Shown in pieces: positions 1 through 41,893 of a DNA stretch of 41,893 nt (positions are counted from its first letter, which is position 1; the number at the start of each line of letters is the position of its first letter). The stretch is from Sandaracinobacteroides sayramensis. Lineage in GTDB: Bacteria; Pseudomonadota; Alphaproteobacteria; Sphingomonadales; Sphingomonadaceae. The DNA is taken from positions 1-41,893 of the forward strand of contig NZ_JAKLSQ010000031.1 in the NCBI RefSeq assembly GCF_022014495.1, given 5' to 3'. A program made the translations under genes and the position numbers. The notes under the pieces were generated by a model. It was not told the DNA's origin. It saw nothing but the letters and a program-made list of their open reading frames with translations, and did not search any database.

Positions 1-27
1 TCCGCTGGCGCCGCGCTTGAGGAAAAA

Positions 28-62
28 GCTGGACCCCGGGTCAAGCCCGGGGTGACGAAGGA
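28..62. repeat. half copy of the CCCGGG palindromic intergenic element
   Basis: A perfect CCCCGGGTCAAGCCCGGGG palindrome-like core is followed by TGACGAAGG. The same core recurs in longer two-armed form at 10470-10560 and 38102-38192. Only the GGACC...GTGACGA arm is present here; sequence to its left (1-27) does not match the second arm. It lies just downstream of the YqhA-like gene's stop codon, where it could act as a terminator or as a REP-like element. Function is inferred. Confidence 0.75.
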
Positions 63-107
63 GAGTATCGGGGGGGGGGGACGAAGGAAAGCAGGGGGCG
101 AAGGAAA
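54..107. repeat. poly-G tract and purine-rich short repeats
   Basis: An uninterrupted run of 11 G residues covers 70-80. Three copies of a GRCGAAGGARA-like unit flank it (about 54-64, 80-90 and 97-107). No gene is visible in 1-121 apart from this and the palindromic element. A G run of this length is prone to slippage, so its exact length may be variable or a sequencing artefact. Confidence 0.5.
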
Positions 108-121
108 ATATGCAGCCCGGC

Positions 122-661
122 CTAATGCTTCTGCTGGGTCATCTTGTCGACCCAGGCGATGCCGATCGCCGAGACGATGAACATGCCGTGGATGATCGTC
201 TGCCACATCACGCCCGTCTCGGTGACACGGCCCGTGGGCGTGCCCATGGCGCCGGCCTCGATGAAGGTGCGCAGCAGGTGGATGGAGGAAATGCCGATGA
301 TCGCCATCGCCAGCTTCACCTTCAGCACGCCGGCGTTCACATGGCTCAGCCATTCCGGCTGGTCCGGATGCCCCTTCAGCCCGAGGCGCGAGACGAAGGT
401 CTCATAGCCGCCGACGATCACCATGATCAGCAGGTTGGAGATCATCACCACGTCGATGAGGCCGAGCACCACCAGCATGATCTGCTGCTCGGTGAAGGTA
501 AAGGTGTGGCTGACCAGGTGCCACAATTCCTTCAGGAACAGAAGCACATAGACGACCTGCGCCACGATCAGCCCCAGATAGAGGGGCAATTGCAGCCAGC
601 GGGAGCTGAAGATCAGCAGCGGCAGCGGGCGGAGCGGGGCGTTGGGGTCGGTCTCAAGCAT
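122..661 (-). CDS. YqhA-like (UPF0114) inner-membrane protein
   Basis: A 179-residue protein that matches the UPF0114/YqhA family in length and pattern. Three to four hydrophobic segments are visible: roughly residues 24-44, 59-84 and 113-131, plus one near residues 153-169. They are separated by short charged loops, including a conserved-looking [10 protein letters not shown] stretch after the second segment. The family sits in the inner membrane; its biochemical function is not established, so none is assigned. The ATG at 661 is the only reasonable start, since the N-terminus ([21 protein letters not shown]) leads straight into the first membrane segment. No strong Shine-Dalgarno sequence is seen. 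It stands alone, divergent from the TPR gene at 794. Confidence 0.82.
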
Positions 662-793
662 CGGCGGCGCTTTTAGAGAGGGCGAAGGGATCGGGCAACC
701 ACTCCAGCCACCGCTGCATCTATTGGCGCAATCCAGGACTCATGTTAGAAATATGACTTGCTTGGTCTTGCACCGTCCATGGGGGAGAGTCGG

Positions 794-2560
794 GTGAGCC
801 TGTCCTGGAAAACCGCCTTGCTCGCGGGAGCGGGGCTTTTCGCCGCGAGTTTTGCACCGGCATCAGTATCGCCTACCCTGCTGGCTGCGCTCGATCCCGG
901 GCGCCTGGCCGACTGGACCTGCGGCTCGCGCGCCGCCGGCGCTTCTCTCGCCCGCGCGCTGCTGCTCGCCAGCGCGGCGGCCGCGCCCGCGAGCGAGCCG
1001 GCGGCCATTTCACTTTATCCTGATCTCGCCGCCTCGCCTTTCAAGGTGACCACGGGCGACCCGCAGGCCCGGCGCTATTTCAGCCAGGGGCTGCTCCTCG
1101 CTTACGGCTTCAACCATGCCGGCGCGGTTCGCTCCTTCCGCGAAGCCCAGCGCCTGGATCCGCAATGCGCCATGTGCTGGTGGGGCGAGGCAATGGCGCT
1201 GGGCCCCAACATCAACGCGCCGATGGACGCGCGCGACCAGACGTCCGCGCTCGTCGCGCTGGAGCGGGCGATGGCGCTGCGCCACCGCGCCGCGCCGCAT
1301 GAGCAGGCGCTGATCGAAGCGCTCGCGCAGCGCTATTCGCGCGATCCCGGAGCCGACCGCGCCGCCCTGGACGCCGCCTATGCCGATGCCATGCTCGCGG
1401 CAGCGCGGCGCTTCCCCGCGGACGACGACATCGCCGTGCTGGCCGCCGAAGCCGCCATGGACACAACCCCCTGGAATTATTGGGAAGCGGATCGGAAAAC
1501 GTCCGTCGGCCGCAGCGGCGAGGCTGTGCGGCTGGTCGAAGCCGTGCTTGGCCGCAACCCCGATCATGTGCAGGCGGCCCACCTCTATATCCATCTGCTG
1601 GAAGCCAGCGACCCGGCGCGCGCGGAAGCCGCCGCCGACCGCCTGGCCAGGCAGCTGGCGCCAAGCGCCGGCCATCTCGTGCACATGCCGGGGCATATCT
1701 ATGCCCGGCGCGGACGCCATGCCGATTCGATCCGGGTGAATGTCGCGGCGGCGCGCGCGGACGAAGCCTATATCCGCCGCAACGGCGATCGCGGGCTGCT
1801 GGCCTATGGCTATTATCCCCACAATATCCATTTCATCGTCGCTTCGGCGCAAATGGCGGGCGACATGGCCACCGCCATCGGCGAAGCCCGGCGCCTGCGC
1901 ACCGTGCTCGATCCGGCGACTTCGGCCGAGATCGCCTGGATCCAGGCGATCGACGCGGCGCCCTATCTGGCGATGGCGCAGTTCGCGCCGCCGGAAGAGA
2001 TTCTGGCCCTGCCCGCCCCCGACGCGCGCCTGCCCTATGCCATGGCGATGCGCCACTATGCGCGCGCCATCGCCCATGCCCAGCTTCGCGACCGCGCCGC
2101 CTTCGAAGGCGAGCTGGCGGCGCTCGAACGGCTGCGCGATTCCGACGCCTTCGCGGGCATGATCGCGCAGGAGGTGCCGGTGCCGGACCTGCTGGCGCTG
2201 GCCGAAGCCGTCGCCCGCGGCCGGCTGGCTTCGGCCGAAGGCCGGCATGGCGAAGCGGCGGGGCACTATCGCCGCGCCGTCGCCATCGAAAGCGGCCTGC
2301 CCTATCAGGAACCCGCCTATTGGTATTATCCGGTGCAGCAGTCGCTGGGCGCGGCGCTGTTCCTGGACGGCCGCGCCGCCGAAGCCAGCGAAGCCTTTCG
2401 CGCCGCGCTGGCGCAAACCCCAGACAATGGCTGGGCGCTTTACGGCCTGGCGCGCAGCGAAGCCGCGCTGGGTCGCAAGGCGGAAGCGGCGGCGGCCAGG
2501 CAAGCTTTCGCAAAAGCCTGGCTGGGCGATCCCGACTGGCTGCGCATGGAGCGCCTTTGA
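794..2560 (+). CDS. exported tetratricopeptide-repeat protein
   Basis: About 588 residues. The N-terminus from the GTG at 794 (SLSWKTALLAGAGLFAASF) has the shape of a signal peptide, and GGGGGAG at 781-787 is well placed as its ribosome-binding site. Earlier in-frame starts exist at 758 (TTG) and 779 (ATG) but lack a good site. The body is alanine-rich helical repeat, with TPR-like units around the motif LDPQCAMCWWGEAMALGPN near the N-terminus and AEASEAFRAALAQTPDNGWALYGLARSEA near the C-terminus. The CAMCW pair is a CxxC without the following His of a haem site, so it could be a disulfide or metal pair. This family of large TPR proteins is widespread but poorly characterised. It converges on uvrB with a 38-nt gap. 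Product class is clear; function unknown. Confidence 0.8.
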   Translation: MSLSWKTALLAGAGLFAASFAPASVSPTLLAALDPGRLADWTCGSRAAGASLARALLLASAAAAPASEPAAISLYPDLAASPFKVTTGDPQARRYFSQGLLLAYGFNHAGAVRSFREAQRLDPQCAMCWWGEAMALGPNINAPMDARDQTSALVALERAMALRHRAAPHEQALIEALAQRYSRDPGADRAALDAAYADAMLAAARRFPADDDIAVLAAEAAMDTTPWNYWEADRKTSVGRSGEAVRLVEAVLGRNPDHVQAAHLYIHLLEASDPARAEAAADRLARQLAPSAGHLVHMPGHIYARRGRHADSIRVNVAAARADEAYIRRNGDRGLLAYGYYPHNIHFIVASAQMAGDMATAIGEARRLRTVLDPATSAEIAWIQAIDAAPYLAMAQFAPPEEILALPAPDARLPYAMAMRHYARAIAHAQLRDRAAFEGELAALERLRDSDAFAGMIAQEVPVPDLLALAEAVARGRLASAEGRHGEAAGHYRRAVAIESGLPYQEPAYWYYPVQQSLGAALFLDGRAAEASEAFRAALAQTPDNGWALYGLARSEAALGRKAEAAAARQAFAKAWLGDPDWLRMERL

Positions 2561-2598
2561 AATCACGCCCGCAGGCCGGCAATCCGCCGACCGCAAGC

Positions 2599-4770
2599 CT
2601 ATCGCTTGCGCCCCATCCGGCCGAACTTGCCTGCGCGCGTGCCGGGGCGGCCGGCGGCGGCCCGTCCGCGCACAGGGGCGGCGCTTTCGGTCTTGATCCC
2701 CAGTTCATCGGCTTCCAGCCGGCGGATCTCGTCGCGGATTCGCGCCGCCTCCTCGAACTCCAGGTCGGCGGCGGCCGCCTCCATCTTCTTTTCGAGATCG
2801 GCGATATAGGCCTTCAGATTATGGCCGACGAGGTGCGGCGTCTCCTCGTCGATCTCCACCGTCAGATGGTCTTTCGCCGAGACATGGGCGACGATGTCGG
2901 AAATCGCCTTCTTCACCGTGGCGGGCGTGATTCCATGCGCCTCGTTATAGGCGACCTGCTTCGTGCGCCGCCGCTCCGTCTCGGCCAGCGCCCGGTCCAT
3001 GCTGCCGGTGCGGTGGTCGGCGTAGAGGATCACCCGCCCCTCGACGTTGCGCGCCGCGCGGCCGATGGTCTGCACCAGCGAGCGTTCGGAGCGCAGGAAA
3101 CCCTCCTTGTCGGCGTCGAGGATGCAGACGAGGCCGCATTCCGGGATGTCCAGCCCCTCGCGCAGCAGGTTGATCCCCACCAGCACGTCGTAAACCCCCA
3201 TGCGCAGGTCGCGGATCAGCTCGATCCGCTCCAGCGTCTCCACGTCGGAGTGCATGTAGCGCACGCGCAGCCCCGCCTCGTGCAGATATTCGGTCAGGTC
3301 TTCCGCCATCTTCTTGGTGAGGGTGGTGACGAGCACGCGATAGCCCTTGGCCGCCGTCGCCTTCGCCTCGGCGATGAGGTCGTCCACCTGGTCTTCGACG
3401 GGGCGGATCTCGACCGGCGGGTCGACGAGGCCGGTGGGGCGGATCACCTGCTCCACGAAGACGCCGCCGGCCTGCTCCATCTCCCAGTCGCCGGGAGTGG
3501 CCGAGACGCTGACCGTCTGCGGCCGCATCAGCTCCCACTCCTCGAACTTCAGCGGGCGGTTGTCGATGCAGCTCGGCAGGCGGAAGCCATATTCCGCGAG
3601 CGTCACCTTGCGCACCCGGTCGCCGCGCGACATGCCGCCGATCTGCGGGATGGTCACATGGCTTTCGTCCACGAACAGCAGGGCGTTCTCGGGCAGATAT
3701 TCGAACAGCGTCGGCGGCGGCTCGCCCGGCAGGCGGCCGGTCAGGAAGCGGCTGTAATTCTCGATCCCGGCGCAGGAGCCGGTGGCGGCGATCATCTCCA
3801 GATCGAAGTGGGTGCGCTGCTCCAGCCGCTGATATTCCAGCAGCTTGCCTTCGGCTTCCAGCTCCTTCAGCCGCTCGGCCAGTTCGAATTTGATCGCTTC
3901 CGTCGCCTGCTTCAGCGTCGGGCCGGGCGTTACATAGTGGCTGTTGGCATAGACCTTCACGCTGTCCAGCGTGGCGATGCGGTTGCCGGTCAGCGGGTCG
4001 AACTCGGTGATCGCCTCGATCTCGTCGCCGAAGAAGCCGATGCGCCAGGCCATGTCCTCATAATGGCTGGGGAAGATTTCCAGCGTGTCGCCCTTCATGC
4101 GGAAGCTGCCGCGGGCGAACGCCATTTCGTTGCGCTTATATTGCAGGGCCACCAGCTTGCGGACGATCTCGCGCGGGTCGACCGTCATCCCCTTCTTCAG
4201 GCTGAAGGTCATGGCGGAATAGGTTTCCACCGAGCCGATGCCGTAGAGGCAGGAGACGGAGGCGACGATCAGCACATCGTCGCGCTCCAGCAGCGCGCGG
4301 GTGGCCGAGTGGCGCATCCGGTCGATCGCCTCGTTCACCGACGATTCCTTTTCGATATAGGTGTCGGTGCGGGGCACATAGGCCTCGGGCTGGTAGTAAT
4401 CGTAATAGCTTACGAAATATTCCACCGCGTTTTCGGGGAAGAAGCCCTTGAACTCGCCGTAAAGCTGCGCCGCCAATATCTTGTTCGGCGCCAGCACCAG
4501 CGCCGGGCGCTGAAGCTGCTCTATCACCTTCGCCATGGTGAAGGTCTTGCCCGATCCGGTGACGCCCAGCAGCACCTGGTCGCGCTCCCCGGCTTGCGCC
4601 TGCGCCACCAGTTCGGCAATCGCCGCCGGCTGGTCTCCGGCCGGGGCATATTCGCTGTTCAGCACGAATCGCCTGCCGCCTTCGGCCTTTTCCGGCCGCT
4701 CGGGCCGGTTCGGCACATAGGTTTCGCTGAGCGGAATGTCGGCGAGGCTGGTGCGAATCGCGATGGACAT
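2599..4770 (-). CDS. uvrB: excinuclease ABC subunit UvrB
   Basis: The damage-verification helicase of nucleotide excision repair, which receives lesion DNA from UvrA and recruits UvrC. From the ATG at 4770 it is 723 residues. Visible landmarks are the N-terminal PAGDQP motif, Walker A GVTGSGKT at about 69-76, the beta-hairpin stretch [11 protein letters not shown] that clamps the DNA strand, the DEAD-like FVDESH, helicase motif [16 protein letters not shown], the arginine-finger helix QTIGRAARN, and a C-terminal UVR domain ([20 protein letters not shown]) that contacts UvrC. The reading frame is open for a further 33 codons upstream (to 4869), but that stretch is not UvrB-like. The gene is monocistronic here, divergent from crtZ with about 120 bp between. 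Very secure. Confidence 0.98.
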
Positions 4771-4891
4771 GGCGGCGAATGTAGGCGTTCGCCCTTCGTT
4801 CCACCAGAGGGGCCTGTCAGGGAAGCGGGAAAGCGAGTTGCGGCAATCCGCACTCTCCCCAAATGCCATTCATGGGCCTAAAGGCGTTTCC

Positions 4892-5440
4892 ATGCCCGCC
4901 CCGTTCGACATTCCCTGGTATCTCGGCATCGCGCTGTTCGTCGCCACCGTCGCGGCGATGGAGGTGGCGGCGATCCTCGGCCACAAATATGTGATGCACG
5001 GTTTTGGCTGGTTCCTGCACAAGTCGCACCATGTCGCGCGCCACGGCTTCTTCGAGTGGAACGATCTTTACGGGGTGATGGGGGCGGCGGCGGCCATCGG
5101 CCTGTTCTGGTTCGGCGTGGAGGAGCGCGGCGGCACATTCTATGTGTGGCTGGCATCCGGCATCACTGCCTATGGCGCCATCTATTTCGGCTTCCACGAT
5201 GTGATCGTCCACCGCCGGGTGGAGACGGGCTATGTGCCCCGGTCCCGCTACATGAAGCGGATCGTGCAGGCGCACCGGCTGCACCATGTGGTGGAAAGCC
5301 GCGACGGCACCGTTTCCTTCGGCTTCATCTGGGCGCCGCCCATCGACGAACTGAAGCGGCAACTGGCCGAGAATGCCCGCACCGGCAAGGCCATCGTGCG
5401 GCAGAACCCCGTGGGCCGCAACATGCAGGGCCCCGCCTAA
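4892..5440 (+). CDS. crtZ: beta-carotene hydroxylase CrtZ
   Basis: A 182-residue membrane di-iron hydroxylase that adds 3-OH groups to the beta-ionone rings of beta-carotene, giving cryptoxanthin then zeaxanthin. The histidine clusters of the family are all present: HKYVMH, HKSHH, FHDVIVH and HRLHH. Hydrophobic segments lie at residues 9-27 and around 55-95. The ATG at 4892 fits the usual N-terminus; the open frame upstream to 4736 overlaps the uvrB start and has no family similarity. It faces the GNAT/crtB/crtI/crtY operon; its TAA at 5438-5440 overlaps the TAG of the convergent GNAT gene by three bases (5437-5440 reads CTAA). Location next to the other crt genes supports the assignment. Confidence 0.94.
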   Translation: MPAPFDIPWYLGIALFVATVAAMEVAAILGHKYVMHGFGWFLHKSHHVARHGFFEWNDLYGVMGAAAAIGLFWFGVEERGGTFYVWLASGITAYGAIYFGFHDVIVHRRVETGYVPRSRYMKRIVQAHRLHHVVESRDGTVSFGFIWAPPIDELKRQLAENARTGKAIVRQNPVGRNMQGPA

Positions 5441-5898
5441 AGTTTTAAGTGCAGAAACTGGTTGAAGTCGCTCGGCTGATAGTCGGCGAACGCCTCGCCG
5501 TTCACGAAACCCCGGCGGCGATAGAGCGCCAGCGCCGGTTCAAACCCCATTCCGCTGCCGGTTTCCAGAGACAGCCGTTCGCAACCGCTGGCCTTAGCTT
5601 CGGTGATGATCCGCTCCAGCACAGCGGCCCCGGCCCCGCGGCGCAGGAAGTCGGGGTGCGTGCGCATCGATTTCACTTCGCCGCCGCCGTCGGCCAGCAA
5701 TTTTAAAGCGCCGATAGCGGCGATCCGCTCGCCCTCCCACGCGCTCCACACGCGGATGCCGGGCGCCTGAAGGCCAGAAAGATCCAATGCGAAACTGTGC
5801 CCCGGGGGTGAACCGGCGTGCATGCCTTGCAGGTGAAAGTGCAGCAGCGCCTGCGTTTCGGCGCCCGAAAGATCGTCCGCCACGATGCGGAACGTCAT
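5437..5898 (-). CDS. GNAT-family N-acetyltransferase
   Basis: A 153-residue protein with a GNAT fold. The acetyl-CoA-binding motif A is seen as VKSMRTHPDFLRRGAGAAVL (R-x-x-G-x-G/A type), followed by the motif B region LSLETGSGMGFEPALALYRRRGF. It resembles the small YsnE/PaiA-like group, whose substrates are mostly unknown. The start ATG (complement of 5896-5898) overlaps the crtB stop codon as ATGA, so translation is probably coupled to crtB and the gene is the last of the crtY-crtI-crtB operon. Whether it has any role in carotenoid metabolism is not shown by the sequence. Confidence 0.88.
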   Translation of the reverse strand: MTFRIVADDLSGAETQALLHFHLQGMHAGSPPGHSFALDLSGLQAPGIRVWSAWEGERIAAIGALKLLADGGGEVKSMRTHPDFLRRGAGAAVLERIITEAKASGCERLSLETGSGMGFEPALALYRRRGFVNGEAFADYQPSDFNQFLHLKL

Positions 5899-6842
5899 TG
5901 CAGGTCAGGCGTCCACAGGCCGGTGCGGTCGGAAGGCGTCGAAACCCGGATGTTGCGCTTCCAGATCGCTTCGGGGGCGGCCAGAGCGACCGCAATCAGC
6001 TTGTCCCGCCGGCGGGTGCGGGTGCGGCCTTCCAGCGCGCTGGGGCCCTGCCCTCGCACCTTGCGGCCGATATCTCCATAAATCTGCGCGGCGGAAAGCA
6101 CCGCCCAGGCTTGCCGGTTCCGCAAGCTGGGCACCCCGTGCGCGGCCGAGGCCTCATAGCGCTCGGCCAGATCCACCAACCGCGTCACCACCCGGTGCAG
6201 CGCCGCGCGGTTTTCCGGCAAGGCGTGCGTCTCGGCGGTCAGCCCTTCTTCCGCCAGCCAGTCGGCCGGCAGATAGCAGCGCCCGCGCTCGGCATCCTCC
6301 GCCACGTCGCGGGCGATGTTGTTCAGCTGGAAGGAAAGGCCCAGATCGCACGCGCGGATCAGCGTCGGATGGTCAGCGGGCGGAACCCCCATCACCACCG
6401 CCATCATCACGCCCACGCAGCCCGCAACATGGTAGCAATAGGTGAGAAGGTCGGCTTCCGTCACCACCGGCTGCCAGTTCACGTCCATGGCGAAACCGTC
6501 GATCAGGTCTTGCGCGTAACGCTCCGGCAGGCCGGTTTCGGCGGCCACGCGCGCCAGCGCATCGAAGGCCGGCTCACCGGTTTCCTCGCCGTCGAGCGCC
6601 TTGCTGGTATAGGCCTGCAAGCGCTCCAGCCGTTCGGCGGGCGTGCTGCCCCACTTTGCCCAGTCGTGCGCGCCCTCGCCCAGATACTGGCCGTCGATCA
6701 CATCGTCGCAGTGGCGGCACCAGGCGTATAGCAAGGTCGCCCGGTCCCGCGTGGCGCCGTCGAACAGGCGGCTGGCCAGCGCGAAACTCTTGGAGCCCCT
6801 GGCGATCGCCTCATGGGCCGCGGCAAGAACGGCGTCCGTCAT
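5895..6842 (-). CDS. crtB: 15-cis-phytoene synthase CrtB
   Basis: Condenses two geranylgeranyl diphosphates to phytoene, the first committed carotenoid step. The protein is 315 residues from the ATG at 6842, which is preceded by a perfect AGGAGG (complement of 6849-6854) at six bases spacing. The two aspartate-rich Mg-diphosphate motifs of trans-isoprenyl synthases are present: DDVID at 46-50 and DVAED at 179-183 (within LSFQLNNIARDVAEDAERGR). It begins 10 nt after the crtI stop codon and ends in an ATGA overlap with the GNAT gene. No crtE is visible in the window, so the precursor must come from elsewhere in the genome. Confidence 0.96.
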   Translation of the reverse strand: MTDAVLAAAHEAIARGSKSFALASRLFDGATRDRATLLYAWCRHCDDVIDGQYLGEGAHDWAKWGSTPAERLERLQAYTSKALDGEETGEPAFDALARVAAETGLPERYAQDLIDGFAMDVNWQPVVTEADLLTYCYHVAGCVGVMMAVVMGVPPADHPTLIRACDLGLSFQLNNIARDVAEDAERGRCYLPADWLAEEGLTAETHALPENRAALHRVVTRLVDLAERYEASAAHGVPSLRNRQAWAVLSAAQIYGDIGRKVRGQGPSALEGRTRTRRRDKLIAVALAAPEAIWKRNIRVSTPSDRTGLWTPDLQ

Positions 6843-6852
6843 GGCGCCCCTC

Positions 6853-8400
6853 CTAGGCCTGCCCGGCCACGGCCTCAAGCCTCGGCCCGCCGTTCGAGGG
6901 CCATTGCGCCGGGTCGCCGGCGCCCAGATCTTCCAGCATCAGCTTGGCGGTGGCCTTGGCCGAGCCGACGACGCCCGGAATCCCCGCGCCCGGATGCGTG
7001 CCGGCGCCGACGAAATAGAGGTTCTTCAGCACCGAATCGCGGTTGTGGGTGCGGAAATAGGCCGACTGCCACAGCACCGGCTCCAGGCTGAAGGCGGAGC
7101 CGAGATGCGCGTTCAGCTCGGTGCGGAAATTCTCCGGGCTGAACCAGCTCTTGTGCACCAGATCGGCGGAAAGGCCCGGAATCAGGCGCTTTTCCAGATA
7201 GCCGAGAATCCTGTCGGCGTAGCGGGGCGCAACCTGGTTCCAGTCGAGCGGGGCCTTGCCGAGGTGCGGCACCGGGGAAAGCACATAGAAGCCGCTATGG
7301 CCTTCGGGCGCCATCGCCCGATCGGTCGCGGTCGAGTGGTGCAGGTAGAGCGAGAAATCGTCGGCCAGCGCCCCGCCGGAATAGATGTCGTCCAGCAGTT
7401 CTCGGTAGCGCGGGCCGAACAGGATCGAATGCTGCGGGATGTCGGCGCGGAAGCCCTTCAGCCCGAAGTAGATGACGAAGAGCGAAGGCGAAAAGCTGCG
7501 CCGCGTCATGGACTTCGCCATCTTCCGTCCGCGCGGATGGTGGCCCAGCAGCTCCTGATAGCTGTGCACCACATCGCCGTTGGAGGCGACGCTGTCCGCC
7601 TTCAGTTCCGTGCCGTCCGCCAGCGTCACGCCCAGCACATGCCCGGCCGCCGCCTCGATCCGGGCGACCTTGCGGCCGATGTGCACGGTGCCGCCCAGAT
7701 CCTCGAACAGCTTCAGCATCCCCCTGACCAGCGCGTGCGTGCCGCCGCGCGGGAACCAGACGCCCCATTTCTTCTCCAGCGCGTGGATGAGGGCGTAGAT
7801 GGACGAGGTCTTGAACGGGTTGCCGCCCACCAGCAGCGTGTGGAAGCTGAACGCCTCGCGCAGTTGCGGGTTTTCGATATAGCTGGCGACGACCGAATAG
7901 ACCGAGCGCCAGGCCTGATATTTCATGAGGTTGGGCGCGGCCTCGATCATCGAGCGGAAGTCGAGGAAGGCCTCGTGGCCGAGCTTTTCATAGCCCTCGG
8001 TGAAGACGCCTTCGGAATAGGCCATGAAGCGCCTGTAGCCGTCCACGTCCTTCGGGTTCATGGCGCCGATCTGCGCCAGCAGTTGCGCGTCGTCGTTCGA
8101 ATAGTCGAAGACCGGCCCATCCTCCCACATCAGCCGGTAGAAGGGGGTGACGGGGATCAGCTCGACATAGTCGGAGAGTTTCCGGCCCGAAAGCGCGAAC
8201 AGCTCCTCGACGCAGCTCGGGTCGGTGACGACGGTCGGCCCGGCGTCGAACTTGAAGCCGTCCACTTCATAGACATAGGCGCGGCCGCCCGGCTTGTCGC
8301 GCGCTTCGACGAGGGTCGTCTGGATTCCGGCCGTCTGCAGGCGGATGGCGAGCGCCAGCCCGCCGAAACCGCTGCCGATCACCACTGCCGTTCGCTGCAT
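6853..8400 (-). CDS. crtI: phytoene desaturase CrtI
   Basis: FAD-dependent desaturase converting phytoene to lycopene in four steps. From the ATG at 8400 it is 515 residues, with the dinucleotide-binding motif GSGFGG at 9-14, then VEARDKPGGRAYVYE and FDAGPTVV. The bacterial CrtI signature near the C-terminus (NLYFVGAGTHPGAGIPGVVG) is intact. A GAAGGG sits just upstream of 8400. An alternative in-frame ATG at 8439 overlaps the crtY stop as ATGA and would add 13 residues (MTANEDDRRVEGS), so translational coupling to crtY could use that start. The family N-terminus favours 8400. Middle gene of the crtY-I-B-GNAT operon. Confidence 0.96.
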   Translation of the reverse strand: MQRTAVVIGSGFGGLALAIRLQTAGIQTTLVEARDKPGGRAYVYEVDGFKFDAGPTVVTDPSCVEELFALSGRKLSDYVELIPVTPFYRLMWEDGPVFDYSNDDAQLLAQIGAMNPKDVDGYRRFMAYSEGVFTEGYEKLGHEAFLDFRSMIEAAPNLMKYQAWRSVYSVVASYIENPQLREAFSFHTLLVGGNPFKTSSIYALIHALEKKWGVWFPRGGTHALVRGMLKLFEDLGGTVHIGRKVARIEAAAGHVLGVTLADGTELKADSVASNGDVVHSYQELLGHHPRGRKMAKSMTRRSFSPSLFVIYFGLKGFRADIPQHSILFGPRYRELLDDIYSGGALADDFSLYLHHSTATDRAMAPEGHSGFYVLSPVPHLGKAPLDWNQVAPRYADRILGYLEKRLIPGLSADLVHKSWFSPENFRTELNAHLGSAFSLEPVLWQSAYFRTHNRDSVLKNLYFVGAGTHPGAGIPGVVGSAKATAKLMLEDLGAGDPAQWPSNGGPRLEAVAGQA

Positions 8401-8435
8401 GGACCCTTCAACCCTTCTGTCGTCTTCGTTCGCCG

Positions 8436-9614
8436 TCATGGCTGACGGGGCGGCGCGTGCAACAGGCCCCGGATCGCCCGCCCGATCGGGATGGGCGGTT
8501 TGCCGATCAGGATGCGCGCCTTGTCCGCCCATGTGCTATGGCCAGCGTAGAAGCGCGCGACAAGCCCGGCGTCGAGGCCATAGAAGCGTTCCAGCACCTG
8601 CCGCCGCTCGTCAGGGTAGGCGGCGCGGAACAGCATCTTCGTCAGCAGCCGGTAGAAGCCGCGCTCTTCCCAGGTGCGGATGGCGTAATCCCGCGCGGCG
8701 CGGTCGATGGCCGGGCCGGAGAGATCGGGCAGCGCCGACAGGTGCAGCGCCAGACGCACCGCATCCGGGAAGCTGTAGCCGGTGACGGGGTGGAACAGCG
8801 CCGCCGCCATGCCGACGGGGGCGACGCCGGGCGGATATTGCGCCAGATGCGCGCGGATGTCGCCGGCGATGGCGATCGGCAGCACGCCATCCTCGTCGCG
8901 GATCAGGCGTTTGATCTTCCAGCCCTGTTTCGCCGCGTAGCGCCGCACCCGCTCGGCCACCGCCTCGCGGTCGAGGTTGGCGCCGTCGGCGTAATAGGTG
9001 TCCTCGATCAGCGCCGTGGTGGGGGTGAAGGGCAGCGTATAGAGAAAGCGGTAGCCGTCCTCCTGGTCCACCGTCGCGTCCATGATGATCGGGCCGGACA
9101 GGCCGTGCGGCGCTTCCAGCTCCACTTCCAGCCCGACGAACTTCTGGTAGCCCAGCTCCAGATGCGCGGCCGGCCCCTGGCCGCGCGCGTCGATCACCGC
9201 CCCGGCCTTCAGCACCTTCTGGTTGGCGAGCGTCACCCGCGTCGGCTCGACCGTGACGACCGGCACGCCCAGCCAGCGGCGCTCGGGCGGCAGCGCTTCC
9301 AGCAGCGCCGCGTGCAGGCGTTCCGACGTGGCGGACTGGTAGGCGGCCGGCAACTGCCGGCGATAGCCGGGGAAGCGCACTTCATAATCCGGCCAGCGAT
9401 GGGCGATGAGCGGCGCGGCGATGGCCGCGCCTTCCGGCGGCACATCCTTTTCGAAGCTGGACCAGGTGTGGTTGCCGCCGAAGCGCTCGCCCGCCTCCAC
9501 CAGCCCCACGCGCACCTCCGGCCGGCGCCGCCTGAGCGCCAGCGCGATCAGCCCGGCGGAAAGGCCGCCGCCGACCAGCAGGATGTCGGCGTCATGGGGT
9601 GGGCAAGATGTCAC
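8436..9614 (-). CDS. crtY: lycopene beta-cyclase CrtY
   Basis: Cyclises both ends of lycopene to give beta-carotene. The protein is about 392 residues from the GTG at 9614, with GAGG eight bases upstream. The N-terminal flavin/NAD-binding motif is VGGGLSAG (about 14-21), followed by VEAGERFGGNHTWSSF, which is characteristic of CrtY. The aromatic-acidic stretch FLYTLPFTPTTALIEDTYY and the late PVTGYSFPDAVRLA are also typical. The open frame runs upstream to 9707 but would overlap the divergent gene at 9664 and add unrelated sequence, so the shorter start is used. First gene of the operon; only about 50 bp separate it from the divergent desaturase-like gene, so their promoters must overlap. Confidence 0.95.
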   Translation of the reverse strand: MTSCPPHDADILLVGGGLSAGLIALALRRRRPEVRVGLVEAGERFGGNHTWSSFEKDVPPEGAAIAAPLIAHRWPDYEVRFPGYRRQLPAAYQSATSERLHAALLEALPPERRWLGVPVVTVEPTRVTLANQKVLKAGAVIDARGQGPAAHLELGYQKFVGLEVELEAPHGLSGPIIMDATVDQEDGYRFLYTLPFTPTTALIEDTYYADGANLDREAVAERVRRYAAKQGWKIKRLIRDEDGVLPIAIAGDIRAHLAQYPPGVAPVGMAAALFHPVTGYSFPDAVRLALHLSALPDLSGPAIDRAARDYAIRTWEERGFYRLLTKMLFRAAYPDERRQVLERFYGLDAGLVARFYAGHSTWADKARILIGKPPIPIGRAIRGLLHAPPRQP

Positions 9615-9663
9615 GGCGTCTGCCTCTAGCGGCGCCCGGCGCTTGCCGCTAGGTGCCTGCGAT

Positions 9664-10461
9664 ATGCAACCGCCACAGACCGCGCTGATCGTCTCGCTCG
9701 TCGGCATGTGCCTGATCGTGGCGCTGCGCTATCTGGCGGTCTCCGGCCTGTTCGCCTGGAGCGCGAAGCGCATCCGCCCCGATGTCTATGCCCCGGCCGA
9801 TCCGAAGAAGGCGGCAAGGCTGGCGAAGCAGGTGCGGCGCGAAATCCTCTGGTCGCTGTCGGCGGCGGTGCTCTACGGGCTTCCGGCCGGGCTGGCCGCG
9901 CACCTCTGGGCGACGAAGGGCTGGACGCGCATCTATGGCGATGTAAACGCCTGGCCGCTCTGGTGGATTCCGGTTTCGATCCTCCTCTATCTCGCCATCC
10001 ACGACGCCTGGTTCTACTGGACGCACCGGGCGATGCACCATTGGCCCTGGCTGTTCAAAAAGGCGCACGCCGTGCACCACGAAAGCCGCCCGCCCACCGC
10101 CTGGGCGGCGATGGCCTTCCACCCCTGGGAATCGCTTTCCGCCGCCTGGCTGATCCCGGCGCTGACCTTCCTCATCCCCATCCATGTGGCGGCGCTGGGC
10201 GTGGTGCTGACGGTGATGACCTTCTTCGGAGTCACCAACCATATGGGCTGGGAAATCCTGCCCGCCCGCTGGGTGCGCGGCTGGCTGGGGCGGCACCTGA
10301 TCTCCGCCTCGCACCACCATGTCCACCACGAGCGCTACAACAGCAATTACGGCCTCTATTTCCGCTTCTGGGACAAGCTCTGCGGCACCGACAGGGGCCT
10401 GTCGGAAGAATTGATCGTGGCGCGGGAGAAGTCCAGGTCGAGAAGCCATGGAAGCAATTGA
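9664..10461 (+). CDS. sterol desaturase / fatty-acid hydroxylase family membrane di-iron protein
   Basis: A 265-residue integral membrane protein with the three histidine boxes of the fatty-acid hydroxylase superfamily: THRAMHH (HxxxHH type), HAVHH (HxxHH) and HHHVHH late in the chain. Hydrophobic stretches lie at residues 6-26, 54-74, 98-115 and 155-185. It starts at ATG 9664, divergent from crtY. It is not a CrtW ketolase or a CrtZ: the histidine pattern and length are of the ERG3/sterol-desaturase type. Its place against the crt operon suggests a lipid or carotenoid modification role, but that is inference. It ends immediately before the palindromic repeat at 10470-10560. Confidence 0.85.
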   Translation: MQPPQTALIVSLVGMCLIVALRYLAVSGLFAWSAKRIRPDVYAPADPKKAARLAKQVRREILWSLSAAVLYGLPAGLAAHLWATKGWTRIYGDVNAWPLWWIPVSILLYLAIHDAWFYWTHRAMHHWPWLFKKAHAVHHESRPPTAWAAMAFHPWESLSAAWLIPALTFLIPIHVAALGVVLTVMTFFGVTNHMGWEILPARWVRGWLGRHLISASHHHVHHERYNSNYGLYFRFWDKLCGTDRGLSEELIVAREKSRSRSHGSN

Positions 10462-10469
10462 TCTGTTTT

Positions 10470-10560
10470 CCGTCATCCCGGGCTTGACCCGGGATCCCGC
10501 TTCTTGCTTCCGCCGGCCGGAAAGCTGGACCCCGGGTCAAGCCCGGGGTGACGAAGGGAA
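10470..10560. repeat. two-armed CCCGGG palindromic intergenic element
   Basis: Two arms face each other: CGTCATCCCGGGCTTGACCC at about 10471-10490 and GGACCCCGGGTCAAGCCCGG at about 10527-10546, joined by a linker containing CCCGCTTCTTGC. The reverse complement of this whole block recurs at 38102-38192 with nearly the same linker, and one arm is at 28-62. It fills most of the gap between the desaturase-like gene and tmk, which are convergent, and is predicted to fold into strong hairpins. It may serve as a bidirectional terminator; in genome terms it looks like a REP-type dispersed repeat. Confidence 0.85.
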
Positions 10561-10590
10561 AAGCCTCGACTGACGATGGGAATATGAGTC

Positions 10591-11220
10591 CTAGAGCGCC
10601 GCAGCCGCGATAGCCGCCGTCACCGCGTCGATCCCGGCGGTGGCGTCGATCCGCACGAAGCGCGGGTCCTCTTCCGCCATCGCCGCGAAACCGGCGTGGA
10701 CACGGCGGTGATAGTCCAGCGACAATTGCTCGAAGCGCTGCTCCTGCGGCAGCGTCGCATCCTGCGCGGCGGCGCGCTTGGTGGAGCGCTTCAGCCCCAG
10801 TTCCACCGGCACGTCCAGCCACAGCACCAGATCCGGCCAGAGGTCGCCGGTCGCAAAGGCGTGCAGCGACAGGAGCGTCTCCAGCGGCACGCCCTTGCCA
10901 TGGCCCTGATAAGCCAGCGTCGAATGCACGAAACGGTCGCAGAGCACCGTCCGCCCCGCCTCCAGCGCCGGGCGGATCAGCCTTGCCACATGGTCGGCGC
11001 GGGCCGCCGTCACCAGCAGCACGTCCGTCTCCACCGTCCAGCGGCCGGTGGCCCCCTGCACGAAGAGGGCGCGAATCTCCTCCGCGCCCGGCGTACCGCC
11101 CGGCTCGCGGGTGACGACGACGGTTTCGCCGCGCGCCTTCAGCGCCTCGGCGAGGCGAGCGATCTGGGTGGATTTGCCGGCCCCCTCCCCGCCTTCGAAG
11201 GCGATGAAGCGCCCCGTCAC
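10591..11220 (-). CDS. tmk: thymidylate kinase
   Basis: Phosphorylates dTMP to dTDP. The protein is 209 residues, normal for the family. The P-loop is FEGGEGAGKST near residue 8-18, followed by TREPGGTPGAEEIR, the DRFVHSTLAYQG motif that binds dTMP and magnesium, and a lid region rich in charged residues around 145-170. The start is a GTG (complement of 11218-11220) that overlaps the rlpA stop as GTGA, so it is coupled to rlpA. In many alphaproteobacteria tmk is followed by holB; here the palindromic repeat follows instead, so the usual order is broken at this point. Confidence 0.96.
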   Translation of the reverse strand: MTGRFIAFEGGEGAGKSTQIARLAEALKARGETVVVTREPGGTPGAEEIRALFVQGATGRWTVETDVLLVTAARADHVARLIRPALEAGRTVLCDRFVHSTLAYQGHGKGVPLETLLSLHAFATGDLWPDLVLWLDVPVELGLKRSTKRAAAQDATLPQEQRFEQLSLDYHRRVHAGFAAMAEEDPRFVRIDATAGIDAVTAAIAAAAL

Positions 11221-12104
11221 CTGACCAGCCTCGCCTCGCGGTAGCCGGCGGCCTGCACGTCGAACAGCACATTGCCGGCCTGCGCTTCCTGCAACGGGCC
11301 GATCCGCACCCGCCAGAGGCCGCCGGGCGCCGGATGCGCGGCGGCCGGGCCGAAGTCGGTGAGGACGGAGGCGAGCGCCCGCGCCCTGCCCTCGTCCGAA
11401 AGCGCCGCCACCTGGATGAAGCGCGCGGCCGGATCGGCGATGGCGCCGGGCGGAAGCGCGACCGGGATCGGCGAGGGCGCGACCGGAACCGGCGCCGCCA
11501 CGAAATCGGAAGGCGGCGGCGGGGCCACTGGCGCCGCGCTGGCGACCTGCACGGCGGATTGCCTGGGCGGTTCCGCCCGCGCCCAGTCGCCTTCGGGGAA
11601 GACGCGCTTCACCCGCACCCGCGCCAGCCCCGGCCGGTCCACGCCGAGGATTTCCGCCGAGCGCTTGGAAAGGTCGATGATGCGCTCGCCGACGAACGGC
11701 CCCCGGTCGTTGATGCGCACCGTCAGCTTGCGCCCATTGTCCAGATTGGTCACCTCCACCCAGCTTGGCATGGGCAGGGTCTTGTGGGCGGCGGTCACAT
11801 CTTCCTGGTTGTAGATCTCGCCATTGGCCGTCGGCTTGGCGTGGAAGGTGGGGCCATACCAGCTCGCCACCCCCTCCCGGTCGTAATTGCGGTCGTCCTC
11901 GGGGAAATAGCGCACGCCGAACACTTCATAGGGCGTGCCGATCTTCACCCCGGGCACGGAGGGCTGGGACGGCTTCGCGGGCGGTTTCGGCGCCGCCACC
12001 TGCGGCTTCGGCTGCGAGGCGCAGGCCGCCAGCAGCAGGCCAAGCCCCAGCGCCAGAAGCCGGCCGGGGCGCGGAAGCTCAGCGGAAAGCGGGCTGGAGC
12101 GCAT
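11217..12104 (-). CDS. rlpA: septal ring lytic transglycosylase RlpA-like lipoprotein
   Basis: A 295-residue outer-membrane lipoprotein. The signal peptide ends in the lipobox LLAAC, with Cys28 as the lipidated residue. A double-psi beta-barrel domain spans roughly residues 75-165 (GVASWYGPTFHAKPTANGE, then VRINDRGPFV and the following DLSKRSAE). A proline-rich linker leads to a C-terminal SPOR domain (about 220-295), which binds denuded glycan strands at the septum. RlpA proteins cleave or bind naked peptidoglycan during division. The start at 12104 lies inside the end of the upstream transglycosylase gene (26-nt overlap), and the stop overlaps tmk. Confidence 0.93.
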   Translation of the reverse strand: MRSSPLSAELPRPGRLLALGLGLLLAACASQPKPQVAAPKPPAKPSQPSVPGVKIGTPYEVFGVRYFPEDDRNYDREGVASWYGPTFHAKPTANGEIYNQEDVTAAHKTLPMPSWVEVTNLDNGRKLTVRINDRGPFVGERIIDLSKRSAEILGVDRPGLARVRVKRVFPEGDWARAEPPRQSAVQVASAAPVAPPPPSDFVAAPVPVAPSPIPVALPPGAIADPAARFIQVAALSDEGRARALASVLTDFGPAAAHPAPGGLWRVRIGPLQEAQAGNVLFDVQAAGYREARLVR

Positions 12105-13119
12105 TGCCGAGCAGCGCCACCGAAAGCGCGTAGAAGTTGGAGCAATTATATTCCATGATCGCGCGATAGCTGCGCGTGGCGAGGAAGGCGCCCTCGCCGG
12201 CGCCGTCCGGCTCGATCAGGCTCATCTCCACATCGTCGGCGGGCCAGACGGCGTTCAGCGGCACGAAGCCCTTCGCCTTCCAGTCGCGGGCCGGCAGCCA
12301 GACGGAGTGGCGCTCCAGTGGGCGGATGCAGCTTGTGGGCTTGACCGGATTGGCAACCGTCGCCCGGTCGAACCCCTGCGGCACGCCGACGCGGAAGCCC
12401 CAGGGAACGCCCGGTTTCCAGCCGTTCTTCGCCAGATAATTGCCGATCGACATGAAGGTGTCGGCGGTGGAATTCCAGATGTCGGCCTTGCCGTCGCCGT
12501 CGCCGTCCGCCGCATAGGCGAGGTAGGAGGAGGGCAGGAACTGCGACTGGCCGAAGGCCCCGGCCCAGCTTCCCTTCAACTGATCGCGCGAGACCCGGCC
12601 CTCGCCCACCATCCGCACCAGCGAATCGAGCTCGCGGGTGAACAGCGCCTCGCGCCGGCCGTCGTAGGCAAGGGTGGCGATGGCGGACGGCAGGTCGAAG
12701 CCGCCCATCACCCGGCCATAGCTGGTTTCCATGCCCCAGATGGCGACGATGATTTCCGGCGGCACGCCCGTCTGCCGCGACACCTTCAGCAGCGTGTCGC
12801 GGTTGGCCCGCGCCCGGGTGAGGCCATCGTCGATCCGCTGCTGCGTCAGTTGGCGGCCGAGGTAATCGGCGAAGATGTTGCGCCGGCCGCTGTCGTCCGG
12901 CTGGTTGCGGTCGAGCTGCACCGCGCGCGCGCTGTAGGTGGCGTTCGACAGCGTCGCGTCCAGCCATTCCGGCTTCAGCCCGCGCGCGACGGCGCCGGCC
13001 TTGTAATTCTGCAGCCAGACGGGAAAGCCATCGGCCGGCGAGGTGACATCGGCCCGGGCCGGCGTCGCCAGCAAAAGAGCGGCTGGCAGCAGGGCGGCGG
13101 AGAGAAGAAGGCGGCGCAT
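12079..13119 (-). CDS. lytic murein transglycosylase, MltB/SltB family
   Basis: A 346-residue secreted enzyme that cleaves peptidoglycan glycan strands to 1,6-anhydro-MurNAc ends. Residues 1-23 form a signal peptide ending in ATPARA; there is no lipobox, so it is likely periplasmic and soluble rather than a lipoprotein like E. coli MltB. The catalytic glutamate lies in VAIWGMETSYGRVMG, and the substrate-groove motifs SWAGAFGQSQFLPSSY and ADGDGDGKADIWN (a calcium-loop-like stretch) follow. AGAGGAAGG precedes the ATG at 13119. It is the first gene of the transglycosylase-rlpA-tmk unit, so two cell-wall remodelling genes are co-transcribed. Confidence 0.93.
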   Translation of the reverse strand: MRRLLLSAALLPAALLLATPARADVTSPADGFPVWLQNYKAGAVARGLKPEWLDATLSNATYSARAVQLDRNQPDDSGRRNIFADYLGRQLTQQRIDDGLTRARANRDTLLKVSRQTGVPPEIIVAIWGMETSYGRVMGGFDLPSAIATLAYDGRREALFTRELDSLVRMVGEGRVSRDQLKGSWAGAFGQSQFLPSSYLAYAADGDGDGKADIWNSTADTFMSIGNYLAKNGWKPGVPWGFRVGVPQGFDRATVANPVKPTSCIRPLERHSVWLPARDWKAKGFVPLNAVWPADDVEMSLIEPDGAGEGAFLATRSYRAIMEYNCSNFYALSVALLGNALQPAFR

Positions 13120-13262
13120 GGCCTTCCTCTGCCACAGCGGGACTCGCGCGGGAATCCCCTTTTGCCGGCAAATGCTTCGCCGCCTGGCTCGGAAAACGGC
13201 TCGTCCCGCCTGAGGCTCCGTCCGTCCCCTTTGTGCGCCGCAGCAGGGCGGGACGGGCTAAC

Positions 13263-14045
13263 ATGCGCGCGATGGCCCATTCCGAAACCCTGTCGCCGGC
13301 CCCTGCCCTTTCCCCCCTTGCCCCGCCGCCACGCCTTGCGCTCGACCGGATCGCCCTGTTCCTGGATTTCGACGGCACGCTGGCGGAAATCGTGCCCACA
13401 CCGGACGAGGCCCGGCTGGACGCCGCGCTCGGCCTGACGCTCGCCCGCCTGTCGGAACGGCTGGACGGCCGGCTGGCGATCCTCTCCGGGCGGGACGTGA
13501 AGACGCTGGCGCGGCTGACGGGGCTTCCCGGCCTCCCCATGGCCGGCGTGCACGGGCTGGAACGCCGACGCGCTGGCGGCCGGCTGCAGCGGCCGGCGCC
13601 CGCGGGCGGAATGGAAGGCGCCCGCATGCGCCTCAACGATCTGGTCGCCCGCGAGCCCGGGCTGCTGCTGGAGGACAAGGGGCTGTCGCTGGCGCTGCAT
13701 TATCGCGGCGCGCCGGGGCTGGCCTCCGTCGCCCACAGCCGCGCCCGGCTGGTGGCCGAGCAGTTCGGGCTGGCGCTGCAGACCGGCAAGATGGTGATCG
13801 AGCTGCGCCAGCCCGGCGCCGACAAGGGCATGGCGCTGAACGCCTTCATGGCCGAGCCGCCGTTCGCGGGCGCCCTGCCCTGGATGCTGGGCGACGACGA
13901 CACCGACGAGAGCGCCTTCGCCGCCGCCGTCGCCGCCGGCGGCGGCGCGGTGCGCATCGGCCCGGCCCGCGCCGGCACGGCGGCGACGCATGGCCTGGCG
14001 GACGTGCCGCAAGTGGCCCGCTGGCTGGAGGAACTGGCCCGATGA
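13263..14045 (+). CDS. otsB: trehalose-6-phosphate phosphatase
   Basis: Removes phosphate from trehalose 6-phosphate to give trehalose. About 260 residues. It is a HAD-superfamily enzyme: motif I is LFLDFDGTLAE (nucleophile Asp and acid/base Asp), motif II is ILSGRD, and motif IV is GDDDTDESAF. The ATG at 13263 follows GGGACGGG; a second ATG at 13272 and a GTG at 13233 are possible. The stop overlaps the next gene as ATGA. It is divergent from the transglycosylase gene across about 140 bp in which I see no further gene. Confidence 0.95.
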   Translation: MRAMAHSETLSPAPALSPLAPPPRLALDRIALFLDFDGTLAEIVPTPDEARLDAALGLTLARLSERLDGRLAILSGRDVKTLARLTGLPGLPMAGVHGLERRRAGGRLQRPAPAGGMEGARMRLNDLVAREPGLLLEDKGLSLALHYRGAPGLASVAHSRARLVAEQFGLALQTGKMVIELRQPGADKGMALNAFMAEPPFAGALPWMLGDDDTDESAFAAAVAAGGGAVRIGPARAGTAATHGLADVPQVARWLEELAR

Positions 14046-15889
14046 CCTCCGCCACAAGGTCCGGCACAGGTGGGCTCGGCACAGGGGAGCCCGGCTGGGG
14101 CACGCTGAACCTCGCCCCCATCGGCAATTGCACCGTCGCCGCCCTTGTCGACCGGCAGGCCCGCTTCGTCTGGGCCTGCCTGCCACGCCTCGACGGAGAC
14201 CCTTTCTTCCCCGCCCTGCTGCGGGGCGAGGACCCCGCCGGCGACGGCAGCGCCGGCCACTGGTCGATCGACCTCGACGGCTACGCCTTCAGCCGGCAGG
14301 ACTATGTCCGCAACTCCGCCGTGCTGCGCACCATCCTCGTCTCCGACCGGGGCGACGAAGTGGAGGTGGTGGATTTCGCCCCGCGCTTCGCCCGGCAGGG
14401 GCGCGTCTACCGGCCGACCGCCTTCGTCCGGGTGATCCGGCCGCTGGCGGGCGCGCCGCGAATCCGCGTGCGGCTGCGCCCCATGGCCGACTGGGGGGGA
14501 AGCCTGCCCGAAATCACCTCCGGCTCCAACCATGTCCGCTATCTGGCGAGGCCGCAGCCGATGCGGCTGACGACGGACATTCCCGTCGGCCACATATTGG
14601 ACGAGCGCTGGCACCGGCTGGAAGGCCCGCGTGTGATGTTCCTGGGGCCGGACGAGCCGTTCAGCGGCGACCTCTCCCATGGCATCCGCCAGATGTACGA
14701 CGCGACCGTCGCCGACTGGCAGACATGGGTGCGCGGGCTGGCCCTGCCGCTGGAGTGGCAGAAGGTGGTGATCCGCGCCGCGATCGCGCTGAAGCTCTGC
14801 GTGCATGAGGAAACCGGCGCCATCGTCGCGGCGCTCACCACGTCCGTGCCCGAGGCCGCCAATTCCGGCCGCAACTGGGACTATCGCTACTGCTGGATCC
14901 GCGACGCCTATTACACCGTGCAGGCGCTGAACCGGCTGGGCGCGCTGGACGTGCTGGAAAATTATCTGGGCTTCCTGCGCAACATCGTCGATTCCGCCGC
15001 CGGCGGGCATATCCAGCCGCTCTACGGCATCGGCTATGAAGCCGCCCTTCCCGAGAGCATCGCCCCCGCCCTTCCCGGCTATCGCGGCATGGGGCCGGTG
15101 CGCGTCGGCAACCAGGCGCACGAGCATCTGCAGCATGACGCCTATGGCCAGATCATCCTCTCCTCGGTGCAGGCCTTCTTCGACGAGCGGCTGTTCCGCC
15201 CCGGCAACCTTGCCGATTTCGAGGCGCTGGAGCAGGTGGGCGACCGCGCCTTCGCGCTGCACGACCAGCCGGACGCCGGGCTCTGGGAATTCCGCACCCG
15301 CGCCCGCATCCACACCTATTCCGCGCTGATGTGCTGGGCCGCCTGCGACCGGCTGGCGAACGCCGCCGGGGTGCTCGGCCTGCCCGAACGGCAGGCGCAC
15401 TGGGCAGCGCGCGCCGACACCGTCCGCGCCCGGATCGAGGCCGAGGCCTGGAGCCGGGAAATCGGCAGTTTCTCCGCCAGTTTCGGAACAGCGGAGATCG
15501 ACGCCAGTTTGCTGCAGATGATCGACCTGAAATTCCTGGACGCCGCCGACAAGCGCTTCACGGGCACCTTCGCCGCTGTCGAAAAGGCGCTGCGCCGGGG
15601 CGACCATATGCTGCGCTACATCGAGCCCGACGATTTCGGCCAGCCCGAGACCGCCTTCAACTTCTGCACCTTCTGGCTGATCGAGGCGCTGCACCTCTCC
15701 GGCCGGACGGAGGAGGCAAGGCGGCTGTTCGAGACGACGCTGGAGCGGCTGACGGCGAGCGGCCTGCTGTCCGAGGACAGCGACATCGAGACCGGCGAAT
15801 TGTGGGGCAATTTCCCGCAGACCTATTCGCTGGTCGGCCTCATCAACTGCGCCGGGCTTCTGTCCCGCCCCTGGACCTCCGTCCGATGA
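14042..15889 (+). CDS. glycoside hydrolase family 15 protein (glucoamylase/trehalase-like)
   Basis: A 615-residue protein of the GH15 type found in many bacteria between otsB and otsA. The N-terminal beta-sandwich has the diagnostic APIGNCTVAALVDRQARFVW. The (alpha/alpha)6 barrel starts near NSGRNWDYRYCWIRDAYY. The general acid lies in GLWEFRTR and the second catalytic region is ELWGNFPQTYSLVGLI near the C-terminus. Members act on alpha-glucosides, and some are trehalases, so it may recycle or balance the trehalose made by its neighbours; substrate cannot be read from sequence. Both ends overlap neighbouring genes by ATGA (14042-14045 and 15886-15889), which implies a tightly coupled operon. 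Confidence 0.93.
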   Translation: MTSATRSGTGGLGTGEPGWGTLNLAPIGNCTVAALVDRQARFVWACLPRLDGDPFFPALLRGEDPAGDGSAGHWSIDLDGYAFSRQDYVRNSAVLRTILVSDRGDEVEVVDFAPRFARQGRVYRPTAFVRVIRPLAGAPRIRVRLRPMADWGGSLPEITSGSNHVRYLARPQPMRLTTDIPVGHILDERWHRLEGPRVMFLGPDEPFSGDLSHGIRQMYDATVADWQTWVRGLALPLEWQKVVIRAAIALKLCVHEETGAIVAALTTSVPEAANSGRNWDYRYCWIRDAYYTVQALNRLGALDVLENYLGFLRNIVDSAAGGHIQPLYGIGYEAALPESIAPALPGYRGMGPVRVGNQAHEHLQHDAYGQIILSSVQAFFDERLFRPGNLADFEALEQVGDRAFALHDQPDAGLWEFRTRARIHTYSALMCWAACDRLANAAGVLGLPERQAHWAARADTVRARIEAEAWSREIGSFSASFGTAEIDASLLQMIDLKFLDAADKRFTGTFAAVEKALRRGDHMLRYIEPDDFGQPETAFNFCTFWLIEALHLSGRTEEARRLFETTLERLTASGLLSEDSDIETGELWGNFPQTYSLVGLINCAGLLSRPWTSVR

Positions 15890-17265
15890 CGGGGCGAAGA
15901 CGGCTGGTGGTGGTGTCCAACCGCGTGGCCGCGCCGCGCGCCGGCAGCCCCGGCAACCAGGGCGGGCTGGCGGTGGCGCTGGAATCCGCCCTGAAGCAGA
16001 CGCGGGGCATCTGGTTCGGCTGGTCCGGCGAAACGGTGGACGAGTTCAACGGCCATATCCGGCTGGAGCGCAACCAGGGCATCACCACCGCCACCATCGA
16101 CCTGACGCCCGAGGATGTGGCGAGCTATTACGAAGGCTATTCCAACCGCACGCTCTGGCCGCTGTTCCACTACCGCATCGATCTCGCCGAATACGACCGG
16201 CAGTTCGAAGCCGGCTACGCCAGCGTCAACCGCCGCTTCGCCGAGACCCTGGCGCAGTTGCTGGACCCGGACGACATCGTCTGGGTGCACGATTATCATC
16301 TGATCCCGCTGGCGCGGGAATTGCGGGCGCTGGGCGTGTGCAACCGCATCGGCTTCTTCCTGCACACCCCCTGGCCGCCGGTGCGCCTGCTGACCACGCT
16401 GCCGGACCACCGCCAGCTCGTGGAGGCGCTGTTTTCCTACGACCTCCTCGGGTTCCAGGCGAGCGAATGGCTGGACAGCTTCACCGACTATGTGACTCGC
16501 GAGGCCGATGGCAGGCTGGGGCCGGACGGCGAGGTTGCGGGCTTCGGCCTGAAGACCGAGGCGGCGCTGTTCCCGATCGGCATCGACGCCGCCGCCTTCC
16601 GCCGCGCCGCGCAAAGCCCGGAGGCGCGGGCGATGGCGAAGCGCATGCGCACCTCCATCGCCGGCCGGCACATGCTGGTGGGGGTGGACCGGCTGGACTA
16701 TTCTAAGGGGCTGGAGGAGCGCTTCCTCGGCTATGAGCGCTTCCTGTCCGAAGACCCGGAGTCGCTGAACCGGGTGTTCCTGCTGCAGATCGCCCCGCCG
16801 TCGCGCGAGGGGATCGGCAGCTATCAGGAAATCCGCGACAAGCTGGACCAGCTTTCCGGCCGTATCAACGGCGCCCATGCCGAGGTGGACTGGGTGCCGC
16901 TGCGCTATGTGAACCGGGGCTATTCCCGGCGGGAGCTGGCGGGCATCTTCCGCACCGCCCGCGTCGGGCTGGTGACTCCGCTGCGCGACGGCATGAACCT
17001 CGTCGCCAAGGAATATGTGGCGGCGCAGGATGCCGCCGATCCGGGGGTGCTGGTCCTCTCGCGCTTCGCGGGCGCCGCCGAGGATCTGGCGGAAGCGCTG
17101 CTAGTGAACCCCTTCAGCCAGGAGGACATCGCCGATTCCATCCGCCAGGCGCTGGCGATGGAAAGACCCGAACGCATCCGCCGCTGGGAGGCGCTGATGG
17201 CGCGGGTGGAAACGAACGACGTAGCGCACTGGCAAAAGGCCTTCCTCAGCCGGCTGGCCGGATAA
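15886..17265 (+). CDS. otsA: trehalose-6-phosphate synthase (UDP-forming)
   Basis: GT20 glucosyltransferase joining UDP-glucose and glucose 6-phosphate to trehalose 6-phosphate. The protein is 459 residues from the ATG overlapping the GH15 stop. Motifs in order are LVVVSNRVAAP with the following GNQGGLAVAL glycine loop, WFGWSGE, YYEGYSNRTLWPLFHY, VWVHDYHLIPLARELR, VGVDRLDYSKGLEERF and the nucleotide-binding RDGMNLVAKEYVA. The upstream open frame to 15331 is only a shadow of the GH15 gene. Last gene of the otsB-GH15-otsA operon; tRNA-Ser follows after about 86 bp. Confidence 0.97.
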   Translation: MTGRRRLVVVSNRVAAPRAGSPGNQGGLAVALESALKQTRGIWFGWSGETVDEFNGHIRLERNQGITTATIDLTPEDVASYYEGYSNRTLWPLFHYRIDLAEYDRQFEAGYASVNRRFAETLAQLLDPDDIVWVHDYHLIPLARELRALGVCNRIGFFLHTPWPPVRLLTTLPDHRQLVEALFSYDLLGFQASEWLDSFTDYVTREADGRLGPDGEVAGFGLKTEAALFPIGIDAAAFRRAAQSPEARAMAKRMRTSIAGRHMLVGVDRLDYSKGLEERFLGYERFLSEDPESLNRVFLLQIAPPSREGIGSYQEIRDKLDQLSGRINGAHAEVDWVPLRYVNRGYSRRELAGIFRTARVGLVTPLRDGMNLVAKEYVAAQDAADPGVLVLSRFAGAAEDLAEALLVNPFSQEDIADSIRQALAMERPERIRRWEALMARVETNDVAHWQKAFLSRLAG

Positions 17266-17351
17266 GCGCCGCCGGGAGAATTCCGGTCTGGCGCCGGCCG
17301 CCCCATATCGCTATCCCGCTAACCGCTTGCCCCCGCGCCGGGCCGGCGCAT

Positions 17352-17441
17352 GGACAGGTGGCCGAGTGGTTTAAGGCAGCGGTCTTGAAAACCGCCGTGG
17401 GGGTGACCTCACCGTGAGTTCGAATCTCACCCTGTCCGCCA
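17352..17441 (+). tRNA. tRNA-Ser (anticodon UGA)
   Basis: A complete class II tRNA. The acceptor GGACAGG pairs with CCTGTCC (17431-17437), followed by discriminator G and an encoded CCA at 17439-17441. The anticodon stem GCGGT/ACCGC encloses the loop CTTGAAA, so the anticodon is TGA (17386-17388). A long variable arm (GGGGGTGACCTC region) and the T-loop GTTCGAATC are clear. The long variable arm plus UGA anticodon identify serine. It lies at the edge between core-type genes and the recombinase remnant, and tRNA-Ser genes are common integration targets. Confidence 0.98.
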
Positions 17442-17492
17442 TTTCAGTCCCTGAGTGGGCACTGAGTTTACGCCACTTCCCGCCACGAGCGT

Positions 17493-17660
17493 CTATAGCA
17501 GCCGGGACTTCGATCCCATGATCCTGACTTCGCCTTCTGCGACCTCAACGCGCTGTGCGAGCGCGCGCATGTGGTCCCGACGATAGCCGCCGCCTTCCGG
17601 CCGGATACGTTCGCGGGCGGTCGTGGCGAACTTGCGCAGCATCTGCGGCGTCACGGTTTG
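17493..17660 (-). pseudogene. C-terminal remnant of a site-specific recombinase
   Basis: On the minus strand this frame reads TPQMLRKFATTARERIRPEG, then GGYRRDHMRALAQRVEVAEG and EVRIMGSKSRLL, then stops. That stretch closely resembles the C-terminal end of the large 'recombinase family' (resolvase/invertase type) proteins as I remember them from sphingomonads and other alphaproteobacteria. Nothing upstream in the frame is recombinase-like: the N-terminal side runs into tetR, which is read in another frame. It is therefore a truncated leftover of a mobile element next to tRNA-Ser. Identification rests on memory of the family and not on a search. Confidence 0.55.
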
Positions 17661-17665
17661 TCGCG

Positions 17666-18235
17666 TCAGTCTCGGATCAGTTGCGCTGCCGCCTCGCCGG
17701 CACTGTCCATATAGCTTGGGTCGCGGTGGAGCAGGACGACGGCGAAGGCGCCATCCAGCAGCAGCAGGACCTGGCGCGCCAGCAGGCGGGCGTCTTCTGG
17801 CAGGCGAGATTCCTCGAACACCGAACACAGCCAGTCCTCGACCCGCTTCTTGTGGGCGCGGCCAGCCAGGATCGCAGGATGTCCCGGCAGGTGGATGAGT
17901 TCGACCGAGGTGCGCAGGAAGCCGCACCCTTTCCATTTCGGATGCCGCGCGGAAGCGGAAAGCTGGCGGAAGATGCCTTGCACCTTGTCGGCCGTAGTCC
18001 CTTCGGTTTCTGCGAACCAGCGTTGGAACAGGGCGAGATTGGGCTGATCGCGCGTTTCCAGATACGCGGCGATCAGATCGTCCTTGCTGCGGAAGTGATA
18101 GTAGAGCGTCCGCTTGGTGAGCCCGGACTTCTCGGCAACGGCGTCGACGCTGACGGCGCGGATGCCATCGGCGTGGAACAGCTTTCCAGCGGCGTCGAGG
18201 ATACGCTTTCGGGTGGGGACATCGGTTCTGGCCAT
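17666..18235 (-). CDS. TetR/AcrR-family transcriptional regulator
   Basis: A 189-residue repressor-type protein. The N-terminal helix-turn-helix occupies about residues 8-54 (TRKRILDAAGKLFHADGIRA, then SVDAVAEKSGLTKRTLYYHF), which is a standard TetR DNA-binding domain. The C-terminal ligand domain is helical (KWKGCGFLRTSVELIHLPGH is a typical YcdC/AcrR-like segment). It is divergent from the hydrolase-GST pair with 60 bp between, containing a candidate operator at 18244-18265, so it most likely represses that pair and itself. The inducing ligand is unknown. Confidence 0.92.
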   Translation of the reverse strand: MARTDVPTRKRILDAAGKLFHADGIRAVSVDAVAEKSGLTKRTLYYHFRSKDDLIAAYLETRDQPNLALFQRWFAETEGTTADKVQGIFRQLSASARHPKWKGCGFLRTSVELIHLPGHPAILAGRAHKKRVEDWLCSVFEESRLPEDARLLARQVLLLLDGAFAVVLLHRDPSYMDSAGEAAAQLIRD

Positions 18236-18243
18236 GCCCCAAT

Positions 18244-18265
18244 GTATACCGACCAGTGAATATAC
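18244..18265. promoter_or_regulatory. candidate TetR operator
   Basis: An imperfect inverted repeat, GTATACCGACC/AGTGAATATAC, centred in the 60-bp gap between tetR and the divergent hydrolase gene. Seven of eleven positions are symmetric, with GTATA...TATAC at the outer ends. The inner ACCGACCAGT resembles half sites of several TetR-family operators. Position and symmetry are seen; binding is inferred. Confidence 0.45.
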
Positions 18266-18295
18266 TCAATCGGCCGCTGCATCTATCGTATCGGC

Positions 18296-19219
18296 ATGCG
18301 AAACCTGTCTTCACATCCCACAGCCATGGAAGGACGACCGGTCGAAATCGTCTGCCGGGACGGAGTTCGGCTTTCCGGCCATTTCTGGCGTGCCGGGCGC
18401 GCCAATCCCATGGGGATAGTCATCGTGAATCCCGCGACCGGAGTTCCGGCGCGCTATTATGGCCGTTACGCCCGCTTCCTTGCAGAGCACGGATTCGATG
18501 TTCTCACCTACGACTATCGGGGCATCGGATCGTCGAGGCCTAAGACCCTGCGCGGTTGCGGTTATCGCTGGCGCGACTGGGGCGAGCAGGATTTTGAAGC
18601 AGCCATAAGCTTCGCCGAGCATCATGGCCGTGGCGGCAAGCTGGTCGTCGTCGGGCACAGTATCGGCGGTTTTCTGCCCGGCCTCGCGCCCAGCGCTCAC
18701 CGGATTGACCGAATGCTGACGGTCGGTGCGCAATATGCCTGGTGGGGTGATTACGCCTCGCATCGCCGGCTTGCCCTGTTCCTCAAATGGCATGTGGCGA
18801 TGCCCGCATTGACATTTGCGTGCGGCTATTTCCCCGGCCGCCGGCTGGGTTGGCTTGAAGACCTGCCGGCGGGCGTCGCTCTTGAATGGAGTTTTCGCAG
18901 GTCGCGTTTCGAGCGCAGCCATCCGCGCGCGGAGAGAAGTCGCGCGCTGGACCGCATGTCGGCCGTTACAGCGCCGATCCTGGCGGTGGCTGTTTCCGAC
19001 GACGAGCTTGGAACAGCGGCCGCCATCCGCCGCGCGCTTAACTATTATACAGGGGCCGCAAGAAGCGCGGTCCTGCTTCGGCCGCCAGACTACGGCCGCG
19101 ACAGGATCGGCCATTTCGGCATGTTCCACGACAGTCACGCCGCCGGCTTCTGGCTCGATACGCTCTTGTGGCTTGGCGATGGTCGCAATCCCTGGCCAGG
19201 TCACGTCATCCATCCCTGA
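18296..19219 (+). CDS. alpha/beta hydrolase
   Basis: A 307-residue serine hydrolase. The nucleophile elbow is VGHSIGG with Ser at about 122. The oxyanion-side motif is NPATGVPARYYGRYARFL and the core YDYRGIGSS follows. A candidate catalytic His is in IGHFGMFH near residue 272. The pattern matches the uncharacterised 'predicted alpha/beta hydrolase' group with the NPATGV motif. The first ATG (18296) is annotated; an ATG at 18326 (MEGRPVEIVCRDG) fits the domain boundary better and neither has a clear Shine-Dalgarno. Fourteen nt separate its stop from the GST start, so they form a small operon under the divergent tetR. Confidence 0.87.
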   Translation: MRNLSSHPTAMEGRPVEIVCRDGVRLSGHFWRAGRANPMGIVIVNPATGVPARYYGRYARFLAEHGFDVLTYDYRGIGSSRPKTLRGCGYRWRDWGEQDFEAAISFAEHHGRGGKLVVVGHSIGGFLPGLAPSAHRIDRMLTVGAQYAWWGDYASHRRLALFLKWHVAMPALTFACGYFPGRRLGWLEDLPAGVALEWSFRRSRFERSHPRAERSRALDRMSAVTAPILAVAVSDDELGTAAAIRRALNYYTGAARSAVLLRPPDYGRDRIGHFGMFHDSHAAGFWLDTLLWLGDGRNPWPGHVIHP

Positions 19220-19233
19220 AACGGAGGCTGTCC

Positions 19234-19887
19234 ATGCACCGTCTTTACCATTCGCCGGGAGCCTGCTCCCTTGCCGTCCACATCGTGCTGGAGGAGATCG
19301 GCCAACCCTATGAGGCCGAAATCCGTTCGGCCAGGAATGGCGAGGGCACGACGACGGCGGACTATCTGGCACTCAATCCGAAAGGCCGCGTGCCGGCGCT
19401 GACAGGCGTCCCCGGCGGCTCCGGTGGCGCATCGGACCTTTTGACCGAAGCGGTCGCCATCCTGATGTTTCTGGCCCGCCGCAATCCCGAAGCCAGATTA
19501 CTGCCCAGCGATCCGGCCGGCGAAGCACGGTGCCTGGAATGGCTGAGCTGGATGTCCGTCGATCTCCACGGCATCGGCTACGGCCAGCTTTGGCGTCCCC
19601 ATCGGTTCGTGCCCGACGCCGCGCTCCATGAAGCGGTAAAGACCAGGGGAATGGAGAATATCCGCACGGCCCATGACCATATCGACCACATCCTGTCCGA
19701 TGGCCGTGATTGGGCGGTTCCGGGCCGATACACTGTCGTCGATGCCTATCTTGTCGTGTTCTGGCTCTGGGGCCGTCGCATCGGCCTCGACATGGAGGCG
19801 GAGTGGCCGAACTGGGGGCGGCTGATGCGCAAGGTGCTGGAACGGCGGGCGGTGAAGCAGGCGCTCAGGCAGGAAGGCATCGCCTGA
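19234..19887 (+). CDS. glutathione S-transferase family protein
   Basis: A 217-residue GST. The N-terminal thioredoxin-like domain begins MHRLYHSPGACSLAVHIVLE, in which the SPGACSLA segment is the glutathione site of the beta-class group (Cys at about residue 10). It continues through LNPKGRVPALTG to the helical C-terminal domain from about residue 85, with the conserved YTVVDAYLVVFWLWGRRIG near 165-185. GGAGG at 19223-19227 fixes the start. With the TetR regulator and hydrolase it looks like a small detoxification or stress operon. Confidence 0.92.
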   Translation: MHRLYHSPGACSLAVHIVLEEIGQPYEAEIRSARNGEGTTTADYLALNPKGRVPALTGVPGGSGGASDLLTEAVAILMFLARRNPEARLLPSDPAGEARCLEWLSWMSVDLHGIGYGQLWRPHRFVPDAALHEAVKTRGMENIRTAHDHIDHILSDGRDWAVPGRYTVVDAYLVVFWLWGRRIGLDMEAEWPNWGRLMRKVLERRAVKQALRQEGIA

Positions 19888-19889
19888 GA

Positions 19890-20159
19890 TCAACAGGATG
19901 AGGCCCGATCCGGGAGTCGTGCCGGAGTGAGATGCTCGAACAGGCGCCGCGCGGCAGGGGTCAATTGCGCGTCGCTGCGAATACAGGCGGACAATCGGCG
20001 CGTCGCACAATCGTCTGCAACCGGATCAGCCCTGTCGTTTTCCGCCATGGATTTCCGATCTGCCTTCTGTCGCTTGGATGCGAAATGGCGCGCGTGTCTC
20101 GACATGCTCTCGTTTGCCCTTCCTGCACCCCCCATCCAGGCATGCGGAGACTGAACCAC
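19890..20159 (-). pseudogene. possible LysR-type regulator remnant in a gene-poor gap
   Basis: The 407-bp interval 19888-20294 has no convincing intact gene. One short minus-strand frame ends CIRSDAQLTPAARRLFEHLT, a sequence resembling the C-terminal end of LysR-family effector domains. No DNA-binding domain lies upstream in any frame, so at best it is a decayed fragment. The rest of the gap holds the regulatory site at 20218-20235. The call is weak. Confidence 0.3.
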
Positions 20160-20217
20160 CCGTATCGGCCCGGAGAACCCGCACCACGCATCCCTAGGCT
20201 GCGGCGCGCTTCACCAT

Positions 20218-20235
20218 CTCCCTTTTGGTTGGGAG
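20218..20235 (+). promoter_or_regulatory. shared element site A (CTCCCTTTTGGTTGG)
   Basis: CTCCCTTTTGGTTGG followed by GAG; CTCCC and GGGAG form an inverted repeat around TTTTGGTT. It ends 62 nt before the PfpI-family start codon. A near-identical sequence lies 63 nt before the first Rieske gene (25205-25218), and weaker versions at 28362-28376 and 28399-28413. Proposed operator or promoter element of the Rieske cluster. Confidence 0.45.
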
Positions 20236-20294
20236 GCCATGGAGACGGCGCCGCAATAGTCTCCTGCATCGCGTTCTCACATTGGGGTGTCGGC

Positions 20295-20993
20295 ATGGCA
20301 AAATCTGTTCTCTTCGTTCTCACATCGCACTCGGATCTCGGCGCATCCGGCCAGAAGACCGGCACCTGGCTGGAGGAACTGGCCTCCGCCTACTACCGTT
20401 TCCTGGACAGCGGCCATGAAGTCGCCCTCGCTTCCGTGTCGGGCGGTGCGGCGCCCCTTGATCCGGCAAGCCTCGAACAACCCTGGCTGACCGAGGCCGG
20501 GGTTCGATTCCAGTCCGACCCGGCCGCAAGCGGCGCGCTGGCGTCGACCGCTGCCCTCGCCGACATCGATCCGGCGCAGTTCCACGCCGTCTATTATGTA
20601 GGCGGTGCCGGGGCGGCCTGGGATTTCCCCACCGACCCGGACGTTCGCCGCGTGGCGGAAGCCGTCTACCGCCAGGAGGGTGTGGTGTCCGGCGTCTGTC
20701 ATGGGGTGCTCGGGCTGACGACCGCGCTCGATCCGAACGGGCATCCGCTTCTGGCCGAACGCCGGGCGACGGGCGTCAGCAACAAGGAAGAAGAATTGAC
20801 GGGGTTCGACAAGCTGGTTCCGGTGCTGCCGGAAGCGCGGCTGGTGGAACTGGGCGCGAGCTACAGCGCCGCAGCCGAGCCGTTCGGCGCCCATGTCGTC
20901 AGCGACGGCCGGGTGGTGACGGGGCAGAACCCCGCTTCGGCGCCGCTGGTGGCGGAAACGGTGATCGGTCTGCTGGCGGAACCGTCCGCCTGA
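20295..20993 (+). CDS. DJ-1/PfpI-family protein (type 1 glutamine amidotransferase-like)
   Basis: A 232-residue member of the DJ-1/PfpI superfamily, in the branch of HchA-like chaperone/glyoxalase proteins. The nucleophilic cysteine is Cys135 in VSGVCHGVLGL, with His136 next to it, and an acidic pair (Glu27/Glu28 in TGTWLEELA) sits where the family's glutamate is expected. The chain begins KSVLFVLTSHSDLGASGQKTG, typical of the group. GGGGTG lies nine bases before the ATG. Family members act as methylglyoxal hydrolyases, deglycases or chaperones; which applies here is not visible. It stands 67 nt before the LuxR regulator and may be co-transcribed with it. Confidence 0.9.
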   Translation: MAKSVLFVLTSHSDLGASGQKTGTWLEELASAYYRFLDSGHEVALASVSGGAAPLDPASLEQPWLTEAGVRFQSDPAASGALASTAALADIDPAQFHAVYYVGGAGAAWDFPTDPDVRRVAEAVYRQEGVVSGVCHGVLGLTTALDPNGHPLLAERRATGVSNKEEELTGFDKLVPVLPEARLVELGASYSAAAEPFGAHVVSDGRVVTGQNPASAPLVAETVIGLLAEPSA

Positions 20994-21060
20994 TGCCAGA
21001 CTGACCGAAACAGCAAATCCTTGGGGGGGGTAGGAGCAGACATTACGCGGGAGGGAAGCG

Positions 21061-23751
21061 ATGACGAGGATTCTCAGCCTTTCACAGCCGTCGGCGGGCC
21101 TTCAGGCCGCGCCGACGGCGGCGAAGCTTCGCCCTCCCCGCCGGCAGGCCTTTCACATCGAACGCCCGCACATCCTGGCGGAAATGCAATCGCCGCCAGG
21201 GGCGGTCACGCTGCTGACCGGCCCGCCGGGCTGCGGCAAGACGACCGCGCTCGCCGACCATTTCGCCCTGGGCAAGGCGCAGGGGCGGCGCATCCTGTGG
21301 CTTTCGCTGGGGCGGCAGGAAGACGATGTCGAAGGCATGTGCGATTCGCTTCTCCTCGGCTTTTGCGGCGGAGAGATCGGCATGGAGGCGAATCTGCGCC
21401 CGCCGGAAAACACCGACATCTATGTGGACGGGCTGGAAGCCATCCATGATCCCGGTGCGCTGGCGCTGATCGAAGGCTTCCTGCTGGACGTGCCGGCCAG
21501 CAGCCGCTGCTATGCCTCGGTGCACAATCTGCGCGGAGGCGAGTTCCATTACGGCCGCTTGCGCGGGCTGGTCAGGAGCGTGCCGCACGCCCTGTTCCGG
21601 CTGTCGGATGCGGAGGCGATGCAGATGCTGGGCCCGGAATGGCACCCATGGGACATCCAGAAGCTCAACCAGATCTGCGATGGCTGGGCGGCCGGCCTGC
21701 GCTTCATGGCGCTGGACCCGGCGGCGGCGCGCAAGCTGCTGAACGACGATCGTGGAAAGGCTTCCATACCGGTCGAGATGGCGGGCTATTTCGACGATGT
21801 CGTCTGCGCCTCGCTGAGCGAGGAGGAACTGGCGGCGCTGATGGACGCCAGCGTTCTGGAGCGCTTCACCGCCGAGGCGCTGACCGGGGTGCCGGATTGC
21901 CGCTGCACCTGGCGGCTGATCGAGGATCATGTCCGATCCGGCATATTCGTGCATTATCTGGACGAAGCCCGCCGCTGGGTGGCCTTCCACCCCGCCTTCG
22001 GCCGGCACATGCGGCATCGCCTGCGCTGCCTGGATCCGGCGCGCTTCGATTCCCTGCAGAAGTTCGCCGCCTCCTGGTTCCAGAAGAACGGTTTCGCGGT
22101 GGAGGCGATCCGCCACGCCTCGCAACTGACCGATCCGGTGCTTTCCGCCCGGATCATGGAGGATGCCGGCGCGCTGCTGGCGGAACTGGGCAACGGCCCG
22201 TTCCTGAACTGCGAAAAGCCGATTCCGGTCGAGCAGGCGGCAGGCCTTCCGATGGCCTTCCTCAGCCAGATATATCTGCAGGTGCGCACGGGGCGAATCG
22301 TGGAAGCGCGGCAGGCCTTCGAGCAGGTGCGCACCCTGACCCGGGGTTTCACCGATTTCGGCCAGGGAACGAATGCCGGCACGGAGGCGGTGTTCGCCCG
22401 CATCATCGAGACCGTCCTCGACATCACCGAGGATCGCGCGGTCGACAATGAGCGGATCGCCACGCTCGAGGACATGCTGACGCGATATGTCGGCACCAAC
22501 CCGGTGACGGCGGCCAGCGTCGCCTCGCTGCTGGCCATCTCCTATATCGAGCTGTGCCGATACTCCGAGGCCGCGACCGTCTGCGACATCGGCATGAACG
22601 CGCTGCGCGAGCTCGGCTCCACCAAGGTGGCGATCTTCCTCAGGATCCACCAGGCCGCGGTCGCCCTTGCCTGCGAGACCGTCAGCAAGGCCGTGCTCTA
22701 TATCGAGGATGGCTGCCGGCTGGCGCATGCGGAAAGCGACTTCGGCCGCTATGAAGTCCTCACCACGCAGATCCTGCGCGCGGAACTGCATTATGAAGCG
22801 AACGAGCTGGAAATGGCCCGGGCGCTTCTGGACCAGTCCGTGCCCGAGCTGAACGGAATCGGCGGCTGGCTTTCCCTGCGCGCGTCGGCCTTCACGGTGG
22901 CGGCTTCCATCGCCGGGATGGAAGGCGGCTATGAAGCGGCCGACGACTGTCTCCGCCAGGGCGAGCAGTTCGCGCGCCTCATGAACCTGCCCCGGCTGGA
23001 GCAGTTGCTGCTGATCGCGCGGATGCGGGAATACACCCGCGCCGGCATGTGGCGCGAGGCGACCGCGCTTCTGGAGCGGGCCGACTATCGCAACCTCATC
23101 GACCGGGAGAATATGTCGTTCGCCGAGCTGCGCTTCCAGCTTCCGGCCCTGCTGGAAACGGCGCGCTTCCTGGTGGAGCTGGGGCGGCCCACCGAGGCCG
23201 CGGCCTATCTGGAGCGCGTGAACAAGGCCTTCCTGGAGGAAAGCGACGTTCGGCTGCGCTTCACCTTCCGGCTGCTGGCGATGCGGATCGCCTTCAGCGT
23301 CAGGCGCTACAACGCCGCGGTCGAGCATATGCTGGTGGCGCTGGAGCTTGCGGTGAGAGCCGGGCTGCTGCGCCGCGCCGTGACCAACCGGGCGGCGATA
23401 CTGGAGGTCTACGACTGGTCGGTGCGCAACGGCCGGAAGCATCCCGTGCCGGTCTCGCGCTTCGTGAACGACGTGCTGCGCGGCGCCGACGCCAGCGAAT
23501 GCGGCAGCGTCATCCTCAACCGTCGCCCCCGGCATGGGCCGGCGGCCGTCACGCCCAATTTCACGCTGAGCCCGCGCGAAACGGAAATCATGGTGCTGAT
23601 CGCCGAAGGCTATATGACCAAGGAAATCGCGACGCGGCTGGTCATTTCCGAAGGCACGGTGAAGACGCACCGCAAGAAGATCCATGAGAAGCTGGGCGTT
23701 CTGAGCAAATCGCAGGCGATCGCCCGGGCGAGGGAGTTGCTGATAATCTAG
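21061..23751 (+). CDS. large ATP-binding LuxR-family regulator (MalT type)
   Basis: An 896-residue LAL regulator. The N-terminal NTPase has Walker A GPPGCGKTT at 54-62 and a Walker-B-like IYVDGLEAI near residue 123. The middle (about 330-810) is alpha-helical repeat typical of the TPR sensor domain of MalT-like proteins. The LuxR helix-turn-helix takes the last 64 residues (LSPRETEIMVLIAEGYMTKE, then IATRLVISEGTVKTHRKKIH). Such proteins are ligand- and ATP-dependent activators of catabolic genes. GGGAGGGAAG precedes the ATG. The gene sits among two Rieske oxygenases and a TonB receptor, so it is the likely activator of that cluster. The ligand is unknown. Confidence 0.93.
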   Translation: MTRILSLSQPSAGLQAAPTAAKLRPPRRQAFHIERPHILAEMQSPPGAVTLLTGPPGCGKTTALADHFALGKAQGRRILWLSLGRQEDDVEGMCDSLLLGFCGGEIGMEANLRPPENTDIYVDGLEAIHDPGALALIEGFLLDVPASSRCYASVHNLRGGEFHYGRLRGLVRSVPHALFRLSDAEAMQMLGPEWHPWDIQKLNQICDGWAAGLRFMALDPAAARKLLNDDRGKASIPVEMAGYFDDVVCASLSEEELAALMDASVLERFTAEALTGVPDCRCTWRLIEDHVRSGIFVHYLDEARRWVAFHPAFGRHMRHRLRCLDPARFDSLQKFAASWFQKNGFAVEAIRHASQLTDPVLSARIMEDAGALLAELGNGPFLNCEKPIPVEQAAGLPMAFLSQIYLQVRTGRIVEARQAFEQVRTLTRGFTDFGQGTNAGTEAVFARIIETVLDITEDRAVDNERIATLEDMLTRYVGTNPVTAASVASLLAISYIELCRYSEAATVCDIGMNALRELGSTKVAIFLRIHQAAVALACETVSKAVLYIEDGCRLAHAESDFGRYEVLTTQILRAELHYEANELEMARALLDQSVPELNGIGGWLSLRASAFTVAASIAGMEGGYEAADDCLRQGEQFARLMNLPRLEQLLLIARMREYTRAGMWREATALLERADYRNLIDRENMSFAELRFQLPALLETARFLVELGRPTEAAAYLERVNKAFLEESDVRLRFTFRLLAMRIAFSVRRYNAAVEHMLVALELAVRAGLLRRAVTNRAAILEVYDWSVRNGRKHPVPVSRFVNDVLRGADASECGSVILNRRPRHGPAAVTPNFTLSPRETEIMVLIAEGYMTKEIATRLVISEGTVKTHRKKIHEKLGVLSKSQAIARARELLII

Positions 23752-23809
23752 CCTATCCACCCTTTCGCCGAGTGGCGCGGGTGCCGCGCCTCCTCTTGTC
23801 ATCGCCCGC

Positions 23810-25159
23810 ATGGCAAGAAGCAGCACGAACCTCGACCCGATGGCGCTGGGACGCAGCCTGTGGCAACGGACGGCGCCCCCCTTCGAGCGGGCGGGCGGGC
23901 ATTTCCATGAGGCCGCCGCGGAAGTCGCCATTGTCGGCGGCGGCTACTCCGGGCTCTCGGCGGCGCTGCATCTGGCGATGGACGGGCGCGACGTGGCGCT
24001 GGTCGAGGCGGAGGAACCCGGCGCCGGCGCTTCCGGGCGCAACGCGGCCGGATGGCTTCCGCAATATCTGGACCGGACCCCGGCCGATGTCGAGAAGCTG
24101 CTGGGTGGGGAGCGCGGTCGGGCGCTCAACGCGATGATCGCCGAATCCGCGCGGCTTGTGCCGAAAATCGTCCGCCGCCACCGGATGCAGATGGACATGC
24201 GGCAATCCGGAATCCTCGTCGCTTCCGGAGAGCCGGCGCAGGCCGGGGCCGCGCGCGAACTGGCCGCCGCGTGGAACGCGCGCGGCGGCGCCGTGCGTTT
24301 CACCGGCACGGCCGAGGTGCAGCGCCTCGGGGGCAGCGACCGCTTCGCCCATGGGCTGATGTTCGAAGAAGCGGGAACGCTCAATCCGCTGGCCTATGCC
24401 CGGGGGCTGGCCCATGCCGCTTCGCTTGCCGGCGCCCGGCTTCACTGCGGCGCGCCGGCGCTTCATCTGCACCCCGCTGGCGATGGCTGGCGGCTGGAAA
24501 CGGCGGCCGGGCGCATCCGGGCCCGGCATGTGCTGATCGCGACGGAGGGCCATGAAGCCAATGACAGCCTCTGGCCCGGGCTTTCGCGCGCCTGCTATCG
24601 CCTGCCGATGGCGGTGGTCGCCTCGGAGCCGGTTCCGGCGCTCGTCAGCCGGCTGATGCCGGCGGCGGTGCCGATCGCCGACGGCAACAAGGCCAATCCG
24701 CTTTGGATCATGGCCGATGCCGAAGGCCGCCTCGTCGCCTCCCTGCCGCCGCCCCGTTCCGACGACCTTGCCGCCGGAGCAGTCGCCCGGCATGTCGAGG
24801 CGAAGCTCAACCGCCTGCACCCCGGGCTTCCGGCCATTCCATGGTCGCGCTTCTGGATGGGGCATGTGGCCCTGTCCGCCGAGCGTATCCCGGCGCTGCG
24901 CGAACTCGCCCCCGGCGTGCACGCGATCGGCGGCTACTCCGGGCAGGGGATCGGGGCCGCGACGGCCGCCGGCCGGGAATATGCGCGCCTGATCGCCGCC
25001 GGCGGCGACCCGGCCGCAAGCCGCCTGCCGCTGCTGCCGCTTTCCACGGTGCCGATGCGGCGCGCCGTCCCCTGGCTCTACCGCCATGTCCTGGCGCCGC
25101 TCGGCCGGGCAACCGACCGGAGCTATCGCCGGCCGCCGGCCGCCGCCGTGGAGGACTGA
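23810..25159 (+). CDS. FAD-dependent oxidoreductase (DAO family)
   Basis: A 449-residue flavoprotein. The Rossmann motif is VAIVGGGYSGLSAALHLA (GGGYSG at 43-48), followed by the acidic VEAEEPGAGASGRNAAG. The C-terminal FAD-binding part is HAIGGYSGQGIGAATAAGRE (about residue 380-400). The layout is like the DAO group that includes gamma-glutamylputrescine oxidoreductase (PuuB) and other secondary-amine oxidases. A role in oxidising an amine or amino-acid substrate is likely, but the substrate cannot be read. It follows the LuxR gene after 58 bp on the same strand, so the two may be co-expressed. No signal peptide; cytoplasmic. Confidence 0.9.
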   Translation: MARSSTNLDPMALGRSLWQRTAPPFERAGGHFHEAAAEVAIVGGGYSGLSAALHLAMDGRDVALVEAEEPGAGASGRNAAGWLPQYLDRTPADVEKLLGGERGRALNAMIAESARLVPKIVRRHRMQMDMRQSGILVASGEPAQAGAARELAAAWNARGGAVRFTGTAEVQRLGGSDRFAHGLMFEEAGTLNPLAYARGLAHAASLAGARLHCGAPALHLHPAGDGWRLETAAGRIRARHVLIATEGHEANDSLWPGLSRACYRLPMAVVASEPVPALVSRLMPAAVPIADGNKANPLWIMADAEGRLVASLPPPRSDDLAAGAVARHVEAKLNRLHPGLPAIPWSRFWMGHVALSAERIPALRELAPGVHAIGGYSGQGIGAATAAGREYARLIAAGGDPAASRLPLLPLSTVPMRRAVPWLYRHVLAPLGRATDRSYRRPPAAAVED

Positions 25160-25204
25160 CCCTGACTGGCCGGCGACGGGCCTCCCCCCCTCCCGCCGGC
25201 CGTC

Positions 25205-25218
25205 CCCCCTTTGGTTGG
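25205..25218 (+). promoter_or_regulatory. shared element site B (CCCCCTTTGGTTGG)
   Basis: CCCCCTTTGGTTGG in the 122-bp gap before the first Rieske gene, ending 63 nt before its ATG. It matches site A (62 nt before its gene) in sequence, orientation and distance. It may be an activator site or part of a promoter; no clear -10 element was identified. Confidence 0.5.
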
Positions 25219-25281
25219 CTTTCTGGGCCTCGCCGCGCACCTCATGTTTTGCCCATCGACAAAGGCGATGAGGGTAAAGCC

Positions 25282-26325
25282 ATGCACGGAACCGGTAGCG
25301 ACGAGAAAGACAGGATCTACCCCCGCGAGCCCATTCCGGTCGCGGAACGCAGGCGCGTCACCAGCACGGAGGTGCCGCACGAAGGGCATGGCGGGCTTTT
25401 CAGCCAGTCCTGGTTCCCGATCGCGCTGTCGTCGGAAGTGCCGGTCGGCGCCATCGTCGGCAAGGACTTCCTGGACGGCCGGGTGGTCGTCTATCGCGGC
25501 GCCGACGGCGTGGTGCGGATCCAGAGCGCCTATTGCCCGCACATAGGCGCCGACCTTTCCGTCGGCACGGTGGTGGAGAACCGTGTGCAATGCGCCTTCC
25601 ACCGCTGGGAATATGATGAGAACGGCATGTGCGTGAAAACCGGCGCCGGCCTGCCGCCGCCGCGCGACGCCTGCCTCTTCACCTTCCCGGCGCAGGAACG
25701 CTTCGGGATGATCTATGTGTTCAACGGCACCGAGCCATTGTGGGACCTGCCGGATTTCGAATATGCCGACGACGAGCTCGTCGCCAGCCCGTTCGTCTCC
25801 GAGCTCTACACCTGCGACCCTTGGATCTTCGCCTCCAACACGCCCGACACCCAGCATATCGCCGTGGTGCACGGCTTCCGCTTCAAGGCGAACGACCCCT
25901 CCGAGGCGATCAACTGGGAAGAGTGGGGCTTCCGCATGAAAATCGACGCCTGGCACCAGAACGACGAGGAACTCGCCTGGGAAGCCGGCATCTACGGCAG
26001 CAGCATCTTCCTGCAGCAGGGCCTGACCGACGGCTGGTGGATGGGGATCGCCGCCGGCTTCTCGCTGCCCCGCCCCGGCACGCACCATGTGTTCCTGTCG
26101 GTGCTGGTCCGGAATGTGGAGACGGAAGGCGGCAAGAGCATCGCCGAACGGCTGGAATATGGCCGGATGCTGCTGGCGCGCACGGCGGCCGAAGACAAGC
26201 CCATCCTGGATTCGATCCACCACCGGGTCGGCTATCTGACGAAGGCCGACACGGCGTTGGCCAAATATTTCAATTTCATGAAGAAATACCCGCGCGCGCA
26301 CCCTTCGCGCGACTTCATCAACTGA
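25282..26325 (+). CDS. Rieske non-haem iron oxygenase, alpha subunit (first)
   Basis: A 347-residue Rieske oxygenase. The [2Fe-2S] ligands are Cys85/His87 (CPHIGADLS) and Cys104/His107 (CAFHRWEY). The mononuclear iron site is in NTPDTQHIAVVH (Asp189 bridge, His192, His197). The length and single-chain look fit the monooxygenase-type group (KshA/VanA/Pao-like) and not large ring-dioxygenase alpha subunits with a beta partner. Such enzymes need electrons from a ferredoxin or reductase; none is encoded in this window. GAGGG precedes the ATG at 25282. It is the first gene of a Rieske-SnoaL-SRPBCC run (gaps 28 and 5 nt). Substrate unknown. Confidence 0.93.
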   Translation: MHGTGSDEKDRIYPREPIPVAERRRVTSTEVPHEGHGGLFSQSWFPIALSSEVPVGAIVGKDFLDGRVVVYRGADGVVRIQSAYCPHIGADLSVGTVVENRVQCAFHRWEYDENGMCVKTGAGLPPPRDACLFTFPAQERFGMIYVFNGTEPLWDLPDFEYADDELVASPFVSELYTCDPWIFASNTPDTQHIAVVHGFRFKANDPSEAINWEEWGFRMKIDAWHQNDEELAWEAGIYGSSIFLQQGLTDGWWMGIAAGFSLPRPGTHHVFLSVLVRNVETEGGKSIAERLEYGRMLLARTAAEDKPILDSIHHRVGYLTKADTALAKYFNFMKKYPRAHPSRDFIN

Positions 26326-26353
26326 TCTTTGCAACCGAGCGAAAGCGACAGCC

Positions 26354-26755
26354 ATGCCCATCGACGCGCCCGACGATATCAAGCGCATCATCAAGGAACG
26401 CAGCGACATCTTCGAACGCCATTTCGCCGCCGGCGACGCCGCCGCGCTGGTGCGCGACTATTATGTGCCGGATTCGATGGCGCCGCTGGTCTCGGCCGGC
26501 GACGGTCCGGCGATCCTTGGCCATGCCGCGATCACCAGCCTGTTCGAAGCCTTCACCGCCGGCTTCGAGAAGGCCCGGCAGGTGCCGCGCTTCATCAGCG
26601 CCGGCACCGACCTCGCCTATGAAGTCTCCAACTCCTATCTGACGCCCAAAGGCGGCGGGGACGAGGTGGAGTATCGCTATGTCGCCACCTGGCGGCGCTG
26701 CGACGATGGCTGGCGGGTGGAGGCGGACTTCTTCGCCCCCGGCCCGCTGGTCTAG
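26354..26755 (+). CDS. SnoaL/NTF2-like protein
   Basis: A 133-residue small alpha+beta-barrel protein of the SnoaL/ketosteroid-isomerase/DUF4440 group. It opens with the helix IKRIIKERSDIFERHFAAGD, then AALVRDYYVPDSMAPLVSAG and the GHAAITSLFEAFTAGFEKAR helix, and closes with the paired strands EYRYVATWRRCDDGWRVEAD, the usual fold end of this group. Members are isomerases, hydrolases or small Rieske-associated beta-type subunits. Its place directly behind a Rieske gene suggests a partner role, either as a processing enzyme or as a small subunit; this is inference. It ends five nt before the SRPBCC gene. Confidence 0.85.
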   Translation: MPIDAPDDIKRIIKERSDIFERHFAAGDAAALVRDYYVPDSMAPLVSAGDGPAILGHAAITSLFEAFTAGFEKARQVPRFISAGTDLAYEVSNSYLTPKGGGDEVEYRYVATWRRCDDGWRVEADFFAPGPLV

Positions 26756-26760
26756 CCGCC

Positions 26761-27186
26761 ATGGCCGAGTTCGAGACCGCCGCCCGCTTCGAGGCGCCGG
26801 CCGCCGCCATATGGCCGTTTGTCAGTTGGGACGGCATGCCGTGCCTCGTGGAGGGCGGCTTCTTCACGGCGGCCGATTTCCCGGCCGGCCCGGAAATCCG
26901 CCCCGGCGCGCTCCGCCGTGTTTCCACGGCCAATGGCGTGTTCGTGGAACGGCTGGAGGAATATCGGGCGGAGGATCATTATTACCGCTACCGCCTGATC
27001 GACACGGGGCCTTTCCCCCTCACGGACTATGTGGGCGTGGTGGTCGTCACGCCGGCCGGTTCCGGCTGCTGCCTGAAGTTCGGCCACAGCGCCACGCTGG
27101 TGGATACAGACGCCGCAAGCTGGCGGGAAAGCTGGCTGGCGATCGAAAACCAGGTGTTCGACTTCATCCGCGGGCGTCTTGCCTGA
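26761..27186 (+). CDS. SRPBCC-family protein (first)
   Basis: A 141-residue START/polyketide-cyclase-like protein. The opening strand and helix (FETAARFEAPAAAIWPFVSW) and the C-terminal long helix (SWRESWLAIENQVFDFIRGR) are typical of the SRPBCC ligand-binding cavity fold. The central segment YRLIDTGPFPLTDYVGVVVV, then TPAG, is shared with the 148-residue protein at 30693 (PVTDYRGLVKVTPAG), so the two are paralogues. Members bind hydrophobic ligands; some are cyclases or aromatases. Last gene of the Rieske operon; a strong palindrome begins at its final codons (27181-27234). Confidence 0.85.
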   Translation: MAEFETAARFEAPAAAIWPFVSWDGMPCLVEGGFFTAADFPAGPEIRPGALRRVSTANGVFVERLEEYRAEDHYYRYRLIDTGPFPLTDYVGVVVVTPAGSGCCLKFGHSATLVDTDAASWRESWLAIENQVFDFIRGRLA

Positions 27187-27234
27187 ACGGGCGTTTGCCG
27201 GCGGGCCAGCCCGCCGGCAAACGCCGCTTCAGGC
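27181..27234. terminator. bidirectional terminator hairpin spanning both stop codons
   Basis: A 17-bp perfect stem, GGCGTTTGCCGGCGGGC (27190-27206), pairs with 27209-27225 across a two-base gap (CA). The outer flanks GCCTGAA (27181-27187) and TTCAGGC (27228-27234) also pair. These flanks hold the stop of the first SRPBCC gene (TGA) on the plus strand and that of the second Rieske gene on the minus strand. Each strand therefore ends GCC-TGA in mirror image. No T-tract follows, so it may act as a transcript end-protecting structure or a bidirectional block. Confidence 0.8.
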
Positions 27235-28254
27235 TTCTTCCGCCCGCAAGCGGTCCAGCGTGCGGCGGACGAGAATCCCGGCCTGGTCGGTCTTCAGGAT
27301 CAGCGGCTGCATCTCCCAGAAATCGCGCCCGGCCATCCGCGCCTGCACGGCCGCGATCATCGGCTCATCCTCTTTGCGGAAGGCGTGCTCGGCGATAGCC
27401 TCCAGCGCCTTCGTCACCTCGTCGTTGCCCGGCGCGAAGGTGCGGAACAGCAGGTAGCGGTAGACGCTGTTCGCCTCGTCGACCGGAGTCAGCATGTGCA
27501 CGCTGCCCAGAAAGCCCCCCTCCGCGCGCGGGCGCCCCGTCAGCGTCACCCCCACTTCCAGATAATAGGCGCCCGGGGCGTCCCAGCGCATCTCGTTCCA
27601 GTAGTCCACCCGGTCGCCGGCCTGCACCACAGCCGGCAGCACGAACAGCGTCGGCGCGGCGCCATCGGGGTTCCAGCGGTTGGAATAGAGGCGATTGCCT
27701 TCCTGCCAGGTCCGCAGCGTGCCCGTGGCGATGGATTCATTCCCGAGCGTCGTCGGGTGCAGGAACTGGCCGTGGGTCAGGTCCATCAGATTGTCGAGGA
27801 TCAGCTTGTAGTTGAGCGGCTGATGCATGATTTTCTCGCCGGACATCGTGTAGATGTCGATCTGGTTGAGCCAGGGGAAATCCGGGATCAGGCTTTCGTC
27901 CGCCCGCTCCGGCTCGCCCATCCAGATCCAGATGAAACGGTCGCGCTCCACGACCGGATAGGACCGCACCCGCGCCGCGCCCAGCCGCTTGCCGGGGTCG
28001 AAGGGGTTGTGGGCGCAGCGCCCCTCGGCGTTGAAGCGCAGGCCATGATAGGGGCATTCGATCGTGTCGCCGACGATCTTTCCCATGTGCAGCGGCGCGA
28101 AGCGGTGGGGGCAGGTGTCGGAAAGGGCGATCGGCTGGCCGGCCTCGCCGCGGAACAGCAGGATATGCTCCCCGATGATCCGGGCATGGAAAGGCTCGCC
28201 ACGCAACTCGCTGCCCCAGGCGGCGGCATACCAGCAGTTCCTGACGAAACCCAT
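27229..28254 (-). CDS. Rieske non-haem iron oxygenase, alpha subunit (second, VanA-like)
   Basis: A 341-residue Rieske protein of the vanillate O-demethylase oxygenase type. The [2Fe-2S] motif is Cys48/His50 (DTCPHRFAPL) and Cys67/His70 (CPYHGLRF). The catalytic iron motif is LILDNLMDLTHGQFLH, with Asn155, Asp158, His161 and His166. The start ATG at 28254 (MGFVRNCWYAAAWGSEL) is typical of the family and follows GGGGAAAGGG; the frame is open to 28536 but the extra part is not family-like. VanA-type enzymes demethylate or hydroxylate aromatic substrates and need a VanB-like reductase, which is absent here. It faces the first Rieske operon across the 27181-27234 hairpin. Substrate unknown. Confidence 0.93.
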   Translation of the reverse strand: MGFVRNCWYAAAWGSELRGEPFHARIIGEHILLFRGEAGQPIALSDTCPHRFAPLHMGKIVGDTIECPYHGLRFNAEGRCAHNPFDPGKRLGAARVRSYPVVERDRFIWIWMGEPERADESLIPDFPWLNQIDIYTMSGEKIMHQPLNYKLILDNLMDLTHGQFLHPTTLGNESIATGTLRTWQEGNRLYSNRWNPDGAAPTLFVLPAVVQAGDRVDYWNEMRWDAPGAYYLEVGVTLTGRPRAEGGFLGSVHMLTPVDEANSVYRYLLFRTFAPGNDEVTKALEAIAEHAFRKEDEPMIAAVQARMAGRDFWEMQPLILKTDQAGILVRRTLDRLRAEEA

Positions 28255-28361
28255 CCCTTTCCCCTTTTCCTGTAGCCCTGCCGGCCGGCGGCGAACGCCG
28301 TTTCCGGGAGGATGATCCAGATTTTCCGGCAAGGCTGCCGCCGCCCTCGCCTGCCGTCCAC

Positions 28362-28376
28362 TAAACCAAAGGGAGG
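28362..28376 (-). promoter_or_regulatory. shared element site C (CTCCCTTTGGTTTA, minus strand)
   Basis: On the minus strand this reads CTCCCTTTGGTTTA, matching the core of sites A and B. It lies about 107 nt before the second Rieske start (28254) in the 298-bp gap shared with the divergent TonB receptor gene. Confidence 0.45.
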
Positions 28377-28398
28377 AGCCGGCTGCCGGCGAACCTCT

Positions 28399-28426
28399 CC
28401 CCCTTTTTGTTGACTGGAGCGCTCCA
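28399..28426 (+). promoter_or_regulatory. shared element site D plus adjacent palindrome
   Basis: CCCCCTTTTTGTTGA at 28399-28413 is a weaker match to the CCC(C/T)TTT(G/T)GTT element, pointing toward the TonB receptor gene. It is followed immediately by a perfect 12-bp palindrome, TGGAGCGCTCCA, at 28415-28426. TTGACT at 28410-28415 could also be a -35 hexamer. The remainder of 28255-28552 shows no gene. Confidence 0.4.
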
Positions 28427-28552
28427 CTTTCCGGTGGCGTCATTGCCGGCATATTGCTGCGCGGCATCATCCGAAGGGCATCATAAGCTCCGGGGATGCA
28501 GAGGCGGGCAAGGGGAGGTGTCGGAAAAAACGCCAAGTCAGGGAGAGCTGGG

Positions 28553-30670
28553 GTGAATCATATCTGGATTTCGTCGACCGCAATGGCGCTTGTGGTCGCA
28601 ACGGCGCCCGCGCATGCGCAACCGGCAGGTGGCGGGGAAACCGACGGCAGCCGGAACGCCGAGCAGGATCTGGTGGTGACGGCGCGCAGATGGTCGGAAA
28701 GCATCCGCGAAATCCCCGACACCATCCAGGCCTTTTCCTCCGCCTCGCTGGAGCGCGCCGGAGTCGAATCCATCTCCGACATGACGCAGATGGTCTCCGG
28801 CTTCCGGGTGGTCGAAGCGCAGCAGCCCGGCGTCGTTCTCATCAACATCCGCGGCATCGGCCAGGTCAGGAACGGCGAATCCCCGATCGCGGTGGTGGTG
28901 GACGGCGTGCAGCAGAATTCGCCCAACCAGATCACACAGGACCTGCTCGACGTGGAGCGGATCGAAGTGCTGAAAGGCCCGCAAGGCTCTCTCTACGGCC
29001 GCAACGCCATCGGCGGCGCCATCATCATCACCACCAAGCCCCCCGCCGAGGAATTCGGCGGCAGCGCCGAGGCCGGCTATGCGCAGGGGAATGAGTTCAG
29101 CGCCCGCGCGACGGTTTCCGGCCCGCTCGGGGAAAGGATGGGCTTCCGCCTCGGCGGCAGCTACCTGAACCGCGACGGCCAGATCTACAACAGCACGCTC
29201 GACACCAAGGTCGATTACAACGAAGTCTGGGCGGTGCGCGGCAGCCTGGTCGCCAATCCGGTCGACGCCGTCACCGTCGACCTGCGGGGCAGCCACTACA
29301 ATCAGGAAGCCGGCGCCTCCTGGTATCGCCCCGGCCCCGCCAATGCCCCGCGCGAGCCGGTGATCGGCAACCTGCTGGGCTGGGCCGAGCGCAAGCTGAC
29401 CGACATCTCCGGCAAGGTGGAAGTCGATCTGGGCGGGCCGACGCTGACATCCATCACCGCCTATTCCAAAGTGAAGTCCGACCTGTTCGAGGAGCTGGAC
29501 TGGGAGCCGCTCGATCTCGTCGCCGCGACCCAGCTTCTGGATGTGGAAGCCTGGAGCCAGGAGTTCCGCCTGACCTCGGACGACAGCGGGCCGCTGCGCT
29601 GGATGGCGGGGCTCTACTATCTGGACACGAGACGCTTCCTCGACACCACCGTCTATATGCAGCCCGACCTCACCGGCCTGCCCGCCCCGATCGCCGCCTC
29701 CCGCCTGGCCACGCGCGACCGCAACCGCGCCTATGCCGCCTTCGGCCAGCTCACCTACAAGCTGACGGATGCGCTGGAGCTGACCGCCGGCCTGCGCTAC
29801 GATATCGACCGGCGCAAGCAGCATGACCTGACTCCGCCCACGCCGACCGCGCCGACGCAGTTCAAGGCCACCTACCGGTCGCTGCAGCCGAAATTCTCCC
29901 TCGCCTACAGCTTCGACGACGGCACCCTCGCCTATGCCACGGTGGCCAAGGGCTTCCGCAGCGGCGGCTTCAACTCGAACGATGTCGTCACCCGGGAATT
30001 CCGCAAGGAAGAGCTGTGGAGCTACGAGCTGGGCTTCAAGACGGCCTTCGCCGACAACAGGCTGTATCTGAACGGCGCCCTGTTCTTCATCGACATTTCC
30101 GACCGGCAGGTGGCGGGCCTCGACCTGACGACCGGCCCGGCGCAGTTCATCGCCAACCCCATCCCGCGCTCGACGGTGCGCGGCGCCGAGATCGAGCTCA
30201 ACGCCCGCCCGCTCGAAGGGCTGGACCTGTCGTTCGGCGGCAGTTTCCTCAGCACCAGGATCAACGAATATGACCAGTCGGTGTTCGCCGGGACGGCCGC
30301 CAACGGAGACTTCACCGGCAACCGGCTGAACCAGGTGCCGCGCTATTCCATCAACGCCGCCGCCCAGTATACGGCGGAACTGGGCGGCCGCAGCCGCCTG
30401 ATCTCCCGCATGGACGTGACCGGCTGGGGCGGCGATTATTATTGGGAGATCAACAACGCCGACCTGCAGAACCCGGTGTGGCTGTTCAACGCCCGGCTGA
30501 CCTGGGAAATCGGCGACGTCTCGGTGACGGCCTTCGCCCGGAACCTGTTCAACCGCCGCTACGACCTGGAGTTCGTGCCGGTCGAATTCGCTGGCACGGT
30601 GACCGGCGAGGATGTCGGCGGCGCCGCGCCGCCGCGCCAGCTCGGCGCCAGCTTCAAATTGCTTTTCTGA
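28553..30670 (+). CDS. TonB-dependent receptor (first)
   Basis: A roughly 705-residue outer-membrane receptor. A signal peptide (IWISSTAMALVVATAPAHAQ) precedes the plug, whose start has the sphingomonad pattern QDLVVTARRW. Plug landmarks are LINIRGIGQVRNGES and VERIEVLKGPQGSLYGRNAIGG; the barrel ends in a C-terminal aromatic residue (SFKLLF). The GTG at 28553 has GGGAGAG upstream and gives a clean signal peptide; the ATG at 28496 would add 19 charged residues. The plug and barrel are of the CirA/Fiu-like or small-molecule type without siderophore-specific signs. Divergent from the second Rieske gene and close to the first SRPBCC paralogue, so likely the importer of the cluster's substrate. 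Confidence 0.93.
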   Translation: MNHIWISSTAMALVVATAPAHAQPAGGGETDGSRNAEQDLVVTARRWSESIREIPDTIQAFSSASLERAGVESISDMTQMVSGFRVVEAQQPGVVLINIRGIGQVRNGESPIAVVVDGVQQNSPNQITQDLLDVERIEVLKGPQGSLYGRNAIGGAIIITTKPPAEEFGGSAEAGYAQGNEFSARATVSGPLGERMGFRLGGSYLNRDGQIYNSTLDTKVDYNEVWAVRGSLVANPVDAVTVDLRGSHYNQEAGASWYRPGPANAPREPVIGNLLGWAERKLTDISGKVEVDLGGPTLTSITAYSKVKSDLFEELDWEPLDLVAATQLLDVEAWSQEFRLTSDDSGPLRWMAGLYYLDTRRFLDTTVYMQPDLTGLPAPIAASRLATRDRNRAYAAFGQLTYKLTDALELTAGLRYDIDRRKQHDLTPPTPTAPTQFKATYRSLQPKFSLAYSFDDGTLAYATVAKGFRSGGFNSNDVVTREFRKEELWSYELGFKTAFADNRLYLNGALFFIDISDRQVAGLDLTTGPAQFIANPIPRSTVRGAEIELNARPLEGLDLSFGGSFLSTRINEYDQSVFAGTAANGDFTGNRLNQVPRYSINAAAQYTAELGGRSRLISRMDVTGWGGDYYWEINNADLQNPVWLFNARLTWEIGDVSVTAFARNLFNRRYDLEFVPVEFAGTVTGEDVGGAAPPRQLGASFKLLF

Positions 30671-30692
30671 ACCGGCAGGAAGGACGAACAAG

Positions 30693-31139
30693 ATGGGACT
30701 GCTCATTCTGGCCGAACGGATCGAGGCCCCGGCGGACGCGGTGTGGCGCTATGTCGGCTGGCACGGCGTCGCCGAGCTCGACCAATATTCGGGCGGCCTG
30801 TTCCGCAGGATCGAATTCCATGGCGACGAGCCGTCGGTGGGGATCGTGAAGATCATCCACCCGATCGAAGGCCTGCCGATCCATGAGCGGATGGACGCTT
30901 TCGACGCCGGGACCCGCACCTATCGCTACAGCCTGCTGGATGTGGGCTCGCTTCCCGTCACCGATTATCGCGGGCTGGTGAAGGTCACCCCGGCCGGGCC
31001 GGACGCCTGCCATCTGAAGATCGAATGCCAGTTCACGGCGGTGGGCGTGACGGAGGAGGCGTGGAGCGACACCTGGTTCGCCATGGAGCGCGGCCTGCTG
31101 GCGGAAATCCGCGCGCGGGTGGAAAAAGCGCCCGCCTGA
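30693..31139 (+). CDS. SRPBCC-family protein (second)
   Basis: A 148-residue paralogue of the protein at 26761. It shares the N-terminal APADAVWRYVGW pattern and the central YRYSLLDVGSLPVTDYRGLV, followed by KVTPAG. The C-terminal helix (EEAWSDTWFAMERGLLAEIR) completes the SRPBCC fold. It begins 22 nt after the TonB receptor stop with AGGA upstream, so it belongs to that transcription unit. The pairing of one SRPBCC gene with a Rieske operon and another with the receptor hints at related hydrophobic ligands. Confidence 0.85.
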   Translation: MGLLILAERIEAPADAVWRYVGWHGVAELDQYSGGLFRRIEFHGDEPSVGIVKIIHPIEGLPIHERMDAFDAGTRTYRYSLLDVGSLPVTDYRGLVKVTPAGPDACHLKIECQFTAVGVTEEAWSDTWFAMERGLLAEIRARVEKAPA

Positions 31140-31184
31140 GCCCTTCCCTTCCGCCTGCCGTCGCCCCGGCGCGGCCGTCATCCC

Positions 31185-31213
31185 GGCAAGGCTGTCACCA
31201 GGCAAGGCTGTCA
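31185..31213. repeat. 13-bp tandem direct repeat at the end of the siderophore receptor gene
   Basis: GGCAAGGCTGTCA occurs at 31185-31197 and again at 31201-31213 (16-bp period). The second copy contains the stop codon of the minus-strand receptor gene. It may be a small duplication; no function is seen. Confidence 0.6.
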
Positions 31214-33385
31214 GAAGGTCTTGGTGACCGTTGCCGTCACCTGCCGCGCCTGGCCGAAGAAGCAGCCCATCGGCCCGGTGCAGCGTCCGGCGTAGCGCTT
31301 GTCGAAGATGTTGCTGCCGTTCACCCCGAAGCGCCAGCCCGGAATGCTGTAGTGCAAGGCGGCGTCGAACAGGGTCACGCCCGGGCTGGTATAGACGTCC
31401 GGCGTCCAGACGGAGGGGATATTGCCCGGCGTTTCGCTGAGATGGCGGATGCCAAGGCCACCGCCGGCGCCGGCCAGCGTTCCCGTGGATTTGGTGTAGT
31501 CCACGAACAGCGAGGCCTTGTGGCGCGGCTGCGCCGGCAGGCGCGCGTCCTGCTCCAGCACGATGTTGCTTTCGGTGATCCGGGCGTCGGTGTAGCTGTA
31601 GGAGGCGTTCACGCTCAGCTGCTCGCGGATGCGCGTCACCAGCTCCAGCTCGAAGCCCTTCGATTCCACTTCGCCCGTCTGCACCTTGCCGCCAGGGCGG
31701 TTCACCTGATCGGGATCGTCGGTGACGACGTTCGACTGCCGGATATGGAAGACGGCGGCGGTGGCGAACAGGCGGATGTCGTCGCCCAGCCCGCGCGCGT
31801 CATATTTCACCCCGGCCTCCCACTGGCGGCCGCTGGTGGGGGAGAAGGCCTCGCCCGCGAACGTCGCGCCGACGACCGGCTGGAACGACGTTCCGTAGCT
31901 CAGATAGGGGGCGATGCCGCTGGCGTCGTCCACATAGGTGAGGCCGGCGCGCCAGGTGAACTTGTTCTGCTTCTTCTCCAGATCCTTGGTGTAGTCGCTG
32001 ATCCGGGTCCAGTCGTGGCGGGCGGAGAGCGTCAGGATGAAATCGCCTACCTTCGCCTGGTCCTGCACATAAAGGCCGGTCTGCCGCAGCCGCTGGTCGC
32101 TGAAGATGGTGTTTAGCTCGGGAACGGCGATCGGCGCCTGGCTGTAGACGGGGTTGAACAGGTCGATCGTCGGCACGTTCATGTCGAAGGCGAAGGCGGC
32201 GGTCTCCCGGTAGTTGCGATAGTCCAGCCCCACCAGGAAGCGGTGCTCGACGATTCCGGTCTCCAGATTGCCGTCGAACCGGCTGTCCACCGCAAACTGG
32301 GCCACATCGTCCTGATAGGGGTAGTTGGCGCGATAGACGGTGCGGTTGTCGGCATCCAGCGCCGTGCCATAGATGATCTGCTGATATTCATGATATTCGC
32401 TCCAGCGCAGATTCTGCGTGAAGCGCAGCGCGCTGGAAAAGCGGTGCGTCAGCTCATAGCCGGCGGACCATTGGCGGCGGCGGTAGAAATTATAGTCCGG
32501 CTCGCCCAGGTTCACACCGCGCGGCACCCTGCCCACCGGGTTCGGAAACAGCACGCCCAGCGCCGGCAGGAAGCCGTTGGTGTCGCCCTCGATCTTGTCC
32601 CACTGGTAGAAGCCGAGCCCGGTGATCTTCGTGTCCATCCCCAGCTCGTAGCTGACGGCCGGCGCCACATAGGCGCGCTTCGCCGTCACATGGTCGGTCT
32701 GCCCGTCGCGGTCGCGGTAGAGGCCGGTCAGCCGCGCCGAAAGCCCGTTCGCGATCTCGCCCGTCACCGTGCCGGCGGCCTGCTTGAAATCGTCGGTGCC
32801 ATATTTCACCTGCACCTCGCCGCCGGTGCGGGTGGAGGGGCGGCGGCTGGTGAGGTTGTAGATCCCGCCCGGTGGCGTGGTGCCGTAGAGCACGCCCGAC
32901 GGCCCCTTCAGGATATCCACCGCCTCGAAGCCGTAGAGCTCGGCGCCGACATTGGCAATGGTGGCGCTGATCGGCGCGCGCAGGCCGTCGATATACTGGT
33001 CGGGAATGAAGCCGCGCAGCGTCAGGAAGTCGAAGCGCATGTCCGGCCCGTAATTCTCGCCGACGATGCCGGCGGTGTAGCGGACCGCCTGCTGCACGTC
33101 GACGAAGTTCAGCAGGTCGATCTGGTCGCGGGAGATGACCGACACCGACTGCGGAGTCTCGATAAGCGGCGCGGTGGTCTTGCTGGCGGTGATGGCGCCT
33201 TGCGGCACGAAGCGGCGGGCGGTGACGACGATGGCGCCATCGTCCTGGCGCACCGTCTCGATCCCCACACCCTCGTCGCTCGCGGCCGCTTCCGCCTCCT
33301 GCGCATGGGCGACGGCGGGGCCGACGAGGGCGACGCCCGCCAGAAGCGCGGCCATGAAGCCCAGATTTCTGCAAAGAACCGGCAT
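31211..33385 (-). CDS. TonB-dependent siderophore receptor (second)
   Basis: A 724-residue receptor of the ferrichrome/ferrioxamine type (FhuA/FpvA-like group). The signal peptide (FMAALLAGVALVGPAVAHAQ) is followed by GAIVVTARRF and the plug: APLIETPQSVSVISRDQID, then LTLRGFIPDQYIDGLRAP and VDILKGPSGVLYGTTPPGG, signatures of siderophore receptors. The barrel ends RQVTATVTKTF with a terminal Phe. The ATG at 33385 is chosen because it gives a clean signal peptide with AGGGAG upstream; the GTG at 33439 would add a charged 18-residue leader. It is divergent from the MFS transporter; the gap holds a Fur-box-like element. Ligand unknown, probably an Fe(III)-siderophore. Confidence 0.93.
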   Translation of the reverse strand: MPVLCRNLGFMAALLAGVALVGPAVAHAQEAEAAASDEGVGIETVRQDDGAIVVTARRFVPQGAITASKTTAPLIETPQSVSVISRDQIDLLNFVDVQQAVRYTAGIVGENYGPDMRFDFLTLRGFIPDQYIDGLRAPISATIANVGAELYGFEAVDILKGPSGVLYGTTPPGGIYNLTSRRPSTRTGGEVQVKYGTDDFKQAAGTVTGEIANGLSARLTGLYRDRDGQTDHVTAKRAYVAPAVSYELGMDTKITGLGFYQWDKIEGDTNGFLPALGVLFPNPVGRVPRGVNLGEPDYNFYRRRQWSAGYELTHRFSSALRFTQNLRWSEYHEYQQIIYGTALDADNRTVYRANYPYQDDVAQFAVDSRFDGNLETGIVEHRFLVGLDYRNYRETAAFAFDMNVPTIDLFNPVYSQAPIAVPELNTIFSDQRLRQTGLYVQDQAKVGDFILTLSARHDWTRISDYTKDLEKKQNKFTWRAGLTYVDDASGIAPYLSYGTSFQPVVGATFAGEAFSPTSGRQWEAGVKYDARGLGDDIRLFATAAVFHIRQSNVVTDDPDQVNRPGGKVQTGEVESKGFELELVTRIREQLSVNASYSYTDARITESNIVLEQDARLPAQPRHKASLFVDYTKSTGTLAGAGGGLGIRHLSETPGNIPSVWTPDVYTSPGVTLFDAALHYSIPGWRFGVNGSNIFDKRYAGRCTGPMGCFFGQARQVTATVTKTF

Positions 33386-33448
33386 TTGCGCAAACTCCCT
33401 GATCGTCCAGCCCTTGTCGGCCCGGCTGGCGCCTGCCACTGAGGTAAG

Positions 33449-33463
33449 TGATAATCAGTTGCA
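33449..33463. promoter_or_regulatory. weak Fur-box-like element before the siderophore receptor
   Basis: TGATAATCAGTTGCA has a good left half (TGATAAT) and a weak right half relative to TGATAATnATTATCA. It lies about 64 bp upstream of the receptor start. TTGCAA at 33459-33464 also resembles the TTGCAA units before the araC gene (37050-37069). Iron control is plausible but unproven. Confidence 0.35.
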
Positions 33464-33470
33464 ACAATCT

Positions 33471-33511
33471 GGCCCGGGATATGGCCTGAATCAACCAGAA
33501 TATGGCCCGGG
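33471..33511. promoter_or_regulatory. ATATGGCC / GGCCCGGG repeats in the receptor-MFS promoter gap
   Basis: ATATGGCC occurs at 33479-33486 and 33500-33507, a 21-bp spacing (about two helical turns). GGCCCGGG occurs at 33471-33478 and 33504-33511. The arrangement on one DNA face suggests a protein-binding array in the 168-bp divergent promoter region. Binding factor unknown. Confidence 0.4.
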
Positions 33512-33553
33512 CTGACGAGACGGCCGGGGATCGGCAGAGCAGGAACGATTTCG

Positions 33554-34846
33554 ATGACCAGCAACGCCACCCTTGCAGATGCCGCGCCCGCCGCGCCGGA
33601 AAACTGGTCCCCGCGCGCGCTCTACACCGTCGCCTGCCTCGGCATCACCGCCGGCGTGCAGATGAGCGACATGGGCCTGCAGGCGCTGTCGCTTTCGTCC
33701 ATCCAGCAGAGCTTCGGAATCAGCGACTCCTGGCTCGGCGCGCTGCAGGGGCTGGCCGGCGTGCTGGTGGGCAGCGCCATCGCCATTCCGCTGGCCCGCT
33801 TCGCCGACCGCTTCTCGCGCAAGCGCGTGCTCCTCTGCCTGATCGCCGCCTCCACGGCGATGATGGTGCTGAGCGCGCTCGCCCCCAGCTTCCCGCTGTT
33901 CTTCCTCGGCCGCTCCGCCGCCGGAATCACCGAATTCGCGATGATCCCGCTCGTCTATTCGATGATCCCCGACCTCGCGCCCGAGCGGCACCGGGTCGCC
34001 ACCAACCTCAGCTTCGCGGCGCTGATGGCGCTGGGCGCCAGCGGCGGCTTCTATTTCGGCGGCGCCATCATCGCCACGGCCGACGGGCTGTTCGGCCTGC
34101 CGATCGAGCCCTGGCGCAAGGGCTTCCTGCTCTTGTCCTTCGCCGGCCTGCCGCTGCTGCTGCTCGCCGCCTTCACGCTGGACCCAGCGCGGCGCATCGT
34201 CAGTTCGGACCCGAAGACGACCGGCGCGCTGACGCTGTTCCTGCGGCAGCGCTGGCAGGCGGTCGGCCTGTTCGTCGGCGTGGCGGGGGCGCTGATGGTG
34301 GCGGTGCAGGCGCTCAACCAGTTGATCACGCTGGCGCTGGAGCGCGAGTTCCACGCCGAAGTCGCGCGGATCGGCCAGGCGATGGGCATGATCGTGCTGG
34401 TGACGACCATCGGCTGCCTCCCCATCGCCTGGTTCCTGGACAGGCTGCTGTCGCGGCGCTTCGGGCGGGCGGCGCGGCCGCTCATCATGGGGCTGAGCGC
34501 CGTCGCCGCCATTCCCTTCGCTTTCCTGCTGCTGGCCGCGCCAACGCTGGAACAGGCGCTGATGGCGGTGGCGGCCTTCATGTTCATGACCTGCACGGCG
34601 AACGCCCTCGTCCCCACCATGCTGCAGGATCTGACGCCCGCCACGCTGCGCGCCCGCAGCTTCGCGATCTGGAGCTTCGTCGTCTCCATCTTCAGCGCCA
34701 CGGGGCCGCTGCTGGCCGGCACGCTGTCTGACCGGGTGACCGGCAACCACCTGCTGAACGCCATCACCCTGACGGCGATCCCGGCGCTGGCGATTTCCGC
34801 CACCTGCGCCGTGCGCTCGTTCCTCAGGGCGCGGGCGGAGGGGTAG
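33554..34846 (+). CDS. major facilitator superfamily transporter
   Basis: A 430-residue integral membrane carrier with about twelve hydrophobic segments. The family motif A between helices 2 and 3 is LARFADRFSRKRVLL, and the TM4 region is SAAGITEFAMIPLVYSMIPD. The cytoplasmic mid loop holds DPARRIVSSDPKTTG before helix 7. It is a proton-linked uptake or export carrier; the substrate is not seen. Close to the siderophore receptor (divergent), it could export the siderophore or import a degradation product. Its 3' end overlaps the convergent peptidase gene by 23 nt (34824-34846). Confidence 0.9.
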   Translation: MTSNATLADAAPAAPENWSPRALYTVACLGITAGVQMSDMGLQALSLSSIQQSFGISDSWLGALQGLAGVLVGSAIAIPLARFADRFSRKRVLLCLIAASTAMMVLSALAPSFPLFFLGRSAAGITEFAMIPLVYSMIPDLAPERHRVATNLSFAALMALGASGGFYFGGAIIATADGLFGLPIEPWRKGFLLLSFAGLPLLLLAAFTLDPARRIVSSDPKTTGALTLFLRQRWQAVGLFVGVAGALMVAVQALNQLITLALEREFHAEVARIGQAMGMIVLVTTIGCLPIAWFLDRLLSRRFGRAARPLIMGLSAVAAIPFAFLLLAAPTLEQALMAVAAFMFMTCTANALVPTMLQDLTPATLRARSFAIWSFVVSIFSATGPLLAGTLSDRVTGNHLLNAITLTAIPALAISATCAVRSFLRARAEG

Positions 34847-36950
34847 CGCCGCCGACGCAGTGCCGGGCGAAGGCCCAGAGAGTGGAGACTTCGGCGAAAC
34901 GGCTGTCGAGGTCCCCGCTCGACTGGTGGCCGCTGTCGGGGTGGAGCCACAGCAGGGCCGGGCTGCCGCCGGCCGCGCGATGGCGGATGTTGGCGATCAG
35001 CTTCCCCGGCTCCCAATAGGGCACGCGGTCGTCCTTCAGCCCTGCCGTGCACAGCAAGGGCGGGTAAGCGCCGGGGCCGACATTCTCGTAAGGGGAAATG
35101 GAGGCGATATAGTCATAGGCTTGCGGGTCCGAGAGCGGATCGCCCCAGTCGGGGCGGAACAGCGGCACCAGCGGGTGTTCGGCGTCGCTCATGGTGTTCA
35201 GCATGTCGACGAAGGGCACCTGCGCGATCACCCCGGCCCACATCGACGGCTCGATGTTCATCGCCCCGCACACCAGCAGCCCGCCGGCCGAGCCGCCATG
35301 CGCCACGATCTTGCCCGGCGCGGCGAGGCCGGCTTCCTGAAGGTGCCGGGCGCAGGCGATGAAGTCGGTCATGGAATTGCGCTTCCGCATCCGCCGCCCT
35401 TCCAGGAACCAGCGCCGGCCCTTTTCCGAACCGCCGCGCACATGGGCGATGGCGTAGCGGAAGCCCGCGTCCACCAGCACGGTCGCCGGCAGGGAGAAGA
35501 GCGGCTCGCTGGAGAAGCCATAGGCGCCATAGCCCGTCAGCAGCAGCGGCGCCGGGGCGTTCTCCATGTCCCGGCGCGACAGCAGCGTGATCGGCACCAT
35601 CGCCCCGTCCAGCGCCCTCGCCTCCAGCCGCTCGACGACATAATTTTCCGGGTCGAAGCCGCGCAGCCTTTCCTGCCCCACCGTGCGGCGGGCGCCGGTT
35701 GCAAGCTCGATGTCGATCCAGCGCGGCGGGTTGGCCGGCGTCTGATGCACGATGCGCACCTGCCCTGCCCCATATTCCTGCGCCGGCAGAAGCTGGATGG
35801 CGTAAGCGGGGTCGTCGAAGCCGATCAGCTTCTCGGCGCCGTCGGCCTGCATCAGCACCAGCCGGTGCAGGCCGTCCACCCGCTCCAGCCGCACCAGCGC
35901 TTCGGCGAAGGGCAGGATGGCGACGATCTGCACGCCTTCGCGGTGCGGCACCAGTTCGCCCAGCGCCTCGAAGCCGCTCATCCCCAGCGCCAGCAGCTTG
36001 CGGTCGATGGCGGCGTCTTCGTCCGTCAGCAGCAGCAGCATTCCGGCCCATTCGTTCACTTCATAGGTCACGCCCCGCCGGCGCGGGCGGACGACCATCG
36101 GCTCGGCCTCTTCCGCGTCGGCGGCGATCAGCCGCACCTCGGCCATGTCCGGCCCGGCCATGGTCAGCGCCACGAAGCTGTCGGCGGCGGTGCGGGCCAC
36201 ATGCAGGAAGATCGCCGGATCCTGCTCTTCATAGACCAGCGCCGCCTCGCCGCCTTCCACGGGCGTGCGGTAGACACGGGTGGGCCGGCTGTGCGCGTCC
36301 CGCCAGATCCAGAACAGATGGCGGGAGGACGGCGAGAAGGTGAAGCCGCGATAGCCGAAGGCGTCGCCCTCCACGAGGACGCGGATCTCGCCCGTCCGCA
36401 TGTCCAGCCGGCAGATGCGGTGTCGGTCGTTGCCCACCAGATCCTCGGCCCAGGCGAAGTAGCGGTCGTCCGGGCTGTGCTGATGCTCGATCGCCCGGTA
36501 ATAGGCATGGCCCTCGGCGCGCGCCGCCTCGTCGAACAGCAGCGGCTCCTCTCCTGTGGCCGAAGTGCGGGTGAAGATTCGATGCGCGCCGCCCGCCGGA
36601 ATCCGGAAGCTGTAGCGCCACCCCCTCGACGAGACCGGCAGCGGAATGTCGATTTCCGGCGCCAGCGCGTGCATTCGCGCGTTGAAATCGGCGGCGAGCG
36701 GGGCGAGCGGCCGCAGCATCGCCTCCGCATAAGCCATCTCGGCCTGCAGATGCGCGCGCAGCCTCGGCGGCAGCCCCTCCATCGTGCGCGAGCCGGACTC
36801 GGGGATGAACTTCATCCAGGCATAGGGGTCGTTCCGCTGCCGCCCCAGTTGCACGATCTCATGGTCCAGGCGCGGTGCCTCGGGCGCGGCGATGCCCGGC
36901 CAGACGGGTCGGGGGGCGGAAGGCTCGGGAAGTGCAGGCATGGCCACCAT
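34824..36950 (-). CDS. prolyl-oligopeptidase family (S9A) peptidase, oligopeptidase-B-like
   Basis: About 708 residues from the ATG at 36950 (a second ATG lies at 36941). The N-terminal seven-blade beta-propeller covers most of residues 60-430; RNDPYAWMKF near the start is the characteristic entry motif. The C-terminal alpha/beta-hydrolase domain has the nucleophile in AHGGSAGGLL (Ser at about residue 551), an Asp in KDDRVPYWEP (about 641) and a His in DSGHQSSG (about 673). Such enzymes cleave short peptides, after Arg/Lys in the oligopeptidase B branch. There is no signal peptide, so it is cytoplasmic. Proximity to a siderophore receptor and MFS gene suggests peptide or peptide-siderophore processing; inferred. 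Divergent from araC. Confidence 0.93.
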   Translation of the reverse strand: MVAMPALPEPSAPRPVWPGIAAPEAPRLDHEIVQLGRQRNDPYAWMKFIPESGSRTMEGLPPRLRAHLQAEMAYAEAMLRPLAPLAADFNARMHALAPEIDIPLPVSSRGWRYSFRIPAGGAHRIFTRTSATGEEPLLFDEAARAEGHAYYRAIEHQHSPDDRYFAWAEDLVGNDRHRICRLDMRTGEIRVLVEGDAFGYRGFTFSPSSRHLFWIWRDAHSRPTRVYRTPVEGGEAALVYEEQDPAIFLHVARTAADSFVALTMAGPDMAEVRLIAADAEEAEPMVVRPRRRGVTYEVNEWAGMLLLLTDEDAAIDRKLLALGMSGFEALGELVPHREGVQIVAILPFAEALVRLERVDGLHRLVLMQADGAEKLIGFDDPAYAIQLLPAQEYGAGQVRIVHQTPANPPRWIDIELATGARRTVGQERLRGFDPENYVVERLEARALDGAMVPITLLSRRDMENAPAPLLLTGYGAYGFSSEPLFSLPATVLVDAGFRYAIAHVRGGSEKGRRWFLEGRRMRKRNSMTDFIACARHLQEAGLAAPGKIVAHGGSAGGLLVCGAMNIEPSMWAGVIAQVPFVDMLNTMSDAEHPLVPLFRPDWGDPLSDPQAYDYIASISPYENVGPGAYPPLLCTAGLKDDRVPYWEPGKLIANIRHRAAGGSPALLWLHPDSGHQSSGDLDSRFAEVSTLWAFARHCVGGATPPPAP

Positions 36951-37049
36951 CGTCAAAGGGATTTCAGGCCCGCCCGCATAGCATGGCGCGAGCGCCGCGT
37001 GACGCCATTCGGGCCGAACTTCCGGCCGGCAGGGCCAATTTCGCGAGTC

Positions 37050-37069
37050 TCTTGCAATTATCTTGCAAT
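37050..37069. promoter_or_regulatory. direct-repeat operator TCTTGCAAT x2 before araC
   Basis: TCTTGCAAT at 37050-37058 and 37061-37069, starting 11 bp apart. The repeats lie between the peptidase start (36950) and the araC start (37124). Direct repeats at one-turn spacing are typical for AraC-family sites, so it may be the autoregulatory or divergent-promoter operator. Confidence 0.5.
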
Positions 37070-37123
37070 AGCATAAAAATGGCCCGTTCCACCCAGAGCG
37101 CCCCACATCGTCGAAATCAGGCC

Positions 37124-37891
37124 ATGAAGCACAGCAGCGACATTCTCGGCAGCGATCGGCCCGTGCTGGCGCTTCACGACGAATATCCGGCCGGCTTCGT
37201 CGACCCGATGCACCGCCACCGGCATGTGCAGATCCTCTACGCCTGCACCGGGATCATGGCGGTGCGCACCGCGCGCGCCAGCTATGTCGTGCCGCCGAAC
37301 CGGGCCTTGTGGATTCCGTCCGGGGTCGATCATGAAGTCCGCTGCCGCAGCGCCGTCTCGCTCCGCACACTGTATCTCCGGCCAGACGATCTGCCTCCGA
37401 ACAGCATGGGCGGCGCGGCGCCGAGCCGGGTGTTCGAAGTCTCCGCCCTGCTGCGGGCGCTCATCCTGGAAATGGGGGAGCTGGGCACCGACTATCCGCT
37501 GGAAGGCCGGGCCGGGCATGTCGTGTCGCTGCTGCTGGACGAGATCGACCGCATCCCCGGCACGCGGCACGAGCTTTCCATGCCCGGCGACCCGCGCCTG
37601 CTGCGGGTCTGCGGCAGCCTGCTGGAGCACCCCTCCGACCCGCGCGACATAGACGAGTGGGCGCGGGTGGCCGGCATGGGGCGGCGCACCTTCACCCGCT
37701 CGTTCAAGCGCGAGACCGGCGTCGGCTTCGCCATGTGGCGGCAGCAGGCGCGGCTGATGGAAGCGATGGCGCTCCTCGCCTCGGGCACGCCCATCGCCCA
37801 GGTGGCGTTCGAGGTAGGCTATGACAGCCCCAGCAGCTTCAGCGCCATGTTCCGCCGCGCCTTCGGCGTGTCCCCCAGCCGCTACAGCTGA
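37124..37891 (+). CDS. AraC-family transcriptional regulator
   Basis: A 255-residue regulator. The N-terminal cupin domain starts HDEYPAGFVDPMHRHRHVQI with a conserved-looking HRH pair and VVPPNRALWIPSGVDHEV. The C-terminal double helix-turn-helix is residues 155-255: DEWARVAGMGRRTFTRSFKR, then FEVGYDSPSSFSAMFRRAFG, then SPSRYS, the canonical AraC signature. The ATG at 37124 is annotated; an earlier one at 37079 is possible. It is divergent from the S9 peptidase and is the likely activator of that gene and perhaps of the siderophore receptor. Confidence 0.93.
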   Translation: MKHSSDILGSDRPVLALHDEYPAGFVDPMHRHRHVQILYACTGIMAVRTARASYVVPPNRALWIPSGVDHEVRCRSAVSLRTLYLRPDDLPPNSMGGAAPSRVFEVSALLRALILEMGELGTDYPLEGRAGHVVSLLLDEIDRIPGTRHELSMPGDPRLLRVCGSLLEHPSDPRDIDEWARVAGMGRRTFTRSFKRETGVGFAMWRQQARLMEAMALLASGTPIAQVAFEVGYDSPSSFSAMFRRAFGVSPSRYS

Positions 37892-37973
37892 TCCCTTTCC
37901 AGCACTTCAAGGCACCGGCGCGCAGCACCCCGTCGCCCGGGAAGCAGCAGGGCAAGGTCCATCCGGCGCCCAT

Positions 37974-38011
37974 CCGCACGGCCTTTACCCTGTCGAAAGG
38001 GCGCCGTGCGG
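37974..38011 (+). terminator. hairpin downstream of araC
   Basis: CCGCACGGC (37974-37982) pairs perfectly with GCCGTGCGG (38003-38011), and inner CCTTT/AAAGG bases can add to the stem. It lies 83 nt after the araC stop. A second hairpin, GGGATGG...CCATCCC, follows at 38034-38067. No U-tract is seen. Confidence 0.55.
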
Positions 38012-38033
38012 CCGCGCATGCCTCGCTATCCGC

Positions 38034-38067
38034 GGGATGGCGCTTCGCGCGAAAGCGCCGCCATCCC
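38034..38067. terminator. second hairpin in the araC-FHA gap
   Basis: GGGATGG (38034-38040) pairs with CCATCCC (38061-38067). A short CTTCGCGCGAAAG inner palindrome lies between the arms. The rest of the 357-bp gap 37892-38248 holds the palindromic repeat at 38102-38192 and no gene. Confidence 0.45.
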
Positions 38068-38101
38068 GACGAGACCCACGCCGCCTCCGCGTCCAGCTTT
38101 C

Positions 38102-38192
38102 CCCTTCGTCCCCCCGGGCTTGACCCGGGGTCCAGCTTCCCCGCCAGCGTCGGCAAGAAGCGGGATCCTGGGTCAAGCCCGGGATGACGGAA
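38102..38192. repeat. two-armed CCCGGG palindromic intergenic element (inverted copy)
   Basis: The reverse complement of the element at 10470-10560 with few differences: CCCCCGGGCTTGACCCGGGG then CCAGCTT, a linker with GCAAGAAGCGGGATCC, and GGGTCAAGCCCGGGATGACG. It lies between araC and the convergent haemagglutinin-like gene. Confidence 0.85.
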
Positions 38193-38248
38193 AATATATC
38201 CATTACGTCTATGAATTCTCAATCCAGGGGCAAGGGCTTTCGCCTGCC

Positions 38249-41200
38249 TTACTCGCCGAACCCGGCGAAGGTGACCGTGACGATGGTCGGGATCTCGGTG
38301 CGAACCTGCGGCCGCGACCGTTCGGCAAGCTGGGCCGCCTCGTTGACGATCGCGCTGGTCGCGGCCGAGGCGGCATTCAGCGCTCCGACATTCACCGCGG
38401 GCACCTGCGGAATGCCGACGGCGTCGCCCGACACCTCGATATTGGCGGCGTTCACGACGCGCAGCGCGGCGATGTTGATGTCGCCGACCACGCGAATGCC
38501 GGCGTCGCCCGCATTCACCTCGCCGAAGAAGGCCAGCAGGTCCATGCGGCTCGGACGCCGGTCGGGATCGCGCCCCTCGAAGGCGTCGAGCACACCGATG
38601 CCGGCGCCGGTCGACAAGCCGAACACATTGATGCCGATGCGCCCTGCCACATCGCTGACGAAGCTGAGCGGCACGTTGCTGACATTGGTCTTGGCGCCGA
38701 TGCCGGCGGTGATGTCGCCGTTCGACGTCCACATCAGCACGTCGCCGCCCTGCAGGGTGAATATCCGCGAGCGATCCAGCGAGATCGTGTTGTTGGCCAG
38801 CAGCGAGATGTTCCCGCCGCGCCGCGTGAGGACGCCGGCGCTGTCGAGCGCGATATATTCCGCCAGCGGATTGCCGAGCGCGATCTGGCCGTAAGGCGCG
38901 ATCAGATCGATCGAGCCGCCCGAGCGGCTTTCGATCATTCCCGTGCGGACGAAGATATCCCCGCCCAGCGGATTCATCGACCGATCGAGGTCGGCCGCGG
39001 CCGGGAACATGAGGTGCAGCGCGGAATAGCCGCGGGTATATTGCTGGAAGCGCCGGCTGGAGGGGTCGTTGTAGTCGATGCCGGTCTCCCGCAATTCCTG
39101 CAGCAGCACGTCGTTCAGGAAATCCCGCCGCGCCGTTTCCGGCAGGCTGGCGAACAGCGCCAGGCGATTGTCGGCGGTCACCTCATCGAAGCCGCGCCCG
39201 GCCAGCCAGTCCTCCAGTTCCTTCTCGTAGGTGTGCACCACCTTGCCCTGGTTGGTGGGGTGGGACAGGCCGAATTCCGGGTTGGCGAGATTGGCCGGGT
39301 CCAGATACAGCGCGGCGAAACCGGCATGATCCGCGCCTTGCGCGGTTCCCGCCAGAAGGTTGATGTCCGCGCCCACATCGGCCAGCGCATGGTTGGTCCG
39401 TATGGCATTATAGGGGTCGGACGCCAGCGAAGCGGCATTGCCGAGGCTGCGGACCGCGCTGCCGTTGCCGCTGAGCGGATCCCAGTTGCGGCCGGCTTCC
39501 ACCCACAGGTTCCCGGCGCCCAGGATGGTCATCCGGCCGCGGTCGACGATGATGTCGCGGCCGGCATGGACGGTGGATATCCCCGCCGCGTCCGCATGGG
39601 TGATTTCCAGTATCGGGCGCAGCAGATCGGTTCCCGCATAGATGTCCACGGGCTTGGGCGAAGTCAGTATCCACGAGCTGTAGATTTCGGCGCCGTTGCG
39701 GATCGAGCCGGCAAGGGCGACGATGCGCAGCGGTTCCGGGTCGTCGGCATGCAGCAGTTCGTAACCGCGATAGAAATTGTTGCCGACCGTGGCGTTGGTG
39801 TCGCGCCAGGGGTCCAGCAGGATGGACACGGTGGTCACGCCCTGTGCCGTCAGCGGCGCCAGCGCATTGCGGATATAGGCGGTGCCGGTGTCGTCCAGAA
39901 CCAGGTTGTTCATACGCAGGTCGATATCGCCCGCCGCCAGCAGTCGCAGCGTGCCGCTGGGGGCGGCGGACAGGCGGATATCGCGGCTGTTCGGCAAGGA
40001 GATATCGCCGGACAGCGCCGCCAGTTCGAAGGTTCCGGGGGCATAGGTGGAGACGGCGAGATAGCCCGTCGGGACGGACGGCCCCGTCGGCGGCTGCGGC
40101 GGCCGGATGCGGAAGGCGGCGTTGCGGTTGTCGCGGGTCAGCGCGGTCGCCGCCCAGGCGTTGTTGAGATAGGAGACGTCGCCGCCGGCCGACAGGCCGG
40201 AGATCGCCGCCCGCGCGCTGTAGCCGACGAAGGCGGAGCCGGTGGCGGTGGTGGAGGTATTGCCCGTGCCCGTGGAGCAGGCTCCGGGCAGATTCTCGCA
40301 GAGCTGCGGCTGCATCATCAGGTCATAGACGCCCTCGATCGTCACATCGCGCGCCGCGCGCAATTCCACCACGCCGTCCATCAGCCCGAACAGCGGGTTA
40401 TGGCCACGTTTCTGGGTGCCGGGGTTGGTGGCAAAATAGTTCTGGACGACGATGTCGGCGATCTGCCCTTCGCCGATCGCTCCGCCCGCGGCGATGCGCG
40501 CATCGCCGCCGCCCAGCACGAAGGCGCCGCCGCGCAGGTCTCCGCCGGCGCGCAGGGCGAGATCGCCGCCGCCGCGCACCACCAGATCGGAGGCGTTGCC
40601 GATGCCGCCGACGGCGCTCGTCAGATGGCCGGTCGTTGGCAGCGCCACGGCGAGATCGACGACATCCCGCCCCGCCCGGACATCGACATTGCCGCCGCCG
40701 AGCGCGCCCACCCCATGCTGGAAGTTGCGATAGACGATCGACCAGCTCGTCTGTTCGCGCAGGATGCTGTTGCGCGGGTCGCCCGTCCAGTCGGCGGCGC
40801 CATGGCGGAACAGCCAGGCGGACGGCGATTGGGCGACCAGCGGCGACACGATGTCGCGCCCCGCCTTCAGGGAGACGTTGCCGCCCAGCGTCGGGAACTC
40901 GCCCAGCACCCGGTCGCTGTCGTTGACCTTGCGATCGACATAGGCGCTGGTGTCGAAGCCCGGGGCCGCCGCCGTGCGGCGGCCCGCGGTGTAGGTCACC
41001 GATTCATTGCCAAGCTTCAGGTCGCGCCCGGCCCGCACGGCGATATCGCCGGTGCCGGTGCGCACGATGCGGCCGGTGCCGGTGAAGGGCGGAAGATCGC
41101 CCGGGAAGGTCAGGCCGCCCGGGAAGGCATCCGCCGGCACGACATATCCGGCCGGAAGATTGCCGTTGATCGCAACCAGCGTCACCCCGGCGGGAACGAC

Positions 41201-41893
41201 ATTGTAGGGAAAGCCCCACGACCCGTAATACCATTGGCCAGTCGACGACTGGGCTGCGCTGATCGACGAGGGCATCTGCCAGGCGGCGGCGGGCGTGACC
41301 GGCAAAATGTCCGTCAGCGCCCGAGCCCTGTCGAGCGGCTGGCCGCCGGCGATGACGGTCGGCGGCAACCGCTCGATCAACTCGCCAAGCGCGATATCGC
41401 CGCCCGCCTCCAGCCCGATATCGAAGGATTGGCCGTCGGCCAGGGCGGCATCTGCCGCGGTGCTGGCGAAGCCGTCGGAGACATTGGCTTCGATGCGCAG
41501 GTCGCCGCCGGCTTCCAGCCCGAAATACCCGCCGCCCGCAATGCGCGAGAGATCGACATCGGCGGCGACCAGCAGGTCGCCCCCGGCGCGCACGATCACC
41601 CCCGCGCCGCGATCCCAGCCGGCGGGCGCCGTGCCGGAAGCCAGCCAGGCGCCCGCGTCGCCCACGAAGGCGTCGACCAGCGCGGCGTCCACCGTCGCGG
41701 CGTCATAGACGCGGCTTCCCACCAGCAGCTTCTGCCGCGCGCCGGTGACGGTGGCCGAAAGCTCGACGCCGGCCGTCCGGTCCGCGCGCACGATCAGCCG
41801 GCCGCCGCCTTCGCGGCCGCCGCCAAGCTCGATCGAGGCGCCGGGAGCCAGCACCGCCCGGCCTTCATCGGCCGCCAGCGTGACGCGCCCGGA
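38249..41893 (-). CDS. filamentous-haemagglutinin-like protein (C-terminal part, cut by the window edge)
   Basis: At least 1,214 residues; the frame is still open at the window's right edge, so the N-terminus with its signal peptide and TPS domain lies outside. The sequence is rich in beta-helix-type repeats such as VRAGGDLLVAADVDLSR, FGLEAGGDLRIEA and LRAGGDLRGGAFVLGGGDAR. The stretch FQHGVGALGGGNVDVRAGRD is a hallmark of the DUF3739 haemagglutinin group, and the chain ends VTVTFAGFGE. Such proteins are very large surface or secreted adhesins exported by two-partner secretion. No transporter (TpsB) gene is in view. Two Cys residues (CENLPGAC) may form a disulfide. Family call secure, function inferred. 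Confidence 0.88.
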   Translation of the reverse strand, partial: SGRVTLAADEGRAVLAPGASIELGGGREGGGRLIVRADRTAGVELSATVTGARQKLLVGSRVYDAATVDAALVDAFVGDAGAWLASGTAPAGWDRGAGVIVRAGGDLLVAADVDLSRIAGGGYFGLEAGGDLRIEANVSDGFASTAADAALADGQSFDIGLEAGGDIALGELIERLPPTVIAGGQPLDRARALTDILPVTPAAAWQMPSSISAAQSSTGQWYYGSWGFPYNVVPAGVTLVAINGNLPAGYVVPADAFPGGLTFPGDLPPFTGTGRIVRTGTGDIAVRAGRDLKLGNESVTYTAGRRTAAAPGFDTSAYVDRKVNDSDRVLGEFPTLGGNVSLKAGRDIVSPLVAQSPSAWLFRHGAADWTGDPRNSILREQTSWSIVYRNFQHGVGALGGGNVDVRAGRDVVDLAVALPTTGHLTSAVGGIGNASDLVVRGGGDLALRAGGDLRGGAFVLGGGDARIAAGGAIGEGQIADIVVQNYFATNPGTQKRGHNPLFGLMDGVVELRAARDVTIEGVYDLMMQPQLCENLPGACSTGTGNTSTTATGSAFVGYSARAAISGLSAGGDVSYLNNAWAATALTRDNRNAAFRIRPPQPPTGPSVPTGYLAVSTYAPGTFELAALSGDISLPNSRDIRLSAAPSGTLRLLAAGDIDLRMNNLVLDDTGTAYIRNALAPLTAQGVTTVSILLDPWRDTNATVGNNFYRGYELLHADDPEPLRIVALAGSIRNGAEIYSSWILTSPKPVDIYAGTDLLRPILEITHADAAGISTVHAGRDIIVDRGRMTILGAGNLWVEAGRNWDPLSGNGSAVRSLGNAASLASDPYNAIRTNHALADVGADINLLAGTAQGADHAGFAALYLDPANLANPEFGLSHPTNQGKVVHTYEKELEDWLAGRGFDEVTADNRLALFASLPETARRDFLNDVLLQELRETGIDYNDPSSRRFQQYTRGYSALHLMFPAAADLDRSMNPLGGDIFVRTGMIESRSGGSIDLIAPYGQIALGNPLAEYIALDSAGVLTRRGGNISLLANNTISLDRSRIFTLQGGDVLMWTSNGDITAGIGAKTNVSNVPLSFVSDVAGRIGINVFGLSTGAGIGVLDAFEGRDPDRRPSRMDLLAFFGEVNAGDAGIRVVGDINIAALRVVNAANIEVSGDAVGIPQVPAVNVGALNAASAATSAIVNEAAQLAERSRPQVRTEIPTIVTVTFAGFGE

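Follow-up and report, generated by a model that had tools for sequence, protein, structure and literature searches.

A putative operator of a LAL-type regulator before four transcription units of a Rieske oxygenase/TonB receptor cluster in Sandaracinobacteroides sayramensis

MalT of Escherichia coli, whose box has the consensus GGGGAKGAGG, combines an N-terminal ATPase with a C-terminal LuxR-type helix-turn-helix (HTH) domain, i.e., the LAL/STAND architecture. LAL regulators are described, in the abstract of PMC3282765, as a poorly studied family. According to PMC6099782, MalT contacts two decanucleotides in direct repeat, and TpdR of Rhodococcus jostii is a substrate-induced LAL activator of the operon for tetramethylpyrazine catabolism, with the 15-nt direct repeat TnnAAnnGCGGAnTC as its proposed site. 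In the literature that we searched, through titles and abstract openings and with the motif letters included, no description of the regulon or element reported here was found.

We analyzed a stretch of 41,893 nt from S. sayramensis (the window), in which the box-bearing Rieske/LuxR/TonB cluster spans approximately 8 kb (Table 1). The regulator encoded in the cluster has the large size of LAL proteins (896 aa) and carries the N-terminal ATPase motifs: Walker A, GPPGCGKT, at residues 54-61 (GPPGSGKT in four orthologues), and a Walker B candidate, IYVDGLE, at residues 120-126; the Walker B pattern missed the orthologues, yet D123, G124, L125 and E126 are invariant. A LuxR-type HTH is present at the C-terminus (Pfam GerE, 63.9 bits, residues 835-888), whereas the MalT-like TPR region is a weak match (TPR_MalT, 34.2 bits versus a cut-off of 45 bits). 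The best solved match of the protein is MalT (PDB 8bob); however, its score of 152.2 bits lies below the 537-bit cut-off of the MalT family. The cluster differs from the MalT system in box sequence and target genes, and one full box per promoter was found, unlike the boxes in direct repeat of MalT promoters. The MalT box itself is not enriched (12 window matches with at most one mismatch versus 10.9 expected). The repeat proposed for TpdR is unrelated to the element of the window.

Table 1. Features of the box-bearing cluster (window coordinates)
Feature	Position	Strand	Remarks
Candidate operator box 1	20217..20234	+	TCTCCCTTTTGGTTGGGA; upstream of PfpI-LAL
Putative -10-like block, box 1	20254..20259	+	CAATAG; poor fit to common GCAT
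DJ-1/PfpI family protein	20295..20993	+	opens the apparent PfpI-LAL unit
LuxR-family LAL (MalT-like STAND) regulator	21061..23751	+	P0001; 896 aa
FAD-dependent oxidoreductase (DAO)	23810..25159	+	without own box; unit predicted
Candidate operator box 2	25203..25220	+	TCCCCCCTTTGGTTGGCT; upstream of Rieske1
Putative -10-like block, box 2	25240..25245	+	CCTCAT leading into CATGTT
Rieske1 oxygenase	25282..26325	+	
SnoaL/DUF4440-like protein	26354..26755	+	
SRPBCC (Polyketide_cyc2) protein	26761..27186	+	
Rieske2 oxygenase	27229..28254	-	
Putative -10-like block, box 3	28335..28340	-	
Candidate operator box 3	28360..28377	-	TCCTCCCTTTGGTTTAGT; upstream of Rieske2
Candidate operator box 4	28398..28415	+	TCCCCCTTTTTGTTGACT; upstream of TonB receptor
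Putative -10-like block, box 4	28435..28440	+	poor fit
TonB-dependent receptor	28553..30670	+	likely GTG start; signal peptide read by eye

The sequence-only reading of this DNA had placed four sites, one before each of four units, and all four are found where it put them. The core that it proposed, CCC(C/T)TTT(G/T)GTT, is exact at three sites (20220, 25206 and 28401, plus strand); the minus-strand core (28364-28374, TCCCTTTGGTT) has one mismatch, and the range quoted for that site was one base too long. The full element is approximately 18 bp long, written TCYCCCYTTTNGTTGRST, with the 13-base consensus YCCYTTTDGTTKR. The quoted sites do end 62 and 63 nt before the ATG codons at 20295 and 25282; counted from the GTT end of boxes 1 and 2, these distances are 64 nt (PfpI) and 65 nt (Rieske1). 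For Rieske2 (ATG at 28254), the distance from the end of the minus-strand site is 107 nt; for the TonB gene, whose likely start is the GTG at 28553, the distance from the end of its site is 139 nt, an alternative upstream ATG being possible at 28496. There is one box per apparent transcription unit (4/4), each facing its own gene. The DAO gene begins 58 nt past the LAL stop codon and probably belongs to the LAL unit. The nearest solved structures of Rieske2 include dicamba O-demethylase DdmC.

The element is asymmetric, with 2-8 of the 18 positions in agreement with its own reverse complement. No second full box was found on the same strand between -120 and +60 of 12 boxes, a search that a shorter or half box would escape; the best second-box score was 5.5 bits, from a one-base register shift, versus 23-31 bits for the boxes themselves. 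A tandem or palindromic operator was accordingly rejected in favor of a single full same-strand box. In one relative (G220), the TonB promoter repeats ATCCCCC 18 nt upstream.

A chance resemblance of the four sites, chosen by eye, would fit the modest similarity that they show when the window is taken by itself. There were four matches with at most one mismatch versus 0.86 expected, and 1 of 100 shuffles equalled this number, for a pattern that was fitted post hoc; among the six pairs of the four upstream regions, one pair had a common word clearly above the shuffles, and this word was not the box. The window-only case against chance is modest; the genome-wide case is strong, with the consensus patterns and some of the statistics having been set up after the sites were known. 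All four exact matches to YCCYTTTDGTTKR in the 3.82-Mb genome fall in the cluster, so that the random genome-wide density named in advance as evidence against an operator was not seen; CCCYTTTKGTTK has three matches in 3.82 Mb, all in the cluster, versus none for the reversed control. Conversely, one-mismatch matches to YCCYTTTDGTTKR are as frequent as those of its reversed control (50 versus 52 genome-wide), and one of the 50 is box 1 in a shifted register. With a weight matrix built from the relatives only, the four sites rank 1-4 in the window, where a score at least equal to that of the fourth site is expected 0.03 times. Together with conservation across genera, these genome-wide and cross-genome results contradict chance resemblance, which we regard as scarcely credible.

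Among 396 other sampled genomes of the family, with regulator presence called at E<=1e-50, LuxR/LAL orthologues (50-53% identical) were found in four, and the element lies upstream of both PfpI-LAL and the TonB receptor in each of the four. Hence, the sites are not missing before orthologous clusters that keep the regulator, the other observation that was to speak against an operator. It should be noted that three of the five regulator genomes belong to one genus and have very similar clusters, which leaves about three independent lineages; the orthologues occur in three genera, including that of the window. The strict form of the element, a pattern built from known sites, was detected in 6 of 397 genomes, i.e., in 5/5 with the regulator and in 1/392 without a match to it. 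Eight of its nine matches are in the five regulator genomes, every one of them before PfpI or TonB. The 18 bases of box 4 are identical before TonB in four related genomes, and the TonB upstream regions of the window and the three relatives compared have a single long word in common, a block of 19 nt. Between species, the upstream regions of PfpI have no common word above shuffles (8 nt for every one of four pairs), and their boxes match at the consensus level only. In G253, the TonB-Rieske1 pair and its element are on contig C2 and the regulator is on C20, which points to regulon members remote from the regulator gene.

The earlier alternative of a shared, general promoter motif is disfavored, and was set aside, because in the genome of the window the exact consensus occurs only in the cluster and because the strict form is nearly absent from regulator-free genomes.

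Since the element occurs together with the LAL gene and the DNA-binding domain is conserved, we consider it likely that the element is an operator of the LAL/MalT-like STAND regulator, in line with the LAL-type operator suggested from the sequence. The element could instead serve a different transcription factor, with its gene at another place in the genome, and the LAL gene would then be just one of the targets. The PfpI-LAL pair is indeed a target in any reading, because a copy of the element precedes it in all five genomes. However, the LAL is the only regulator recognized beside the box in 5/5 genomes (the neighbors in relatives were seen as called ORFs), the strict element tracks the LAL orthologue, and the HTH is far more conserved (82-83% identical among orthologues) than the whole protein (50-53%). 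A different transcription factor is thus unlikely.

Eight promoters of the window and relatives have a second, -10-like block at a common spacing, at +24 to +29 past the GTT of the box (about 26 nt from the box). The best six-column block was matched in 3 of 5000 rotations and the best dinucleotide at fixed spacing in 245 of 20,000, in a set in which related promoters are not mutually independent and the PfpI and TonB promoters of the window fit poorly. Owing to this fixed distance, the element may make up the upstream half of a promoter specific to this regulon. The common spacing and the fixed orientation would also suit an alternative sigma factor, with the element as the -35 part and the GCAT block as the -10 part. 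Yet approximately 23 nt separate the GTTGA end from GCAT, and the usual spacing for sigma factors is shorter; some 18 conserved bp are more than a -35 hexamer would account for, and no sigma-factor gene was recognized among the 18 window proteins scanned. We regard this explanation as very improbable.

As an operator of the LAL regulator, the element would work as follows. The inducer is probably a compound that enters through the TonB receptor and is a substrate of the Rieske oxygenases. The inducer-bound, ATP-bound regulator would oligomerise, and its C-terminal LuxR-type HTH domains would bind the asymmetric box, which would overlap a weak -35 region or lie immediately upstream of it. The centre of the box would be some 40-45 bp upstream of the transcription start, and starts are predicted about 38-40 nt past the GTT. 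The regulator would then recruit RNA polymerase (class II activation), and the box before PfpI-LAL would provide positive autoregulation. With a concrete 18-bp site, a defined regulon, a promoter layout and a regulator that has orthologues in three genera, the questions of binding, inducer and single box are open to direct testing.

An order-wide search of 396 genomes for the regulator (E<=1e-60) gave no match apart from the window's own genome; 37 plasmid records had a match, all below 60% identity and at 24-25% among the 20 of 37 matches listed. A search of genome contigs yielded one distant Chloroflexi relative.

The 73 element matches across genomes comprise 12 regulon sites and 61 others. 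Of the latter, 34 were examined in context: six belong to a separate repeat in the genome of the window, 12 fall within called ORFs and 16 outside them; we make no claim of further regulon members elsewhere. Two of these 16 are near distant TonB homologues (L063 and L078). A site on contig 151 of G340 precedes a small gene and scores just 11 bits. In G369, 8 nt separate the stray strict match from the downstream start codon of an MFS-like gene; in that genome, a search without a positive control gave no regulator match at E<=1e-8.

In the same family, 13 sister loci (e.g., L122, L124, L118 and L123) have relatives of both Rieske1 and TonB (13/13), a divergent LAL match (9/13) and, in two cases, a PfpI relative. 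An exact copy of the element was found in none of the 13 clusters. Seven of the sister-cluster LALs, when aligned, were 19-22% identical overall and 38-44% identical in the HTH. A tentative, somewhat doubtful possibility is that a STAND-type LuxR activator uses a single asymmetric box per promoter instead of the tandem boxes of MalT, and that each LAL lineage has a private operator across the diversified Rieske/TonB clusters of one family. If so, private operators would allow related clusters in one genome to be switched separately. Weaker partial matches to the element were observed in sister clusters L112, L113, L115 and L119.

The sequence-only reading had singled out four sites as a possible LAL-type operator, and all four are found where it placed them, three fitting CCC(C/T)TTT(G/T)GTT exactly and the minus-strand site with one mismatch. 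Each is oriented toward its own gene and stands before a separate putative transcription unit, the units being delimited by gene spacing and the gene families by domain searches. The FAD oxidoreductase gene downstream of LAL is without a box and is probably part of the LAL unit. Boxes 3 and 4 are arranged divergently: each lies on its gene's strand, and the offset between the two 18-mers is 38 bp. The box is not palindromic, and no second full box on the same strand was found within -120 to +60 around the 12 boxes examined. The likeliest role of the element is that of operator for the LAL regulator, predicted to include autoregulation; the claim stands on distribution, conservation, orientation and spacing. 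LAL would bind the box and activate transcription, presumably in an ATP- and inducer-dependent manner.

Positions of the boxes, the regulator and neighbouring features in the window
Feature	Position	Strand	Remark
Box 1	20217-20234	+	before PfpI-LAL
Box 2	25203-25220	+	before Rieske1-SnoaL-SRPBCC
Box 3	28360-28377	-	before Rieske2
Box 4	28398-28415	+	before TonB receptor
LAL gene (P0001)	21061-23751	+	896 aa
P0001 Walker A	residues 54-61
P0001 Walker B candidate	residues 120-126
P0001 LuxR HTH	residues 835-888
Rieske2 gene	27229-28254	-
Prolyl oligopeptidase gene/AraC-family regulator ORF	34824-37891	-/+	gene overlaps called start of ORF

The window by itself gives modest evidence for the motif: at up to one mismatch there are 4 matches versus 0.86 expected, and 1 of 100 shuffles was equally good, with a pattern that was fitted afterwards. 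Among six pairs of upstream regions, only the Rieske1/Rieske2 word clearly exceeds the shuffle length (6/300), and this word differs from the box. The genome-wide evidence is strong. In the 3.82 Mb genome, CCCYTTTKGTTK has 3 matches, all in the cluster (reversed control, 0), and all 4 exact matches of YCCYTTTDGTTKR are likewise inside the cluster, a density that is not random; at one mismatch YCCYTTTDGTTKR has 50 further matches, resembling the total of 52 for the reversed control. The confinement of exact YCCYTTTDGTTKR to the cluster in its own genome leads us to reject a general promoter element as the reading of the motif. The looser YCCYTTWDGTTKR has six additional exact matches in this genome, each CCCTTTAAGTTTG, inside a separate repeated element. 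The six copies of this repeat (L046-L051, on contigs C1, C4, C12, C34 twice and C39) are about 40 bp long and differ only slightly from CCCCTTGACCCCCTTTAAGTTTGCAGAAGAGCCCCCC; at least three lie between the ends of convergent called genes, and the repeat is perhaps terminator-like or another intergenic repeat.

LAL orthologues were found in 4 of 396 other genomes sampled from the family (G253, 53% identical; G340, G220 and G174, 50-51%), and they are scarce even within genera (3/14 in that of G220 and 1/5 in that of G253, the same four genomes). Among 396 genomes drawn from the order, a draw that overlaps the family, there was none besides that of the window's own genome. The element is present in all four other regulator genomes; its absence there would have spoken against the earlier reading. 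In G340, G220 and G174 the gene order is PfpI-LAL-TonB-Rieske1, followed by an SRPBCC relative; the element upstream of PfpI is CCCCCTTTTAGTTGA in the first two and CTCCCTTTTAGTTGA in G174, and that upstream of TonB is CCCCCTTTTTGTTGACTG in all three. Rieske1 is directly 3' of TonB in the relatives, where a single copy would serve both via a common transcript, whereas in the window the two genes are apart with one copy each. In G253 the element upstream of PfpI is CCCCCTTAAGTTGA, and on another contig it also precedes a TonB (75%)-Rieske1 (62%) pair; it thus marks target genes even when they are separated from LAL, provided that these contigs do not adjoin in the real genome.

The motif TCYCCCTTTTDGTTGAS was found in 6 of 397 genomes, namely the five with a LAL orthologue and G369; as it was derived from known sites it is biased toward the five, and the informative part is its near absence from the other genomes. 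The 8 matches in the five genomes are all upstream of PfpI or TonB. The single match in G369, where a search with the LAL protein gave no match, is 8 nt upstream of an MFS-like start codon. A looser pattern had 47 matches in 16 regulator-free genomes and 14 outside the regulon in the five regulator genomes, about 3 per genome in both. Its total over these 21 genomes was 73 versus 42 for the reversed control, an excess that includes the 12 sites of the regulon, the repeat with its six copies and the recurrent CCCTTTTTGTTTG. The last recurs in several regulator-free genomes; at three loci (L054, L055 and L061) it is outside called ORFs and has no evident connection to the LAL regulon.

A weight matrix built only from eight sites of the relatives, with the three related genomes down-weighted, was scanned over both strands of the window, and its top four ranks are the boxes of the sequence-only reading (31.2, 19.8, 16.8 and 16.1; next, 14.2). 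In sequence generated by a first-order Markov model, the fourth score was reached 4 times per 10 million positions, which corresponds to an expectation of 0.03 for a window and about 3 for a genome; therefore, at genome scale the weakest boxes would not stand out by the matrix alone. The longest word common to the TonB upstream regions of the window and of G340, G220 and G253 is the 19-nt TCCCCCTTTTTGTTGACTG, compared to a shuffle maximum of 13 (300 shuffles each) and next longest words of 8-9 nt. For the PfpI upstream regions, all four pairs compared have a longest common word of 8 nt, not above shuffles; the PfpI boxes match one another at the level of a consensus and share no long identical stretch.

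The distance between the box's GTT and the PfpI ATG is 60, 60, 60, 62 and 64 nt across the five genomes; to the start codon it is 65 nt for Rieske1 and 109 nt for Rieske2 in the window, and 100-159 nt for TonB, whose starts are uncertain. Eight less redundant promoters, in which the relatives' two TonB promoters are not independent, have in common a GCAT block at +26 to +29 after GTT (G26 6/8, C27 7/8, A28 7/8, T29 5/8), which fits poorly in the window's own PfpI and TonB promoters. In a rotation test, the six-column best was matched in 3/5000 and the dinucleotide best in 245/20000. If this block were the -10, the box centre would be about 40-45 bp upstream of the transcription start, the position of a class II activator.

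The best solved match of P0001 is E. coli MalT (8bob, 9.6e-13), and the protein is far under the cut-off of the MalT family (152 of 537 bits). Among P0001 orthologues the HTH is 82-83% identical, compared to 50-53% for the whole protein; that the DNA-reading part is conserved fits the conservation of the box, even though such domains are frequently more conserved than the remainder of a protein. In seven LALs of sister clusters the HTH is 38-44% identical to that of P0001.

Rieske1 relatives (E<=1e-50) occur in 22 of 397 genomes, with 41 matches listed, and 13 such loci without a P0001 orthologue were examined as sister clusters, five of them from genomes holding one elsewhere. A TonB relative is present in 13/13, a divergent LAL match in 9/13 (L113, L115, L117-L120 and L122-L124; up to several such clusters in one genome) and a PfpI relative in 2/13. 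Exact YCCYTTWDGTTKR was not found in the 13 clusters; outside well-supported ORFs, one-mismatch matches are at 8220 in L121 and at 14030 in L113, the latter within a small ORF of doubtful standing, 155 nt upstream of TonB. With a matrix of all sites, which was trained on the true sites themselves and leans toward them, the sister-cluster maximum was 21.1 (L112, 3' end of a DAO relative), compared to 23.4-31.3 for true sites. L115 and L119 reached 20.1, the L115 match being, by inspection, the complement of the ribosome-binding region that precedes TonB, and L113 scored 18.1, below the true sites.

Rieske2 is related to the dicamba O-demethylase DdmC (1e-61) and to 7qwt (5e-65). No separate Rieske2 relative was found in the regulon stretches of g32; in L113, a 35% relative adjoins the Rieske1 and TonB relatives. 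Elsewhere in the window, the prolyl oligopeptidase/AraC-family pair has an MFS transporter gene and the gene of another TonB receptor, the second in the window, as neighbours.
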